Source: Actinoallomurus purpureus
GTDB lineage: Bacteria > Actinomycetota > Actinomycetes > Streptosporangiales > Streptosporangiaceae
Reading direction: 5' to 3'
DNA length: 64,000 bases
NCBI RefSeq assembly: GCF_024055795.1
Contig: NZ_JAMXMY010000005.1
Span: forward strand, 248,001 to 312,000
Part shown: piece after piece, positions 1-64,000 of the stretch
Layout of the letters: each line of letters begins with the position of its first letter
Numbering within the stretch: position 1 is the stretch's first letter
Made by a program: the position numbers and the translations under genes
The notes under the pieces: model-generated
The model's input: the letters and a program-made list of their open reading frames with translations, nothing else
What the model was told of the DNA's origin: nothing
Databases searched by the model: none

Positions 1-2317
1 CGCCCGCGTGACGCAGGAGGGCCGTCGCGGACGGCGGAAGCAGCCGGGCCCGCAACCGGCCGCGTCGCCCCGCCCCGGCGGCGATCGCGGCGCGGACCGA
101 ACGCGCGTCATCGCGCAGCCCCGTGGCGGGGCCGGGTGCCGGCGCGTACCTCGCGAGTTCCTCGGCCCGTACGAGCCGGGCCAGTGCCTCCGCGGTCGTC
201 TTGTCGAGAGGCCGCGCCTCGGTGAGCCCGCGGCCCGCGGCCCGTGGGCTGTCACCCGCCCGCCAGGGCAGCCCGAAGTCCACTGCCGCCACCCTCAGCT
301 CGTCCCATGCCGCGTGTGCGGCGTCGGCGTCGGAGGCCGGGCGGTTCCATCGGCGGACCCGCGCGAGGCGGTGCAGCGTCGCGGGCACCGCGAGCAGCAC
401 GGCGACGGCCAGCAGCGCCAGCAGCCAGCCGATCGGGACGGCCCCGTGGTGCGGCGGGGAGACTCCGGCCGCCCCGCCTCGGTCCAGCGGGTCGGTGCGG
501 TGGCGTGGGGTCGACCCCGAGCCGGTGGCCGAGCGACCGCCGGGCGTCTGCGCCGTCGAGGGCAGACGGTTCGTGGACCCTCCGGTCGGAGCGCCGGGCA
601 GCAACTGCGGGTTGGTGTAGTCCGGCAGTGTGGCGCTGCCCTGGCCGCCACCGCCCGCGGGGGTCGGTTCGAACCGCAGCCAGCCGATGCCGGCGAAGTA
701 CAGCTCGGGCCAGGCATGGGTGTCCTTGGTCCGCACGACCCAGCTTCCGTCCGGCTGCCGGGTGCCGGCGGTGTACCCCATGCCGACGCGCGCGGGGATG
801 CCGACGATCCGGGCGAGCAGCGCCATCGACGCCGCGAACTGTTCGCAGTACCCGGTCCGGCTCGTGAACAGGAAGTCGCGGAGCGCCCCGACGTTACGCG
901 GGGAGGGCGCGTCGAGGCTGTAGGTGAAGTTCCCGGGCCGGGTGAACCACTGCTGCAGCTTGACGGCCCGGTCGTACGGGGTCGACGCCGTCGCGGTCAG
1001 TTTGCGTGCCAGGGCGACGACGTCCTTCCCGACCGAGAGCGGGGGCGGAACGGCGAGGTAACGCGACGCGATGTCGGCGGGAACCGGGTCCGCGGCCTCC
1101 AGCTGCTGGTACGTGAGCGCCGGACGCAGGCTCGACACCGTGTAGGTCCGGCCGCCGGCCGACTCGTGCAGCGAGAAGATCATCAGTGAGGGGGCGTCCA
1201 CCCGCCAGTCGCCCTTGATCGCCACCTTGGTCGGGGGGTAGGGCGTCGGCAGGACGCTCATGCCGCGCACGTGCGAGTCGACGGTGATCCTGGTGGTCGC
1301 CGGGCGGAGGAGAGCGGCGTCCAGGTTCAGGCCCGGCGCCGAGGGCAGGGTCTTGCCGTTGACGCGTGCGTTCTTGTCCCCGTGCATGGCGGAGTACGTC
1401 CATCCGTCCCCCTCGAACCGGTCCAGGGAGTACATCCGCAGATAGTCCGGGGACACGTCGTCGGAGGTGCGGTAGGTGAGGACGACGGCGTCGTCCGCCC
1501 GCACCAGCTGGCGTTTCAGGCTGACGAGCGGATCGGGGGTCGTGACCGTGGTGAGCCCGCCCTCGCCGGTGCCACCGGCGCCGGGCAGCCAGCGCGGGTG
1601 GATGTCGGGCATCGCGAGCGGGACGACGATCGCCAGGGCGACGGCGGTCAGCCCGATCCGCCGTCCAGTGACGGCGAGCGTGCTCGAGTCGGGGCGGTCG
1701 TGGAGGGAGCGCTCGGAGGTCCAGTGCCGGGTGAAGACGGGACGGCCCCAGCCGGAGAGGCGGTCACGGGCGTCGGCCACGAGGAGCGCGAGATATCCGG
1801 CCGCGCCCGGCAGGAAGACCAGCCAGCCCGCGCTCTCCTGCCGGAACCTCGCCGGCAGGGCGTACATCGCCAGCAGGGGCAGACCGGCGGGGGCGGCCCG
1901 GCGCAGGCGCACGGCCAGCAGATCGGCGACGAGCGCGACGAGTCCGATGCCGCCGGTGCTCAGCAACTCGACCCCCGGCAGCACGGGTACGGGCGGGGCG
2001 TAGCGGAACGAATCCTGCCAGCCGTCGGCGACCAGGTCCGTCAGGTAGGACATCGACCCGGGCGTGGGGACGATGAGGAGCAGCGCCTTGCCGGGCGCGA
2101 ACAGCGCGGTCAGGTAGATCAGCAACGCCGCCGGGCCGATCGCGAGACAGGCCGGAAGGGGCAGGTGGAACCTCCGGGTGAGCAGGCCCGCCACGCCGAC
2201 GGTGAGCACCGCGCCCAGTCCGCTGCCGAACCACGCCGCCGTCTTGAACAGCGGGTACAGCGCGATCGAGGCGAGCAGTGTCGCGGCGCAGGCCGCGATC
2301 GTGAGACGGATCCTCAT
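1..2317 (-). CDS. Transglutaminase-like membrane protein, TgpA/DUF3488 type (3' end beyond window)
   Basis: A TgpA-like integral membrane protein with an extracytoplasmic transglutaminase core; such proteins are linked to the cell envelope but the substrate is unknown. About 772 codons are visible and the C-terminus lies off the left edge. Several hydrophobic segments fill roughly residues 5-180. The transglutaminase core follows, with Cys in GYCEQF (about residue 490), His in DTHAW (about 528) and an FEPTP element. A further membrane helix lies near residues 620-645 and a DUF4129-like tail follows. The ATG overlaps the DUF58 stop by 4 nt, so the gene is translationally coupled as the last of moxR-DUF58-tgpA. 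This three-gene order is typical of the family. The last acid of the triad appears as Glu rather than Asp. Confidence 0.85.
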   Translation of the reverse strand, partial: MRIRLTIAACAATLLASIALYPLFKTAAWFGSGLGAVLTVGVAGLLTRRFHLPLPACLAIGPAALLIYLTALFAPGKALLLIVPTPGSMSYLTDLVADGWQDSFRYAPPVPVLPGVELLSTGGIGLVALVADLLAVRLRRAAPAGLPLLAMYALPARFRQESAGWLVFLPGAAGYLALLVADARDRLSGWGRPVFTRHWTSERSLHDRPDSSTLAVTGRRIGLTAVALAIVVPLAMPDIHPRWLPGAGGTGEGGLTTVTTPDPLVSLKRQLVRADDAVVLTYRTSDDVSPDYLRMYSLDRFEGDGWTYSAMHGDKNARVNGKTLPSAPGLNLDAALLRPATTRITVDSHVRGMSVLPTPYPPTKVAIKGDWRVDAPSLMIFSLHESAGGRTYTVSSLRPALTYQQLEAADPVPADIASRYLAVPPPLSVGKDVVALARKLTATASTPYDRAVKLQQWFTRPGNFTYSLDAPSPRNVGALRDFLFTSRTGYCEQFAASMALLARIVGIPARVGMGYTAGTRQPDGSWVVRTKDTHAWPELYFAGIGWLRFEPTPAGGGGQGSATLPDYTNPQLLPGAPTGGSTNRLPSTAQTPGGRSATGSGSTPRHRTDPLDRGGAAGVSPPHHGAVPIGWLLALLAVAVLLAVPATLHRLARVRRWNRPASDADAAHAAWDELRVAAVDFGLPWRAGDSPRAAGRGLTEARPLDKTTAEALARLVRAEELARYAPAPGPATGLRDDARSVRAAIAAGAGRRGRLRARLLPPSATALLRHAG

Positions 2318-3549
2318 GGCGCCTCCGCCCGCTCCGGCTCTCCACGTCGTCCCTCGACGTCGAGCCAGGCGGTACGCAGAGCGGCGGCCGAGGACACGGT
2401 GAGGACGCGCCATCCCGCCGTGCGCAGGATCCGGACGGTCGCGGGAGAAGTGCTCCCGTCCCCGACGATGATCACCGCGACGCACGCGGCGCTGCCGCGC
2501 CTGGCCCCGGCGACCTCGCGGGCGTCCTCCGGCGTGAGCCGTCCGAACACGCCCACGATCAGGCCGTCCCCCTTGTTCGCGGTCTCGCGCAGGGCCGCCA
2601 GGCCCGGCCGCAGCGACCGGCCGGTCGAGGTGCGGACGACCGCGAGCAGATCGAGGAGCGCCCCCTCGAACGTCGCCGACGGGGCGAGCGTCACGCCGTC
2701 ATCCGTGACGTACCGCAGGCCGAGTCCCTCACGGCCGAGCTGGAGCCCGATGGAGGCGGCCGCGGAGACCGCCTGCTCGAACGAGCCGCCGGGCCCGTCG
2801 CCCCAGTGCGCCGTCCGCCGGGTGTCGAGGAAGAGGGTTCCGCTGGTCTGCCACTGCTGCTCCTCGCGGCGCACCATCAGCTCGCCGCGGCGCGCCGTCG
2901 ACCGCCAGTGCACACGCCTCAGATCGTCGCCGTGCCGGTACTCGCGCGGCGCCACGTCGTCCTCTCCCGCGCCGGCCACCATCCGGGACCGGCTCTCGCC
3001 ACCTCCCGTCCACGCGCCCGCCGGCCGCCCCGGGGGGAGGGGCACGATCGGCGGGGTGACGGTGACGACGTCCGCGGCCGAGAACGACCGAGCCAGCTCC
3101 ACCAGGCCGAACGGGTCCGCGAGGCGTACGGTGAGCGGGCCGACGCGATAGCGGCCACGGACGTCCGCGCGTACCCGGTAGGCCATCTCCCGGGCGCCGT
3201 TCGGCTCGATCCGGTCGATGACGAAACGCGCCCGGCCTCCGAGCGTGTACGGCACCTGGTCCTCGATGAGAAGGATGCCGGTGGGCAGCCGGGAGACGTT
3301 CTCCAGCAGAACGTTCACCTGTGCCTCGCGCCCGGCGGGGAAGCGGGCGGGGCTCGTCCGGCGCGAACAGGTCAGCCGGTAGCGGGTCCGCGAGACCACG
3401 AGCACGCACAGCAGCGGCAGGGCCAGGACCAGTAGCCCGGCGCGGAGGAGGTCGCGCTCGCCCAGGAGGAAGGAGCACACGATCGCGGTGATCCCCGCCG
3501 CGATGAACGAACGGCCCCGGGTCGTCAGCGCGCTGAGCGTCCTGGCCAT
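2314..3549 (-). CDS. DUF58 family membrane-anchored protein
   Basis: DUF58 protein of 411 aa, the usual partner of MoxR ATPases; its biochemical role is not established. Two hydrophobic segments occupy about residues 14-52. A beta-rich domain follows, with the family hallmark YRHGDDLRRVHWRSTARR at about 200-220. The rest resembles a degenerate von Willebrand A-type region. The start ATG is 1 nt from the end of moxR on the same strand and the stop overlaps the TgpA start, so the three genes form one operon. The product is expected at the cytoplasmic membrane. Confidence 0.87.
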   Translation of the reverse strand: MARTLSALTTRGRSFIAAGITAIVCSFLLGERDLLRAGLLVLALPLLCVLVVSRTRYRLTCSRRTSPARFPAGREAQVNVLLENVSRLPTGILLIEDQVPYTLGGRARFVIDRIEPNGAREMAYRVRADVRGRYRVGPLTVRLADPFGLVELARSFSAADVVTVTPPIVPLPPGRPAGAWTGGGESRSRMVAGAGEDDVAPREYRHGDDLRRVHWRSTARRGELMVRREEQQWQTSGTLFLDTRRTAHWGDGPGGSFEQAVSAAASIGLQLGREGLGLRYVTDDGVTLAPSATFEGALLDLLAVVRTSTGRSLRPGLAALRETANKGDGLIVGVFGRLTPEDAREVAGARRGSAACVAVIIVGDGSTSPATVRILRTAGWRVLTVSSAAALRTAWLDVEGRRGEPERAEAP

Positions 3550-3550
3550 G

Positions 3551-4531
3551 TCAGCGCCGGTGATCGGGAATCGCGACGCGCTCGACCAGCTCGGCGACGA
3601 CCTGTTCGGGAGTCCGGCGCTCGACCTGCGCCTCGGCCGTCGGCAGCAGCCGGTGCGCCAGCACGGGCACGGCGAGACGCTGCAGGTCGTCGGGGAGGAC
3701 GTACTCCCGGTCGTCCAGGGCCGCGTAGGCGCGGGCGGCGCGGACCAGCTGGAGCGTGGCGCGCGGCGAGGCGCCCAGGCGCAGCTCGGGATGTTCCCGC
3801 GTGGCGGTGACGAGGGCGATGGCGTACGCGCGCAGCGCGGTCGCGACGTGCACCTCGCGCACGACCTCGATCATCGACCGTACGTCGCCGGCGTGCGCGA
3901 CGGGCTGCAGCCGGTCCAGCGGGGACGGCCCGCCGTGCACGTCGAGCATCTCCAGTTCCGCGCTCGGCTCCGGATAGCCCATCGCGATCCGGGCGGTGAA
4001 CCGGTCGCGTTGCGCCTCCGGGAGCGGATAGGTCCCCTCCATCTCCACCGGGTTCTGCGTGGCGATGACCATGAAGGGGGCGTCCAGCGGGTAGGTGTGG
4101 CCGTCGACCGTGACCTGGCGCTCCTCCATGCACTCCAGCAGCGCGGACTGCGTCTTCGGCGACGCCCGGTTGATCTCGTCGCCCACCACGATGTTCGCGA
4201 ACACCGGGCCCGGCTTGAACTCGAACTCCCGGCGTTCCTGGTTGTAGGCGCTGACCCCGGTGATGTCGCTCGGCAGCAGGTCCGGGGTGAACTGCACGCG
4301 CCGCACCGAGCAGTCGATCGACTTGGCGAGCGCCTTGGCCAGCATCGTCTTGCCGACACCGGGGACGTCCTCGATGAGCAGGTGGCCCTCGGAGAGAAGG
4401 ACGGTCAGCGCGAGGCGTACGACGTCGGGCTTGCCCTCGATGACGGACTCGATGGCTCCGAGGATCTTGGTCGAGATCTGGGCCAGTCCGTCCAGTCCCC
4501 GGCCGATGTCGCCGTGCGTGCTTACTGCCAC
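3551..4531 (-). CDS. MoxR-family AAA+ ATPase
   Basis: MoxR ATPase of 326 aa, thought to act as a chaperone in maturing protein complexes, here with DUF58 and TgpA partners. Walker A (EDVPGVGKT, near residue 50) and Walker B (VVGDEINRAS, near 110) are intact, followed by the sensor-1 type IATQNP motif. I chose the GTG at 4531 because AGGAGG lies 5 nt upstream; an in-frame ATG at 4570 would add 13 residues without a better ribosome site. It is the first gene of the moxR-DUF58-tgpA operon and is divergent from mraZ. Confidence 0.9.
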   Translation of the reverse strand: MAVSTHGDIGRGLDGLAQISTKILGAIESVIEGKPDVVRLALTVLLSEGHLLIEDVPGVGKTMLAKALAKSIDCSVRRVQFTPDLLPSDITGVSAYNQERREFEFKPGPVFANIVVGDEINRASPKTQSALLECMEERQVTVDGHTYPLDAPFMVIATQNPVEMEGTYPLPEAQRDRFTARIAMGYPEPSAELEMLDVHGGPSPLDRLQPVAHAGDVRSMIEVVREVHVATALRAYAIALVTATREHPELRLGASPRATLQLVRAARAYAALDDREYVLPDDLQRLAVPVLAHRLLPTAEAQVERRTPEQVVAELVERVAIPDHRR

Positions 4532-4589
4532 TAACCCCTCCTCGGACCACCCGAACGGCGTGCGCGGCACGCGGCCCTCTCCACCGCCC

Positions 4590-4661
4590 GTGGATGGTCA
4601 CTCCACCCGATATATCGTTCTGTTACAGGTCATACCTGATCCATGTCGTACTGACAGTACG
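4590..4661. promoter_or_regulatory. Cluster of three perfect palindromes upstream of moxR
   Basis: Three perfect palindromes lie within 54 bp: CGATATATCG (4608-4617), CAGGTCATACCTG (4626-4638) and CGTACTGACAGTACG (4647-4661). A looser inverted repeat GTGGA/TCCAC spans 4590-4606. They sit in the moxR-mraZ divergent region, nearer moxR, and are AT-richer than the surroundings. They look like operators for the moxR operon. No cognate regulator can be named. Confidence 0.4.
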
Positions 4662-4946
4662 TCGTCGGGCCCTTCCCCGGCGATGTCTTGGCGGCAGCGG
4701 AAGGCCCGTTCGCGGGGATGTTCGGCCGCTGTGGAGCGGTCCGCGCTCCACCGGTGACGGGCAGTGATCTTTCTGGCTCCTCCACTTCTCCCCACCGCCC
4801 TTCCCCGGTCCCGCGCCCGGGGCCGTCCGGGTGCCGTCACCGACGCGCCGGGCGGCTCTGACGGCCCCTTCGGCGCCCCACGGCGACGCCCTCTTCTGAC
4901 CTGGCCAGACGCGCGGCGAGATGCCGTTTGACCGGTGTTTTGGTCG

Positions 4947-4974
4947 TTGACCGTGGGGGAGAGTGGAGTACAGT
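4947..4974 (+). promoter_or_regulatory. Probable mraZ promoter
   Basis: TTGACC (4947-4952), 16-nt spacer, TACAGT (4969-4974), a good match to the housekeeping-sigma consensus of actinobacteria. It lies 55 nt upstream of the mraZ start and is overlapped by the MraZ boxes. A second TTGACC occurs at about 4928. Confidence 0.6.
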
Positions 4975-4988
4975 GGGGCGCCGTGGGG
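4953..4988 (+). promoter_or_regulatory. MraZ operator: four GTGGRG boxes at 10-bp spacing
   Basis: GTGGGG at 4953, GTGGAG at 4963, GTGGGG at 4973 and GTGGGG at 4983 repeat with exactly 10-bp periodicity, so each 6-bp box is separated by 4 bp. This matches the known MraZ recognition layout. The boxes cover the spacer and -10 of the mraZ promoter, which implies autorepression of the dcw operon. Confidence 0.8.
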
Positions 4989-5028
4989 GATGGTGCAACG
5001 CCCCCCGCGAAGCGGGAGGTGGGGGCCG

Positions 5029-5460
5029 ATGTTCCTCGGCACTCACTCACCGCGCCTCGACGACAAGGGACGACTGTTCCTGCCGGCGAAGTACCGCGAG
5101 GAGCTGTCAGGGGGATTGGTGATCACGAAGGGCCAGGAACGCTGCCTCTACGTCTTCCCCGAGGCCGAGTTCCAGCGCATCACCGAGGCGCTTCGCACCG
5201 CACCGGTCACCGCCAAGGCAGTGCGGGACTACAGCCGGGTCTTCTTCGCCAGCGCCTCAGACGAGGTCCCCGACAAGCAGGGCCGGATCACCATTCCGCA
5301 GGCGCTGCGGCGCTATGCGGGCCTGACCCGCGACTGCGCCGTCATCGGGGCCAACACGCGCTTGGAGATCTGGGACGCCATCGCGTGGGAGACCTACCTG
5401 GCCGACCAGGAACAGCAGTTCTCCGATCTGTCGGAGGAGGTGCTGCCCGGGATTCTCTGA
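5029..5460 (+). CDS. mraZ: Transcriptional regulator MraZ
   Basis: MraZ of 143 aa, an AbrB-fold DNA-binding protein that forms rings and regulates the division and cell wall cluster. Two SpoVT-AbrB repeats are visible: [15 protein letters not shown] near residue 10 and [13 protein letters not shown] near residue 85. The length is normal for the family. I chose the ATG at 5029, just after a GGGAGGTGGGGG ribosome site; an in-frame ATG at 4963 lies inside the operator boxes and is unlikely. It is the first gene of the dcw cluster, followed by an unusually long 329-nt gap before rsmH. Confidence 0.93.
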
Positions 5461-5789
5461 CGCACCATCGCCGGTGATCGGATTCGTTCGGCGAGGTCTC
5501 CACCCGCTCCCAGCTGGCGCACCTTCCCCGGTGCCAGATGGCCGTTGCACGATTCTCTTCCTCACGGAGCAGCGGATGGGGACCTGGCCGGGCGAAATCC
5601 CGACGGGGGCCGGCGTTAAGCCATTGAGCGGTGAGCCGCCGAGCAGGAGGGGTGGCGTCTTCCACGGGGCAGACGGCCACACCGGCCGCCTCAATCGTTC
5701 CTGATCGATTTTCTCTCTCAGGGGTGACGGGCGACAGCGAGCGCGGTGTCAGCGCTGTCCGCGAGCAGTGGCGTCCTGAGGGGGATTTC
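5461..5789 (+). ncRNA. Candidate structured leader of rsmH (possible mraW RNA motif)
   Basis: The 329-nt gap between mraZ and rsmH has no convincing gene. It holds several compact inverted repeats, for example CGGGCGAAATCCCG at about 5592-5605 and GCGGTGAGCCGC at about 5628-5639. It also has a purine-rich GAGCAGGAGGGG stretch well upstream of the start codon. Actinobacteria are known to carry a conserved 'mraW motif' RNA upstream of rsmH/mraW, and this position fits. The assignment rests on position and visible stems only; no covariance check was possible. Confidence 0.35.
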
Positions 5790-6857
5790 ATGCACGGCGA
5801 CGATGAGCGCGAGGAGGGCTCGCGCGCGCAGGGCCATGTGCCGGTCATGCTCGACCGGATCCTGGCACTGCTAGCCCCGGCCCTGTCGGTGCCCTCCGAT
5901 GAGGACGCGATCTACGTCGACGCCACCCTCGGCCTGGCCGGGCACGCCATCGCCGTGCTGGCCGCGCACCCGCGGGCACGGCTCATCGGGCTCGACCGTG
6001 ACACCACCGCGCTCGAGCGGTCCCAAAGCCGGCTGGAGCCGTACACCGGCCGATTCACGCTCGTGCACGCCGTCTACGACGAGATCCCGGGCGTCCTGGA
6101 CGACCTGGGCGTCGCCCGGGTGCACGCCGTCCTGTTCGACCTGGGCGTCTCGTCCCCCCAGCTCGACGAGGCCGAGCGCGGCTTCGCCTACTCCTACGAC
6201 GCGCCGCTCGACATGCGGATGGACCGCACCCAGCGGCTCACCGCCGAAGAGGTGGTCAACACCTATTCGGTCGCAGACCTGACGCGCATCCTGCGCGACT
6301 ACGGCGAGGAGCGGTTCGCACGGCGCGTCGCCGAGGCGATCGTCCGTGAGCGGGGGCGCGCCCCGCTCACGTCGACGGCACGCCTCGTCGACGTGGTCCG
6401 CGGGGCCATCCCCGCCGCCTCGCGCCGTACGGGAGGCCATCCGGGCAAGCGCACGTTCCAGGCGCTGCGGATGGAGGTGAACGGCGAGCTCGCCGCGTTG
6501 GAGCGCGCGATGCCCGCCGCCCTCGACGCCCTCGCCGTCGGCGGGCGCATCGCCGTCCTGTCCTACCACTCGCTGGAGGACCGGATCGTCAAGCGCGCGC
6601 TGGCCGCGCGCACCACCGACACGACACCACCGGACCTTCCGGTGCCGCTGCCGGAGCTGCAGCCCCGGTTCCGCCTCCTCACCCGAGGCGGGGAGCAGGC
6701 GTCCGACGAGGAGACCACGACCAACCCGCGGGCCGCCTCGGCACGGCTGCGTGCCGCCGAGCGGATCCGGGAGGAGCGACGTCCGCGAGGCATCGGCGCG
6801 ATGCCCCTCGGTGAAGAGCCGCCGAGCGGGCGGAGTGGAGCAGGAGGCATCGCATGA
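5790..6857 (+). CDS. rsmH: 16S rRNA (cytosine-1402 N4)-methyltransferase RsmH
   Basis: RsmH (MraW) of 355 aa methylates N4 of C1402 in 16S rRNA using SAM. HVPVML near residue 17 and the SAM-binding stretch [10 protein letters not shown] followed by GLDRD are present. [25 protein letters not shown] and the C-terminal [11 protein letters not shown] motif are intact. The usual Gly-rich DATLGGGGHS reads [10 protein letters not shown] here. The ATG at 5790 follows a GAGGGGG ribosome site; in-frame sequence extends upstream but lacks a ribosome site. Its TGA overlaps the ftsL ATG by 4 nt. Confidence 0.93.
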
Positions 6858-8038
6858 CCATCACGACTCCGCCGGAGACCCGGCGGCGCCGCCTCCGGCG
6901 CGACGACGCGCCCACACGGGCGGGCGATGCCGGGAAGAAGAGTACGGCCGCCCCTCCGCGGGACGAGCGCACCGCGGCCAAGGCGCCGTCGAAGGACACT
7001 TCGGCGAAGGCGGCGAAGGCGGCGAAGGAGGCCAAGGACGCGGTGACCGGCGGGCGCGGTTCCCGGAAGAGGACGGCCGCCACCGGCACCGCCGAGCGCG
7101 GCGGGTCGCGGGCCGGCCGGGCCGGCGACGCCGCGCGGGCGACCCCGGTCGCCACCACGGCGACGACGCGGAAGGCCGCCTCGGCGAAGACGAAGACCAA
7201 GACGAAGACCAAGACGAAGGCGAAGGCGAAGGCCACGCCGCCCGGTGGGCGCGGCAAGGCGAAGACCGAGGAGACCGGGAGGACGAAGACCGAGGCCGCG
7301 CGGACGAGGGCGAAGACCACGGCGTCATCGACGGGCACGCGCGCGACGACGGGCCGGGCCGCGGCGGGCGCCAAGGCGGCAGGGAAGGCCCGCACGGCGG
7401 CGAAGGCCGCCGGAGCGCGGACGACGACCACGATGGCGACGACCGGGACGACGACGCGGCGCCCCGCCGGCACCACCGCCGCGACGCGGCCGCCGCGACA
7501 GGCGCCCCGGCGGCCCGCGCCGCCGCGCGCCCGCGCGCCGTTCGTCCTGCTCATCGTCGGACTGCTCGGCGGAGCGCTGGTCAGCCTCCTGCTGCTCAAC
7601 ACCGTCCTGGCGCAGGACGCCTTCACGCTCAGCGAGCTGCAGCGCGACAACCGGCAACTGGCCGAGCGCAAGGACGCTCTCCAGGCCGACATCGCCCGGG
7701 AGAGCGACCCGGAGGTCCTCCACCAGAAGGCCCGCAGCCTCGGCATGGTCGACTCGCAGGGGCCGGCCTTCATCGACCCGCGCACCGGGAAGGTGACCGA
7801 AGGCGGCGTCCGGCCGCAGGGCGTGTCCGACGAGGCCGTGGCCGCCGCCGCGGCCGGAGCCGTCACGGGTGCGCCCGGCGCGCTCGTTCCGCCGGCGGGC
7901 GGCACGACTCCGCGGCAGAACACCACCGCCCCGCGGCAGAACACCACCGCTCCGGGGCAGAAGGCCACCACGGGGCGGGGGAGCACCGCGCCGCACGCGA
8001 AGACGGCGGCTCCGCGGCAGGGAGGCGGCACGCGGTGA
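6854..8038 (+). CDS. ftsL: FtsL-like septum protein with long basic N-terminal extension
   Basis: Position between rsmH and ftsI and the core architecture identify an FtsL-type divisome protein. A single membrane helix lies at about residues 230-252 and a coiled-coil-like stretch ([20 protein letters not shown]) at about 258-278. The latter would face outside and pair with a DivIC partner. Unusual is the cytoplasmic N-terminus of about 225 residues, almost entirely Lys, Ala, Thr, Arg and Gly, with [11 protein letters not shown] and KAKAKAK runs like histone H1 tails. The C-terminal 100 residues are Ala/Thr/Pro-rich with a repeated RQNTTAP unit. FtsL proteins are normally 100-200 aa. The stop overlaps the ftsI GTG. 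Confidence 0.8.
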
Positions 8039-10017
8039 CCGCCCGGCGCGGCCGCGGGCCGGCCGCACCCTCCCCGCCCGGAGGCCCGCGCCGCGCGAGC
8101 GGCCCGGGCCAGGTGGGTCGTGGTCAGAACGGCCGTGGCCAGGCATCCTCCGCGCGTTCGGGCAGCCGGGGGGCCGGCGGTGCCAAGCAGGCCGCCCGGC
8201 GCGTTCGAGGCGGCCGTCAGCCGGCCGCGCGGCCGCCACGGGCAATTCTGAGGCGCCGCATCGTCCGCCGCGACCCGATCAAGCGGCTGAACGTCGGCCT
8301 GCTGCTCGTGGCGTTCGTGCTGTCGCTGTTCGCCGGGCGCCTCGTCCAGCTGCAGGGGCTGGAGTCCAAGGGATACGCCGAGGCGGCCGTGCGCCAGCGG
8401 CTGAGCCGGATCGACCTGCCGGCGGTCCGCGGTGACATCACCTTCGCCCAGGGACAGCGGCTCGCGATGACGGTCGACGCCCGGGTGATCTACGCCGACC
8501 CCACGCTGATCCAGCAGTACGAGCAGAAGAACAGGACGAACATCCGGAACAAGATCGCGACGACGCTCGCGTCGATGTTCGGCCTGAACCCGGCGACACT
8601 GCTGCAGAAGTTGGCCCCCCGATCGAAGATGGACCACTACCGGGAGCTCATCCACCACGTCGAGCCGGACAAGGCCCGCATGGTGACCGCGATGGACTTC
8701 ACCGGCATCGGCACGCTGCAGGAGTACCGCCGGATCTACCCGGGCGGCTCGCTGGCCGCCAACGTCGCCGGCTTCGTCAACGCCGAGGGCGACGGCGGCG
8801 CGGGTCTGGAGTCCAGCATGAACAAGCTGCTGAAGGGGCGCAGCGGCTGGCAGAAGGTGGAGGTCAGCGAGAAGGGCCAGCGCATCCCCATGGGCGAGGA
8901 CCAGCAGAGCAAGCCGGTCCCGGGCAAGGGGCTGCGGCTGACCCTCGACCAGGACATCCAGTGGAAGGCGCAGGAGGCCATCGCCCGGCAGGTCAAGGCG
9001 ACCAAGGCGCAGAGCGGCACCGCGATCGTCATGGACCCGCGGTCGGGGCAGATCCTCGCCATGGCCACGGCGCCGACCTTCGACCCGTCCGCGTACTGGA
9101 AGTCGACGGACTGGGGCGACCGGGCGATCGACGAGGGCTTCGAGCCGGGCAGCACCAGCAAGGTGGTCACGGCGGCGGCGGCGCTGGAGGTCGGCCACGT
9201 CACCCCCGACACCGTGTTCACCGTGCCGGACCACATCACGAAGTTCGACCGGACGTTCCACGACTCCGAGCGGCACTCCACGGAGCGCCTCACCTTCGGC
9301 GGCGTCCTCGCCAAATCCAGTAACGTCGGCACCATCATGGCCAGCGACAAGCTGACACCGACGCAGCTCTACCAGTACATGCGGGCCTTCGGCTACGCCG
9401 AGAAGACCGGCGTCGGCCTGCCGGGTGAGAGTCGCGGACTGCTCAAGCCGCCGAACCAGTGGTGGGGCACCGACCGCTACTCGATCGCGTTCGGGCAGTC
9501 GGTGTCGGTGAACGCCCTGCAGGTCGCCAGCGTCTACGCCACGATCGCCGACCACGGGGTCCGCGTGACCCCCAACCTGATCGCCGGCACCACCGACGAC
9601 CACGGCAACCTGACGCCCGCGGCCAAGCCGGCCCAGCGCCGGGTCATCAGCAGCACCACCGCCGCCGAGCTCACCAAGATGCTCGAAGGAGTCACCACCA
9701 AGGAGGGCACCGCGCCCGCCGCGCAGATCCCCGGCTACCGCGTCGCGGGCAAGACCGGCACCGCCCAGCGGGTGAACCCCAACGGCCGCGGGTACGAGGG
9801 CGGTGGCTACACCTCGACCTTCGTCGGCTTCGCACCGGCGGACGCCCCGCAGCTCGTCGTCGAGGTCGTGCTGCAGAAGCCGCAGAACGGCTACTACGGT
9901 GGACAGGTGGCGGCTCCCGTGTTCAAGGACGTGATGAGCTTCGCGCTGCAGAGCCGGCGCGTCCCGCCGAGCTCGGGCCGGCCACAGAAGATCCGTATCT
10001 CCCCAGACCACGGCTGA
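8035..10017 (+). CDS. ftsI: Penicillin-binding protein FtsI (PBP2b/PBP3 class, septal transpeptidase)
   Basis: Class B penicillin-binding protein of 660 aa that cross-links septal peptidoglycan with FtsW. The first 80 residues are basic and Gly-rich. A membrane helix (LNVGLLLVAFVLSLFAG) follows near 88-105, then the PBP dimerisation domain. The transpeptidase motifs are S373-T-S-K376, S428-S-N430 and K573-T-G575. I chose the GTG at 8035, whose GTGA overlaps the ftsL stop, indicating coupled translation. A reading frame extends further upstream antiparallel to no real domain and was excluded. Confidence 0.93.
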   Translation: MTARRGRGPAAPSPPGGPRRASGPGQVGRGQNGRGQASSARSGSRGAGGAKQAARRVRGGRQPAARPPRAILRRRIVRRDPIKRLNVGLLLVAFVLSLFAGRLVQLQGLESKGYAEAAVRQRLSRIDLPAVRGDITFAQGQRLAMTVDARVIYADPTLIQQYEQKNRTNIRNKIATTLASMFGLNPATLLQKLAPRSKMDHYRELIHHVEPDKARMVTAMDFTGIGTLQEYRRIYPGGSLAANVAGFVNAEGDGGAGLESSMNKLLKGRSGWQKVEVSEKGQRIPMGEDQQSKPVPGKGLRLTLDQDIQWKAQEAIARQVKATKAQSGTAIVMDPRSGQILAMATAPTFDPSAYWKSTDWGDRAIDEGFEPGSTSKVVTAAAALEVGHVTPDTVFTVPDHITKFDRTFHDSERHSTERLTFGGVLAKSSNVGTIMASDKLTPTQLYQYMRAFGYAEKTGVGLPGESRGLLKPPNQWWGTDRYSIAFGQSVSVNALQVASVYATIADHGVRVTPNLIAGTTDDHGNLTPAAKPAQRRVISSTTAAELTKMLEGVTTKEGTAPAAQIPGYRVAGKTGTAQRVNPNGRGYEGGGYTSTFVGFAPADAPQLVVEVVLQKPQNGYYGGQVAAPVFKDVMSFALQSRRVPPSSGRPQKIRISPDHG

Positions 10018-10037
10018 CCAGCGGTACCCTCTCCGCC

Positions 10038-11618
10038 GTGTCCAACAGACCCGATCCCGATCTCATGCGACCCAAGACCGTTCCCGCCCGCCCGCTGTCC
10101 GGGCTCATCTCCCTCCTCGGCCTGAGCGAGGGGAGCGAGCCGGTGCGGGGCATGGTGACCGGCGTCACGCACGACTCCCGGAAGGTCCTGCCGGGTGACC
10201 TGTACGCCGCGCTGCCGGGCAGCCGCTTCCACGGCGCCGTGTTCGCGGGGCAGGCCGCCGAGGCGGGAGCCACCGGGATCCTCACCGACCGTGAGGGCCG
10301 CATCCGGGCCGAGAAGTCGGGGCTGCCGGTGCTCGTCGTGGACGACCCTCGCGCGGTGCTCGGCCGGGTGGCGTCATGGGTGTACGGCGACCCGGTGCGC
10401 GACCTGATCGTGCTGGGCGTCACCGGCACGAGCGGCAAGTCGACGACGACGTTCCTGCTGGAGGCGGGGCTGCGGGCCGCCGGTCACGAGACGGGCCTGG
10501 TCGGCGGGATCGAGATCCGCGTCGGCGGCGAGGTGCTGCCGAGCGCGCTGACCACGCCGGAGGCGACCGACCTGCACGGCCTGTTCGCGCTGATGCGCGA
10601 GCGCGGCGTGACCGCGGCGGCCATGGAGGTCTCCAGCCACGCCCTGGACTTCGGCCGGGTGGGCGGCGCGTTCTACGAGGTCGCCGTGTTCACGAACCTC
10701 TCGCAGGACCACCTCGACCACCACCCGACCATGGAGGACTACTTCGCCGCGAAGGCGCGGCTGTTCACCCCGGAGTACAGCCGGATCGGCGTCGTCAACG
10801 TGGACGACTCCTGGGGACGGCGGCTCGACCACGTCGCGAGGATCCCGGTGACGACGTTCTCCGCGGCCGGCGACCCGGGCGCGGACTGGCGAGCGGTGGA
10901 CGTGCGGCTGCGGCCGGACGGCAGCGACTTCCGGGTGGTGGGCCCGGGCGGGGTGGAGGCCGAGGCGCGGGTGCCGCTGCCCGGCCCGTTCAACGTCGCC
11001 AACGCGCTGGGCGCCATCGTCGCGCTGGTCGAGTCGGGGATCGCCCTGCAGACCGCGGTGCACGGCGTCGCCGGTCTGCCCGGGGTGCCGGGGCGGCTGG
11101 AGCGCGTCGACGAGGGCCAGGAGTTCGTCGCCCTGGTCGACTACGCGCACAAGCCCGGGGCCGTCCAGGCCGTCCTGGAGACGCTACGGCCGCTCGTGGC
11201 CGACGCGGAGGAGGGCCCTGGGCGGCTGATCGTCGTCCTCGGCTGCGGCGGCGACCGCGACACCGGAAAACGCCCCGTCATGGGGGAACTCGCCGCGCGC
11301 CTCGCCGATGTCGCCGTCTTCACCGACGACAATCCGCGCTCCGAGGACCCCTGGGCCATCCTCACCGCTATGGTCGGGGGGGTACTCACCGTGCCGGAGA
11401 GCGAACGGGCGCATGTGATCGTGGAGCCCGACCGGGCGGCGGCGATCGCCCTCGCGGCCGGCCGGGCCCGGCGCGGCGACGTCGTCGTCATCGCCGGCAA
11501 AGGTCATGAACAGGGGCAGTATGTCGGCGGTGCGGTCCTCCCGTTCGACGATCGGGAGGTCATGCGGCGCGTCCTGCGTGTCCTGCGCGAACGCCGGGAG
11601 CGACCCGATGACCGCTGA
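10038..11618 (+). CDS. murE: UDP-MurNAc-L-Ala-D-Glu:meso-diaminopimelate ligase MurE
   Basis: MurE adds the third stem-peptide residue to UDP-MurNAc-dipeptide in the cytoplasm. The ATP loop VTGTSGKSTTTF lies near residue 128 and the Mur ligase middle and C-terminal domains follow. The motif DDNPRSEDP near residue 430 carries the DNPR signature of enzymes that use meso-diaminopimelate rather than lysine. The GTG at 10038 gives 526 aa. An ATG at 10065 (517 aa) is an equally possible start, since neither has a strong ribosome site. The gene lies 20 nt after ftsI. Confidence 0.93.
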   Translation: MSNRPDPDLMRPKTVPARPLSGLISLLGLSEGSEPVRGMVTGVTHDSRKVLPGDLYAALPGSRFHGAVFAGQAAEAGATGILTDREGRIRAEKSGLPVLVVDDPRAVLGRVASWVYGDPVRDLIVLGVTGTSGKSTTTFLLEAGLRAAGHETGLVGGIEIRVGGEVLPSALTTPEATDLHGLFALMRERGVTAAAMEVSSHALDFGRVGGAFYEVAVFTNLSQDHLDHHPTMEDYFAAKARLFTPEYSRIGVVNVDDSWGRRLDHVARIPVTTFSAAGDPGADWRAVDVRLRPDGSDFRVVGPGGVEAEARVPLPGPFNVANALGAIVALVESGIALQTAVHGVAGLPGVPGRLERVDEGQEFVALVDYAHKPGAVQAVLETLRPLVADAEEGPGRLIVVLGCGGDRDTGKRPVMGELAARLADVAVFTDDNPRSEDPWAILTAMVGGVLTVPESERAHVIVEPDRAAAIALAAGRARRGDVVVIAGKGHEQGQYVGGAVLPFDDREVMRRVLRVLRERRERPDDR

Positions 11619-11681
11619 GCGCGCGCGGCGCCGCGTGCCCGCGCAACGACGGACCACTCGGACTTCCGGCAAGGAGCAGAC

Positions 11682-13079
11682 TTGATCCCACTCTCCCTCG
11701 CGAGGATCGCGGAGATCACCCGGGGCAGGATGGACGGTGCCACCCCTGAGACGGTCGTGAGCGGACCCGTCGTGATCGACTCGCGGCAGGCCGAGCCCGG
11801 CGCGCTGTTCGTCGCGTTGCGGGGTGAGCGTGCGGACGGGCACGACTTCGCCGCCCGGGCGGTCGACGCCGGTGCGGCGGCCGTACTCGCCGAGCGTCCC
11901 GTCGGGGTGCCCGCGATCGTCGTCGACGACGTCCTGACCGCCCTGAGCGCGCTGGCCCGCGCGGTGGTGGACCGGCTGCCCGAGACGACCGTGATCGGCG
12001 TCACCGGGTCGGCGGGCAAGACCTCGACCAAGGACCTCCTCGCCCGGCTCACCGGCCGGCTCGGACCGGCCGTCGCGCCTCCGGGCTCGTACAACAACGA
12101 GATCGGCCACCCCCTCACCGTCCTGCGCGCCGACGAGAGCACCCGCTACCTCGTCCTGGAGATGGGCGCCCGGGGAATCGGGCACATCGCCCACCTCGCG
12201 CGTGTGGCGTCCCCCGACATCGGCGTCGTGCTGAACGTCGGCAGCGCCCACATCGGGGAGTTCGGCAGCCGCGAGGTCGTCGCCAAGGCCAAGGGCGAGC
12301 TGGTGGAGTCGCTGTCCCCCCAGGGTGTGGCCGTCCTCAACGCCGACGACCCCCTCGTCCGGGCCATGGCGGCGCGCACCTCGGCGCGGATCACGCTGTT
12401 CGGGCGCGTGCCGGAGGCGGACGTGCGCGCCGCGGACGAGTCACTCGACGACGAGGGACGCCCGCGCTTCACCCTGGTCACCCCCGGGGGCTCGGCCGAG
12501 GTCGCGCTCCGCCTGTACGGCGCGCACACGGTGAGCAACGCGCTGGCCGCCGCCGCGGTCGCCCACGAGCTCGGCATGCCGGTCGCCGACATCGCCGAGG
12601 CGCTGTCGGAGGCGACCCCCGCGAGCCGCTGGCGGATGGAGGTCACCGAGCGCCCCGACGGCGTGACCGTGATCAACGACGCGTACAACGCCAACCCCGA
12701 GTCGGTCCGGTCGGCGCTCGACACTCTCGCCCACATGGCCCGTGACCGGCGCGCCTTCGCCGTCCTCGGCGAAATGGCGGAGCTGGGTGCGGCGACGGTG
12801 AGTGAGCACGAGAAGATCGGTACCCACGCGGCGCGGGGCGGCCTAACGGGGCTGATCGCCATCGGCGAGACCGCCGCGTCCGTGCTGAAGGGTGCTGGAC
12901 AAGTGGGGTCATGGACGGGAGAAGGCGTGCGGGTCGAGGATGCCGACGCGGCGGTGGCCGCGCTGGGCGAGAGACTACGGCCAGGTGACGTCGTGCTGGT
13001 GAAGGGCTCGCGCGTCGCCGGGCTGGAGAAGGTCGCCCAGGCAGTGCTGGAGATGCCCGAAGGGGGGCACCAGGCGTGA
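11682..13079 (+). CDS. murF: UDP-MurNAc-tripeptide:D-Ala-D-Ala ligase MurF
   Basis: MurF adds D-Ala-D-Ala to complete the UDP-MurNAc-pentapeptide. It has 465 aa. The ATP loop [13 protein letters not shown] is near residue 107, with [11 protein letters not shown] and the [11 protein letters not shown] stretch typical of MurF. The start is TTG, supported by AAGGAG 7 nt upstream, and it begins the conserved N-terminal domain directly. The TGA overlaps the mraY GTG by 4 nt. Confidence 0.93.
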
Positions 13080-14134
13080 GGACCATCCTTGTCGCGTCGG
13101 CCCTCTCACTGATCATCGGACTGCTTGGCACGCCGGTGTGGATCCGCGTGGTCCGCCGTCTCGGGTACGGCCAGATGATCCGTGAGGAAGGGCCGGAGGC
13201 GCACCTCAGCAAGCGGGGCACGCCCACGATGGGCGGCACCGTCTTCATCGTCGCCGCGCTCATCGGCTACGGCGTCGCCCACGCGGTCACGGCCACGCCG
13301 CCCACGGTGTCCGGGCTGCTCGTGGTGCTGCTGATGACCGGTCTGGGCGTCGTCGGCTTCGTCGACGACTACATCAAGGTCTTCAAGCAGCGGAGCCTGG
13401 GCCTGCGCAGCGGCGCGAAGATGATCGGCATCATCGTCGTCGGCGTCGTGTTCGCGTTGTTGTCCCTCCGGTTCCCGAACGCCTACGGGGCCACCCCGGC
13501 CAACCCGCACCTGTCGTTCCTGCGCGACTTCGGCCCGTCGATCGGCCCGTACCTCTTCGTGATCTGGGCGCTGATCATGATCGCGGGCACGTCGAACGCC
13601 GTGAACCTCACCGACGGCCTCGACGGCCTCGCGGGCGGCGCGGTCGGCACGGTGCTCGGGGCGTACGTCCTGATCGGCAACTGGCAGCTGCGCAACAGCT
13701 GCTTCTACGTCGCACTGGCACCGACCTGTTACACGGTCCGCGACCCGCTCGACCTGGCCGTCGTCGCCTCCGCGGTGCTCGGCGCCCTGGTCGGCTTCCT
13801 GTGGTGGAACGCCCCGCCCGCCCGCATCTTCATGGGCGACACGGGCTCGCTCGGCCTGGGCGGCGTGATCGTCGGCCTCGCCGTGATGACCCGGACCGAA
13901 CTGCTGTTCATCATCCTCGGCGGCCTGCCGGTCCTCATCACACTGTCGGTGATCATCCAGGTCGGGTCGTTCAAGTTGACGCGGAAACGCGTCTTCAAGA
14001 TGGCGCCGCTGCAGCACCACTTCGAGCTGTCGGGCTGGGCCGAGACGACGATCGTGGTGCGGTTCTGGCTGATCTCGCTACTGTGCGTGGCGGCGGGCCT
14101 CTCGCTGTTCTACCTCGAATGGATGCCGAACTGA
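13076..14134 (+). CDS. mraY: Phospho-MurNAc-pentapeptide translocase MraY
   Basis: MraY of 352 aa transfers phospho-MurNAc-pentapeptide to undecaprenyl phosphate, forming lipid I at the inner membrane face. About ten membrane segments are visible. Active-site landmarks are GFVDDYIKV (paired Asp), [24 protein letters not shown] and the C-terminal [12 protein letters not shown] with its His cluster. It starts with GTG overlapping the murF stop, and its stop overlaps the murD ATG by 1 nt. Confidence 0.95.
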
Positions 14135-15528
14135 TGACGGTCACCTGGAGCGGCTTGCGCGTGTGCGTCGCGGGCGCCGGCCTGTCCGGCCGCGCCGCCG
14201 CCCGTGTGCTGGCCGCCCGCGGCGCGGACGTCACCCTCGTCGACGCGCGTGACGACGAGACGCTGCTCGCCAAGGCCGCCGTGCCGGGCGTCACGGTGCG
14301 CCTGGGCGACGGTGACACCCTGCCGCCGGGGACCGAGCTGGTCGTCACCTCGCCCGGCTGGCGTCCCACGGCGCCGCTGCCGGTGACCGCCGCTCAGGCC
14401 GGCGTCGAGGTCATCGGCGAGGTCGAGCTCGCCTGGCGGCTGCGCGGGCCGGACGCACCGCCCTGGCTGGCCATCACCGGCACCGACGGCAAGACCACCG
14501 TCGTGCGGATGCTGGCCCGGATGCTGGAGGCCGCCGGGCACCGGACGATCGCGGTCGGCAACGTCGGCACCCCCATCGTCGAGGTGGTCGCCGGCGGCGA
14601 CGGAGCGGGCCCGGAGCCGTACGACGTGCTGGCCGTGGAGCTGTCCAGCTTCCAGCTGCACTGGTCGAGCTCGATCCGGCCGCTCGCCGCGACCGTCCTC
14701 AACATCGCCGCCGACCATCTCGACTGGCACGGTTCGCTCGACGCGTACGCCGCCGCCAAGGGCAAGATCTTCGCGCCTGGCACGCTCGCCGTGGTCAACG
14801 CCGACGACGAGTGGTCCGTGCGCCTCGGGGAGGGCGCCGAGCGCTCCGTCGGTTTCACGCTCGGCGTGCCCAGCCCCGGCCGGCTCGGCGTCGTCGAGGA
14901 ACTCCTCGTGGACCGGGCGTTCACCGGCGACCCGGTACGCGAGGCGGCCGAGCTGGCCGAGCTCTCCGACGTCCGGCCGTTCGCGCCGCACAACGTCGCC
15001 AACGCCCTCGCCGCCGCGGCGCTGGCCCGCGCGTACGGCGTGCCGCCGGAGGCGGTCCGCGAGGGCCTGCACCGGTTCCGGCCCGATCCGCACCGCATCG
15101 AGCACATCGCGACCGTCGGCGACGTCGACTACATCAACGATTCCAAGGCCACCAACCCCCACGCGGCGGCCGCGTCCCTGGCGGCGTTCCGCTCCATCGT
15201 GTGGATCGCCGGCGGACTCCTCAAGGGCGCCGACGTGGACGACCTCGTGCGCTCGTGCGCCGACCGGCTGCGCGGTGTGGTCCTCATGGGCACCGACCGG
15301 GGGCGGATCGCCGAGGCACTCGCGCGACACGCCCCGGATGTCCCGGTCGTCGACGTCGCCGACACCGACACTGGTGCCATGGACCGCGTCGTGACCGAGG
15401 CCGCCGGACTCGCCCGGCCCGGGGACACCGTGCTGCTCGCCCCGGTGGGGGCCTCGATGGACATGTTCGCCGGCTATCCGGCACGCGGTGAGGCGTTCGC
15501 CGCGGCCGTGGGGCGGCTCGCCGGGTGA
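14134..15528 (+). CDS. murD: UDP-MurNAc-L-alanine:D-glutamate ligase MurD
   Basis: MurD of 464 aa adds D-Glu to UDP-MurNAc-L-Ala. The N-terminal Rossmann domain opens with VCVAGAGLSGRAAARVL, followed by the ATP loop ITGTDGKTTVVRM near residue 115. HLDWHGSLDAYAAAKGKI and YINDSKATNPHAA are conserved MurD motifs. The ATG at 14134 overlaps the mraY TGA by one base (TGATG), so translation is coupled. It sits in the usual mraY-murD-ftsW order. Confidence 0.94.
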   Translation: MTVTWSGLRVCVAGAGLSGRAAARVLAARGADVTLVDARDDETLLAKAAVPGVTVRLGDGDTLPPGTELVVTSPGWRPTAPLPVTAAQAGVEVIGEVELAWRLRGPDAPPWLAITGTDGKTTVVRMLARMLEAAGHRTIAVGNVGTPIVEVVAGGDGAGPEPYDVLAVELSSFQLHWSSSIRPLAATVLNIAADHLDWHGSLDAYAAAKGKIFAPGTLAVVNADDEWSVRLGEGAERSVGFTLGVPSPGRLGVVEELLVDRAFTGDPVREAAELAELSDVRPFAPHNVANALAAAALARAYGVPPEAVREGLHRFRPDPHRIEHIATVGDVDYINDSKATNPHAAAASLAAFRSIVWIAGGLLKGADVDDLVRSCADRLRGVVLMGTDRGRIAEALARHAPDVPVVDVADTDTGAMDRVVTEAAGLARPGDTVLLAPVGASMDMFAGYPARGEAFAAAVGRLAG

Positions 15529-15570
15529 GTCCCGCGTTTCCGCGTGCCGCATGAGGAGGGGGAGCCGACC

Positions 15571-16827
15571 GTGAGCGTGGCCTACGTCGACGAGGAGGAT
15601 CAGCGGTCGGGGCCGCGCGCCTGGGCGTCCGGCGTGGCCGGCCTGCTCGACCGCCCGCTCACCTCCTACTACCTCGTCCTCGGCAGCTCGCTCCTCCTGC
15701 TGGCGCTCGGCATGGTCATGGTGCTGTCGGCCTCGAGCGTCCGTCAGTACCAGAACACCGGGTCGGCGTTCACGCTGTTCGAGAAGCAGGCCCTGTGGGT
15801 CGGCATCGGCCTGCCGCTGATGTGGCTGGCCGCCCGGCTCCCGCCCAAGACGTTCCGCACGGTGGCCTACCCGCTGATGCTGCTGTCGGCGCTGGCCCTG
15901 GCCGTCGCGCTGACCCCCGGTCTCGGGCAGAGCGCGAACGGCGCGCAGCGCTGGATCAGCTTCGGCGGGCCGTTCCAGCTGCAGCCCTCCGAGCCGGCCA
16001 AGCTGGCGCTCGTGCTGTGGGGCGCCGACCTGCTGGCCCGCAAGGAGAAGCTGCGTCAGCTCACCGACTGGCGGCAGCTGCTGATCCCGCTCCTGCCGGG
16101 CGCCGGCGTCCTCGTGCTGTTCATCATGCTGGGCAGCGACCTCGGCACCACGGTCGTGCTGCTGACGATCTTCCTGTCGCTGCTGTGGGTCGTGGGCGCG
16201 CCGGGCCGCCTCTTCGTCGGCATGGCCGGCGTGACCAGCGTGCTGGTCGCCATCCTCATCGTCGTCGAGCCGTACCGCATGGCGCGGCTGACCGGCTTCC
16301 TCGACCCGTCCGGCAACCAGCTCGGCACCAACTACCAGGGCATCCAGGGGCTGTACGCCATCGCCTCGGGCGGGCTGCTCGGCACCGGGCTGGGCGAGGG
16401 CCGGGCCAAATGGAACTACCTGCCGCACCCCGAGACCGACTTCATCTTCGCCATCATCGGTGAGGAGCTCGGCCTGATCGGCACGCTCGTCGTCCTCGGC
16501 CTGTTCGGCGTGCTGGCGTACGCCGGCCTGCGGATCGCCCGGCGGGTCAAGGATCCGTTCATGCGGCTGGCCGCGGCGGGCGCGACCGCCTGGCTGATCG
16601 GCCAGGCCGTCATCAACATCGGCGCGGTGATCGGCGTCCTGCCGATTACCGGCATCCCGCTGCCTCTCGTGTCGTACGGTGGATCCGCCCTCATCCCGAC
16701 CTTGTTCGTGCTGGGCATGCTGTTGTCGTTCGCGAAACGCGAGCCCGGCGCCCGGCAGGCCCTCGCCGCACGTGGTCCGGGACCGGCCGTGATGGCTCTA
16801 AGCTGGCTGGGCCTGGCAAAGCGCTGA
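15571..16827 (+). CDS. ftsW: Septal peptidoglycan glycosyltransferase FtsW (SEDS)
   Basis: SEDS-family polymerase that extends glycan strands at the septum together with FtsI. It has 418 aa and about ten membrane segments. Conserved landmarks are the loop ending LQPSEPAKLALVLW (essential Asp/Glu region of SEDS proteins), HPETDFIFAIIGEELG and the C-terminal PLVSYGGSALI. I chose the GTG at 15571 with AGGAGGGGGAG upstream; the GTG at 15544 would place that ribosome site inside the gene. Confidence 0.93.
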   Translation: MSVAYVDEEDQRSGPRAWASGVAGLLDRPLTSYYLVLGSSLLLLALGMVMVLSASSVRQYQNTGSAFTLFEKQALWVGIGLPLMWLAARLPPKTFRTVAYPLMLLSALALAVALTPGLGQSANGAQRWISFGGPFQLQPSEPAKLALVLWGADLLARKEKLRQLTDWRQLLIPLLPGAGVLVLFIMLGSDLGTTVVLLTIFLSLLWVVGAPGRLFVGMAGVTSVLVAILIVVEPYRMARLTGFLDPSGNQLGTNYQGIQGLYAIASGGLLGTGLGEGRAKWNYLPHPETDFIFAIIGEELGLIGTLVVLGLFGVLAYAGLRIARRVKDPFMRLAAAGATAWLIGQAVINIGAVIGVLPITGIPLPLVSYGGSALIPTLFVLGMLLSFAKREPGARQALAARGPGPAVMALSWLGLAKR

Positions 16828-16875
16828 GGGTGTTGCACCCGTGACGGAGCGAGTCGATTGATCAGGAGCGCGAGC

Positions 16876-17969
16876 ATGAGGGTTGTCCTGGCAGGTGGCG
16901 GCACAGCAGGACACATCGAACCCGCCCTGGCACTTGCCGACGCCTTGCGCCGGGAGGACCCGGGCGTCCAGGTGACCTGCCTGGGCACCGAGCGGGGTCT
17001 GGAGACCCGCATCGTGCCGCAGCGGGGTTACGAACTCGCACTCATCCCGCCCGTGCCGCTGCCTCGTACGCTCACACCCCGCCTGCTCACCGTGCCCGGC
17101 CGCCTCGCCGGCGCGATCAACGCCGCGGCGGCCATCCTCGACCGCACGCAGGCCGACGTGCTCGTCGGCTTCGGCGGCTACGTCGCGACCCCCGGCTACC
17201 TCGCCGCGCGCCGCCGGAAGATCCCCATCGTCGTCCACGAGGCGAACCCGCGCCCGGGCCTGGCCAACCGTCTCGGCGCACGCTTCACCGACCACGTGGC
17301 GGTCGCCTCGCCGGAAACGCCGCTGCCGCACGCCGCGGTGGTCGGCATCCCGCTGCGCCGCGAGATCGCCACGCTCGACCGGCTCGGCATGGGCGACAAG
17401 GCGCGAGCCCACTTCGGCCTGCGCTCGGACCTGCCGACGCTGCTGGTGTTCGGCGGCTCGCAGGGCGCCCGCTCGCTCAACCGGGCGATCGGCGAGGCCG
17501 TTCCGCAACTCAGGCAGGCCGGCATCCAGATCCTGCACATCGTCGGCCCGAAGAACCTCGCCGAGCCGGAGTTCACCCCCGACGACCCGGCCTACATCAT
17601 GCTGCCGTACTGCGACCGGATGGACCTCGCCTACGCCGCCGCCGACTTCGCCATGTGCCGGGCCGGCGCCATCACGTGCGCCGAGCTGACCGCGGTGGGG
17701 CTGCCCGCGGCGTATGTCCCGCTGCCGATCGGCAACGGCGAGCAGCGGCTCAACGCCGACCCGATCGTCAAGGGCGGCGGCGGCCTGCTCGTCGAGGACA
17801 GCGAGCTGAGCGCCGACTGGATCCGCGCCAACGTCCTCCCCATCCTCGGCGAACCCGAGCGGGTCGCCCAGATGTCGGAGGCCGCCGCCCGCATGGGCCG
17901 CCGGGACGCCGACGTCGCCCTCGCCCGCCTGGTCGCCCAGGTGGTCGCGCAGTCCCCGGGGACGCACGC

Positions 17970-17973
<4 letters not shown>
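16876..17973 (+). CDS. murG: UDP-GlcNAc transferase MurG
   Basis: MurG of 365 aa transfers GlcNAc to lipid I, making lipid II on the inner membrane face. The N-terminal G-loop [48 protein letters not shown] and the C-terminal [10 protein letters not shown] loop and [11 protein letters not shown] region are all present. The ATG at 16876 has AGGAG 7 nt upstream and starts directly at the family's conserved N-terminus; an upstream ATG at 16858 is less likely. It overlaps murC by 4 nt. Confidence 0.94.
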
Positions 17974-19367
<1,394 letters not shown>

Positions 19368-19437
19368 GCGGCCGTCTCCGGGGGCACCACGCGCACTCCC
19401 CGTGGTGCGGCCCTGGAGCGAGTGAGGAGGCGTGACC

Positions 19438-20223
19438 ATGGACGCCGAGGCCACCTCGCGGGCCGGGGGGAGCCGTCCCCCCTCAGGCGGTGCGCCCGGA
19501 GCGGAGACGGACTCGCCGGACCGGCCGCCGCCCGCTCGGCGTCGTCCCAACCGGTGGAAGGTGCTGTTCGTCGGGCTCTTCGTGGCGGGGGTGCTCGGCA
19601 CGGCGACGTGGGTGCTGCTGGGGTCACGGCTGCTCGTCGTCCGGCGGATCGACGTCACGGGCGAGCGGCTCGTCTCGCGCGACGAGGTGATCGCCGCGGC
19701 ACGGGTGCGCCTGGGGGAGCCCCTGGCCAGACTCGACACCGGTGTCGTCCGCGACCGTGTGGAGGCGGTGCAGGCGGTGGAGACCGCCCACGTCGAACGC
19801 CGGTGGCCGACGACGGTCCGGATCGTCGTCCGGGAGCGCACGCCGATCGTCGTGGTTCAGCGCGACAACCGGTTCCTCCAGATCGACCGGTACGGCGTGA
19901 CCGTTCTCACGTCCGCCGCCCGTCCGCGCGGGCTGCCGGTGCTGAACGTGGCGAATCCCACGCAGAGCGATCCGGCGCTCCGGGCCGGTCTGTCCGTCCT
20001 CCGGGCGCTGCCTCCGTGGCTCGGCCGGCGCGTGGCCGGCGCGGAGGTCCTGTCGCCGGAGGCGGTCACGTTGCGGCTGGCGGACGGCGTCACCGTCGTG
20101 TGGGGCGCTCCGGAGCGCGGGCCCGACAAACTCCGGTTGCTGCACGGCCTGCTGGGCGACTCGCAGCAGCGCGGGGTGAAGACGATCGATGTCAGCTCCC
20201 CCGAGGTCGTCACCACCAGTTGA
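19438..20223 (+). CDS. ftsQ: Cell division protein FtsQ (POTRA domain)
   Basis: FtsQ of 261 aa, the divisome scaffold linking early and late proteins. A Pro/Arg-rich cytoplasmic tail (about 40 residues) precedes one membrane helix (KVLFVGLFVAGVLGTATWVLL). A POTRA domain follows, starting RRIDVTGERLVSRDEV. VERRWPTTVRIVVRERTP and LQIDRYGV are typical FtsQ beta-domain segments. The ATG at 19438 lies 7 nt after AGGAGG; the GTG at 19432 is too close to it. The gene ends just before the mobile element, and its C-terminus looks complete. Confidence 0.9.
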   Translation: MDAEATSRAGGSRPPSGGAPGAETDSPDRPPPARRRPNRWKVLFVGLFVAGVLGTATWVLLGSRLLVVRRIDVTGERLVSRDEVIAAARVRLGEPLARLDTGVVRDRVEAVQAVETAHVERRWPTTVRIVVRERTPIVVVQRDNRFLQIDRYGVTVLTSAARPRGLPVLNVANPTQSDPALRAGLSVLRALPPWLGRRVAGAEVLSPEAVTLRLADGVTVVWGAPERGPDKLRLLHGLLGDSQQRGVKTIDVSSPEVVTTS

Positions 20224-20229
20224 CGCGAT

Positions 20230-20278
20230 CCCCAGTTTGAAAGGCTGGGGCTTCAGTCCGTGCCGTTTCATGCGGCAC
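20230..20278 (-). repeat. Right-end hairpins / candidate omega-RNA 3' region
   Basis: Two stem-loops lie at and just beyond the 3' end of tnpB: CCCCAG/CTGGGG (20230-20250) and GTGCCG/CGGCAC (20260-20278). Read on the tnpB strand, the CCCCAG...CTGGGG hairpin followed by the flank resembles the right end of IS200/IS605 elements. In characterised TnpB systems the omega-RNA scaffold ends there and the guide is read from flanking DNA. Here that would be the antisense of the ftsQ 3' end. This functional reading is inference. Confidence 0.45.
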
Positions 20279-21500
20279 CTCTGTGGCTTCCTGCTTCGAC
20301 GGGCTGTGCCACCTGGTGGGGTGGTCTTACTTGCCCTCCACCGGGACGGCTTGCGCCGTCCCGCCCACTGATGTGGGAGGCGTTTAGCCTCTCCGCCCGT
20401 CCGGCGGCGAGGATGTTCTTGGCTGCGTTGGCGTCCCGGTCGTGGACCGCCCCACACGGGCAGGCCCATTCCCGGACGTCCAGCGGCATGGACTGCCGGG
20501 CGGTACCGCGGTCCGAACACAGCTTGGAAGAGGGGAACCACCGGTCGATCCGGTGGACACTCCGCCCATACAGACGGGCTTTGTACTCCAGCATTCCGAG
20601 GAACGATGACCAGCCGGCGTCGTGCACGCTCTTGGCCAACCGGGTGCGTGCCAGTCCCTTCACAGCCAGGTCTTCCACGTAGATCGCTTGGTTCTCGCGG
20701 ATCAGCTTCGTGGAAAGCTGGTGATGGAACTCCCGGCGCGCGTCGGTGACCTTCGCGTGCTGGCGGGCCACGGCCAAGCGAGCCTTGTCCCGGTTATTCG
20801 ATCCGGGCTGTTTGCTGGCTAGTGCCCGCTGCAGCCGTTTGAGTTTCTTCTCCGCCCGGCGCAGGAAGCGCGGGGAGTCGATCTTCCGCCCGTCCGACAG
20901 GACCGCGAAGTGAGACAGGCCCAGGTCGATCCCGGCCTCGTCCTCGACCGGCGGGAGGAACTGCTCGCCGACCTGGACCACGAACGAGGCGAAGTACCGT
21001 CCGGCCGCGTCCTTCACCACCGTCACGCTGGACGGTTCGGCCGGTAGGGAGCGGGACCAGCGGACCGCCACATCACCGATCTTCGGCAACCGCAGTTTCC
21101 CACCAGGGGTGATGGCGAAGCGGGCGTTCTTGGAGAAGCGGATCGCCTGCCGGTTGTCCTTCCTTGACCGGAAGCAAGGCGCGGCCACCTTCGGCCCCTT
21201 CCGTTTCCCGCCCAGAGAAGCGAAGAAGTTCCGGTAGGCGGCGTTCAGATCGGCCAGCGCCTGCTGAAGCACCACAGCCGAGACCTCGCACAGCCAGACC
21301 CGCTCGGGAGTCTTCTTCGCCTCGGTGATGACCCGCTTGGACAATTCCCCATCGCAGATGTATGGCAGCCCGGCCGCGTGGGCGTCCCGCCGGGCACGCA
21401 GGCCGTCGTTGAACACCACCCGAGCGCACCCGAACGCCCGGGCCAGTGCGACACGCTGCCCGGGGGTCGGGTCAAGGCGATAAGCGTATCTTAACTGCAT
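20268..21500 (-). CDS. tnpB: RNA-guided endonuclease TnpB / OrfB family transposase-associated protein
   Basis: TnpB homologue of 410 aa. In studied members this RuvC-like nuclease is guided by omega-RNA and promotes retention of the element. Catalytic acids are visible at D192 (GIDLGLSHF), E276 (YVEDLAVKGL) and D354/D356 (HDRDANAAKN), at nearly the same positions as in the model TnpB of ISDra2. The C4 zinc knuckle is altered: the first pair reads C328-S-D-R331, with CGC (Arg) where TGC (Cys) is expected, while the second pair reads CPCG. The last 40 residues probably overlap the omega-RNA region. No TnpA lies nearby. Confidence 0.88.
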   Translation of the reverse strand: MQLRYAYRLDPTPGQRVALARAFGCARVVFNDGLRARRDAHAAGLPYICDGELSKRVITEAKKTPERVWLCEVSAVVLQQALADLNAAYRNFFASLGGKRKGPKVAAPCFRSRKDNRQAIRFSKNARFAITPGGKLRLPKIGDVAVRWSRSLPAEPSSVTVVKDAAGRYFASFVVQVGEQFLPPVEDEAGIDLGLSHFAVLSDGRKIDSPRFLRRAEKKLKRLQRALASKQPGSNNRDKARLAVARQHAKVTDARREFHHQLSTKLIRENQAIYVEDLAVKGLARTRLAKSVHDAGWSSFLGMLEYKARLYGRSVHRIDRWFPSSKLCSDRGTARQSMPLDVREWACPCGAVHDRDANAAKNILAAGRAERLNASHISGRDGASRPGGGQVRPPHQVAQPVEAGSHRGAA

Positions 21501-21508
21501 AGTGCCGC

Positions 21509-21514
21509 ATCATA
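21509..21514 (-). promoter_or_regulatory. -10 element of leaderless tnpB
   Basis: TATGAT on the minus strand ends 8 nt before the tnpB ATG, so the transcript probably starts at or next to the start codon. The -35 region is weak. There is no Shine-Dalgarno sequence. Confidence 0.5.
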
Positions 21515-21947
21515 CCGCGGCCTGCATCTCGGCGAAACGGTTCGGCGCGTCACGTGCCCACGGTGGGGCTGGTAGGGCGCCGGGTCCGGGGATGCAGGGA
21601 CGCCGGATGCAGGAGTACGGAGGCGATCGGCCCTGACCGCATCACCGAGTGGCGAACGATCCCCGGTCGCGGGACACTTGTCTCTGCGCGGTGGGAACGG
21701 CGCGCACCGGATCGGATGAAATGGGATGACTGGGGTGTCGCGCGACACGCCGGTGTGCTCAGGGCCGGGTTAGTTGACCCTGCAGTGGGGCGCCCCTACT
21801 GTCCGTATCAGCCCTAGGTTGACATAACTGTAAGTCTCAACTTGAGGGTGAGGGTTCCGGCCCGCCAATGTACGTGAATTCAGGAAGAAATACCGGAACG
21901 GTGTCACGCCGACCGGTTCGATAGAGCGAGCGGAAGGGCCCCTCGTC
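21515..21947 (+). promoter_or_regulatory. ftsZ upstream region
   Basis: 433 nt without a convincing gene. It contains the clear promoter at 21774-21802. About 40 nt further on, a TTGACATAACTG stretch (21819-21830) is followed by a purine-rich tract with no good -10. The ribosome site GGAAGGG lies about 13 nt before the ftsZ GTG. The part nearest tnpB (21515-21700) shows only short GC-rich repeats such as GGATGCAGG. Confidence 0.5.
21774..21802 (+). promoter_or_regulatory. Strong candidate ftsZ promoter
   Basis: TTGACC (21774-21779), 17-nt spacer, TACTGT (21797-21802). This is the best housekeeping-type promoter in the ftsQ-ftsZ gap. It gives ftsZ its own promoter even though the inserted tnpB element separates it from ftsQ. 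Confidence 0.6.
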
Positions 21948-23387
21948 GTGGCAGCACCGCAGAATTACCTGGCGGTCATCAAGGTCGTCGGCATCGGCGG
22001 CGGCGGCGTCAACGCCGTCAACCGAATGATCGAAGAGGGGCTCAAGGGTGTCGAGTTCATCGCGATCAACACGGATGCCCAGGCGCTGCTGATGAGCGAC
22101 GCCGACGTCAAGCTCGACGTCGGCCGTGAACTCACCCGCGGCCTCGGCGCGGGCGCCAACCCCGATGTCGGGCGGAAGGCGGCCGAGGACCACCGTGAGG
22201 AGATCGAAGAGGTGCTCAAGGGCGCCGACATGGTCTTCGTGACCGCCGGTGAGGGCGGTGGCACCGGCACCGGCGGCGCTCCGGTGGTGGCCAACATCGC
22301 CCGGTCTCTGGGCGCGCTCACGATCGGCGTGGTCACCCGCCCGTTCAGCTTCGAGGGCAAGCGGCGCGCGATGCAGGCCGAGGCCGGCATCGAGACGCTC
22401 CGCGACGAGGTCGACACGCTGATCGTCATTCCGAACGACCGGTTGCTGTCGATCTCCGATCGCCAGGTCAGCGTGCTCGACGCGTTCAAGGCGGCCGACC
22501 AGGTGCTCCTCTCCGGTGTTCAGGGCATCACCGACCTGATCACGACGCCCGGTCTGATCAACCTCGACTTCGCCGACGTCAAGTCGGTCATGTCGGGGGC
22601 CGGTTCCGCGCTCATGGGCATCGGCTCCGCGCGCGGGGACGACCGCTCGGTCGCCGCCGCCGAGATGGCGATCTCCAGCCCGCTGCTGGAGGCCAGCATC
22701 GACGGCGCCCACGGCGTCCTCCTGTCGATCTCCGGTGGGTCCGACCTCGGGCTCTTCGAGATCAACGAGGCCGCGCAGCTCGTGTCCAACGCGGCCGCGC
22801 CCGACGCGAACATCATCTTCGGCGCGGTCATCGACGACGCCCTCGGCGACGAGGTCCGCGTGACCGTGATCGCCGCGGGCTTCGACGAGGTCAGGCCGGA
22901 GAGCGCCCCGGCGCCCCAGGCCGAGCCGAAGCGGATGTCACCGGGCCGCCCGGCCGTGGCGACCCCGCCCGTGACGCCGCCCCGGCCGGTGACCCCACCC
23001 TCGCCGCCACCACCGGCGCCACCCCGCGTCGCGGCGATCCCCGCGCCGGCACCCGTCCCGCTGCCCACGTCCACTTCGCACCGGGAGCCCGGCCCCACCT
23101 CGGCGGTGGGAGACGCCAAGTCGGCGGAGGCGAAGCAGGACCAGCCGAAGGCGGACCCGCCCAAGCCGGAGGACGCCAAGCGCGAGCCGTCGGCGGGCAA
23201 GCCGGCCGACGGCGACACCGGAGCGACGCCGCCGCGTCCCGCCTCGGGCGAGACGGCGGTCCGCCCTAAGGTGCCGCGTCCGGCCAACGAGCCGGCCGCG
23301 GCGCGCCTCGGCACCGACCCGGTCCGCCGTCGCCCCGTCGTCTTCGACGAGGACGACGACCTGGACGTCCCGGACTTCCTCAAATAG
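21948..23387 (+). CDS. ftsZ: Cell division GTPase FtsZ
   Basis: FtsZ of 479 aa, the tubulin-like GTPase that forms the Z-ring. The N-terminal [13 protein letters not shown], the tubulin signature [10 protein letters not shown] near residue 103 and the T7-loop region [12 protein letters not shown] are intact. A Pro/Ala/Lys-rich linker of about 150 residues (about 320-470) leads to the conserved C-terminal peptide [10 protein letters not shown], which binds SepF in actinobacteria. The start is GTG. yggS follows after only 2 nt. Confidence 0.96.
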
Positions 23388-23389
23388 CG

Positions 23390-24088
23390 ATGCCGAGCCG
23401 TGAAGACCAGCTGGCCGCCAACCTCGCGGCCGTCCGCGAGCGCGTCGCCAAGGCCTGCGCCGCGGCCGGCCGGTCCGCCGACGAGGTGACCGTCATCGCG
23501 GTGACGAAGACCTTCCCCGCCTCGGACGTACGCCTGCTGGCCGGGCTCGGCGTCACCGACGTCGCCGAGAACCGTGACCAGGAGGCGTCCGAGAAGGCGG
23601 CCGAGTGCCGCGACCTGCCGTTGACCTGGCACTTCGTCGGGCAGCTGCAGACCAACAAGGCTCGCTCGGTGGTGTCCTACTCCGACGTGGTGCACTCCAT
23701 CGACCGAGAGCGCCTCGTGACGGCGCTGTCGGGCGCGGCGGTCCGTGCCGACCGGTCGATCCGCTGTCTCGTCCAGGTGGCGCTCGACGACGCCGAGGGC
23801 CGGGGCGGGATCCGGTCCGACGGGATGCCGGCGCTGGCCGACGCGATCGCCTCGGCCCCCGGCCTCACTCTCGCGGGCGTGATGGCGGTCGCGCCGCTGG
23901 GCGGAGATCCGGCCGCGGCGTTCGCCCGGCTGGCGGAGATCGCCGCGGCGCTGCGGACGGCCCATCCCGAGGCGAAGATGATTTCTGCCGGAATGAGTGG
24001 CGACATGGAAGAAGCGATCGCGTGTGGCGCGACACACGTCCGTGTCGGTACGGCGTTGCTCGGAGGACGACGGGCAATCGTCAGGTAA
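23390..24088 (+). CDS. yggS: YggS/PLPBP family pyridoxal-phosphate homeostasis protein
   Basis: PLP-binding protein of 232 aa that helps maintain vitamin B6 and amino acid balance. The PLP lysine lies in IAVTKTFP near residue 38, with GVTDVAENRDQE, WHFVGQLQTNKAR and the C-terminal SAGMSGDMEEAIACGATHVRVGTALLG. It starts 2 nt after the ftsZ stop and has no separate ribosome site, so it is coupled to ftsZ. A pgeF/yfiH gene, which usually sits between ftsZ and yggS in Streptomyces, is absent. Confidence 0.92.
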   Translation: MPSREDQLAANLAAVRERVAKACAAAGRSADEVTVIAVTKTFPASDVRLLAGLGVTDVAENRDQEASEKAAECRDLPLTWHFVGQLQTNKARSVVSYSDVVHSIDRERLVTALSGAAVRADRSIRCLVQVALDDAEGRGGIRSDGMPALADAIASAPGLTLAGVMAVAPLGGDPAAAFARLAEIAAALRTAHPEAKMISAGMSGDMEEAIACGATHVRVGTALLGGRRAIVR

Positions 24089-24188
24089 TGTCCCCAGCGT
24101 GGACCTTGGCGTCCGCGTTCAAACGTAACGATCAGCGAGCGGAAGCTTCCCGCAGGGATCTCCTGTCGGCGGACGACGGAGGGGGCGT

Positions 24189-24707
24189 ATGGCCAGCGCG
24201 ATGCGCAAGATGGCGGTCTACCTCGGCCTCGTGGAGGACGACCGCTACGACGACGATTACGATGATTACGACGTCTATGACGACGAGGCCGCCGAGCGGC
24301 GTCGGCTTGAACGCGGAACCGACGACTCGGCAGGCCAGCCTACCGGAGTCCAGGCGCCCGCCGAGGAGGAGCAGAAGCCGTTCGGTCCTGAGCGGCGGCC
24401 CCCAGTTGGGGAGTCAACCGTGTCCGACCTCGCTCGTATCACTACGCTTCACCCCAGGACCTACAACGAGGCCCGCACGATCGGAGAGCACTTCCGGGAG
24501 GGGACCCCGGTGATCATGAATCTCACCGAGATGGTCGACAGTGACGCCAAGCGTCTCGTCGACTTCGCCGCTGGTCTCATATTCGGCCTGCACGGAAGCA
24601 TCGAGCGTGTTACGAACAAGGTGTTCCTGTTGTCCCCAGCCAATGTCGAGGTGACCGCCGAGGACAAGGCCCGTATGGCAGAACGAGGGTTCTTCAATCA
24701 GAGCTGA
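24189..24707 (+). CDS. sepF: Cell division protein SepF
   Basis: SepF of 172 aa anchors FtsZ to the membrane in actinobacteria. The N-terminal amphipathic membrane-binding segment ([14 protein letters not shown]) is followed by an acidic linker rich in Asp and Tyr. The globular SepF domain occupies about 80-165, with [18 protein letters not shown] and [27 protein letters not shown] lies just before the ATG. It sits between yggS and yggT as usual. Confidence 0.94.
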
Positions 24708-24722
24708 CAGCCGCAAGCGAGA

Positions 24723-25010
24723 GTGTTCGTGAATCTTGGAAATTATCTGAGCATCCCGCTGTACCTCTTCCTGCTCTTCCTCATCGGCAGGATGGTCTTC
24801 GAGACGCTCCAGGCGTTCGCCCGGTCGTGGAGGCCCAGAGGGGTGGTGCTGGTGCTGGCGGAGGCCACATACACCGTGACCGACCCGCCTCTCAAGCTCC
24901 TGCGCCGTTTCATCCCGTCCGTCCGGCTGGGTAACGTTGCACTCGACCTGAGCTTCACGGTTCTCTTCTTCGTGGTCTGGTTCTTGATCATCATTGTCCA
25001 GCCGCTCTGA
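24723..25010 (+). CDS. YggT family small membrane protein
   Basis: YggT-family protein of 95 aa with two membrane segments (about 10-27 and 70-92) separated by a basic loop with DPPLKLLRRFIP, the family hallmark. Its function is not established; its place between sepF and divIVA suggests a role in envelope growth or division. The start is GTG at 24723; a second GTG at 24729 is also possible. The gap after sepF is 15 nt. Confidence 0.85.
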   Translation: MFVNLGNYLSIPLYLFLLFLIGRMVFETLQAFARSWRPRGVVLVLAEATYTVTDPPLKLLRRFIPSVRLGNVALDLSFTVLFFVVWFLIIIVQPL

Positions 25011-25021
25011 TCGGGTACCGT
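24994..25021 (+). promoter_or_regulatory. Candidate divIVA promoter inside yggT 3' end
   Basis: TTGTCC (24994-24999), 16-nt spacer, TACCGT (25016-25021), about 40 nt before the divIVA start. It would let divIVA be transcribed on its own. Confidence 0.45.
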
Positions 25022-25060
25022 CCGTTCGGGGACAGACTCCAAGCGCGCCAAGGAGACCAG

Positions 25061-25996
25061 ATGCCGCTGACACCCGCGGATGTGCGGAACAAGCAGTTCA
25101 GTACAACCCGGCTCCGGCCGGGATACGACGAAGAGGAGGTCGACGCGTTCCTCGACGAAGTCGAGGCTGAGCTCGACCGGCTCATCCAGGAGAACGAGGA
25201 GCTGCGCGCCAAGCTGGCCGAGTGCCTGCGCGGCAAGGTCCCGGCGATGGCCGCTCCCATCGTCGAGCCCAAACCGGAGATCGCGCATCTGCCCGAGCCG
25301 CCCAAGCCGCTGGAGCCGAAGCCCGAGCCCGAGCCGATGATGGGCGGCCTCGGCATGGCGCCCGTCCCGCAGGCTCCCCCTCCGCCGATGGCCACGCCCG
25401 GCGAGGACAACATGGACACCGCCGCCCGCGTGCTCGCCCTGGCGCAGCAGACCGCCGACCAGGCGATCGCCGACGCCCGCCGCGAGGCCGACGAGACGTT
25501 GGGGCGTGCCCGGCGTGAGGCCGAGGACATCCTCGGCAAGGCCCGCCGGCAGTCCGAGCAGATCGTCAGCGAGGCCCGCGCCCGCGCCGAGTCGCTGGAG
25601 CGCGACGCGCAGGAGCGCCACCGCCAGGCCATGGGCTCGCTCGTCCAGCAGCGCGAGGAGCTCGAGCGCATGGTCGACGACCTGAACGCCTTCGAGCGCG
25701 AATACCGCAGCCGTCTCAAGGCCTACCTCGAGGGCCAGCTGCGCGAGCTGGAGGCCGGCAGTCACGCCGGGCCGTTCGGCGTCGGGCCGGGCAACACGGG
25801 TCCGCAGCCGGCACAGCCCGCCGTCGCCCCTCCGCCGCCGCACCCCGAGATGCAGCGCAACGGTCAGCCGAGCGTCGGCCCGGGCAACACCGGAGCGAAC
25901 CCCTTCCCGCAGCCGCCGCAGGCCGAGCCGCAGCACGCTCAGCACGGCGCCACCGGAAGCTTCCACACCGCCGACAACCCGCACGACCGGCGCTGA
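25061..25996 (+). CDS. divIVA: Polar growth protein DivIVA (Wag31)
   Basis: DivIVA of 311 aa, a coiled-coil protein that marks curved membrane and directs polar tip growth in actinobacteria. The N-terminal lipid-binding domain reads PLTPADVRNKQFSTTRLRPG, then YDEEEVDAFLDEVEAELDRL. A Pro/Glu-rich linker spans about 70-120 and a long coiled coil about 120-230. The tail is rich in Pro, Gln and Gly with a repeated GPGNTG motif. AAGGAG lies 8 nt before the ATG. Confidence 0.95.
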   Translation: MPLTPADVRNKQFSTTRLRPGYDEEEVDAFLDEVEAELDRLIQENEELRAKLAECLRGKVPAMAAPIVEPKPEIAHLPEPPKPLEPKPEPEPMMGGLGMAPVPQAPPPPMATPGEDNMDTAARVLALAQQTADQAIADARREADETLGRARREAEDILGKARRQSEQIVSEARARAESLERDAQERHRQAMGSLVQQREELERMVDDLNAFEREYRSRLKAYLEGQLRELEAGSHAGPFGVGPGNTGPQPAQPAVAPPPPHPEMQRNGQPSVGPGNTGANPFPQPPQAEPQHAQHGATGSFHTADNPHDRR

Positions 25997-26008
25997 TCCA
26001 GGCCACGG

Positions 26009-26039
26009 GATTTCCGGCCGGTGGTTTGCGGCCGAAATC
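26009..26039 (+). terminator. Possible hairpin terminator after divIVA
   Basis: GATTTC-CGGCC pairs with GGCCGAAATC across a loop of about 10 nt with one bulged base, 12 nt after the divIVA stop. There is no U-tract, so termination is only plausible. Confidence 0.35.
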
Positions 26040-26136
26040 AAGTGGTAGCCGGTTGGAGGCGGCCGAACCGGCCGAAGTTGCGCTAGCGTTGCTGCGCATC
26101 TCCGGTACGACGGTTGGTTGGTAGAGGGAGACCTGT

Positions 26137-27852
26137 GTGATCATCCTGAGTGGCGTGCTCGTCGTCCTGGCGATCGCTCTCCTTGTGACGGGCATCGTCA
26201 CGGGCAACACCGGGCATGAGATTCTCGGTCTTGACGGGCTGAAGCTGATCTACGTGTCCATCGGGGTCAGCATCGTCTCCGCCCTCTTCCTCGCCGTCGG
26301 GGTGTTCCTCCGCCGCAAGGAGCTGTTCGGCACCACCGTGGCCCCGGCGAACGCCAAGGCGTCCGCTGGCAGGGCGACCGCCAGGCCGGTGAAGGCCAAG
26401 GCGAGGGTCGGAGCGGGAGAGGACGCGCCCATCGTTCCGGCGGCGTCCGCGACCGCGACCGACGTGCCCGCCGAGACGACCGTCTACGTCGTCCCGGGCC
26501 GCAAGAGGTACCACCTGGAGACCTGCCGTCAGCTCGCGGGCCGGGACAAGGAAGAGCTCACCTTCGTCGAGGCGCGTGAGGAAGGCTTCACCGCCTGCAC
26601 CGCGTGTCTGCCCGACACCGCCCTCGCCGCGCGCGCGGCCCTCACCGACAGCGAACCCGTCGACGACCGGCCCGCGGAGACGCCCGCGGCCGCGGACACC
26701 GACACCAGGCCGCAGAGCGCGGCCCTCGAACCGGTCGAGGTGACCCGGACCGACATCCCCGTCACCCGGGAGGCGCCCACCGTCGAGCGGCCGTCCGCCG
26801 AGGAGCGCGACGCCCTTGCGGCCGGTGCGGCCACGACCCGCGAAGGCGGGGCGACCGGGCAGCCGGAGACGGACGGCGGCGACGCCGAGTCCACGATCGT
26901 CGAGCCGGCCGAGCCGACGAGCTCGGACCGCACGGACGAAGGCGCCACCGAGTCGCTCGTCGAGCGATCGAGACGGCGCAGCCGGTCGCTGTTCGAGCCA
27001 GTGGAGCGCGTGGAGAGCGACGCCGCGGCGGAGAAGACCGACGACGACGTCGCGGAGTCCGAGCGGGAGCCCGCCGAGCAGGCGAACGACGAGAAGGTCG
27101 AAGCCGCATCCCCGGACACTGGGCACCCGGACGACGAGCCCGCGAAGGCCGAGGACGAGATCGAGGTCGCGGAGCCGCAGGGCGACCCGCACGGTGGCAC
27201 CGCCGAGACCGCGGACGCCGGGTCGGCGACGCCCGAGACCGCCGAGCGCGCGGGTTCTGAGCGTGAATCCTCCCAGGCCCCGGAGACCGAGCTCGCGGAC
27301 ACCGAGGCGCGGGACACCGAGGCGGACGACGCCGAGGCCGCCGGATCCGAGCCCGAGGCCGTCGAGGCCGAGCCCCTCTCCTCAGACGCACACGACGAGC
27401 GTGGCGAGGACGACGAGCACCACGAGGAGCCCCTCGAAGACGAGGCCGCCCCCGAGTCGGCGGCCGTGGACATCACCGGCACGGAAGACGCCACCGGCAC
27501 GGAAGACACCACCGACACGGAGGACGTCACCGGCACCGAGGACGCCACGGACGACGGCCGTGACGCCGAAGCCTCGACGTCGTCGACGGAGTCCTCCGGT
27601 GACACGGACGCCGAGGAGAAGGCGCAGCCGGGGGCCGACTCCGGCGACGCCACGGCCTCGGCCTCGGCCACGACGACCGTGCGCATCCTGAGCGGCACCA
27701 AGCGCTACCACCGGCCCGACTGCGCCTTGATCGAGGACATCGCCGACGACGCCGACGACCTGGAGACCCTGTCACGGGAGGAGGCACGGGAGCGCGGCTG
27801 CACCCCGTGCCTGGTCTGCCAGCCCGACGACGAGTCGACTACTCGGCCCTGA
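26137..27852 (+). CDS. Acidic membrane protein with duplicated Cys/His motif (Ada zinc-binding-like)
   Basis: Not assigned to a named family. It has 571 aa with two membrane helices at about 1-24 and 33-57. A related Cys/His unit occurs twice, at both ends of the soluble part: KRYHLETCRQL...FTACTACLP (about 127-160) and KRYHRPDCALI...CTPCLVCQP (about 522-566). Each unit has the pattern YHxxxC, then an Ala/Glu helix, then CxxC, like the metal-binding domain of Ada. Between them lie about 360 residues dominated by Glu, Asp, Ala and Thr with tandem GTEDATGTEDTT-like repeats. The GTG start follows a GGGAG site. A zinc-binding role for the two units is inference. Confidence 0.7.
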   Translation: MIILSGVLVVLAIALLVTGIVTGNTGHEILGLDGLKLIYVSIGVSIVSALFLAVGVFLRRKELFGTTVAPANAKASAGRATARPVKAKARVGAGEDAPIVPAASATATDVPAETTVYVVPGRKRYHLETCRQLAGRDKEELTFVEAREEGFTACTACLPDTALAARAALTDSEPVDDRPAETPAAADTDTRPQSAALEPVEVTRTDIPVTREAPTVERPSAEERDALAAGAATTREGGATGQPETDGGDAESTIVEPAEPTSSDRTDEGATESLVERSRRRSRSLFEPVERVESDAAAEKTDDDVAESEREPAEQANDEKVEAASPDTGHPDDEPAKAEDEIEVAEPQGDPHGGTAETADAGSATPETAERAGSERESSQAPETELADTEARDTEADDAEAAGSEPEAVEAEPLSSDAHDERGEDDEHHEEPLEDEAAPESAAVDITGTEDATGTEDTTDTEDVTGTEDATDDGRDAEASTSSTESSGDTDAEEKAQPGADSGDATASASATTTVRILSGTKRYHRPDCALIEDIADDADDLETLSREEARERGCTPCLVCQPDDESTTRP

Positions 27853-28056
27853 CCGACCCCGGGTTTTTGGGCTCTGGTCCTGAGGCTCCCCGGGGATTGC
27901 CGGCTGCGGTAGCGGGGGCGCATCTACCGGCCCCGGCTATGTGGGGGCGGGGCATGTTGACGAATACCCACGCCGAGCGTGCGTGGTTGCGTACGTTGAA
28001 CCCGGGGACGAGGTCGGCGAGCTCGCTACTGACGGCGACCTTGGGGAGAGCGGCGC
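27853..28056. other. Intergenic gap between convergent genes
   Basis: 204 nt separating the acidic membrane protein gene from the converging DUF1707 gene. It has a GTTTTTGGG tract at about 27872 and GC-rich imperfect repeats, but no convincing gene or clean terminator. Confidence 0.4.
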
Positions 28057-28806
28057 TCAGCGGTCTCGCTGCTGACGCCGTAGCTGGCGCTGCTGCTCCC
28101 GGAACTCGCGGTGGACCGCGCGCTGCTTCTCCCGGAACTCCCGGTGGAGATGCCGCTGCCGCGTGTGGAAGTCGCGCCCGCCGATCTCGCCCGAGCCCGC
28201 GGACGCGTCCGCGGCCAGGCGCTTGACGTCGATCCCGCTGAGCAACGCCATCCCTGTGAGCCGGATGACCGGGGCGTCCGCGCCCACCGCGTCGTCAGGC
28301 GGCAGTGAGCAGCCGCCCAGGATGGAGGCCACGGAGCTGACCACCCGCACTCCCGGGGGAACGGTGATCGAAACGCCGCCGAGGATCGCGACGACGTTGA
28401 TGTTCACCTCGCGTTGCGCCAGCACCGCTTGGCGAAGGTCGAGTTCGACGCCGCCGAGCACGGAGACGACGTTGGTCTGCGGCTCGACCAGCCAGCGTCC
28501 CTTGCGCTCGGCACCGCTGAAGATCGCCACTAGGTTGGGTGAGCCCGCCTGCGGGGCGGGCAGGTCGTCGCGCACCACGGGCGCGGGCCTGCTCCCGCCG
28601 GTCGCCGGGAGATCCGCGACTATCGGCGCCAGCTCGGCGTAGGTCTTCGCCTGATACACGGCGTCGAGGCGTTCGGAGTGCTCATCGGGCGTGAGTCGCC
28701 CCTCGGCGAGGGCCTCGCGTAGTTGGTCGGCGATCCGGTCGCGGTCGGCGTCCGACGCGCGCATTCGCCCGGGATCGGCCTCAACGGGCTTGTCGGGAAG
28801 GTCCAC
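28057..28806 (-). CDS. DUF1707 / LiaF-like C-terminal domain protein
   Basis: Protein of 249 aa. The N-terminal DUF1707 domain (about residues 14-65) contains MRASDADRDRIADQLREAL and the LTPDEHSERLDAVYQAKTYAEL pattern typical of actinobacterial SHOCT-like helices. A beta-rich region of repeated 'ILGGV' turns (about 95-190) resembles the LiaF/cell-wall-stress C-terminal domain. The last 45 residues are Arg/Gln/His-rich with a repeated HREFREKQR unit, probably helical. There is no membrane helix. The GTG at 28806 is chosen because DUF1707 starts just after it; the ribosome site is weak. Function unknown. Confidence 0.75.
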   Translation of the reverse strand: MDLPDKPVEADPGRMRASDADRDRIADQLREALAEGRLTPDEHSERLDAVYQAKTYAELAPIVADLPATGGSRPAPVVRDDLPAPQAGSPNLVAIFSGAERKGRWLVEPQTNVVSVLGGVELDLRQAVLAQREVNINVVAILGGVSITVPPGVRVVSSVASILGGCSLPPDDAVGADAPVIRLTGMALLSGIDVKRLAADASAGSGEIGGRDFHTRQRHLHREFREKQRAVHREFREQQRQLRRQQRDR

Positions 28807-29309
28807 GCCAGCATCATTCCGCACCCGACCGGCCGCGGCCACCCGCCGCGATCCCCTCCCTGACCGATCCATGCCCCCGGGCCGGGGCGGGAGTGGCCGG
28901 GCCCGGGCGGAAGGTCGCGCCCGGGCCCTGGGGTGGAGGTCGCGCCCGGGTACGGCCGGTGGGCCGGACGAATCCGGCCGACCGGGCCACGCTGATCTCC
29001 AAGGCCGTTCGGAGGGCCCGGCGGGTCGGCCCCGGTTCCGATGGGCCGGCACCGATCCTGGCGGGTCGGCACGGGTCCCGACGGGTCGCAGGAGAGATCG
29101 GCGCTGGTCTCGGTGGGTCGGCCCCGGTCCTGGCGGGCCGGCATGGATCCCGACGGGTCGCACGAGTCCCGGGGGATCGGCGCCAATCCTGGCGCGTGGG
29201 CGCCAATCCTGGCGCGTCGGCGCCGGTCCCGGTGAGTCGGCGCCGGTCCCGGGGGATCGGCGCCGGTCCCGGGGGATCGGCGCCGACCTCGGGGTGGCCG
29301 GCCGGAGGG
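28807..29309. other. Non-coding gap between ileS and DUF1707 gene, mostly repeats
   Basis: About 500 nt without a supportable gene. It holds a 14-bp direct repeat AGGTCGCGCCCGGG (near 28913 and 28940) and, from 29012, a 20-bp minisatellite. Open reading frames here arise from the repeat and the high GC content. Confidence 0.6.
29012..29291. repeat. Degenerate 20-bp tandem repeat (minisatellite)
   Basis: About 14 head-to-tail units with a consensus like GCGGGTCGGCGCCGGTCCCG. The units from 29172 to 29291 are the cleanest: six consecutive 20-bp copies in register, several differing by only 2-4 bases. The 5' copies are more diverged. The length is not a multiple of 3, so no protein repeat is implied. 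Confidence 0.8.
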
Positions 29310-32300
29310 TCAGGCGGAGCGGCGGAGCCAGAAGGTCAGGCGCAGGTCCTCGTCGCGGACGGCCGGCAGGTCCGACTCGGGCTCGCCGTCCTGCCACGTG
29401 TCCGCGAGGACCTCACCGGCGACCTCGTCGCCGTGTTCGCGCAGCGCGGCGGCGAGGTCGGCGTCGCTGGTCCGCCACCACAGGTCGATCCGGTCGGAGA
29501 TGTCCAGGCCGCTGTTCTTGCGGGCGTCCTGGACGAGGCGGATCACCTCGCGGACGAGACCGGCGCGGCGCAGCTCCGGCGTGACGGTCAGGTCCAGCGC
29601 GACCGTCTCGCCGGCGGCGCTCTCCACCGCCCAGCCGCTTCGCGGCCGCTCGGTGACGATCACGTCGTCCGGCGTCAGGTCCACCTTCCCGACCTCGGCC
29701 GCCTCGACGGCGAACGTGCCGACGTCGCGCAGGGCGTGGACGAGCCCGGCCGCGTCGGCCGAGGTGACGGCCGCCGCGACCTTCGGGGTCTGCTTGCCGA
29801 ACCGCTTGCCCAGCTCGCGGAAGTTCGGCTTGACCTGGTACTCGACGAGTTCGCCGCCGATCGAGGCGAGCGTGTCGAAGCCCTGGACGTTCAGCTCGTC
29901 CGCGATCTGCCCGCGCAGCTCGTCGGGTAGCGACGCCCAGCCCGCGGCGCCGACGAGGGCGCGGCCGAGCGGCTGGCGGGTGCGGACGCCCGAGGCGGCC
30001 CGGGCGGACCGGCCGAGCTCCACGAGGCGCCGGACGAGAGCCATCCGAGCGGACAGCGCGGGGTCGAGCAGCGTCTCGTTCACCTCCGGCCAGGTCGTCA
30101 GGTGGACCGAGTCGGGGTCTCCGTCGCGCCGCAGGACGTCCCAGACGTAGTCGGTGACGAACGGGGCGATCGGTGCCATGAGCCGCGTCAGCGTCTCCAG
30201 GCACTCGTACAGGGTGGCGAAGGCCGCGGCGTTCTCGCCGTCCCCGCCGTCCTCGGGCCCCTCCCAGAAGCGGCGCCGGGAGCGGCGGACGTACCAGTTG
30301 GACAGGTCGTCGACGAACTCCGCGAGGCGGCGGCCCGCGGCGGCGGTGTCGAAGCCCTCCAGCGCGGTGTCCACCTCGCGCACCGTACGGTGCAGCTCGG
30401 CCAGGATCCACCGGTCCAGCAGCGGCCGGTCGGCGTGCGCGGGGGCGGGCGCGCCCGGTGTCCAGCCCGACGCGTTGGCGTACAGCGCGAAGAACGACGC
30501 GGTGTTCCAGTAGGTCAGGAGGATCTTCCGGACGATCTCCTCGAGTGCGGTGTCACCGACGCGGCGGGCCGCCCACGGCTGGCCGGCGGCCGCCATGTAC
30601 CAGCGCAGGGCGTCGGCGCCGTGCTTGTCCATGAGCGGGATGGGCTCCAGGACGTTGCCGATGTGCTTGCTCATCTTCCGGCCGTCCTCGGCGAGGATGT
30701 GGCCGAGGCAGACGACGTTCTCGTACGACGACCGGTCGAAGACGAGCGTGCCGACGGCCATCAGCGAGTAGAACCAGCCGCGGGTCTGGTCGATGGCCTC
30801 GCAGATGTACTGCGCGGGGTAGGCCGCCTCGAAGGTCTCGTTCTGCCGGTGCGGCGCGCCCCACTGGGCGAACGGCATGGAGCCGGAGTCGTACCAGGCG
30901 TCGATCACGTCCGGGACGCGGCGGGCCTCCTTGCCGCACTCCGGGCAGGCGAAGACGACGTCGTCGACGTACGGACGGTGCGGGTCGAGCGTGTTCAGGT
31001 CCTGCCCGGCGAGCTCGCCGAGCTCCTTGAGGGACCCGACGCAGGTCGCGTGGTCGTCCTCGCACAGCCACAGCGGCAGCGGCGTGCCCCAGTAGCGGCT
31101 GCGGGACAGCGACCAGTCGACGTTGTTCCGCAGCCACTCGCCGTAGCGGCCCTCCTTGATCGTTTCCGGGAACCAGTTGGTGTGCTGGTTCTCCTCGAGG
31201 AGGCGGTCCTTGATGGCCGTGGTCTTGATGTACCAGGCGGGCAGCGCGTAGTAGAGCAGCGGAGTGTGGCACCGCCAGCAGTGCGGGTAGCTGTGCTCGT
31301 ACTGCTCCACGCGGAACAGCAGGCCGCGCTCCCGCAGGCTCTCGACGAGGCGCGCGTCGGCGTCCTTGAAGAACACGCCGCCCACGAGCGGCACCGACAG
31401 GTCGAACCGGCCGTCCGGGTTGATCGGGTTCACGATGGGCATGCCGGCCGCCCGGCAGGCCGCGAAGTCGTCGGCGCCGAAGGCGGGGGCCATGTGCACC
31501 AGGCCGGTGCCGTCCTCGGTGGTGACGAAGTCGGCGCCCAGTACGCGGTGCGCGTCGGGGATCTCCACCAGGTCGAACGGCCGACGGTAGGAGGTGCCGA
31601 CCAGGTCGGAGCCCGCGACGCGGGAGACGATGTGCCAGCCCTCGCCGAGGACGCGGGCGAACAGCGGCTCGGCGACCACGACGCGGCCCGGCTCACCGGA
31701 GCGGGCGGCGACGACGTACGTGACGTCCGGGTGCACCGCGACGGCGGTGTTGGAGACCAGCGTCCAGGGCGTCGTCGTCCAGACGAGGAGGTCGGCGCCC
31801 TCGAGGGGCCCGCCGGCGATCGGGAACCGTACGGTCACCGACGGGTCGGTGACGGTCTCGTACCCGCCCGGCTGGCCGAGCTCGTGGTCGGAGAGGGGAG
31901 TGCCGCAGCGCGGGCAGTACGGGCTGATGCGGTGGTCGCGGACGAGCAGGCCCTTGTCGAAGATGACCTTGAGGGACCACCAGACCGACTCGACGTACTC
32001 GGGGTCCATGGTGCGGTAGGCCTGGGCGAGGTCGACCCAGTAGCCCATGCGCTCGGTCATCGACTCGAAGGCGTCGACGTGGCGCAGCACGGACTCGCGG
32101 CAGCGGGCGTTGAACTCCGCGACGCCGTACGACTCGATGTCGCGTTTGCCGGAGATGCCGAGCTCTTTCTCGACGGCCACCTCGACGGGCAGGCCGTGAC
32201 AGTCCCAGCCGGCCTTGCGGCGGACGCTGTAGCCCTTCATCGTCTTGAAACGGGGGAACAGGTCCTTGAACACGCGCGCCTCGACGTGGTGCACGCCGGG

Positions 32301-32501
32301 CATGCCGTTCGCGGTCGGCGGTCCCTCGTAGAAGACCCACGGGGGGCCGGCCTCGGTCTGCTCCAGGGACCGCTGGAAGACCTTGCCCTGCCGCCACCGG
32401 GTCAGGACCTCGCGCTCCAGCGCGGGCAGGTCGACCTGGGTGGGAAGGGTACGCAGCCTGCCGCGCCCCGTCTCGGGCGTGGCCTGCGGCTCGTCAGGCA
32501 T
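29310..32501 (-). CDS. ileS: Isoleucyl-tRNA synthetase (eukaryote-like, type 2)
   Basis: IleRS of 1063 aa charges tRNA-Ile and edits misactivated valine. The HIGH region reads PTANGMPGVHHVEARVFKD and the KMSKS loop reads GRKMSKHIGNVLEP. Both are the forms seen in eukaryote-like type 2 enzymes, the group that includes mupirocin-tolerant IleRS. An editing domain lies between, and the anticodon-binding region and a long C-terminal extension follow. The ATG at 32501 has GGAGGTG upstream, and that site falls within the T-box control region. Mupirocin tolerance is inference from type only. Confidence 0.93.
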   Translation of the reverse strand: MPDEPQATPETGRGRLRTLPTQVDLPALEREVLTRWRQGKVFQRSLEQTEAGPPWVFYEGPPTANGMPGVHHVEARVFKDLFPRFKTMKGYSVRRKAGWDCHGLPVEVAVEKELGISGKRDIESYGVAEFNARCRESVLRHVDAFESMTERMGYWVDLAQAYRTMDPEYVESVWWSLKVIFDKGLLVRDHRISPYCPRCGTPLSDHELGQPGGYETVTDPSVTVRFPIAGGPLEGADLLVWTTTPWTLVSNTAVAVHPDVTYVVAARSGEPGRVVVAEPLFARVLGEGWHIVSRVAGSDLVGTSYRRPFDLVEIPDAHRVLGADFVTTEDGTGLVHMAPAFGADDFAACRAAGMPIVNPINPDGRFDLSVPLVGGVFFKDADARLVESLRERGLLFRVEQYEHSYPHCWRCHTPLLYYALPAWYIKTTAIKDRLLEENQHTNWFPETIKEGRYGEWLRNNVDWSLSRSRYWGTPLPLWLCEDDHATCVGSLKELGELAGQDLNTLDPHRPYVDDVVFACPECGKEARRVPDVIDAWYDSGSMPFAQWGAPHRQNETFEAAYPAQYICEAIDQTRGWFYSLMAVGTLVFDRSSYENVVCLGHILAEDGRKMSKHIGNVLEPIPLMDKHGADALRWYMAAAGQPWAARRVGDTALEEIVRKILLTYWNTASFFALYANASGWTPGAPAPAHADRPLLDRWILAELHRTVREVDTALEGFDTAAAGRRLAEFVDDLSNWYVRRSRRRFWEGPEDGGDGENAAAFATLYECLETLTRLMAPIAPFVTDYVWDVLRRDGDPDSVHLTTWPEVNETLLDPALSARMALVRRLVELGRSARAASGVRTRQPLGRALVGAAGWASLPDELRGQIADELNVQGFDTLASIGGELVEYQVKPNFRELGKRFGKQTPKVAAAVTSADAAGLVHALRDVGTFAVEAAEVGKVDLTPDDVIVTERPRSGWAVESAAGETVALDLTVTPELRRAGLVREVIRLVQDARKNSGLDISDRIDLWWRTSDADLAAALREHGDEVAGEVLADTWQDGEPESDLPAVRDEDLRLTFWLRRSA

Positions 32502-32514
32502 TCGGGTGCACCTC

Positions 32515-32700
32515 CGGCGTTCACGAACTGGCACGTGTACCGGAGGGACGAGGCGTTGCAGCCCCGCGGTACCACCCTCCTTGGCCGCTCCTGGGAAGGG
32601 GAACGACCCGCTCATTGCGGTCGGCTGCCGGATCTACTGGGCCTGATGGCCGTTCTGCCGGCGGCTACGGGGTGATCAGACCGCCACGCCGGCCCCCGGA
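32515..32700 (-). promoter_or_regulatory. T-box riboswitch of ileS (translational type, very short stem I)
   Basis: The T-box core AGGGTGGTACCGCGG is present on the minus strand (32564-32578). Further upstream, a short stem formed by GCCGGCG and its mirror (32657-32693) exposes TGATCAC, whose ATC (32674-32676) is an isoleucine codon and the likely specifier. The ileS Shine-Dalgarno GGAGGTGCACC lies downstream, and no U-tract terminator is seen, so control is probably at translation initiation. This matches actinobacterial ileS T-boxes that sense uncharged tRNA-Ile. Confidence 0.85.
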
Positions 32701-32941
32701 CTCGCACCGTCTCCGGGTCGCTCATGGCTGCGTACGGCGGCAGGTGTCCCCATCAACGCCTTGCCGATAGCGACGATAACGCACAGGGGCGGGTGACTTC
32801 TTCCCGATCAGGGAGCGGAGGCGGCCACGGGGTGGTTTCGGTCGGCCCGGGGAGGTCAAGCGCGGGCAATGACACGCCAGGGGAAAGTGCCGCTCTGGTG
32901 GCGTGATGGGCGATATGCGGAGTGTGACAACCGCTGGTCAT

Positions 32942-32970
32942 TTGCCGTCTGGCGAACCGCGACCTATGCT
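32942..32970 (+). promoter_or_regulatory. Promoter of the dksA-like / lspA / rluD operon
   Basis: TTGCCG (32942-32947), 17-nt spacer, TATGCT (32965-32970), 42 nt before the dksA-like ATG. It is divergent from the ileS leader. Confidence 0.6.
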
Positions 32971-33012
32971 GCCCGCACTGCCGAAAAACAAGATCAGCGC
33001 GAGGGGGCCCAC

Positions 33013-33522
33013 ATGGACGGTACCACTGGTGCGGGAGATAAGAATCGCACAGCCGAGGCGCCCCGCGCATCACGCTCCGGGCCGCGTCACCGGTCGGCCA
33101 AGGCTCAGCAGATCTCCACGGCCACGGCGCAACGGCTCCCGGTCCGCGAGGGGGAGGACCGCTGGACCAGCACCGAGCTGTCCGAGGTCCGCGATCGGTT
33201 GCAGGTGGAGATGGGGGAGCTGACCACCGAGATCGCGACGGCCGAGTCGCAGATCGCCGAGCGCATCCACGACGCCGCCGAGGGCGCGGGCGACGATCAG
33301 GCGGACGCGGGGGCCAAGACGTTCGAGCGTGAGCAGGCGATGGCGCTGACCTACAACGCGCGTGACCTGCTCGCCCAGAACGAACGCGCGATCGTCCGGA
33401 TCGATCAGGGCACCTACGGGGTGTGCGAGTCGTGCGGCCAGGCGATCGGCAAGGCGCGCCTGCAGGCCTTTCCGCGTGCGACCCTATGTGTGAGATGCAA
33501 ACAGCGCGAGGAGCGTCGCTGA
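33013..33522 (+). CDS. TraR/DksA-type C4 zinc finger protein
   Basis: DksA/TraR-family protein of 169 aa. Such proteins bind the RNA polymerase secondary channel in proteobacteria; the actinobacterial role is less clear. The N-terminal 45 residues are basic and low complexity. A helical hairpin (about 65-120) is followed by [30 protein letters not shown], which is the C4 zinc finger (CxxC...CxxC). AGGGGG precedes the ATG at 33013. lspA starts 8 nt later, so the genes are co-transcribed. The same neighbour pair occurs in Streptomyces. Confidence 0.88.
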
Positions 33523-33530
33523 GCGACGCC

Positions 33531-34355
33531 ATGAACCCAGAGCAAGAAGTCGCCGCACGGCCACGGCGCATCGGCGTGCTCGTCGCCGTCGCGGCGGCCG
33601 CCCTCGCCGTCGACGCGATCAGCAAGGTCATCGTCGTGGCGATGCTGCAGGACCATTCGCCCGTCGAGCTGCTCGGCGGGCTGCTGACCCTGCGGGTGAT
33701 CCGGAACAGCGGTGCCGCCTTCAACATCGGTATCGGCATGACCTACGTCTTCACCGTCATCGCGACCGGGGTCGTCGTGGCGATCCTGCGGTACGCCCGG
33801 CGGTTGCGCAGCCTGCCCTGGGCCGTCACCCTCGGCCTCCTGCTCGGCGGTGCCCTGGGCAACCTCGCCGACCGGATGCTGCGGTCCCCGGGGCCGCTGC
33901 GCGGGCATGTCGTGGACTGGATCGAGCTGCCGCACTGGCCCGTGTTCAACCTGGCCGACTCGGCGATCGTGTGCGGCGGGGCGCTCGCCGTCGTGCTGGC
34001 CTCCCGCGGACTCCAGGTGGACGGCACCGTCTACCGCGACGGCGGTGAGAAAAGCGACGCCGCGAAGAGCGGCGATCCCGTGAAGGACGACGGATCGGCC
34101 GACGACGGCGGCCAGGCCAACGACGGCGGCCAGGCGAAGGACGACGGCCCGGCGAAGCCCGTCAAGGGCCCGGCCGAGCACGAATCCGCCGATTCCGCGG
34201 CGCCGGCGTCCGCCGGGCCAGGCGAAGACCGCTCCGCGGCCGACGGTGGCGTTCCGGCCGGCCGGAACGCCGACGGTTCCGCCCCGCGCGACGAGTCCTC
34301 CTCCGACGACGGCCCGACCGCGCCAGAGGCCTCCGTCCCGGATGCGAAGCACTGA
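33531..34355 (+). CDS. lspA: Lipoprotein signal peptidase LspA with long acidic tail
   Basis: Signal peptidase II cleaves prolipoproteins after lipidation. Four membrane segments lie within about 165 residues. Catalytic regions are [32 protein letters not shown] and FNLADSAI, with the two Asp of the active site. The protein has 274 aa because of about 105 hydrophilic C-terminal residues rich in Asp, Gly, Ala, Ser and Lys with repeated DDGGQAK units; LspA is usually 160-200 aa. The ATG at 33531 lies 8 nt after the dksA-like stop, with only a distant AGGAG. Its stop overlaps the next ATG by 1 nt. Confidence 0.9.
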
Positions 34356-35284
34356 TGGGCGAGCATCGCGGCCTGCCCGTGCCCGACGGCCTGGAGGGGG
34401 AGCGGCTCGACGCGGCGCTGGCCCGGCTCTTCGGGCTGTCGCGCACCCGCGCGGCCGAGGTCATCGCGGCCGGTGACGTCCTGGTCGACGGACGCGCAGC
34501 CGCCAAGTCCGACCGCATGCAGGCGGGCACCTGGCTCGAGGTGACCCTCCCGGCGCCGCCGTCCGCGCCGACGCCGCAGCCGGAGCCGGTTCCGGGCATG
34601 ACGATCCTGTACGAGGACGCCGACATCGTCGTCGTCAACAAGCCGATCGGTGTCGCCGCCCACCCCACGACCGGCTGGACCGGCCCGACGGTGCTGGGCG
34701 GCCTGCTCGGCTCCGGTCACACCATCGCCACGAGCGGCGCCGCCGAGCGTCAGGGCATCGTGCACCGCCTGGACGCCAACACGACCGGGGCGATGGCCGT
34801 CGCCAAGAGCGAGATCGCCTACTCCCGGCTGAAGCGCGCGTTCAAGGAACGGACCGTCGACAAGCGGTACCACGCGCTCGTCCAGGGACACCCGGACCCG
34901 CTGCGCGGCACCATCGACGCGCCGATCGATCGGCACCCGTCCGGCGACGGCCGGTGGGCCGTGGTGGCGGGAGGCCGGCCCTCGGTCACCCACTACGACA
35001 CCATCGAGGCGTTCCGGGCGGCCAGCCTGCTCGACATCAAGCTCGAGACCGGGCGCACCCACCAGATCCGCGTGCACATGTCGGCGGTCCGTCATCCCTG
35101 TGTCGGGGACCTGCTCTACGGCGCCGACCCCACCCTGTCCGCCCGGCTGGGGGTGACCCGGCAGTGGCTGCACGCGGTCCGTCTCGGATTCGAGCACCCG
35201 ACGCAGGGCCACTGGGTGGAGTTCGAGAGTCCCTACCCGGACGACCTGGCGCGAGCCCTCGACCTGGTCGCCGCCGAGTCCTGA
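34355..35284 (+). CDS. RluA/RluD-family 23S rRNA pseudouridine synthase
   Basis: Pseudouridine synthase of 309 aa with an N-terminal S4 RNA-binding domain (about 15-65, [22 protein letters not shown]) and a catalytic domain. The nucleophilic Asp is in [18 protein letters not shown]. The canonical motif is HRLDKDTSG, so K and D positions are replaced by A and N, but the catalytic Asp remains. RTHQIRVHM and GDLLYG are also conserved. The ATG overlaps the lspA stop. The lspA-rluD pairing is common in actinobacteria. Confidence 0.88.
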
Positions 35285-35535
35285 CCTCTTCGCCGCGCCG
35301 GGCGGAGACGGTGCCGATCTCGCGGCCGTGACCGGCATGCGGGGCGAGGGTGGTTCCGGAACGCCTGGCTCCGCCACGCCGGTGGCGGCCTCCAGGTTCC
35401 GGTCGTCGCGCAGGCAGCCCCGGATCGAGACGTATGGGCGGTTTCCGGGGTGGGATCCCGCGGTTCGTCCAAGCGAAGGGCGCGTGCTCGGCGAAGTGTT
35501 CAGCGCCGGTTGCGGATGGCGCGAAACCCGGCACG

Positions 35536-35904
35536 ATGCATGCCGTGAACGAGACGACGCAGCTCAACCTGGACGGCCGGCGGTTCGCCATGGTCAGCTC
35601 GACGGCGAGCCGGGTGGATCCCGACGCGCCCACCCGGTTCGACTACCGGGAGGAGGACGGCGTGATCTGGGGTGGCTACGAGGGTGACACGGTGCTGCAC
35701 GGGCGGTTCGTCGGAGTCCGGCGCCAGGACGAGATCGAACTCAGTTACGTGCACCTGACCAGGGACGGCGACTCGCCGGTGGCCGGGCGCAGCACCAGCC
35801 GCATCGAGCCGCTGCCGGACGGGCGGCTCCGACTGGTCGAGGAGTTCACGTTCGACGGGGACGACACGCCGCAGGTCAGCGTCTGCGAGGAACTCCCCGC
35901 CTGA
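35536..35904 (+). CDS. Small beta-rich protein of unknown function
   Basis: A 122-aa protein built of alternating beta-strand patterns: DGRRFAMVSS, FDYREEDGVIWGGYEGDTVLHGRFVG, and RIEPLPDGRLRLVEEFTF. This resembles a small family sometimes labelled 'N-acetylglutamate synthase' in databases without biochemical proof, so no enzymatic role is claimed. The ATG at 35536 is chosen; a GTG at 35545 is possible. It faces the Lrp gene tail to tail. Confidence 0.65.
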   Translation: MHAVNETTQLNLDGRRFAMVSSTASRVDPDAPTRFDYREEDGVIWGGYEGDTVLHGRFVGVRRQDEIELSYVHLTRDGDSPVAGRSTSRIEPLPDGRLRLVEEFTFDGDDTPQVSVCEELPA

Positions 35905-35909
35905 GAGCG

Positions 35910-35947
35910 GCCGGCCATGGGCACCGGATCGGCGCCCCACGGCCGGC
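35910..35947. terminator. Inverted repeat between convergent genes
   Basis: GCCGGCCATGGG pairs with CCCACGGCCGGC around a 14-nt loop with one mismatch. It lies between the small beta-rich gene and the converging Lrp gene and could stop transcription in both directions. There is no U-tract. Confidence 0.4.
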
Positions 35948-35971
35948 GCCCGTCGCCGGTCGCCGGTCGTT

Positions 35972-36595
35972 CTAGAGCTCGCTCAGGCCGGCGCGGCCGG
36001 CGTCCGCGCGCACGAATCGCGTCATTCCCAGTGGCATCGAGTCGGCGCCGGGGGCGGCGTCCGACGGCTTGGGCAGCGGTCGCTGATCCGAGGGCAGGAC
36101 GTACGGGCGGCGCAGCACCTCGTCGAGGATGAACACCGTCTCGGTCGCCTTGACGGCCGGGATGCTCGCCAGCCGATGCGTGACGAGGTGATGCACCGTG
36201 GCCACGTCGGGGACCCTGATCTGGATCATCGCGTCGTGCTGGCCGGTGGTGATCGCGCAGTACTCCACCTCGGGCATCAGCGCGAGCTGGTTCCGGAACT
36301 GCCGCCACATCTGCTGGCGGACGGTGACGAAGACCAGTGCGCACACGCCCAGCCCGCTGCGGACGTGGTCGACCTGGGCGGTGAACCGGACGATCACGCC
36401 GTTCGCCCGCAGGGCCTCGAACCGGCTGTAGGCGTTGGCGCGGGAGATGCCCACCTGCTGTGCGAGGGCGGCGATGGAGATCCTGCCGTCCTCGCGCAGC
36501 ACGTCCAGCATCCGGACGCTGACGGCGTCGAGGCCGGGAGGGATTTGTCCAGGCCGCCACTCCCCAGACGACGGTCCGTCCGACGTTTCGGCCAT
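35972..36595 (-). CDS. Lrp/AsnC family transcriptional regulator
   Basis: AsnC-type regulator of 207 aa. The N-terminal winged helix contains LDAVSVRMLDVLREDGRISIAALAQQVGISRANAYSRFEAL. The C-terminal RAM/ACT-like ligand domain has VEYCAITTGQHDAMIQI and the HHLVTHRLASIPAVKATETVFILDEVLRRP stretch. About 40 extra residues follow. The ATG at 36595 follows an AGGGGGCG site. It is divergent from the peptide ABC transporter operon, so it probably controls that operon in response to an amino acid. Confidence 0.88.
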   Translation of the reverse strand: MAETSDGPSSGEWRPGQIPPGLDAVSVRMLDVLREDGRISIAALAQQVGISRANAYSRFEALRANGVIVRFTAQVDHVRSGLGVCALVFVTVRQQMWRQFRNQLALMPEVEYCAITTGQHDAMIQIRVPDVATVHHLVTHRLASIPAVKATETVFILDEVLRRPYVLPSDQRPLPKPSDAAPGADSMPLGMTRFVRADAGRAGLSEL

Positions 36596-36671
36596 GATCT
36601 CGCGCCCCCTGAGCAGTTCATCTCGACTTTCGCGGTGTTTGTGGACACCATTGGCGCAACACTGCACTATC

Positions 36672-36685
36672 GACGCTTAAACGTC
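36672..36685. promoter_or_regulatory. Candidate operator in the lrp/opp divergent region
   Basis: GACGCTTAAACGTC, with inverted GACG/CGTC arms and an AT-rich centre as in many Lrp sites, lies between the divergent starts. TTGGCG at 36651-36656 could be the -35 of the transporter operon. Confidence 0.3.
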
Positions 36686-36730
36686 TAGATGCGGACTTTT
36701 CGCCCAGACCGAAATCATCGGAGGCTGTAC

Positions 36731-38320
36731 ATGCCGAGCCTGCGCTCCGTGCCGCGGCGGGCGATCCTGCCCGTACTCGTGGCGTCCGCGATCAGCCTGA
36801 CCGCGTGCTCCGGCAGCGGATCCTCCTCGTCCTCCTCGGCGTCCGGGGGGAAATCGCTGGTCATCGACACGTCGTTCAACCTGAAGACCGCCGACCCCGG
36901 CCGGATGTACGAGCAGACCGGTCTGCTGGTCGACCGGGCGCTGTACGACACGCTGCTGACCTTCGCCGGGTCCGACGTCGGCAAGCCGGTGCCCGCGCTG
37001 GCCGAGTCGTACGAGCTGTCCAAGGACGGCAAGACGATGACGCTGAAGCTGCGGAAGGGCGCGACGTTCTCCGACGGCAGCCCGGTCACCGCCGACGACG
37101 TGGTGTTCTCCCTGAACCGGGTCCGTGACCTCAAGGGCAACCCGTCGTTCCTGCTGGACGGCGTGACCGTGAAGAAGGTCGATGACACGACCATCGAGCT
37201 CGTCTCGCCGAAGCCGAATCCGGCGCTGCCGTTCATCCTGCCCAACCCGGCGCTCGGCATCGTCAACTCCAAGGTCCTCCAGGCGCACGGCGGCACCCAG
37301 GGCGCCGATGACAAGGCGGAGTCGTTCCTCAACGGCCAGTCGGCGGGCTCCGGCCCGTACGTGCTGGAGTCGTTCAACGCCAGCACGCAGGTCGTGCTCA
37401 AGGCCAACGACAAGTACTGGGGTCAGACCAAGCCGACGTACGGCCGGGTCGTGATCCGCAACGTCCAGGCGCCGACGCAGAAGCTTAACGTCCAGCGTGG
37501 CGACAGCCAGATCGCGCTGGACCTGTCGGCCGACCAGGCGCAGGGCGTCGGCGGGGGATTGCAGGTCGCCAAGGGCGCCTCGGCGAACGTGTTCTTCCTG
37601 CTGGCCAACCACAGCGCAGCCGTCAGCAAGACCACGTCCAACCCGAAGTTCGTCGAGGCCGTCCGGAAGGGCATCGACTACCCGGGGCTGCTCCAGCTCG
37701 CCGGCGAGGGCTCGGTGCAGGCGGCCGGGATCGTGCCGTCGATGATCAACGGTGCGCTGCCCGCCGACCAGGCGCCCAAGCGCGACGTGGCCGGCGCCAA
37801 GGCGGCGCTCGCCGCGAGCGGTATCCCGAACCCCAAGGTCAAGCTGGAGTTCCCGAGCGACTACACGCTGAACGGCCTGTCCTTCCAGCCGCTCGCCGAG
37901 CGCGTCCAGGCGAACCTGAAAGAGGTCGGCATCACCGTCGACCTGGCCCCCGCGCCGATCGCGACCGCGCTGCAGAACTACCGCGACGGCAAGGAGGAGA
38001 TGGGCCTGTGGTGGTGGAGCCCGGACTACCCGGACGCTAGCGACTACCTCGCCTTCCTGCCCGGCAAGCTCATCGGCCTGCGTGCCGGCTGGAAGAAGGG
38101 CGACGCGGCGGCGCTGGAGAGCGCCGGTGACAAGGCGGCCCAGACCATCGGCGATGGCCGCACGCAGCAGTACCAGCAGATCCAGACCCAGCTGAACGCG
38201 GCCGGGCCGATCACGCCGCTGCTCCAGCCGAGCCAGCACGTGGTCACCGCCGGCACCGTGACGGGACTGGCGCTCAACCCGGTGTGGACCATCGACATCG
38301 CGGCGCTCGGCAGCAAATGA
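36731..38320 (+). CDS. Peptide ABC transporter substrate-binding lipoprotein (SBP family 5)
   Basis: Extracytoplasmic solute-binding lipoprotein of 529 aa (DppA/OppA class). The signal peptide ends at the lipobox LTAC with lipidation Cys26. A Ser-rich linker (SGSGSSSSSSA) and the SBP_bac_5 domain follow, with YDTLLTFA, GATFSDGSPVTADDVVFSLNRV and NDKYWGQTKPT. GGAGG lies 6 nt before the ATG. It is the first of six genes with 4-nt overlaps. The substrate, peptide or other, is not known. Confidence 0.9.
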   Translation: MPSLRSVPRRAILPVLVASAISLTACSGSGSSSSSSASGGKSLVIDTSFNLKTADPGRMYEQTGLLVDRALYDTLLTFAGSDVGKPVPALAESYELSKDGKTMTLKLRKGATFSDGSPVTADDVVFSLNRVRDLKGNPSFLLDGVTVKKVDDTTIELVSPKPNPALPFILPNPALGIVNSKVLQAHGGTQGADDKAESFLNGQSAGSGPYVLESFNASTQVVLKANDKYWGQTKPTYGRVVIRNVQAPTQKLNVQRGDSQIALDLSADQAQGVGGGLQVAKGASANVFFLLANHSAAVSKTTSNPKFVEAVRKGIDYPGLLQLAGEGSVQAAGIVPSMINGALPADQAPKRDVAGAKAALAASGIPNPKVKLEFPSDYTLNGLSFQPLAERVQANLKEVGITVDLAPAPIATALQNYRDGKEEMGLWWWSPDYPDASDYLAFLPGKLIGLRAGWKKGDAAALESAGDKAAQTIGDGRTQQYQQIQTQLNAAGPITPLLQPSQHVVTAGTVTGLALNPVWTIDIAALGSK

Positions 38321-39345
38321 AGCACCCGCTGTTCCGCTTCCTGGCCCGGCGGCTGGCGGTCTCCGTACTGCTGGCCGTCGGGGTGACCCTGATCACCTTC
38401 ACCCTCACCAATCTGGTGCCGGGTGACCCCGCCGCCGCCAACCTGGGACAGCAGGCCCTCGGCAACCCCGCGATCGTCAAGCAGTTCCGCGAGCAGAACG
38501 GCCTGGACAAGCCACTCCCGGTCCAGTACGTCACCTACCTCGGCCACCTCGTCCAGGGCGACCTGGGCGAGTCGCAGCAGAGCCACCGCCCGGTCGACGC
38601 GGACCTGGCGGAGTTCGTGCCGGCGACGTTCGAGCTGGCCGGCGCGGCGCTGGTGCTGTCGCTGGTGGTCGGCGTCGCGTTCGGCGTGATCGCGGCGTTG
38701 CGCCGGGACCGGCTCGTCGACCAGTTCCTGCGGGTGACCAGCCTCGCCGGGGTGTCGGTGCCGACCTTCTGGCTGGCCCTGCTCGCGTTCTACTTCGTCT
38801 TCTACCGGCTGCGGCTGGCCCCCGGGTCCGGTCGCCTCGCCCCCACCATGACACCGCCGCCGCACGTCACCGGCCTGTACACGGTGGACGCGGCGATGGC
38901 CGGGCAGTGGGACGTGTTCGCCGGCGCCGTCGGGCACCTGGCACTGCCCGCCCTGGTGCTCGCCGCGTACACGATCGGGCTGCTGACCCGGTTCACCCGC
39001 TCCGCGGTGCTGGAGGTGCTCGGCCAGGACTACGTGCGGGCGGCCCGTGCCAAGGGCCTGCCCGGCCGTGTGGTGCTGCTGCAGTACGTGCTGCGGGCCG
39101 CGCTGGTCCCGATCATCACGGTGGCCGGGCTGGCGTTCGGCAGCCTGCTGTCCGGCACGGTGCTGGTGGAGTCGATCTTCGCCTGGCCCGGCATCGGTCA
39201 GTACGCCTACAAGAGCGCGACCAACCTCGACCTTCCCGCGGTCATGGGCGTCGGCCTCGTCGTCGGCGCGATCTACGTCGTGGTCAACCTCATCGTCGAC
39301 GTGCTGTACGGCGTGATCGACCCGAGAGTGAGGAGCACGACGTGA
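38317..39345 (+). CDS. Peptide ABC transporter permease (DppB type)
   Basis: Membrane permease of 342 aa with six predicted helices. The N-terminal FLARRLAVSVLLAVGVTLITFTLTNLVPGDPA is the family's first helix. The EAA loop that contacts the ATPase is seen as VRAARAKGLPGRVVLLQYVLRAALVP, and the C-terminus ends with VYVVVNLIVDVLYGVIDPRVR-like sequence. The ATG overlaps the upstream TGA by 4 nt and its own stop overlaps the next GTG. Confidence 0.9.
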   Translation: MKHPLFRFLARRLAVSVLLAVGVTLITFTLTNLVPGDPAAANLGQQALGNPAIVKQFREQNGLDKPLPVQYVTYLGHLVQGDLGESQQSHRPVDADLAEFVPATFELAGAALVLSLVVGVAFGVIAALRRDRLVDQFLRVTSLAGVSVPTFWLALLAFYFVFYRLRLAPGSGRLAPTMTPPPHVTGLYTVDAAMAGQWDVFAGAVGHLALPALVLAAYTIGLLTRFTRSAVLEVLGQDYVRAARAKGLPGRVVLLQYVLRAALVPIITVAGLAFGSLLSGTVLVESIFAWPGIGQYAYKSATNLDLPAVMGVGLVVGAIYVVVNLIVDVLYGVIDPRVRSTT

Positions 39346-40187
39346 TCCGCCGTCTTCCGGAGGCGTGGCGCAGGCCCCTCGCCGTGACCGGCCTCGTCGT
39401 CACCGCCGCCTGGCTGATCGTCGTGGTCGCGGCGCCGCTGCTCGCGCCGTACGATCCGCTCGCGCAGAAGTTCCCCCGGCTCCGCCCACCCGGCGGCGAG
39501 CACTGGTTCGGCACCGACGACCTGGGCCGGGACGTGCTCAGCAGGGTCCTGTACGGCGCGCGGCTTTCGATCCCGCTGACCCTGCTGCTGGTGGCGCTGT
39601 CGGTGGTCATCGGCGGCCTGCTCGGCGCGTGCGCCGGCTACTTCGGCCGCTGGGTGGACGAGACGATCATGCGCGTCGCCGACCTGGTCTTCGCCTTCCC
39701 GACGGTCATCCTGGCGATGGCCGTGGCCGCCTCGCTCGGCGCCAGCCTGCGCAACGCGGTGCTCGCGGTCCTCGTCGTCTCCTGGCCGGCGTACGCGCGC
39801 GTCACCCGGGGTCTCGTGCTCGGCCTGCGAACACGCGAGTTCGTGCTCAGCGGACGGCTGCTCGGCTTCTCCGTGTGGCGCTCGCTCCGCACCGACGTGG
39901 TGCCCAACGTGGCCGGTCCGGTCCTGGTGCTGGCCACCCTCGACATCGGCACCCAGCTGCTGCTGCTGTCCGGCCTGTCGTTCCTCGGTCTCGGCGCCAA
40001 GCCGCCGACCGCGGAGTGGGGGGCGATGGTGGCGTCGGCGACCCAGGTGTTCGACAAGTGGTGGGTCGGGGTCTTCCCGGGGCTGGCCATCCTCACGGTG
40101 GTGCTGGCGTTCAACTTCCTCGGCGACACCCTGCGCGACGCGCTCGACCCGCGGACCGCTCGGGCGATCAAGGAGCGGGCGCTGTGA
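39342..40187 (+). CDS. Peptide ABC transporter permease (DppC type)
   Basis: Second permease, 281 aa. After the first helix the soluble region has LAPYDPLAQKFPRLRPPGGEHWFGTDDLGRDVLSRVLYGARLS, the DppC/OppC signature. The EAA-type loop and GLSFLGLGAKPPTAEWGAMV are conserved. It starts with GTG in a GTGA overlap. Confidence 0.9.
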   Translation: MIRRLPEAWRRPLAVTGLVVTAAWLIVVVAAPLLAPYDPLAQKFPRLRPPGGEHWFGTDDLGRDVLSRVLYGARLSIPLTLLLVALSVVIGGLLGACAGYFGRWVDETIMRVADLVFAFPTVILAMAVAASLGASLRNAVLAVLVVSWPAYARVTRGLVLGLRTREFVLSGRLLGFSVWRSLRTDVVPNVAGPVLVLATLDIGTQLLLLSGLSFLGLGAKPPTAEWGAMVASATQVFDKWWVGVFPGLAILTVVLAFNFLGDTLRDALDPRTARAIKERAL

Positions 40188-40960
40188 CGATCCTGGCCAT
40201 CGAAGGACTCACCGTCGAACTGGGCGGCAGGCCGATCATCCGCGGCGTCGACCTCGCCCTGGAGTCGGGGAACGTCCACGGGCTGGCGGGGGAGAGCGGC
40301 TCGGGCAAGACCATGACCGGCCTGGCCGTCCTCGGCCTGCTGCCGCACGGCGCGCGCACCGGCGGAACGATCTCGCTGGGCGGCACCGACCTGCTGAGCC
40401 TCTCGCCGAAGGAGATGAACCGGCGGCGGGGCAGCGAGATCGGGATGGTCTTCCAGGACCAGTCGACCAGCCTGCATCCCATGCTCTCCGCTGGGCGTCA
40501 GCTCACCGACCACATGCGCCATCATCTGGGCCTGGATCGCCGGCGGGCACGGGAACGGGCGGTGGAACTGCTCGGGAAGGTCCGCATCCCCGACCCTGAG
40601 GGCGCGTTCGACCGGTACCCGCACCAGTTCTCCGGCGGGATGCGGCAGCGCATCGCGATCGCCATCGCGCTCGCCTGCGAACCCCGGGTGCTGATCGCGG
40701 ACGAGCCGACGACGGCGCTGGACGTCACCGTGCAGGCCGGCATCCTCCGGCTGCTCCGCGACCTGTGCGACGACCTCGGCCTCGCGGTCCTGCTCGTCAC
40801 CCACGACCTCGGCGTCATGTCGGCGGTCGCCGACGTGATCAGCGTGATGCGGGACGGCCGGCTCGTCGAGACCGGGCCGCGCGCCCGGGTCATGCGCGAC
40901 CCCGCCGATCCGTACACGCGCGAACTGCTGGACGCGCTGCCCGACCGGAGCACTCCATGA
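40184..40960 (+). CDS. Peptide ABC transporter ATP-binding protein (DppD type)
   Basis: ATPase of 258 aa. Walker A is GESGSGKT (36-43), the signature is FSGGMRQR and Walker B is VLIADEPTTALD. It is shorter than typical DppD (about 320 aa) and lacks the C-terminal oligopeptide-binding extension with its Cys motif, which the next ATPase retains. It starts with GTG in a GTGA overlap. Confidence 0.9.
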   Translation: MTILAIEGLTVELGGRPIIRGVDLALESGNVHGLAGESGSGKTMTGLAVLGLLPHGARTGGTISLGGTDLLSLSPKEMNRRRGSEIGMVFQDQSTSLHPMLSAGRQLTDHMRHHLGLDRRRARERAVELLGKVRIPDPEGAFDRYPHQFSGGMRQRIAIAIALACEPRVLIADEPTTALDVTVQAGILRLLRDLCDDLGLAVLLVTHDLGVMSAVADVISVMRDGRLVETGPRARVMRDPADPYTRELLDALPDRSTP

Positions 40961-41877
40961 GCCTTCTGTCCGTCGAGGACCTGGTCGTCGACCACCGCAG
41001 CCCGGACCGGCCGCCGGTCCGGGCGGTCGCCGGGGTCGGCCTCACCGTCGAGCCGGGCGAGGTCGTCGGCCTCGTCGGCGAGTCCGGCTGCGGCAAGTCG
41101 ACGCTCGCCCGCGCCATCTGCGGGATCACCGCCCCCACCTCCGGTTCGATCGACTTCGAGGGCCGTCCGGTGGGCCCGCTCGGCCTGCGCCGCCGCGACC
41201 CGGCGCTGACCCGGATCCAGATGGTGTTCCAGGACCCGTTCGCGTCCCTCAACCCGCGCCGCCGGGTGGGCAGGCAGATCGCCGACGGGCTCCGCGGCGA
41301 CGCGACGCCGGGTGAGCTCCTGGAGCGGGTCGGGCTCGACGCGGACATGGCCGGCCGCTACCCCCATGAGTTCTCCGGCGGGCAGCGGCAGCGCATCGCC
41401 ATCGCCCGCGCCATCGCCGCACAGCCGTCCCTGCTGATCGGCGACGAGCCCATCTCGGCGCTGGACGCGTCCGCGCAGGCACAGGTCGCCGGGCTGATGC
41501 GGGCCCTGGCCGTCGAGTCCGGCGCCGGGCTGCTGTTCATCAGCCACGACCTTTCGGTGGTACGGCTCATCGCGGACCGGATCGCGGTGATGTACCTCGG
41601 CAAGATCGTGGAGACCGGTCCCACCGCCGAGGTCTGGGACGATCCGAAACACCCCTACACCCGGGCGCTGCTCGCCGCGATCCCCGAACCGGACGGCTCC
41701 GGGACACTGCCCGCCGAGCTGCCCGGCGACGTGCCGAACCCCGCCGCTCCGCCCTCGGGCTGCCGCTTCCACCCGCGTTGCCCGCACGTGATGGACGTCT
41801 GCTCGGTCCGGGAACCGGTGCCACGGGACGGGGTGGCCTGCTGGCTGTACGACTCCGCGGAACCGGCCGCCGAGTGA
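40957..41877 (+). CDS. Peptide ABC transporter ATP-binding protein (DppF type)
   Basis: Second ATPase, 306 aa. Walker A GESGCGKS, Q-loop region MVFQDPFASLNPRR, signature FSGGQRQRIAIARAI and Walker B LLIGDEPISALD are present. The C-terminal oligopeptide-type extension CRFHPRCPHVMDVCSVREP carries the Cys cluster typical of this class. The ATG overlaps the upstream TGA by 4 nt. Confidence 0.92.
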   Translation: MSLLSVEDLVVDHRSPDRPPVRAVAGVGLTVEPGEVVGLVGESGCGKSTLARAICGITAPTSGSIDFEGRPVGPLGLRRRDPALTRIQMVFQDPFASLNPRRRVGRQIADGLRGDATPGELLERVGLDADMAGRYPHEFSGGQRQRIAIARAIAAQPSLLIGDEPISALDASAQAQVAGLMRALAVESGAGLLFISHDLSVVRLIADRIAVMYLGKIVETGPTAEVWDDPKHPYTRALLAAIPEPDGSGTLPAELPGDVPNPAAPPSGCRFHPRCPHVMDVCSVREPVPRDGVACWLYDSAEPAAE

Positions 41878-42875
41878 GCGAGGAACGCCTGGACCGGCTG
41901 CGCGACCTGCTCACCGCGCACGACGTCGGCGCGCTCGTCCTGTCGCGGTCGTCGGACCTGAGGTATCTGGTCGGAGCGACGCCCCCGGGATGCCTCGTCA
42001 TCACGCCTGACGGCCCGCCGGTCCACGTCGGCGCGGTGCACGGCGACGTGTGCTCGCTCATTCCCGCCGGCGCGCGGGTGGCGGTCGACCCGCGGATGCC
42101 GGCGGACGAACTGCTCGCGCTCCAGGAACGGCTCGGCCCCGGAACACCGCTGGTCTCGGCGGCACCACTGCTCGCGCCACTGCGGATCCGCAAGTCCGCC
42201 GAGGAGATCGAGCTGATGGAGCGCGCGGCGATCGCGGCGGACCGGGCGCTGACCGCGGCCCGCGCGTTCACCTGGTCCGGCTCGACCGAGCGCGAGGTGG
42301 CGCGGCGGCTGCACACCCTGCTGCTGGACTCCGGCCACGACGAGGTCACCTTCGTGACCGTCGCGGCGGGGGAGAACTCGGCCGACCCGCACCACCGGCC
42401 GGCCGGCCGGGTGATCAACCCCGGCGACGCCGTCCTGGTGAACGTGGGCGGCCGGTGCGGCGGTTACTGCTCCGACACCGCGCGGATGTTCGCGGTGGCC
42501 GAGCCCCCCGAGGACTTCGAGGCCATGTACTCCGTCGTGCTCGCGGCCCAGACCGCCGCCTGCGAGGCGGTACGCCCCGGTGTCGCGGCCGCCGAGATCG
42601 ACACGATCGCCCGCGACGTCATCATCGAGAGCGGGTACGGCGCGTTCATCGCCCACCGCACCGGCCACGGCATCGGCCTCGACCAGTACGAGCCGCCGTA
42701 CCTCACGCCCGAGGAGGACACCATCCTCGACGCGGGCATGACCATGTCGATCGAACCGGGCATCTACCTGCCCGAGTTGTACGGCGCACGCATCGAGGAC
42801 GTCGTCGTCTGCACCGACATCGGCGCCCGCCGGCTCAACCAGACCCCCCGCCTCCTCGACGTCGTCGACCTCTAG
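41874..42875 (+). CDS. M24 family metallopeptidase (Xaa-Pro peptidase-like) with altered metal ligand
   Basis: Pita-bread fold peptidase-like protein of 333 aa, coupled to the transporter by a GTGA overlap, so it may cleave imported peptides. Of the five canonical metal ligands, D201 (SDTAR), a His in RTGHGIGLDQYEPP, E in MSIEPGIYLP and E in GARIEDVVV are visible. The first Asp (usual VDxG) is N190 in VNVG. The 11-residue spacing to D201 confirms the alignment. This may weaken metal binding or mark a non-hydrolytic member. Confidence 0.85.
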   Translation: MSEERLDRLRDLLTAHDVGALVLSRSSDLRYLVGATPPGCLVITPDGPPVHVGAVHGDVCSLIPAGARVAVDPRMPADELLALQERLGPGTPLVSAAPLLAPLRIRKSAEEIELMERAAIAADRALTAARAFTWSGSTEREVARRLHTLLLDSGHDEVTFVTVAAGENSADPHHRPAGRVINPGDAVLVNVGGRCGGYCSDTARMFAVAEPPEDFEAMYSVVLAAQTAACEAVRPGVAAAEIDTIARDVIIESGYGAFIAHRTGHGIGLDQYEPPYLTPEEDTILDAGMTMSIEPGIYLPELYGARIEDVVVCTDIGARRLNQTPRLLDVVDL

Positions 42876-42917
42876 AACGGGGGCGGTCGCCGTGCGAACG
42901 CGCGCCTGAAACAGCCC

Positions 42918-43229
42918 CTACAGACCGAGCACGCGCAGTCCGGCGGCGACGGCCGCCGCGACGACCAGCACCACGAGGAACGGGGCGCGCAGCAGCAGCG
43001 CGACGACGGCGGCGGCCAGCCCGGCCAGGCGGGGGCCGTTCAGCTCCAGGGCCCGGCCGTGCGCGAGGGTCTGCACGGCGACCAGCGCGGTCAGCAGCGC
43101 GACCGGCACCAGCGCGGTGAACCGCCGCACCCGCTCGTCCTCCAGCACGCGTTGCGGGGCGACCAGCCCGGCGAGCTTGAGCGCGTAGCAGCCCAGCCCG
43201 GTCGCGACGACGGCGATCCAGACGGTCAT
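42918..43229 (-). CDS. azlD: AzlD family membrane protein
   Basis: Small membrane protein of 103 aa with three to four hydrophobic segments and the motif FTALVPVALLTAL, matching AzlD. AzlCD pairs export branched-chain amino acids or analogues. GGAGG precedes the ATG. It follows azlC by 31 nt. Confidence 0.8.
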   Translation of the reverse strand: MTVWIAVVATGLGCYALKLAGLVAPQRVLEDERVRRFTALVPVALLTALVAVQTLAHGRALELNGPRLAGLAAAVVALLLRAPFLVVLVVAAAVAAGLRVLGL

Positions 43230-43260
43230 CAGGTCCTCCTTCGTGATCGTCGCACCCGGC

Positions 43261-43971
43261 TCATGAGTGCGAAAGCTCCCGCTGCCGGTCGGACTGACCC
43301 GACGGGGGCGTCCGGCGGCGTAGGAGCCCGGCCAGCGCGGCGACGGCGGCGAGCATGACCGGCACGCCCGGGGGCAGCAGCGGCGTCGTCGCGACCGCGA
43401 TCGCCATCGCGAGCAGCGCGACCACGCGTTCGGTGCCCCCGGAGGTAAGCCGTGGCCACAGCAGGGCGAGGAAGGCCGCCGGGCCGACCACGTCGAGGCC
43501 GTACGTCTTGGGGTCGCCCAGCCGGGCCGCGCCGACCGCGCCGAGCAGGGTGGCGAGGTTCCAGGTGGTGTAGATGCTGATGGCGGTGGCCCAGAACCCC
43601 GCGCGGGCCGACCGCGGGCCGGGCTGGGCGGTGGCCACCGCCGTCGACTCGTCGATGACGACGTGGGCCGTCAGCAGCCGGCGCCATCCGCGTACGCCGA
43701 GCGTCGGCGCGAGCCGCAGGCCGTAAAGGGCGTTCCGGCCCCCGAGCAGCACCGCGCCGGCGGCTCCCGCGATCAGGTTGCCGCCGCCGGCGACCACGCC
43801 GATCAGCGCGAACTGCGACGCTCCCGAGAACGCCACCAGGCTCAGGACGCAGGCCTGCGCCACCCCCAGCCCGGCCGCGACGGCCGCGGCCCCAAATGCC
43901 AGCCCCGACAGGCCGACGGCCACGCCGACCCCCAGCCCGTCGCGGACCGCTGAGCGTATGTCCGAATCCAT
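43261..43971 (-). CDS. azlC: AzlC family branched-chain amino acid exporter subunit
   Basis: AzlC-type permease of 236 aa with several membrane helices. Hallmarks are the N-terminal GLGVGVAVGLSGLAFGAA, LVAFSGASQFALIGVVAGGG, and RNALYGLRLAPTL. It is paired with azlD and probably acts in export of branched-chain amino acids. A TAGCCT -10 sits 6 nt before the ATG, so the mRNA is probably leaderless. Confidence 0.87.
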   Translation of the reverse strand: MDSDIRSAVRDGLGVGVAVGLSGLAFGAAAVAAGLGVAQACVLSLVAFSGASQFALIGVVAGGGNLIAGAAGAVLLGGRNALYGLRLAPTLGVRGWRRLLTAHVVIDESTAVATAQPGPRSARAGFWATAISIYTTWNLATLLGAVGAARLGDPKTYGLDVVGPAAFLALLWPRLTSGGTERVVALLAMAIAVATTPLLPPGVPVMLAAVAALAGLLRRRTPPSGQSDRQRELSHS

Positions 43972-43977
43972 ATCCGC

Positions 43978-43983
43978 AGGCTA
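43978..43983 (-). promoter_or_regulatory. -10 element of leaderless azlC
   Basis: TAGCCT on the minus strand, 6 nt before the azlC ATG, with no Shine-Dalgarno sequence. Confidence 0.4.
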
Positions 43984-44112
43984 GGGGCCCAGATTGTGGT
44001 GGTCTTGCACGAAATTGCGGCCCGCCGCGAGGCCGGCGTCGTACTCCTCATCGCAGCGTGACGCCAGATCCGCCCTTGCTCGTGTCGCAAGCCAGGCTCC
44101 GCTCTTCCCTTC

Positions 44113-45345
44113 TCATGCGGGGGTGAAGGCGAGGACGACGCGGTTGTGCCGTTTGTCCAGCACCGCCCCCTCCGGCAGGTCGCGGTCGGGGGTAGACGCG
44201 GGGAGGACGTGCAGCACCGGCGACGGGCTGTCGGCGTCCACCCACGCGCGCATGTGCTCGACCATCCGCCCGGCCGCCGCAGCAGCCGCCGATCCGTGGG
44301 CGTATGCGCCGATATCGAACATCCTGCCGGTCCAGCGCAGCGCCGACCGGTAGGAGAACGTGCCGTCGTGGACGGCCGCAGGGGTACCGAACCGCCAGGC
44401 CGGGGCGACGACACCGGAGGTGACGGCCTCCTCCTGCGCCGACAGCACCACGAACTCGCTCACCTCGCGCCTGAGGCGGGTCGCCAGCCACAGGTCCAGA
44501 TCGGACAGGACGGTACGGGGCGGCAGGTTCAACTCGGCCCACGCCTCTTGCCGGGGCTGGAGGAGGAGGCCGCCGACAGCAGCGGTGTCGATCTGCTGGC
44601 CCTCATCCAGCCTCAGGTGGACACCGTCGGCGATGTCGACGTACCGCATTTCGTGGGCTCCGGCGCCCTGCACGGACACGAACCCGCACTGGCGGTGGCT
44701 CGCACTGGCCAGCCGGTCTCCCGAGCGTCGCAGCGCCCACGATCGGGTCATCCCGAACGTCCGCAGCGGCACGACGAGGACGCCGTCGTCGGTGAGCTGG
44801 TCGCGCCACGCGGGCGGGATGTCCCACGCGCCGGCCGTGACGATGATCAGGTCGTAGCGGCGGCCCGGCTCGATCGGCTGCTCGGCGTCCGCGCACACCA
44901 CGGTGACGTCGTTGTAACCAGCCGCCGCCAGGCAGGTGGCCGCCCGATCGGTCACCTCGGGGTCGATGTCGACGGTCGTGACCGACCCGGCCGGGCCGAC
45001 GAGCTCCCGGAGGATCGAGGCGTTGTAGCCGCCACTGCCGATCTCCAGCGCGTGACGGCCTTCCAGGCCCTCGAGCGCGTCCACCGCCTGACCGAGCATC
45101 TCCGCGATCAGGAACGGCGCCGACACCGAGCTGATGGTCTCCTCACCGCGCCGCTTCGTGATGACCGCAGTGTTCTGGTACGCCTCCTCCAGCGGGAGGC
45201 CCGGCGTGTACAGCTCGCGGGGAACGGTCCGCATCGCCGCCTCCACCTCGGGGCGCAGCGTGAGGCCCTTCGCCGCATGATCGGCGGCCAGCCGGTCGAC
45301 CATCTCGTGACGGAGGCTCTCGCTGCCTATGGTGCCGACGCTCAT
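44113..45345 (-). CDS. FxLD-system type methyltransferase (protein isoaspartate methyltransferase-like)
   Basis: SAM-dependent methyltransferase of 410 aa. The N-terminal two-thirds follow protein-L-isoaspartate methyltransferase: TVPRELYTP, SSVSAPFLIAEML, and the SAM loop ALEIGSGGYNASILRELVG followed by VTTVDIDPEV. The C-terminal 190 residues match the extended form found beside 'FxLD' lanthipeptide precursors. No such precursor or lanthipeptide synthetase is seen nearby. The ATG at 45345 has an AGAGGA site; in-frame sequence runs upstream but is low complexity. Substrate unknown. Confidence 0.75.
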   Translation of the reverse strand: MSVGTIGSESLRHEMVDRLAADHAAKGLTLRPEVEAAMRTVPRELYTPGLPLEEAYQNTAVITKRRGEETISSVSAPFLIAEMLGQAVDALEGLEGRHALEIGSGGYNASILRELVGPAGSVTTVDIDPEVTDRAATCLAAAGYNDVTVVCADAEQPIEPGRRYDLIIVTAGAWDIPPAWRDQLTDDGVLVVPLRTFGMTRSWALRRSGDRLASASHRQCGFVSVQGAGAHEMRYVDIADGVHLRLDEGQQIDTAAVGGLLLQPRQEAWAELNLPPRTVLSDLDLWLATRLRREVSEFVVLSAQEEAVTSGVVAPAWRFGTPAAVHDGTFSYRSALRWTGRMFDIGAYAHGSAAAAAAGRMVEHMRAWVDADSPSPVLHVLPASTPDRDLPEGAVLDKRHNRVVLAFTPA

Positions 45346-45591
45346 GACGGTGTCCTCTTCCGGATGTGTGCGGGCCGCCGCAGTTCGGGCGGTCCCTGGT
45401 CTTCCCGCAGGCGACCCGGCGGCGGAGTGAATCCGGCCGGATGACCCGACGTCTCTCATCTCCCGCTGCGCCATGCTTCCCGACCAGCGGATCGTTTTCA
45501 GGCCGAACGGCAGGGCGCGTTTTGGCCGGCGTCGGGCCGCTATCTTTGACCCCAGCTCCCCGCGCCGTCCGTTTTCGGCCACCCGAGGCGC
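45346..45591. other. Methyltransferase upstream region
   Basis: 246 nt between the methyltransferase start and the terminator of the upstream operon. It contains three short GTTTT(C)(A)GGCC motifs (45493, 45518, 45571) but no clear promoter or gene. No small precursor-peptide gene was found on either strand. Confidence 0.35.
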
Positions 45592-45637
45592 AAAAAGTCC
45601 CCCTGCCCGTCATGCGAGGAAAGGCAGGGGGACTCTT
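45592..45637 (-). terminator. Rho-independent terminator of the XRE-DUF397 operon
   Basis: A perfect 12-bp stem (AGTCCCCCTGCC at 45596-45607 with GGCAGGGGGACT at 45623-45634) is followed on the minus strand by TTTTT. It is 18 nt after the DUF397 stop. It is the clearest intrinsic terminator of the window. Confidence 0.85.
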
Positions 45638-45654
45638 GAGGGGGCCGAGTCAGG

Positions 45655-45756
45655 CTATGCTTTAGTCGCAACCACTTCGGCGACCTCGACGCAGTTGCTT
45701 TCGCCTTCGGAGCGCTTCGTCTTCCGGAAGTCCTCGATGACTTCGAGAATCTTCAT
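45655..45756 (-). CDS. Truncated DUF397 small protein
   Basis: A 33-aa product with FRKTKRSEGESNCVEVAEV, the core of DUF397 (usual pattern KSSxSxGxxNCVEVA). It stops at VATKA, lacking the second half (VRDSK...LxFTxxEWxAF) of the normal 60-70 aa protein. Its ATG overlaps the XRE TGA (ATGA), the usual coupling of these pairs. DUF397 proteins act with XRE/DUF5753 regulators in a toxin-antitoxin-like or regulatory pair. Whether this form is active is unclear. Confidence 0.7.
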   Translation of the reverse strand: MKILEVIEDFRKTKRSEGESNCVEVAEVVATKA

Positions 45757-46565
45757 CCTTCGTTCAATCCCTTCAGGATGCTGAGGAGTTTTTCTCGGGT
45801 TTCGGTGACCGGAAGTGCCAGGGATCGAATGTCGTCCCATCGTCTTAGGAGCTTCCGAACCTCTTGCTCGTCCTGAATGAGTCTTCCACCAAGCGGAGCC
45901 TCTACGAAGCCCACGTCGCCTTCTTCTGTCGTCAGGACGTTGAAGCCTCCATCTAGGCCAGCGTGAGAACCGGCTCGGGCTGGAACGATTTGGAGGGTAA
46001 CCGAGGGTCGCTCCGCGAGCACCAACAGGTGTTCTATCTGCTCGCGCATGGCCTTATGCCCTCCTACGCCCTGGAGGAGAGCCTTCTCATCGATCAAGAT
46101 CCATAGACGGGGCGGTTTGTCTCGATCAAGGACGTGTTGCCGCTGTAGGCGGGCTTCTGCCCTGGCCTCGATGTCCTCTGCGCGGCTGCTTCCGAGTGAT
46201 GCCTTGGCGTATGCCAGGGTCTGTAGCAGGCCAGGTAGCCATAGTGGCTGCCACGTCTTGATGTCTGATGTCTCGGCCTCCAGTGCTGCATACTGCTCCA
46301 GCCAGTCTCGGTGCTGTCGCTGGGCGTGGTGGTGAAGGTTCTCGAACCAGCCAGGCAAGTTGAAGACGTTGTCGGCTTCCTTGGCTTGGTCGATCGTGAT
46401 CCGCCTGCGGCCTCGTTCGAGGTTGCCTAGGTGGCTTTCTCCGACGTGTAGCTTCCTGGCCAGCTCCAACTGGGTCAGGCTGGCCGATTCGCGGTACTTC
46501 CGCAGGTAGTAAGCCAGTAGGTGGCTTAGGGACTCTTTTGGGTCTAGGTCGCTTCCTCTATTCAC
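45753..46565 (-). CDS. XRE helix-turn-helix / DUF5753 regulator (Scr1-type)
   Basis: DNA-binding protein of 270 aa. The HTH_31-type helix-turn-helix reads SLTQLELARKLHVGESHLGNLERGRRRIT near residues 28-58. DUF5753 follows, with WQPLWLPGLLQTLAYAKA, HVLDRDKPPRLWILIDEKALL and SVTLQIVPARAGSHAGLDGGF. It starts with GTG and overlaps the DUF397 gene. The GC content is about 60% or lower, well below the neighbours. It probably regulates itself and the divergent HATPase gene. Confidence 0.88.
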   Translation of the reverse strand: MNRGSDLDPKESLSHLLAYYLRKYRESASLTQLELARKLHVGESHLGNLERGRRRITIDQAKEADNVFNLPGWFENLHHHAQRQHRDWLEQYAALEAETSDIKTWQPLWLPGLLQTLAYAKASLGSSRAEDIEARAEARLQRQHVLDRDKPPRLWILIDEKALLQGVGGHKAMREQIEHLLVLAERPSVTLQIVPARAGSHAGLDGGFNVLTTEEGDVGFVEAPLGGRLIQDEQEVRKLLRRWDDIRSLALPVTETREKLLSILKGLNEG

Positions 46566-46686
46566 GATCTTTGCCTATCACTCGTTGTGACGGACGAGTA
46601 ACCATTCACATCAAAAGAAGGGTTGAACCGCTCCCGAGGGTAACTCTGTCGCGCCACGCTGTCACGTACACGGCAAGGAGACAGTG
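46566..46686. promoter_or_regulatory. Divergent promoter region of XRE and HATPase genes
   Basis: 121 nt, AT-richer than average. GAGTAACC (46597 region) and GGGTAACTC (46640 region) share a GTAAC core and could be regulator sites or -10 elements. AAGGAG (46675-46680) is the ribosome site of the plus-strand gene. Confidence 0.35.
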
Positions 46687-47112
46687 ATGGATCAGAGCAG
46701 ACCGGTTCAGGACGGGACGCCTTGGTGCCTTCAGTACGTTCAGTACCGCTACGAATGGCACCTTCCCCCCGTCAAGGCCGCCGCAGGGACGGCCCGAGAC
46801 TTCGTGGAGTCCCGTCTTAGAATCTGGGGCCGCGCCGATCAGGTCGAAGACGCCGCCGTAATCATCGGGGAGTTGTTCAATAACGCTCTCCTGCACGCCA
46901 AATCCAAGGAATTCGTCGCTGCCATCGACTGGAACGGTGGGCGAATTCGCTTGGAGATGTGGGATGATTGCCCCGACCGTCCTCTAATCATCCCTATCGA
47001 CTTCGAGAAGGAGTCCGGACGCGGAATGCACATCATCGCGTCCCTCTCGGAGATGTGGGGATCCCGTCTAACGGCATCCGGCAAGTGCGTCTGGGCCATT
47101 ATTCCGGGGTAG
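46687..47112 (+). CDS. ATP-binding protein, anti-sigma/HATPase_c_2 type
   Basis: A 141-aa GHKL-fold protein. The N box reads IIGELFNNALLHA and a G-rich lid is SGRGMHIIASLSEMWGSR. Such small histidine-kinase-like proteins often act as anti-sigma factors, or accompany XRE/DUF397 pairs in Streptomyces and relatives. The ATG at 46687 has AAGGAG 6 nt upstream. Its GC content (about 50-58%) is the lowest in the window. Confidence 0.82.
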   Translation: MDQSRPVQDGTPWCLQYVQYRYEWHLPPVKAAAGTARDFVESRLRIWGRADQVEDAAVIIGELFNNALLHAKSKEFVAAIDWNGGRIRLEMWDDCPDRPLIIPIDFEKESGRGMHIIASLSEMWGSRLTASGKCVWAIIPG

Positions 47113-47146
47113 ATGTCCAACCGGATCGCCCTTTCGGCCGAGGCGG

Positions 47147-47965
47147 TCAGGTGGGGCGGCCGAGCAGGTACGCCCCGGGCGGCACGCCGACGATCCGCTT
47201 GAAATGCCGGGTCAGATGCGCCTGGTCGGTGAAGCCGAGGTCGGCGGCGACGTCCGCGGGCCGCGCACCGGAGTCCAGGAGGGTGCGGGCGCGCTGGACG
47301 CGGAGGTTGGTCAGGTAGGCGTGGGGCGGCAGGCCGTACGCGGCGCGGAAGGCGCGGAGCAGGGCGAACCGCCCGGTGCCCACCATGCCGGCCAGGTCGT
47401 CGAGGGTCGGCGGGTCGGGAACCCGCTCGTGGAGGATGTCACGGGCGGCGCGGACCGCCCGCGGCGGCGCGCCCCGGGCAACCAGTCCGGGCGGCCGGGC
47501 GGCGTGGCGGCGCAGGAGCCCGGCCAGCGCCCGGTGCAGCGTGGAGGAGGACGCGAGGGCGTCGCCGTTCTCGGCGCTGCGGTGCACGGCACGGATCAGC
47601 CGGGCGGCCTCCGGGTCGTCCACCACCGTGACGGGGAAGTAGGGCGTGCCGCCCGGGGCGCCCAGCTCGGCGGCGATCTGCGCGACGACGTCCACGGCGG
47701 GGTAGAGCACGCGGTAGCGCCAGCCTTCGGGGACGCCCGCGTGACCGGTGTGGACGACGTCCGGGTTGAGGAGCGCGACCTGACCGGCGCCGGCCCGGAG
47801 GGTCGACCCGGCGTGCTCGAACTCCTCCACGCCGTATTCGATCAGCCCCACCGTGTAGGTCGCGTGCGCGTGCCTGGTGTAGCGGTGGGTGACATAGCGG
47901 GCGCTCAGCAGATCGACGCCCGGCTCCGCCGGGTGCCGCCGATAGTGCGCCACCTCCCGGCTCAT
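47147..47965 (-). CDS. AraC family transcriptional regulator
   Basis: AraC-type regulator of 272 aa with an N-terminal cupin-like effector domain (RHAHATYTVGLIEYGVEEF) and a C-terminal double HTH. The HTH includes FALLRAFRAAYGLPPHAYLTNLRVQRAR and DVAADLGFTDQAHLTRHFKRIVGVPPGAY. The ATG overlaps the TGA of the sigma factor gene by 4 nt, an unusual coupling of two regulators. No ribosome site is seen. Confidence 0.88.
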   Translation of the reverse strand: MSREVAHYRRHPAEPGVDLLSARYVTHRYTRHAHATYTVGLIEYGVEEFEHAGSTLRAGAGQVALLNPDVVHTGHAGVPEGWRYRVLYPAVDVVAQIAAELGAPGGTPYFPVTVVDDPEAARLIRAVHRSAENGDALASSSTLHRALAGLLRRHAARPPGLVARGAPPRAVRAARDILHERVPDPPTLDDLAGMVGTGRFALLRAFRAAYGLPPHAYLTNLRVQRARTLLDSGARPADVAADLGFTDQAHLTRHFKRIVGVPPGAYLLGRPT

Positions 47966-48972
47966 GGCACCGATGCTACCGACCGCTCCATCGAGGACGG
48001 CAGGACGGCGGGCAGGCCGAAGGCCGTGAAGAGGCGCAGGTCGAAGAACATGGCGACGTGCGCGACCCCCGCGGGCGCCGGCGTGAGCACCTGCAGCGCG
48101 AACGCGTGGTGCGCGCCGTCGGCGGCCCGCATGTAGACGGCGAACGCCGGCTGCCCGTTGGCCCGCGTCGGGAGCAGCCGCATCGCGCCGGGGCCGTCGG
48201 CCGGGCACTGCGTGCTGATGAGGCGGCCGATGTCCTCGTTGCCCTGGTACCACCCCGTGTAGGGCGGCATCTCCCAGACGGCGTCGGCGGTGAGCAACCG
48301 CACGATGGCGGCGACGTCGTACTCCTCGAAGGCCCGGACGTAACGGGCGAGCAGCTCGCGATCCTCCGGCGACGTCGGCTCGGTGAGATCCTCCTGTGGC
48401 GCCACCTCGTCGAGCCGGGCACGGGCGCGCTGCAGGACGCTGTTGACCGCGGTGGTCGTCGTGTCGAGCACCTCCGCGACCTCGGCGGCCCGCCACTTCA
48501 GCACGTCGCGCAGGATCAGCACCGCCCGGTGCCGGGGCGGCAGGTGCTGCAACGCGGCGATCAGCGCGAGCCGGATGCTCTCCCGGGAGGTGACGATCGC
48601 GGCCGGATCGGCGTCCTCGGCGCCGGCCATGGCGTCGGGGATCGGCTCCAGCCAGGGCACCTCGGACCGCTCGACCAGCGTGTCGTACGGGTCGGCGCTC
48701 GGGTCGCCGAGACCCGTCGGCAGGGGCCGGCGGCCGCGGCTCTCCAGGGCGGTGAGGCAGGTGCGGGTGGCGATCCGGTGCAGCCACGTCCGCAGCGAGG
48801 ACCGGCCCTCGAACCCGTCGTAGGAGCGCCACGCCCGCAGGTAGGTCTCCTGGACCTGGTCCTCCGCGTCGTGCACCGAGCCGAGCATGCGGTAGCAGTG
48901 CGCCAGCAGCTCGCGCCGGTACGGAGCCGCCTGCCGCAGGAAGTCTTCTTTGACCGCCTTGTCCGTGCTCAT
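47962..48972 (-). CDS. ECF RNA polymerase sigma factor with SnoaL-like C-terminal domain
   Basis: Sigma-70 family factor of 336 aa. Region 2 (YRRELLAHCYRMLGSVHDAEDQVQETYLRAWRSYDGF) and region 4 (ALQHLPPRHRAVLILRDVLKWRAAEVAEVLDTTTTAVNSVLQRARARL) are intact. The C-terminal 120 residues form a SnoaL/NTF2-like domain (VRAFEEYDVAAIVRLLTADAVWEMPPYTGWY), which in this sigma group replaces a separate anti-sigma factor. GAGGG precedes the ATG. It is coupled to the AraC gene. Confidence 0.88.
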   Translation of the reverse strand: MSTDKAVKEDFLRQAAPYRRELLAHCYRMLGSVHDAEDQVQETYLRAWRSYDGFEGRSSLRTWLHRIATRTCLTALESRGRRPLPTGLGDPSADPYDTLVERSEVPWLEPIPDAMAGAEDADPAAIVTSRESIRLALIAALQHLPPRHRAVLILRDVLKWRAAEVAEVLDTTTTAVNSVLQRARARLDEVAPQEDLTEPTSPEDRELLARYVRAFEEYDVAAIVRLLTADAVWEMPPYTGWYQGNEDIGRLISTQCPADGPGAMRLLPTRANGQPAFAVYMRAADGAHHAFALQVLTPAPAGVAHVAMFFDLRLFTAFGLPAVLPSSMERSVASVP

Positions 48973-49167
48973 GGTGATCCCTCATTGCTTCGGCGACCGA
49001 CGGTGGCCGCAGGCCACCACCCCTGTATACGCCCGCCCCCCGACAGAACGGCCGTGACCCGGAACAGGACATCGGCGTACCCGGCGGTGAGGGTCGCCCC
49101 ACGCGGATCTGGTCTCAATGACCGAGACGAGAACTCCGTCCGGTGGCATCCCGCCCGGCGCCACGGT
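48973..49167. promoter_or_regulatory. Divergent region between sigma factor gene and aromatic leader
   Basis: 195 nt with GC-rich sequence and a GTATAC palindrome at about 49023. It contains the divergent promoters but no gene I can support. Confidence 0.3.
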
Positions 49168-49173
49168 TACCCT
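49168..49173 (+). promoter_or_regulatory. -10 element of the aromatic leader
   Basis: TACCCT ends 6 nt before the GTG of the leader peptide, so the transcript should begin at that GTG. The -35 is poorly conserved. Confidence 0.5.
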
Positions 49174-49179
49174 GGGCAC

Positions 49180-49242
49180 GTGGATCGTCGTTATTTCGCG
49201 TTTATGCAGCCGGCTCCGGGTGAGCCGGTCGCCGTGACCTGA
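49180..49242 (+). CDS. Leader peptide with Tyr-Phe-Ala-Phe run (attenuator)
   Basis: A 20-codon frame starting GTG encodes VDRRYFAF and ends in TGA before the hairpin region. The Tyr, Phe and Phe codons lie at 49192-49203. It appears leaderless. A short aromatic-rich peptide followed by a strong terminator hairpin, ahead of a chorismate mutase gene, is the classical layout of transcription attenuation. The ribosome would stall when charged tRNA-Phe or tRNA-Tyr is scarce. Mechanism inferred, not shown. Confidence 0.65.
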   Translation: MDRRYFAFMQPAPGEPVAVT

Positions 49243-49261
49243 GCGACGACCCCCGAGCCGG
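49210..49261 (+). promoter_or_regulatory. Alternative pairing segments of the attenuator
   Basis: CCGGCTC (49210-49216) can pair with GAGCCGG at 49222-49228 or with the same heptamer at 49255-49261. Its GGCTC core also matches GAGCC in the left arm of the terminator (49270-49274). These are mutually exclusive partners, as needed for an attenuator switch. Confidence 0.45.
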
Positions 49262-49263
49262 CC

Positions 49264-49291
49264 AAGGCAGAGCCCCACGGGCTCTGCCTTT
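49264..49291 (+). terminator. Attenuator terminator hairpin
   Basis: Perfect 12-bp stem: AAGGCAGAGCCC (49264-49275), loop CAC, GGGCTCTGCCTT (49279-49290), then T. The stem ends 58 nt before the structural gene start and 22 nt after the leader stop codon. Confidence 0.75.
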
Positions 49292-49348
49292 CGCATTTCC
49301 ACCGTGAGTGGGCGGCTCGGCTCCGGGCCCGCCCGGAGGGAGAGACCG

Positions 49349-50230
49349 ATGAACCTGCACGACGCGGACACCCCCGTCATGATCGCCGGACCCGCCGCCG
49401 GCCCGGACGTCGCCGTGGTCAGCCTGCGCCGCCTGCACGGCCGCGTGGACGCCGCCGCCGAGCTGGCACGGGTGCGCCGGTCGTACCGCGGACCACTGCT
49501 GGTCGAGCCGTTCTCCGCGCGCGACCTGCCGGCCATCGTGACGCACGCCAACGGCGTCGTGGTCGGCGGCGCCTGGATGCAGGACTTCCAGCTGCTGCGG
49601 GCGGTGGCCCGTACGGGACGTCCCGTGGTCGTGCAGCGCGCCCCGGCCGCCACGCTCGAGGAGTGGCTGTCGGCGGCGGAGTACTGCGTCGCCGAGGGCA
49701 ACCGGGACGTCGTCCTGTGCGAGACGGGCACCCGCACGCACCTGCCGCACGCGACCATCGACCTGGCACTGGTGCGGGAGGCCGGGCGCCGCCGGCCCGT
49801 CCTGGTGGACGTCTCGGCCGCCCCTGACCTCGCCGTCGCGGCCCTGTCGGCCGGCGCGCGCGGATTGATCCTCGGCGAGGACGCTGAACCGGACCTGGTG
49901 ACCGCGGTGCGCGCCAAGGCGGCCCTGCTCGGGCCGCTGGTCCGCGACGACGCGCCGGAGACGATCCCCGGCGCGCGGGCGGCCATCGACCGGATCGACG
50001 CGGCGCTGGCGACGCTGCTGGAGCGCCGGGCCGAGCTGGCGGCCACCGTGCAGCGGCTCAAGCCGGTCGGTGGCTTCGCCGGCCGGGACCCCCGGCGCGA
50101 ACGCGAGATCGTCGAGGCCATGGCGCCGCGCGCCCCCCGCCTGGGCACAGACCGGCTCGCGCGCATCATGGCAGCCGTAATCGAGACGGGTTTGGAAGCA
50201 TCGGAGGAGCGTGATTTGTCCCGAGCTTGA
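49349..50230 (+). CDS. Chorismate mutase fused to a degenerate DAHP-synthase-like domain
   Basis: A 293-aa two-domain protein. Residues 8-195 align with type I-beta DAHP synthase: MIAGPAAGP, VVVGGAWMQDFQLLRAV, LSAAEYCVAEGNRDVVLCETGTRT and VLVDVSAA. Catalytic features are lost: A16 for the metal Cys, no KPRTS loop, Q96-R-A for KRG, CETG (C124-G127) for CERG, and no His after D154. Residues 205-285 are an AroQ chorismate mutase with R210, D247, R250 and E251 conserved; the Gln88 equivalent is Ala. So the mutase may be active, making prephenate, while the first domain is probably regulatory. GGAGGG precedes the ATG. It lies behind a Tyr/Phe leader. Confidence 0.75.
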   Translation: MNLHDADTPVMIAGPAAGPDVAVVSLRRLHGRVDAAAELARVRRSYRGPLLVEPFSARDLPAIVTHANGVVVGGAWMQDFQLLRAVARTGRPVVVQRAPAATLEEWLSAAEYCVAEGNRDVVLCETGTRTHLPHATIDLALVREAGRRRPVLVDVSAAPDLAVAALSAGARGLILGEDAEPDLVTAVRAKAALLGPLVRDDAPETIPGARAAIDRIDAALATLLERRAELAATVQRLKPVGGFAGRDPRREREIVEAMAPRAPRLGTDRLARIMAAVIETGLEASEERDLSRA

Positions 50231-50254
50231 GAGGGCCGCCCGACGAATGATCAT

Positions 50255-50290
50255 CGAGGTTCTTCGTATCGTCGGCGACGAAGAACCTCG
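50255..50290. terminator. Bidirectional terminator between convergent genes
   Basis: A perfect 13-bp inverted repeat (CGAGGTTCTTCGT at 50255-50267 with ACGAAGAACCTCG at 50278-50290, loop of 10) sits between the chorismate mutase gene and the converging FAD oxidase gene. Confidence 0.7.
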
Positions 50291-50347
50291 GCCGAAGCTG
50301 ATCGCGATGGAGGGGCCCACCTGCCTGGGCTGAGCGGGTGGCTTCGG

Positions 50348-51754
50348 TCACTCCGGCGGGATGTGGTGGCCCGGACGGAACACGTCATCCGGGTCCCAGG
50401 TCCTCTTGATCCGGCTCAGGCGGGCGTGGTCCTCGGGCGTGTACGCGGTCCGCGTCCGGGCCGGGTCGGTCAGGAAGTTCAGGAAGGTCCCACCGGTCGC
50501 GTACGGCCGCAGCCGACCGGCCAGGCCGTCGACGGACGCGTCGACACGGGACCGCTCGTCCGCGTCGCCGTGCCCGGTCCCGCCCGCGCCGTACGGCGCG
50601 GTCGCGATCACGGAGAACGGCACGTCGCGGTGGCCCACCGGCCCGGCGTCCGGCGCGGGCCGTGCCATCGCCCCGCCCCAGTGCCGGACCTCGACCGCCG
50701 GCCCCGGTGACCCGCCGAACGCCGCGTCCGGCAGTGCCTCCAGCACCGCGCCGGGCAGGTCGCGGAACAGGTCGATGTGCTGGCGGACCGCCATCGGGGG
50801 CGCCGTCGGCCCGGCGATCGTGACGCCCGCCTCCGCGAACGTCATCGCACGGAAGCCGTCGAGCAGCGGCGTGCCCGCCGCCTCCAGCAGCGGCCGGAGC
50901 CGGGGCTCGGCCTCCTCGTACCCGCCCAGGTGGAAGACCCGGACGGCGAGGACCGGCCGGCCGCGCACCGGTTCGGGGACGGCCGGGGCGTCCGGCATCC
51001 GCATCAGCATGACGGCCGTGTTCAGCTCGTCCGGCTCGCCGTCCGCCCAGTCCCGGTAGCGGGCGAGCGTCTCGGCCGCGCGGCCGGCGTCGTACAGCGA
51101 GACGCCCGCGTAGACCCGCCCGACGGCGTGCAGCCGTACCTCCAGCGCGGTCACGGCGCCGAAGTTGCCGCCTCCGCCGCGCAGCGCCCAGAACAGGTCG
51201 GCGTGGTGATCGGCGTCGGCCGTGACGTGCTCGCCCTCGGCGGTCACCAGGTCGGCCCGCAGCAGGCCGTCGGCGGCGTAGCCGTGCCTGCGGGAGAGCC
51301 ATCCGGTGCCGCCGCCCAGGGTGTAGCCGGTCACGCCGACGGACGGGGTGCCGGACAGCGGCGCCAGGCCGTACAACGCGGCGGCGGCGATCACCTCCGA
51401 CCAGCGCGCGCCGGGACCGACCCGGGCGACGCGCCGGTAGGGATCGACCCGCACCTCCGCCATCCGCCGCGTCGTGAGGAGCAGGCCGCCGTCGGCGGGC
51501 ACGAGCGTGCCGTGGCCCGTCGCCTGGACGGCGAACGGCAGGGCGTGCTCGCGCGCGGCGACGACCGCGGCCCGTACGTCGTCGGGACCGGTCGCCTCGG
51601 CGACCGTCAGCGGCCGGTGGTCGATCCGGAGGTTCCAGCCCGAGCGCGCCTCGTCGTACGCAGCGTCGCCGGGCAGGTGCACCGGTCCGGCGAAACTCTC
51701 GCGCAGCGTGCGTGCGATGCCCGCCGGGCCGGTGGTCGTCGTCGTCCGCGCCAT
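50348..51754 (-). CDS. FAD-dependent oxidoreductase (PCMH type, BBE C-terminus)
   Basis: Flavoprotein of 468 aa in the berberine-bridge-like group. An FAD-binding PCMH domain (about 45-220) contains PFAVQATGHGTL with the His position that can bind FAD, and GVTGYTLGGGTGWLSRRHGYAADGLL. The second covalent Cys found in bicovalent members is not seen in that loop. The C-terminal substrate domain ends with the BBE segment LSRIKRTWDPDDVFRPGHHIPP. It is divergent from the sensor kinase gene. Substrate unknown. Confidence 0.85.
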   Translation of the reverse strand: MARTTTTTGPAGIARTLRESFAGPVHLPGDAAYDEARSGWNLRIDHRPLTVAEATGPDDVRAAVVAAREHALPFAVQATGHGTLVPADGGLLLTTRRMAEVRVDPYRRVARVGPGARWSEVIAAAALYGLAPLSGTPSVGVTGYTLGGGTGWLSRRHGYAADGLLRADLVTAEGEHVTADADHHADLFWALRGGGGNFGAVTALEVRLHAVGRVYAGVSLYDAGRAAETLARYRDWADGEPDELNTAVMLMRMPDAPAVPEPVRGRPVLAVRVFHLGGYEEAEPRLRPLLEAAGTPLLDGFRAMTFAEAGVTIAGPTAPPMAVRQHIDLFRDLPGAVLEALPDAAFGGSPGPAVEVRHWGGAMARPAPDAGPVGHRDVPFSVIATAPYGAGGTGHGDADERSRVDASVDGLAGRLRPYATGGTFLNFLTDPARTRTAYTPEDHARLSRIKRTWDPDDVFRPGHHIPPE

Positions 51755-51942
51755 GGTTCCGCTCCCCGTGAGTGTCGGCCGTCATCGATCGATCCGATGC
51801 TCTCCGCCCGACCGCCCCGCCGTCATCGGCCGGAGGGCGGCAGTGGCGCTGCCGCGTTCGGCGCAGCCCGAGCCGGCGTACTCCCGGCGAAGTAGCGCAC
51901 GGCTCCGCTTCCGGGAGGAGCCGGGAGGCGAGCCCGCCGGTT
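51755..51942. promoter_or_regulatory. Divergent region between oxidase and sensor kinase genes
   Basis: 188 nt with GC-rich, low-structure sequence. Other than the kinase -10 at its right end, I see no specific feature. Confidence 0.3.
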
Positions 51943-51948
51943 TACGCT
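51943..51948 (+). promoter_or_regulatory. -10 element of leaderless histidine kinase gene
   Basis: TACGCT lies 6 nt before the ATG at 51955, with no Shine-Dalgarno sequence. Confidence 0.45.
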
Positions 51949-51954
51949 GCCCGG

Positions 51955-53193
51955 ATGGGGATCCACCACCGGTTGCGCCCACCCGTGTCCGACCTGATCA
52001 TTTCGATGGCCGCCGCCGGCGTCGCCCTGATCGGCGCCGCGATCGCGCCGCCCGGGCGTACCCATCTGGACGCCCTCGGCTACCTGCTCCTGCTGGCAGG
52101 GTCGTTCGCGCTGGTGGTGCGCCGCCGCGCCCCGGTCACGGTCCTGCTGGTCACCACGGCGTGCGTCCTCGCCTATCTGGTCCGCGGCTATCCGGGCGTG
52201 GCCGCCGCCGAGCCGGTGATGGTCGCGTTGTTCACCGCGATGCGCGCCGGGCACCGGTTCATCGTCCTGGCGCCCAAGGCCGCCCTCGTGATCGTGGTGA
52301 TCACGGACGTGACGGTTCACCACGGGGAACCGGTCCGCCAGGTGCTGCAGGACCGGTTCCTGCTCGCCGGGTGGCTGGCGGCCAGCGCCATGATGGGCGG
52401 GGCGTTCCGGCAGTGGGACGCCTACGTCCGCGAGGCGCGGCAGCGGGCGGCGGAGGCCGAGCGCACGCGTGAGGAGATGGCCCTGCGCCGCGCCGGTGAG
52501 GAACGCCTGCGGATCGCCCGCGAGCTCCACGACTCGCTCACCCACAGCATCTCCATCGTGAAGGTCCAGGCCGGGGTGGCGGTCCACCTCGCCCGCAAGC
52601 GCGGCGAGGAGGTCCCCGAGGCGCTGCTGGCCATCCAGGAGGCGAGCGGCGAGGCGATGCGGGAGCTGCGCGCCACCCTGGAGGTGCTGCGCGAGGGCGA
52701 GCCCGCCGGCAGCGGCCTCGACCGGCTGCCGGACCTCGTGCGCCGGGCGCGATCCGCCGGCCTGCCGGCCGACGTCACGGTCACCGGCCGGCCCCGCGCG
52801 CTGCCGGCCGCGGTCGACCTCGCGGCGTACCGGATCGTCCAGGAGGCGCTGACCAACGTCGCGCGGCACGCCGGGCCCGCCGCCGCGTCCGTCCACGTCC
52901 GGTACGGCGACGACACCCTCACCGTCCGGGTCGACGACGACGGCCTGGCCCGGCCCGGCGCCTCTCCGGAACCGGGCGTGGGCCTGATCGGCATGCGCGA
53001 GCGCGTCGCCGCGCTGGGCGGGCGGCTGCGCGCCGAACCCCGTCCGGAGGGGGGTTTCACCGTCGACGCCGAGCTTCCCCTGGCCGGCGAGCCCTGGACG
53101 GGCGGCGATCCGCTCCCCGGAGCCGCCGGCGAGGTGACCGTGAACGCCGCCGTCCGCGCCGCCGCCCTGCGCGGTGGGGAGGCGGCGCTGTGA
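51955..53193 (+). CDS. NarL-type sensor histidine kinase
   Basis: Membrane histidine kinase of 412 aa. Four to five hydrophobic segments (about 12-150) form the sensor region without an obvious extracellular domain. HisKA_3 follows, with the phospho-acceptor His in ERLRIARELHDSLTHSISIVKVQ. HATPase_c has IVQEALTNVARHA (N box) and GVGLIGMRERVAALGG. The last 45 residues are a low-complexity tail. It is coupled to the response regulator through a GTGA overlap. The signal is unknown. Confidence 0.9.
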   Translation: MGIHHRLRPPVSDLIISMAAAGVALIGAAIAPPGRTHLDALGYLLLLAGSFALVVRRRAPVTVLLVTTACVLAYLVRGYPGVAAAEPVMVALFTAMRAGHRFIVLAPKAALVIVVITDVTVHHGEPVRQVLQDRFLLAGWLAASAMMGGAFRQWDAYVREARQRAAEAERTREEMALRRAGEERLRIARELHDSLTHSISIVKVQAGVAVHLARKRGEEVPEALLAIQEASGEAMRELRATLEVLREGEPAGSGLDRLPDLVRRARSAGLPADVTVTGRPRALPAAVDLAAYRIVQEALTNVARHAGPAAASVHVRYGDDTLTVRVDDDGLARPGASPEPGVGLIGMRERVAALGGRLRAEPRPEGGFTVDAELPLAGEPWTGGDPLPGAAGEVTVNAAVRAAALRGGEAAL

Positions 53194-53876
53194 TCCGTGT
53201 GCTGCTCGCCGACGACCAGGCGCTGATCCGCGCCGGATTCCGTGCCCTGCTCCAGGCCGAGGACGACATCGAGGTGGTCGGCGAGGCGGCCGACGGGCGG
53301 GAGGCCGTCGCGCTCGCCGCCGCCCACCTGCCCGACGTCGCCCTCGTCGACGTGCAGATGCCCGTCCTCGACGGCATCGCGGCGACCCGGCGGATCACCG
53401 CCGACGAGCGCCTGTCCGGCGTCCACGTGGTCATGCTCACCAACTACGGGCTGGACGAGTACGTCTTCGACGCGCTGCGCGCGGGCGCGAGCGGCTTCCT
53501 CGTCAAGGACACCGAACCCGCCGACCTGCTGCACGGCATCCGCGTCGCCGCGCGCGGTGACGCGCTGCTCGCCCCCGCCATCACCCGCCGGCTGATCAAG
53601 GAGTTCGTCTCGCGGCGCCCCGCCGCCTCTCCGCAGGCGCTCGACGTCCTGACCAACCGGGAACGGGAGGTGACCGCGCTGGTCGCCCGCGGCATGTCCA
53701 ACGACGAGATCGCCGCGCACATGGTGATCAGCCCGACGACGGTCAAGACGCACGTCAGCCGGGCCATGACCAAGCTGCGCACCCGCGACCGGGCCCAGCT
53801 CGTCGTCCTGGCCTACGAGTCGGGCCTCGTCACGGCCGGGAACGCCTCCGCTGAGGCGCGGGACTCAGACCGCTGA
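53190..53876 (+). CDS. NarL/LuxR-type response regulator
   Basis: Response regulator of 228 aa. The receiver domain has VLLADDQALIRAGFRALLQAEDDIEVVGEA with the acidic pair, the phospho-acceptor Asp in VALVDVQMPVLDG, and VKDTEPADLLHGI. The LuxR helix-turn-helix is LTNREREVTALVARGMSNDEIAAHMVISPTTVKTHVSRAMTKL. It starts with GTG, coupled to the kinase. Its 3' end overlaps the converging GlxA-type gene by 12 nt. Confidence 0.92.
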   Translation: MIRVLLADDQALIRAGFRALLQAEDDIEVVGEAADGREAVALAAAHLPDVALVDVQMPVLDGIAATRRITADERLSGVHVVMLTNYGLDEYVFDALRAGASGFLVKDTEPADLLHGIRVAARGDALLAPAITRRLIKEFVSRRPAASPQALDVLTNREREVTALVARGMSNDEIAAHMVISPTTVKTHVSRAMTKLRTRDRAQLVVLAYESGLVTAGNASAEARDSDR

Positions 53877-54830
53877 GGCGCCGAACGTCCTGCGGTACGC
53901 GGCCGGGGACACCCCCACCGTCGTGTGCAGGTGCTGGCGCAATGACGCGGCGGTGCCCAGGCCGGCACGCTCGGCCACCTGGTCGACCGGCAGGTCGGTC
54001 GTCTCCAGCAGCCGCCGGGCCTCCTCGATCCGCTGCCGGACCAGCCACTGCGCCGGGCTGATCCCGGTCTCCTCGCGGAACCTGCGGGTGAACGTGCGCA
54101 CGCTCATGCCCGCCCGCCGCGCCAGCCGCGCCAGGTCCAGCGGCTCGTGCAGCCGCTCCAGGGCCCACGCGCGGGCCTCCGCCGTCGAGGCCCCGGTGGG
54201 CGCGGGCATCGGCCGCTCGATGAACTGCGACTGGCCGCCCTCCCGCCACGGCGGCATCACCGAACGCCGGGCCGCGCCGTTCGCCACGGCGCTGCCGTGG
54301 TCCTGGCGGATGACGTGCAGGCACAGGTCGACGCCCGCCCCGACTCCGGCCGAGGACAGCACGTCGCCGTCGTCCACGAACAGCACGTCCGGGTCCAGCC
54401 GCACCGTCGGGTGCAGTGCGCGGAACCGTTCGACGTACGCCCAGTGCGTCGTCGCCGGACGGCCGTCGAGCGTGCCCGCGGCGGCCAGCACGAACGCCCC
54501 CGTGCAGATCGACATGATCCGCGAGTCCGGCCGTCGGCGCGCCAGCGCGGCGGCCACCGGGGGCTCGAGGGTGCCGTCCAACAGGGCCGTGCCGCCGTGC
54601 ACTCCCGGGACGACGACGGTGTCGGCCGCCGCGAGGATCTCCGGACCGTGCTCGGGGACGGCCGTGAACCCGGCCGACGTGCGCACCGGGCGGCCGTCCG
54701 GTGTGCAGACGCGGATCCGGTAGAAAGGCCGCCCGTCGGCGTCCCGGGCCGCGCCGAAGACCTGCGACGGCACGCCGAGGTCGAACGCGACCACGTCGTC
54801 GAGGGCCAGCACGACCACCTCATGAGGCAT
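53865..54830 (-). CDS. GlxA family regulator (GATase1-like/AraC)
   Basis: Transcription regulator of 321 aa. The N-terminal DJ-1/PfpI-like domain (about 1-190) has VVPGVHGG and the nucleophile elbow SICTGAFVLAAAG with its Cys. The C-terminal AraC HTH (about 225-315) contains LARRAGMSVRTFTRRFREETGISPAQWLVRQRIEEARRLLE. The ATG is used. It faces the MFS gene divergently, which it may control. Confidence 0.9.
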   Translation of the reverse strand: MPHEVVVLALDDVVAFDLGVPSQVFGAARDADGRPFYRIRVCTPDGRPVRTSAGFTAVPEHGPEILAAADTVVVPGVHGGTALLDGTLEPPVAAALARRRPDSRIMSICTGAFVLAAAGTLDGRPATTHWAYVERFRALHPTVRLDPDVLFVDDGDVLSSAGVGAGVDLCLHVIRQDHGSAVANGAARRSVMPPWREGGQSQFIERPMPAPTGASTAEARAWALERLHEPLDLARLARRAGMSVRTFTRRFREETGISPAQWLVRQRIEEARRLLETTDLPVDQVAERAGLGTAASLRQHLHTTVGVSPAAYRRTFGASAV

Positions 54831-54901
54831 GGCCCGATTCTTTCATATGTTGGCTTTCGGGCCGCTCGTCGTCCGTGCCCGCGGCGGCGAGACTCCATCG
54901 G

Positions 54902-56167
54902 GTGACCCAGACACTTCCCGACACGCCGGTGCGGACCCGCCCGCACCGCGCCTGGATCGTCGCCGCCGTGACCCTCGTCGCCCTCGTCGGTGCCGCCGGG
55001 TTCCGCGCCACCCCCGGCGTCCTCATCGACCCGCTCCGGGCCGAGTTCGGCTGGCCGCGGGGCACGATCGCCTCGGCCGTCTCGGTCAACCTCCTGCTGT
55101 ACGGCCTGACCTCGCCGTTCGCGGCGGCCCTGATGGACCGGTTCGGGATCCGCAGGGTGGTGTCGGCCGCGCTCCTGCTCGTGGCGGTGGGCAGCGGCCT
55201 CACCGTCTTCATGACGGAGCCCTGGCAGCTCATCGCCTGCTGGGGCGTGCTCACCGGCCTCGGGACCGGGTCGATGGCCATGGCGTTCGTCGCGACCGTG
55301 ACCTCCCGGTGGTTCGTCCGGCGCCGGGGTGTGGTGACCGGCGTGCTGACCGCGGGCGGCGCCGCCGGGCAACTGGTCTTCCTGCCGGTCCTCGCGCACC
55401 TGACCCACATGTACGGCTGGCGGTCCGCCGCGGTGACCGTCTGTCTCGCCGCGCTGGCCGTCGTGCCGCTCGTCGTCCTCCTGCTGCGCGACCATCCCTC
55501 GGACGTCGGCCTCCCGCCGTACGGAGCCACCGAGGTGGTCCCGAAGCCGCGCAACGAGGGCGCGGCGCGGCGGGCGCTCGGCTCGCTCGCCACGGCCGCC
55601 CGTACCCCGGTCTTCTGGCTGCTCGCGGGCGGTTTCGCGATCTGTGGCGCGTCCACGAACGGCCTGGTGGGCACGCACTTCATCCCGGCGGCGCACGACC
55701 ACGGCATGCCGGAGACGACGGCGGCGAGCCTGCTGGCCCTCGTGGGGATCTTCGACGTGGCCGGCACGATCTTCTCCGGCTGGCTCACCGACCGGGCCGA
55801 CTCCCGCGTGCTGCTCGGCGTCTACTACGCCCTGCGCGGCTGCTCGCTGCTGGTGCTGCCGAGCCTGTTCGCCCGGACCACGCACCCCAGCATGCTGGTG
55901 TTCGTGATCTTCTACGGCCTGGACTGGGTGGCGACCGTGCCGCCGACGGTCGCCCTGTGCCGCGAGCACTTCGGGATGGGCGGCCCCATTGTCTTCGGCT
56001 GGGTCTTCGCGTCCCACCAGATCGGCGCGGCCGCCGCCGCCATCACGGCCGGCGTCATCCGGGACCACCTGGGCGACTACGCGGCCGCCTGGTACGGCGC
56101 CGGGGCCCTGTGCCTCCTCGCCGCCCTGCTGTCGGTCCGGATCAAGAAGCGGGTCACGACGGGTTGA
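54902..56167 (+). CDS. MFS transporter
   Basis: Major facilitator superfamily transporter of 421 aa with about 12 membrane helices. The A-like loop between helices 2 and 3 reads AALMDRFGIRRVV and a second copy is GWLTDRADSRVLLG. It resembles the OFA/monocarboxylate-like group, but no substrate can be given. The GTG at 54902 starts just before the first helix. It is divergent from the GlxA-type regulator. Confidence 0.85.
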   Translation: MTQTLPDTPVRTRPHRAWIVAAVTLVALVGAAGFRATPGVLIDPLRAEFGWPRGTIASAVSVNLLLYGLTSPFAAALMDRFGIRRVVSAALLLVAVGSGLTVFMTEPWQLIACWGVLTGLGTGSMAMAFVATVTSRWFVRRRGVVTGVLTAGGAAGQLVFLPVLAHLTHMYGWRSAAVTVCLAALAVVPLVVLLLRDHPSDVGLPPYGATEVVPKPRNEGAARRALGSLATAARTPVFWLLAGGFAICGASTNGLVGTHFIPAAHDHGMPETTAASLLALVGIFDVAGTIFSGWLTDRADSRVLLGVYYALRGCSLLVLPSLFARTTHPSMLVFVIFYGLDWVATVPPTVALCREHFGMGGPIVFGWVFASHQIGAAAAAITAGVIRDHLGDYAAAWYGAGALCLLAALLSVRIKKRVTTG

Positions 56168-56208
56168 ACGCTTTGCCTATTGTTTACCAAGACGTCGTAC
56201 AGGCCGCT

Positions 56209-56214
56209 TACAGT
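56209..56214 (+). promoter_or_regulatory. -10 element of leaderless GPP34 gene
   Basis: TACAGT ends 7 nt before the GTG at 56222. Confidence 0.45.
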
Positions 56215-56221
56215 GCGGAAC

Positions 56222-56848
56222 GTGCCCGAGATGCTGGCCGAGGAACTGCTCCTCCTCGCCTATGACCTGCGCGGCAAGTGCCGCATCGGCCCCGTCGAAC
56301 TCGACTGCGGGGTCGGCGGCGCGATGCTGTCCGAACTGACGCTCGCCGGCCGGCTCCGGCTGGACGACACGGCGCTGGCCGTCACCGACACCGAGCCCGT
56401 CGGCGACCCGATCCTCGACGCCCTGCTCGCCGACGTCGCGGGCTCGCCCCGCAGCCGGACCCCGCAGGAATGGGTCACCCGGCTGCGCGCGACCGACCAC
56501 CAGCAGCGGCTGCTCGCGCGCCTGGCCGACCGTGGCCAGGTCGCCGTCGACCGCCACCGTACGCTCGGCGTCTTCGTCGAGACCCGCTATCCCGTACGCG
56601 ACATCGTGGGGCTGTGGGAGGCGCAGCAGCGCGTGGTCGCCGCCGTCACGACCGGCGCGCCCGCCGACGCCCGTACTCTCGCGCTCGGCGCGCTCGTGGC
56701 GGCCTCCGGACTCGGCAAGGCGGTCTTCTCCACCTCGGGGAACTGGCGGACGCTCCGCGACCGGATGCGCGAGATGACCGCCGGCGACCCGATCGCCGAC
56801 GCCGTACGCCGGGCCCTCGCCGTCGAGCAGCGAAGCGTTCCCGCCTGA
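56222..56848 (+). CDS. GPP34 (Golgi phosphoprotein 3-like) family protein
   Basis: GPP34-family protein of 208 aa, a mostly helical fold that in eukaryotic GOLPH3 binds phosphoinositides; actinobacterial roles are unknown. Characteristic are MLAEELLLLAYDLRGKCRI, LTLAGRLRLDD and DRHRTLGVFVETRYPV. The GTG at 56222 is preferred because a TACAGT -10 lies 7 nt upstream, giving a leaderless mRNA. An in-frame ATG at 56180 lies upstream of that -10. It follows the MFS gene by 54 nt. Confidence 0.85.
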   Translation: MPEMLAEELLLLAYDLRGKCRIGPVELDCGVGGAMLSELTLAGRLRLDDTALAVTDTEPVGDPILDALLADVAGSPRSRTPQEWVTRLRATDHQQRLLARLADRGQVAVDRHRTLGVFVETRYPVRDIVGLWEAQQRVVAAVTTGAPADARTLALGALVAASGLGKAVFSTSGNWRTLRDRMREMTAGDPIADAVRRALAVEQRSVPA

Positions 56849-56918
56849 CCAGCGCCTTCCACCGGAGACCTCCGGCCGCGCGCCCTCCGGCGATCCGTCT
56901 ACCATGACGATCGTCCGA

Positions 56919-56940
56919 CCGCGCGACGGCCGTCGCGCGG
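56919..56940. promoter_or_regulatory. 22-bp perfect palindrome before the deacylase gene
   Basis: Left arm CCGCGCGACGG is followed at once by its exact reverse complement. It lies 27 nt before the ATG of the D-aminoacylase gene and 13 nt after a possible -10 (TACCAT, 56900-56905). It could be an operator or an mRNA hairpin. Confidence 0.4.
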
Positions 56941-56967
56941 GACGCGATACCGGAGGTGGTCCCGGTC

Positions 56968-58557
56968 ATGGCCGACCTGGTGATCCGGGGCGCGCACGTC
57001 ATCGACGGCACGGGCGCGCCCGGGCGCATCGCCGACGTCGCCGTCACGAACGGCCGGATCAGCGACGTCGGCGGCGCCGTGAGCGCCCGCACGGTCCTCG
57101 ACGCCTCAGGGCTCGCGCTCGCCCCCGGCTTCATCGACATGCACGCCCACTCGGACCTGCGGTTGCTCAGCGAGCCGGACCACCTGGCCAAGGTCGGCCA
57201 GGGTGTCACCACGGAGGTCCTGGGCCAGGACGGCCTGTCCTACGCCCCGGTCGACGACGTCACCCTGGGACAGATCCGCCACGCCACCGCGGGCTGGAAC
57301 GGCGACCCGCCCGGCTTCGACTGGAACTGGCGAAGCGTCGGCGAGTACCTCGACCGGCTGGACCGGGGCATCGCGGTGAACGCCTGCTACCTCGTCCCGC
57401 AGGGCTCGGTGCGGATGCTCGCGATGGGCTGGGCGGACCGGCCGGCCTCCGAGGCCGAGCTGGCCCGGCAGAAGGACCTGCTGGCCACCGGAATGCGCGA
57501 AGGCGCCGTGGGGATGTCCAGCGGGCTCACCTACGCCCCCGGCATGTACGCGACGACGGCCGAGCTCGTGGAGCTGTGCCGGGTCGTGGCCGGCCTCGGC
57601 GGCTTCTACGCGCCCCACCACCGCTCCTACGGCGCCGGAGCGCTGGACGCCTACGCCGAGATGATCGAGGTCTCCCGCGCCTCCGGCTGCCCGCTGCATC
57701 TCGCGCACGCGACGATGAACTTCCGCGTCAACGCCGGCCGGGCCCCCGAACTGCTGGCCCTGCTGGACGCCGCGATCGCCGGCGGCTGCGACCTCACGCT
57801 GGACACCTATCCGTACCTGCCGGGCTCCACCACGCTCGCGGCGCTGTTGCCCGGCTGGGCGTCCGCGGGCGGCCCGGCCGCCATCGCGGCACGGCTGCGC
57901 GACCCCGCCGCACGTGAGCGGATCCGGCACGCCCTGGAGATCGAGGGCTCCGACGGCTGCCACGGCGTGCCGGTCGAGTGGGAGACCATCCAGATCTCCG
58001 GCGCGCGCGATCCCGCCGTCGTCGGCAGGAATCTCGCGGAGCTGGGCGCCGCGTCGGGCCGGACCCCGTTCGACGCCTACTGCGACCGGCTGCTCGCCGA
58101 CGATCTCGCGACGACGATCCTGCAGCTCGTCGGGGACGAGGAGAACGTCCGGGCGATCATGCGGCATCCGGCGCACACGGGCGGAAGCGACGGGCTGCTC
58201 GCCGCGGCCAGACCGCATCCCCGTGCCTGGGGGACGTTCCCTCGCTACCTCGGCCACTACGTCCGCGAGCTGGGCGTCCTCACGCTGGAGGAGTGCGTCG
58301 CGCACCTGACGGGGCGGCCGGCACGGCGGCTCCGGCTGACCGATCGCGGACTGATCCGGCCCGGCCACGCCGCCGACCTCGTCCTCTTCGACCCGGCCGC
58401 CGTGCGCGACACCGCGACGTTCGACGAACCGCGGCGGCAGGCCGAGGGCATCCCCTACGTCTTCGTCGCCGGCGTCGCGGTCATCGCCGACGGCCGGCAC
58501 ACCGGCGCCCTGCCCGGACGGTCACTGCGCCGCACACCGCGAGGAGACACCCGCTGA
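56968..58557 (+). CDS. N-acyl-D-amino-acid deacylase (D-aminoacylase) family
   Basis: Amidohydrolase of 529 aa. D-aminoacylases hydrolyse N-acyl-D-amino acids. The metal motif HAHSDLRL follows APGFIDM near residue 50. GAVGMSSGLTYAPG, APHHRSYG and LDTYPYLPGSTTL are typical of the family, and the C-terminus returns to the beta-sandwich (PGHAADLVLFDPA). The ATG at 56968 is chosen with GGAGGT 10 nt upstream. It might act on D-amino acid derivatives from the wall, which is speculation. Confidence 0.87.
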   Translation: MADLVIRGAHVIDGTGAPGRIADVAVTNGRISDVGGAVSARTVLDASGLALAPGFIDMHAHSDLRLLSEPDHLAKVGQGVTTEVLGQDGLSYAPVDDVTLGQIRHATAGWNGDPPGFDWNWRSVGEYLDRLDRGIAVNACYLVPQGSVRMLAMGWADRPASEAELARQKDLLATGMREGAVGMSSGLTYAPGMYATTAELVELCRVVAGLGGFYAPHHRSYGAGALDAYAEMIEVSRASGCPLHLAHATMNFRVNAGRAPELLALLDAAIAGGCDLTLDTYPYLPGSTTLAALLPGWASAGGPAAIAARLRDPAARERIRHALEIEGSDGCHGVPVEWETIQISGARDPAVVGRNLAELGAASGRTPFDAYCDRLLADDLATTILQLVGDEENVRAIMRHPAHTGGSDGLLAAARPHPRAWGTFPRYLGHYVRELGVLTLEECVAHLTGRPARRLRLTDRGLIRPGHAADLVLFDPAAVRDTATFDEPRRQAEGIPYVFVAGVAVIADGRHTGALPGRSLRRTPRGDTR

Positions 58558-58660
58558 GTCCGGCGATCGAGACCGCCGCCGGCCACCCGATCGTCTCTTC
58601 CACCTCCCGCGTCACCGGACTCTTGGTGGCGAGCCATGACCGGGGTCGGACGCGCCGTCG
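58558..58660. other. Convergent gap between deacylase and DUF6882 genes
   Basis: 103 nt with no clear terminator or gene. Confidence 0.3.
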
Positions 58661-59344
58661 TCAGCGTCCGGGGAGGGTCATCGAGAGGTTCGCCAGGCGG
58701 TCCTGCTCGTCGAACTCCGCGACGCAGGAGCCGCCGTCCGGCAGCTTCGCGGTGATCGACGTCTCGGTCTGCCGGTAGGGCAGCCGGTGGTGGCCGAGGA
58801 ACCGCATGACGGTCAGCCGGTGGTCGGCGGGGAAGAGGGAGAGCCCGCTGGTGATCAGGCGGGGCGCGGTGACGGAGTCCCACGCGGCCGTGGGGACGGC
58901 CGGGTCGCGGACGGCGAAGTAGGCGACGCCGCCGTCGTAGCGGCCGGGGATCATGCCGGTCAGGCCGAGCAGACTCGTCGCCACCATGGCGACCAGGTCG
59001 CCGCCATTGCGCGCCGGTCCCTCGTACCAGGACAGGTCCAGCTCGGGCGTGGTCATCTCCGGCACCCCGAAACGGGAGCCCATGGCGCGCGGGTTCAGCA
59101 CCGCCGGGTGCTCGGCGCCGAACTGCGGATTGGCCCAGCCCCACAGCCAGCTGCGGTCGTCCTCGGCGAAGCTTCCGATGAGGGCGACGTGCAGGACGAC
59201 GTCACCCTGCGTGTAGGTGCCGGTCGCCAGATCGGTGTTCCAGTCGGCCGCCGGCAAGAATTCCGCCAGAACCTCCTGCTGCTGGGCGGCGACCGCCGCG
59301 TACGCGGCTCCCAGTCGCTCGAACGCCGGGCTGAATCCAGACAT
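58661..59344 (-). CDS. DUF6882 family protein
   Basis: Soluble protein of 227 aa with Trp-rich segments (DDRSWLWGWANPQFG, LDLSWYEGPAR, DGGVAYFAVRD), matching DUF6882. Function unknown. The ATG at 59344 is preceded by TAGTGT 7 nt away and no ribosome site, so it is probably leaderless; an ATG 9 nt upstream is less likely. Confidence 0.75.
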   Translation of the reverse strand: MSGFSPAFERLGAAYAAVAAQQQEVLAEFLPAADWNTDLATGTYTQGDVVLHVALIGSFAEDDRSWLWGWANPQFGAEHPAVLNPRAMGSRFGVPEMTTPELDLSWYEGPARNGGDLVAMVATSLLGLTGMIPGRYDGGVAYFAVRDPAVPTAAWDSVTAPRLITSGLSLFPADHRLTVMRFLGHHRLPYRQTETSITAKLPDGGSCVAEFDEQDRLANLSMTLPGR

Positions 59345-59351
59345 GGCGGGC

Positions 59352-59357
59352 ACACTA
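59352..59357 (-). promoter_or_regulatory. -10 element of leaderless DUF6882 gene
   Basis: TAGTGT on the minus strand, 7 nt before the ATG. Confidence 0.45.
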
Positions 59358-59446
59358 TCTCAGAAGATCTGCGCAGCGGAGCAGGCCAGGAGGCGTCCAG
59401 GTTGAGGCGCTACGCTGCGATGTTCACCGATGCCGGGGGAGGGCGA

Positions 59447-60058
59447 GTGGCGAGCCGGATTCGCATGGGAGTGCTGGCGGCGCTTGCGATCACCGTGCTG
59501 GGAGTACCCATCGGGTTGCTGTGGGTCGCGATCGCGCCCCGCACGGCCTACCAGGTCTCGGGCGGCAAGGGGCTGCTCGCGGATCCGGAGACCCAGACAC
59601 TGATCGCGGCGGACGGTTGGTTCGCGGCGCTGACCGCCGCCGCGGGCCTGCTCTGCGGCGTTGCCGCCTATGTCCTGGCCGGGAGGGTCGGGGAGCTGGG
59701 CCCGCTCGCGGGGATCGCGGCGGGCGGTGTCGCGGGGGCGGTCGTGGCGTGGCGGCTGGGGCACCTGATCGGCCTGGGCGCCTACCACCACGCGCTGCGC
59801 ACGGGCGGCGACGGTGCGCTGGTCCGGGCTCCGCTCGCCCTGCACGCCCTCGGCGTGGTGCTCGCCTGGCCGCTGGTGGCGGTGGTGGCGTTCGGCCTGT
59901 TGGAGGCGCTCGACGTGGCGGGCCGCGAGTCGCGCGGGCGGCTATCCGCGGGCGATCCCGGCGGTGGAGGCCCCGGTCAGCCGGACCAGGTCGGCGGGGG
60001 CCAGCTCGATCTGGAGGCCGCGCCGACCGGCCGAGACGTAGACCGTCGGGAATCCTGA
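59447..60058 (+). CDS. DUF2567 family membrane protein
   Basis: Membrane protein of 203 aa with four hydrophobic segments (about 7-30, 55-77, 85-105, 125-150) and RTAYQVSGGKGLLADPETQTLIAADGWFA, typical of DUF2567. The last 40 residues (GDPGGGGPGQPDQ...) are low complexity and overlap the converging ybaK gene by 117 nt, so the true protein core probably ends near GRESRG. GTG at 59447 has GGGGGAGGG upstream. Function unknown. Confidence 0.75.
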   Translation: MASRIRMGVLAALAITVLGVPIGLLWVAIAPRTAYQVSGGKGLLADPETQTLIAADGWFAALTAAAGLLCGVAAYVLAGRVGELGPLAGIAAGGVAGAVVAWRLGHLIGLGAYHHALRTGGDGALVRAPLALHALGVVLAWPLVAVVAFGLLEALDVAGRESRGRLSAGDPGGGGPGQPDQVGGGQLDLEAAPTGRDVDRRES

Positions 60059-60439
60059 CGCGGACGAGTCGACGACCGTCGGCAGTCGCTTGCGCTGCCC
60101 GAGCGGGCTGATGCCGCCCCGTACGTATCCGGTCACGCGCTCGGCGTGCGACGGATCGGCCATGGCGGCGCGCTTGCCTCCCGCCGCCGCGGCCAGGGAC
60201 TTGAGGTCCAGCGAGGACGACACCGGCACGACCGCGACGGTGAGGTCACCGTCGACCTCGGCCACCAGGGTCTTGAAGAGCCGGTCGTGGCCGACGCCGA
60301 GGGCGTCGGCCGCGGCCTCGCCGTAGGAGTCCGCGTCCGGGTCGACCTCGTAGGGGTGCAGGGTGAAGGCGATCCCGGCGCGCGTCGCCGACACGGTCGC
60401 GGGCGTGCCCTTGCCGCCCGATCGCCGGTTGGATGCCAC
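59942..60439 (-). CDS. ybaK: Cys-tRNA(Pro) deacylase YbaK/EbsC
   Basis: YbaK of 165 aa hydrolyses Cys-tRNA-Pro formed by error. FTLHPYEVDPDADSYGEAAADALGV, RLFKTLVAEVD with the catalytic Lys, and the YVRGGISPLGQRKRLPTVVDSSA loop are conserved. The GTG at 60439 follows a GGAAGGGAAG site. It starts 29 nt after the Lon-domain gene, in the same direction. Confidence 0.9.
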   Translation of the reverse strand: MASNRRSGGKGTPATVSATRAGIAFTLHPYEVDPDADSYGEAAADALGVGHDRLFKTLVAEVDGDLTVAVVPVSSSLDLKSLAAAAGGKRAAMADPSHAERVTGYVRGGISPLGQRKRLPTVVDSSASGFPTVYVSAGRRGLQIELAPADLVRLTGASTAGIARG

Positions 60440-60468
60440 GGGTGATTCTTCCCTTCCGCGGGATGGGG

Positions 60469-61131
60469 TCAATTGGGGCTGACGGTGCCGCCGAGGAACT
60501 CCGACGCGGGCACGGTGGGAAAGGCCTCCAGCAGGAGGTTCTCCCGGCGCAGCAGGTCGTACTCCAGGTGGAGCCGGGTCGCGGCGTCCGCGGCCTGCAG
60601 CAGCCGCTGTTTGTCGGGGCGGTCCAGGACCACCGAGGCGGCGACCAGGTAGGAGAGCTCGACCGGGTCGGCCGGTAGATCGCTGAGGTCGGCCACCTCG
60701 GCGCCGTGTTCGGACAGCCGGTCGCAGTAGCGGCGGAACAGGTGGGCGATCGGCCCGGTGACCTTGTCGGCGCCCGGGCCGTCCTCCTCGGGCAGCGGGG
60801 TGACGTCGGCACGGAGATAGGTCAGGGAGTCATCGACGTCCTCGACGCGAAAGCGCGTGCCGCCGGTCGTGACGACGTCGTACCGGCCGTCGTCGTGCCG
60901 CTCGACGCCCCGGATCTCCGCGGTGCAGCCGACCGCCGCGAGCCGGCGGGCGGCGCCGGGACCGACCTCGTGGCCGAGCTCGATGGAGACGACGCCGAAC
61001 CGGTAGGGCTCCTCGCCTTCGAGGAGGTCGCGCATGAGGTCGCGGTACCGCTCCTCGAAGATCTGGAGGGGCAGCACCAGCCCCGGGAACAGCACGGCTC
61101 CCAGCGGAAAGATCGGCAGCCGTTCGGTCAC
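60469..61131 (-). CDS. LON substrate-binding (N-terminal) domain protein
   Basis: A 220-aa protein consisting only of the LON N-terminal domain: LPIFPLGAVLFPGLVLPLQIFEERYRDLM, EPYRFGVVSI and VGCTAEIRGVERHDDGRYDVVTTGGTRFRV. It lacks the ATPase and protease of Lon. Such solo proteins are common in actinobacteria, role unknown. The GTG at 61131 has TACGCT 6 nt upstream, so it is probably leaderless. Confidence 0.87.
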   Translation of the reverse strand: MTERLPIFPLGAVLFPGLVLPLQIFEERYRDLMRDLLEGEEPYRFGVVSIELGHEVGPGAARRLAAVGCTAEIRGVERHDDGRYDVVTTGGTRFRVEDVDDSLTYLRADVTPLPEEDGPGADKVTGPIAHLFRRYCDRLSEHGAEVADLSDLPADPVELSYLVAASVVLDRPDKQRLLQAADAATRLHLEYDLLRRENLLLEAFPTVPASEFLGGTVSPN

Positions 61132-61137
61132 GGCGTC

Positions 61138-61143
61138 AGCGTA
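61138..61143 (-). promoter_or_regulatory. -10 element of leaderless LON-domain gene
   Basis: TACGCT on the minus strand, 6 nt before the GTG. Confidence 0.45.
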
Positions 61144-61398
61144 CGACGTTCCGGCCCTCGCCGTCGCCTCGGATTCCGGCACCGCTTGTGATCTACAACG
61201 TAAAGCCGCTGGCCCGAAACGATCAGCAGGGCGGTGTGCGGAACGTTCCACGGAGGATGTGACCGTAGTCACCTTGAACTAGATCGCGTCAACCGGCACA
61301 CACCACCACGACCTGCGGAGTTAGGGTCGGACGACCGCGCGGCCAAGCCACCGCGGCACGGCGGTACTTCCCGCCGGTGTTTTCGCTCGGAGGCCCGT

Positions 61399-61572
61399 AT
61401 GTGGCTCAGCATGTTCTTTCTGACGATCGCCAGTCTTTGCGTCGGATTCATCCTCGGCTGGATCGTCGCCCGCCCCCGCCGCTGGGGCGCCTTCCCCGGC
61501 GGCGGCCCGGCCGGCGCCGAGCGGCCGGAGAGCCGGCCGGAGTTCACCGGAGGCGCGCGACCGGGCGTGTAG
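61399..61572 (+). CDS. Small single-pass membrane protein
   Basis: A 57-aa protein with one membrane helix (MFFLTIASLCVGFILGWIVA, about 5-24), a basic flank (RPRRW) and a Gly/Pro-rich cytoplasmic tail. GGAGG lies 5 nt before the ATG. The family is not recognised. Confidence 0.6.
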   Translation: MWLSMFFLTIASLCVGFILGWIVARPRRWGAFPGGGPAGAERPESRPEFTGGARPGV

Positions 61573-61856
61573 CGCCCTGGCGTGTGCCTAACGCCTTATT
61601 GGGGCAGCTCGATGCCGAGTCGGTGTCGGCCGCGGTCGTGCGCTACTTGCGGTGGTCGAGGTCCGGTAGGTGCAGTCCGCCTGTCGACATTCGGACAAAA
61701 GCGGAGCAGATCATGATGATGCTGCCGCTTGCGGTTGGTGAACGGATTCCGCGTGGTCTCAAGTATGCGCACCGTGGCATCGGCCTGCCGTCACTTCCAT
61801 GGATTCTTGACATCTCGGTGGGTGAGACCGGCGTCCGGGCCGGTGGGGGTCCTTCG
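61573..61856. other. Long gap before hisD
   Basis: 284 nt without a supportable gene; the six-frame translation has only weak coding character and no ribosome site. TTGACA at 61807 has no -10 at a proper distance. Confidence 0.35.
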
Positions 61857-61862
61857 TAGACT
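61857..61862 (+). promoter_or_regulatory. -10 element of leaderless hisD
   Basis: TAGACT, 6 nt before the hisD GTG, with no Shine-Dalgarno sequence. Confidence 0.5.
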
Positions 61863-61868
61863 GATCAG

Positions 61869-64000
<2,132 letters not shown>

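Follow-up and report, generated by a model that had tools for sequence, protein, structure and literature searches.

A pseudo-DAHP synthase/chorismate mutase fusion in Actinoallomurus purpureus and its relatives, with a predicted aromatic attenuator upstream

The 64,000-nucleotide stretch of DNA analyzed here, from the soil actinomycete Actinoallomurus purpureus (the window) carries on its plus strand, at 49349..50230, a gene for a protein of 293 residues, recognized from its translation, Pfam, and orthologues, in which two aromatic-pathway domains are joined. The first, residues 1-198 (49349..49942, plus strand), is of the type I-beta DAHP synthase (DAHPS) kind: it forms a compact (beta/alpha)8 barrel but has none of the catalytic residues. 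The second, residues 206-292 (49964..50224, plus strand), consists of the helices of an AroQ chorismate mutase (CM), as placed by Pfam CM_2, the helices of the AF2 model, phmmer, and column counts. DAHPS is the first enzyme of the pathway, and CM is the enzyme that opens its phenylalanine/tyrosine branch. Just upstream, at 49168-49291 on the same strand, a conserved 5' leader RNA encodes a Tyr/Phe leader peptide and can form covarying helices, among them a terminator-like hairpin.

A preliminary description of this DNA had proposed that the N-terminal half follows type I-beta DAHPS and had called for a structure prediction. The proposal is borne out by Pfam, PDB sequence matches, AF2, and fold comparison, and the order of a DAHPS-like barrel without catalytic residues ahead of an AroQ CM is confirmed as the real architecture. 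In fold and sequence together, type I-beta DAHPSs are closest to residues 1-198; KDO8P synthases come nearly level with them on fold alone, and it is the PDB sequence matches that tell the two apart. The AF2 model of the barrel is complete, with eight strands, and of high confidence. Chance homology to DAHPS is ruled out by Pfam, the PDB sequence matches, and the fold comparison, a mere fragment by the presence of all eight strands in the model, and a recent pseudogene in A. purpureus by the uninterrupted frame and the low dN/dS in comparisons of related genes. On the fusion protein, the Pfam CM_2 profile scores 45.3 bits (cut-off 27), whereas NF005894 (PRK07857, AroQ-delta/MtCM-like) scores 23.4 bits and PRK12595 102 bits, below their cut-offs of 73 and 279.

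How far the synthase site has gone can be seen in an alignment of 43 distinct fusions and 21 paralogous type I-beta DAHPSs, drawn from the fusion genomes themselves or from related ones. All 21 paralogues keep the metal Cys, the Lys and Arg of KPRTS, the RNMQ Arg, the KRG Lys, the CERG Arg, and the DPSH His, and 20 keep the Thr and Ser of KPRTS. In the fusions, five of these residues are gone without exception. The columns of the metal Cys and the KPRTS Arg are gaps in 42 fusions each, the one other residue being Leu and Ala, respectively. Ala takes the place of the RNMQ Arg in 38, the KRG Lys has become Q (38), R (4), or E (1), and the CERG Arg is replaced by Ser, Thr, Gly, Ala, Cys, or Asn. 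In a gapped region, the alignment places His in the metal His column of 2/43 fusions and Asp in the VHP acid column of 3/43. The absence of the metal Cys, KPRTS, the KRG Lys, the CERG Arg, and the metal His, first pointed out for the one gene, holds across the family apart from the two fusions with His in the metal His column. The barrel is almost certainly without DAHPS activity. In a bifunctional DAHPS-CM both domains are catalytic, and the present protein, judged by its sequence, is not one of these, its DAHPS residues being lost. Sensing of PEP at the old site is also unlikely, because the KRG Lys, RNMQ Arg, and CERG Arg are lost in 43/43 fusions.

Other positions are held firmly. E53, R97, E105, C124, and E125 are retained in all 43 fusions and R129 in 42, and replacement residues are conserved too: W76, which is new, in 41/43 and Q96 in 38/43. 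The site therefore has a consensus of its own, made of kept residues and the new W76, which points to more than mere decay. Among five Actinoallomurus genes (Nei-Gojobori, 10 pairs), dN/dS was 0.215-0.336 in the barrel (residues 1-198) and 0.123-0.265 in the CM helices; in 8/10 pairs the barrel had the higher value. The barrel is under purifying selection, with a somewhat weaker constraint than that on the CM.

The mutase half looks quite different. In A. purpureus it retains R210, R227, K238, D247, R250, and E251; the equivalents of the AroQ mutase residues R11, R28, K39, D48, R51, and E52 (E. coli numbering) are invariant in 63/63 CM domains, of which 46 belong to fusions and 17 stand alone. 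Here too the preliminary description, which had listed R210, D247, R250, and E251 as kept, is upheld. The position of Gln88 (S285 in A. purpureus) is never Gln in these 63 domains, nor Glu; it is A in 53, S in 9, and P in 1, so that CM activity may be low when unaided. One place further on, an acidic residue is usual (E in 56, D in 2 of the 63).

It is worth asking which other mutases and synthases the cell has. The A. purpureus genome also encodes an AroH-type CM and, besides a match to type II DAHPS, a type I-beta DAHPS that is intact; we found no type I-alpha DAHPS match in it, and no NF005894 match at 1e-5. The AroH-type enzyme rules out the fusion as the sole CM of the cell and means that the fusion CM may be redundant there. 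Family f3 is a different case. In its three genomes (G062, G063, and G064; completeness 100, 97, and 77%), the only ones without AroH among the 24 fusion genomes of our 100-genome set, no AroH-type CM was found at E 0.001 and no NF005894 CM at E 1e-5, and the only CM_2 matches are the fusion and, in G064, a second copy at a contig end. The fusion is the only kind of CM detected in these genomes, which speaks for a working fusion CM, and we regard an active CM, as predicted from the residues, as very likely.

The family is widespread, beyond what had been recognized at the outset. In the set of 100 genomes (G000-G099, A. purpureus included), the fusion is present in 24, and a CM of this lineage stands alone in 11. 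Across the order, the fusion is matched in one piece in at least 111 of 345 genomes. This figure is a hand count, among the matches listed, of single-piece matches that begin no later than model position 68 and end no earlier than 286; one internal stop codon is present in eight of them. In genome G007 (Actinoallomurus), no gene of the fusion/CM lineage was found. The fusion is also present in the strain named Actinomadura sp. DC4 (L033), whose genome (G006), however, groups in Actinoallomurus.

Several relatives lack all or part of the barrel. Actinoallomurus soli and Actinoallomurus spadix (L026 and L025) have the CM only, 89-93% identical to that of A. purpureus over residues 200-293, with about 184 codons gone in frame and the leader, 5' region, and linker intact. 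In a tree of type I-beta DAHPS, whose root is unreliable and in which one row (L135) sits on a very long branch, the two species cluster with A. purpureus (99/94), beside other fusion-bearing Actinoallomurus, a placement most simply explained by secondary loss of the barrel. Six Actinomadura loci (L041-L046) have a standalone CM without the barrel, and the barrel of G040 is shortened; in its genus, g34, the matches of all seven genomes listed begin only at model position 63. With the barrel deleted in the first case, absent in the second, and cut short in the third, it is dispensable. A tree of the CM domain (63 rows, 92 columns) contains five changes between the fused and unfused states, at a resolution too poor to polarize the ancestral one. 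As a side observation, the fusion of genome G010 (L027) has a low-complexity insert of 130-odd residues separating barrel and CM, and other split matches occur in genus g4. Another is an AzlC-family gene on the minus strand of the window (43264-43980): all 14 relatives' loci compared (15 loci, with L043 left out), fused or standalone, have an AzlC-like gene in the neighborhood of the CM, which supports orthologous places for the fused and standalone CM genes.

Fusions of these two families are already known. In the CM-DAHPS of Bacillus, Listeria, and Geobacillus, the DAHPS is active. These proteins (3nvt, 5j6f; PRK12595) are built from the same two families and give the closest PDB sequence matches, and in the PDB alignments their CM comes first, whereas the DAHPS-like domain leads in A. 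purpureus. The preliminary description was therefore right that the order is the reverse of the Bacillus fusion, but the order is not new: the DAH7PS-CM of Prevotella nigrescens and Porphyromonas gingivalis is described as a single chain with N-terminal DAHPS and C-terminal CM. Those domains are reported there as bifunctional and interdependent; the DAHPS half of A. purpureus, by contrast, is without catalytic residues and its barrel is shortened. An apparently inactive aromatic-pathway domain kept on a live pathway enzyme has likewise been described for the TyrA of Nostoc and Anabaena, where it is the AroQ CM domain that is dead and not, as here, the DAHPS. Both the DAHPS-first fusion and the inactive pathway domain on a live enzyme thus have precedents in these sources. 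A dead DAHPS fused to a CM in actinomycetes we did not find described in a search that covered titles and the openings of abstracts, with subscription journals mostly outside it.

What, then, does the barrel do? We would regard it as a non-catalytic module, descended from a type I-beta DAHPS that lost its metal- and substrate-binding residues and kept a trimmed barrel, and probably stabilizing or tuning the CM. On balance we lean, narrowly, toward a selected role of this structural or regulatory kind. The barrel could also be left over from a bifunctional DAHPS-CM ancestor, retained only through inertia or for solubility and now being lost, as its clean removal, in frame, from the proteins of A. 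soli and A. spadix, its absence at the six Actinomadura loci, the shortened form in G040, and the insert between the domains in G010 would suggest. A relic agrees poorly, however, with a barrel dN/dS of 0.215-0.336, with a fusion-specific consensus (W76 and Q96) across two families, and with a complete, high-confidence barrel in a fusion carried by at least 111 of 345 genomes, and we think it unlikely, although it deserves to be kept in mind. It is extremely improbable that the barrel, by means of unusual residues, continues to form DAHP or some other aldol product: it is complete and no type I-alpha DAHPS match turned up in the A. purpureus genome, but the metal Cys and the PEP Lys/Arg are gone in 43/43 fusions and the same genome has type II and type I-beta DAHPS.

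Two further readings, along lines raised in the preliminary description, would give the barrel a more specific task than the stabilizing or tuning one that we prefer. It might dock on the true DAHPS, of type II or I-beta, and so couple the CM to feedback, as in Mycobacterium. The Mycobacterium tuberculosis CM (MtCM, AroQ-delta) is reported to have no counterpart of Gln88 and to need DAHPS in order to be highly active; it is likewise an actinobacterial AroQ CM with a DAHPS fold as possible partner, there a type II DAHPS. The A/S/P at the Gln88 site in 63/63 domains here, the type II DAHPS match in 23/24 fusion genomes, and the intact I-beta DAHPS of A. purpureus would all fit docking. The likeness has its limits, though. 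The A. purpureus barrel is covalent, dead, and of type I-beta; its CM has Lys at the K39 site, where MtCM is described as having Arg, and, unlike MtCM, Asp at the D48 site. Type II DAHPS is widespread in any case (82/100 genomes), and relatives without the barrel still have the CM. We consider docking quite doubtful. Alternatively, the barrel, with a remodeled pocket, might sense a ligand that controls the CM, be it Phe, Tyr, prephenate, or a sugar phosphate. The polar residues conserved at or near strand ends (E53, R97, and E125 in 43/43, R129 in 42, Q96 in 38) and the conserved W76 speak for such a pocket, but they may serve the fold only, and the gene already has an amino-acid-linked leader; sensing strikes us as improbable. 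Partnerships of DAHPS and CM are a model for the regulation of an enzyme by its partner, and the natural series of dead-barrel fusion, shortened barrel, and deleted barrel makes it possible to ask directly, with no need for design, how a pseudo-DAHPS contributes to its CM.

The leader is the second part of the story. A -10-like box, TACCCT (49168..49173, plus strand), stands 6 nt before the start of a short open reading frame (49180..49242, plus strand), and the transcript is predicted to be leaderless. The frame encodes VDRRYFAFMQPAPGEPVAVT, followed by a stop, with one Tyr and two Phe codons and an invariant TTT at 49201-49203. A long-range helix joins CCGGCTCCGG (49210..49219, plus strand) to CCCGAGCCGG (49252..49261, plus strand), and the first seven bases of its 5' arm can alternatively pair with 49222-49228 in a local hairpin. 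Next comes a terminator-like hairpin, AAGGCAGAGCCC-CAC-GGGCTCTGCCTTT (49264..49291, plus strand), whose stem covaries across 32 sequences. Farther upstream, some 30 nt and more ahead of the leader, the motifs GTCTC/TGAGAC and TCCG..TGGC recur on visual inspection and may belong to a promoter or an operator.

Our alignment comprises 32 CM leaders (21 fused, 11 standalone) in 172 columns, in part drawn from named loci; it leaves out genomes G014, G015, G028, G053, and G057, of which the G053 peptide is without Trp. RNAalifold recovered the long-range helix and the terminator-like hairpin from these sequences. In this structure 96.7% of cells are paired and 10 of the 19 pairs have changed on both sides; the covariation score is 0.268 against 0.124 when shuffled, a value reached in 0/500 shuffles, and for further pair types 14/500 shuffles scored equally high. 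Shifting the alignment by 1-3 columns lowers the pairing to 58.5% or less, a control biased in favor of the structure because this was derived from the same 32 sequences. The local hairpin competes for the same 5' arm, and none of its 7 pairs has changed on both sides. All 32 leaders have an open reading frame of 16-21 residues, with at least one Tyr or Phe in 32/32 and two or more in 26/32. A TANNNT box stands 6-7 nt before the start in 32/32, a figure somewhat inflated since start codons were chosen with the box in view; at random places in the same loci the rate is 0.00125.

The folded A. purpureus leader retains the terminator hairpin. Its T run is short here, and a promoter/terminator scan of 48900-50400 listed no terminator. 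Rfam gave no relevant family match to the leader. In the RNAalifold structure, the folding of the leader, and the pair counts, no antiterminator that directly excludes the terminator was evident, just alternative upstream pairings. With a short open reading frame containing pathway codons, a terminator-like hairpin, and alternative pairings, the leader has several of the features expected of a ribosome-mediated attenuator, and it is highly probable that it is one for aromatic amino acids. A review describes a comparable case in Corynebacterium glutamicum, where the Phe-Tyr-Phe peptide of the aroR leader controls the DAHPS gene aroF by ribosome stalling. The likeness is one of description, leader peptide and stalling, and the present leader, which stands mostly before a CM, differs in its conserved helices without Rfam match. 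Several of the leader peptides listed for Streptomyces lividans are also leaderless, no Phe/Tyr leader appears among the eight in the 2021 list for that species, and a 2005 survey of Actinobacteria reported no conserved RNA structure upstream of phenylalanine/tyrosine operons.

Our best reading of the locus is that of a predicted live CM for the Phe/Tyr branch, under attenuation control and carrying a pseudo-DAHPS module. The gene product would be a working AroQ-type CM. Its leaderless mRNA would begin at the start codon of the leader peptide (49180). When charged Tyr or Phe tRNA is scarce, the ribosome would stall on the Tyr/Phe codons and keep the GC-rich arm that follows from pairing, and fewer transcripts would then stop at the terminator hairpin. 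The outcome would most likely be more CM when charged Tyr/Phe tRNA is short. We hold this explanation as a whole, with its active CM, non-catalytic tuning barrel, and ribosome-mediated attenuation, with moderate confidence.

The same leader also occurs elsewhere. A covariance model of it (R1), run over the 100 genomes, found the leader at 21/24 fusions and 11/11 standalone CMs; in three of the 24 fusion genomes (G033, G040, and G046) it was not found before the fusion. Seven more full-length matches, with E-values from 5.2e-18 to 5.1e-5, lie just 5' of type I-alpha DAHPS (G009, G033, G039, G043, G059, G082, and G094). Inspection of 20 further upstream regions of such genes added an eighth in G048, the leader being absent from the other 19. 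It is thus known before 8 of the 30 type I-alpha DAHPS matches (loci L120-L126 and L196); three of the 30, the second G059 copy, G066, and G036, were covered by the genome-wide R1 search only. Four weaker R1 matches at L127-L130 (E 6e-5 to 0.0025) were taken as chance after inspection of their sequences.

Trp is present in 8/8 DAHPS leader peptides, as the run W-Y-W-R in six, and in only one of the 32 CM leaders (L014; Fisher p 1.2e-7, kinship uncorrected). Placed in register, the DAHPS leaders read W-Y-W-R-F and that of A. purpureus R-Y-F-A-F. In the G009 DAHPS leader, the open reading frame has no stop within the 120 nt examined. The leader therefore lends itself to testing how the amino acid specificity of an attenuator follows the gene it controls, with Trp codons for the common step and almost none for the Phe/Tyr branch. 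It may be, though we offer this as a speculation with the chances rather against it, that protein and RNA have both re-used parts of DAHPS control: a pseudoenzyme derived from DAHPS regulating the CM, and a DAHPS attenuator for all three aromatics (W-Y-W-x-F) re-coded to Tyr/Phe (R-Y-F-x-F).

Within family f1, type I-alpha DAHPS is present in 2/21 genomes with the fusion, 6/11 with the standalone CM, and 18/29 with neither (fusion against neither, p 0.0003, kinship uncorrected). A last, minor observation concerns G033, whose fusion (L013) stands at a locus without the leader and has an odd CM C-terminus, possibly a frameshift; the leader of this genome sits at its type I-alpha DAHPS instead.
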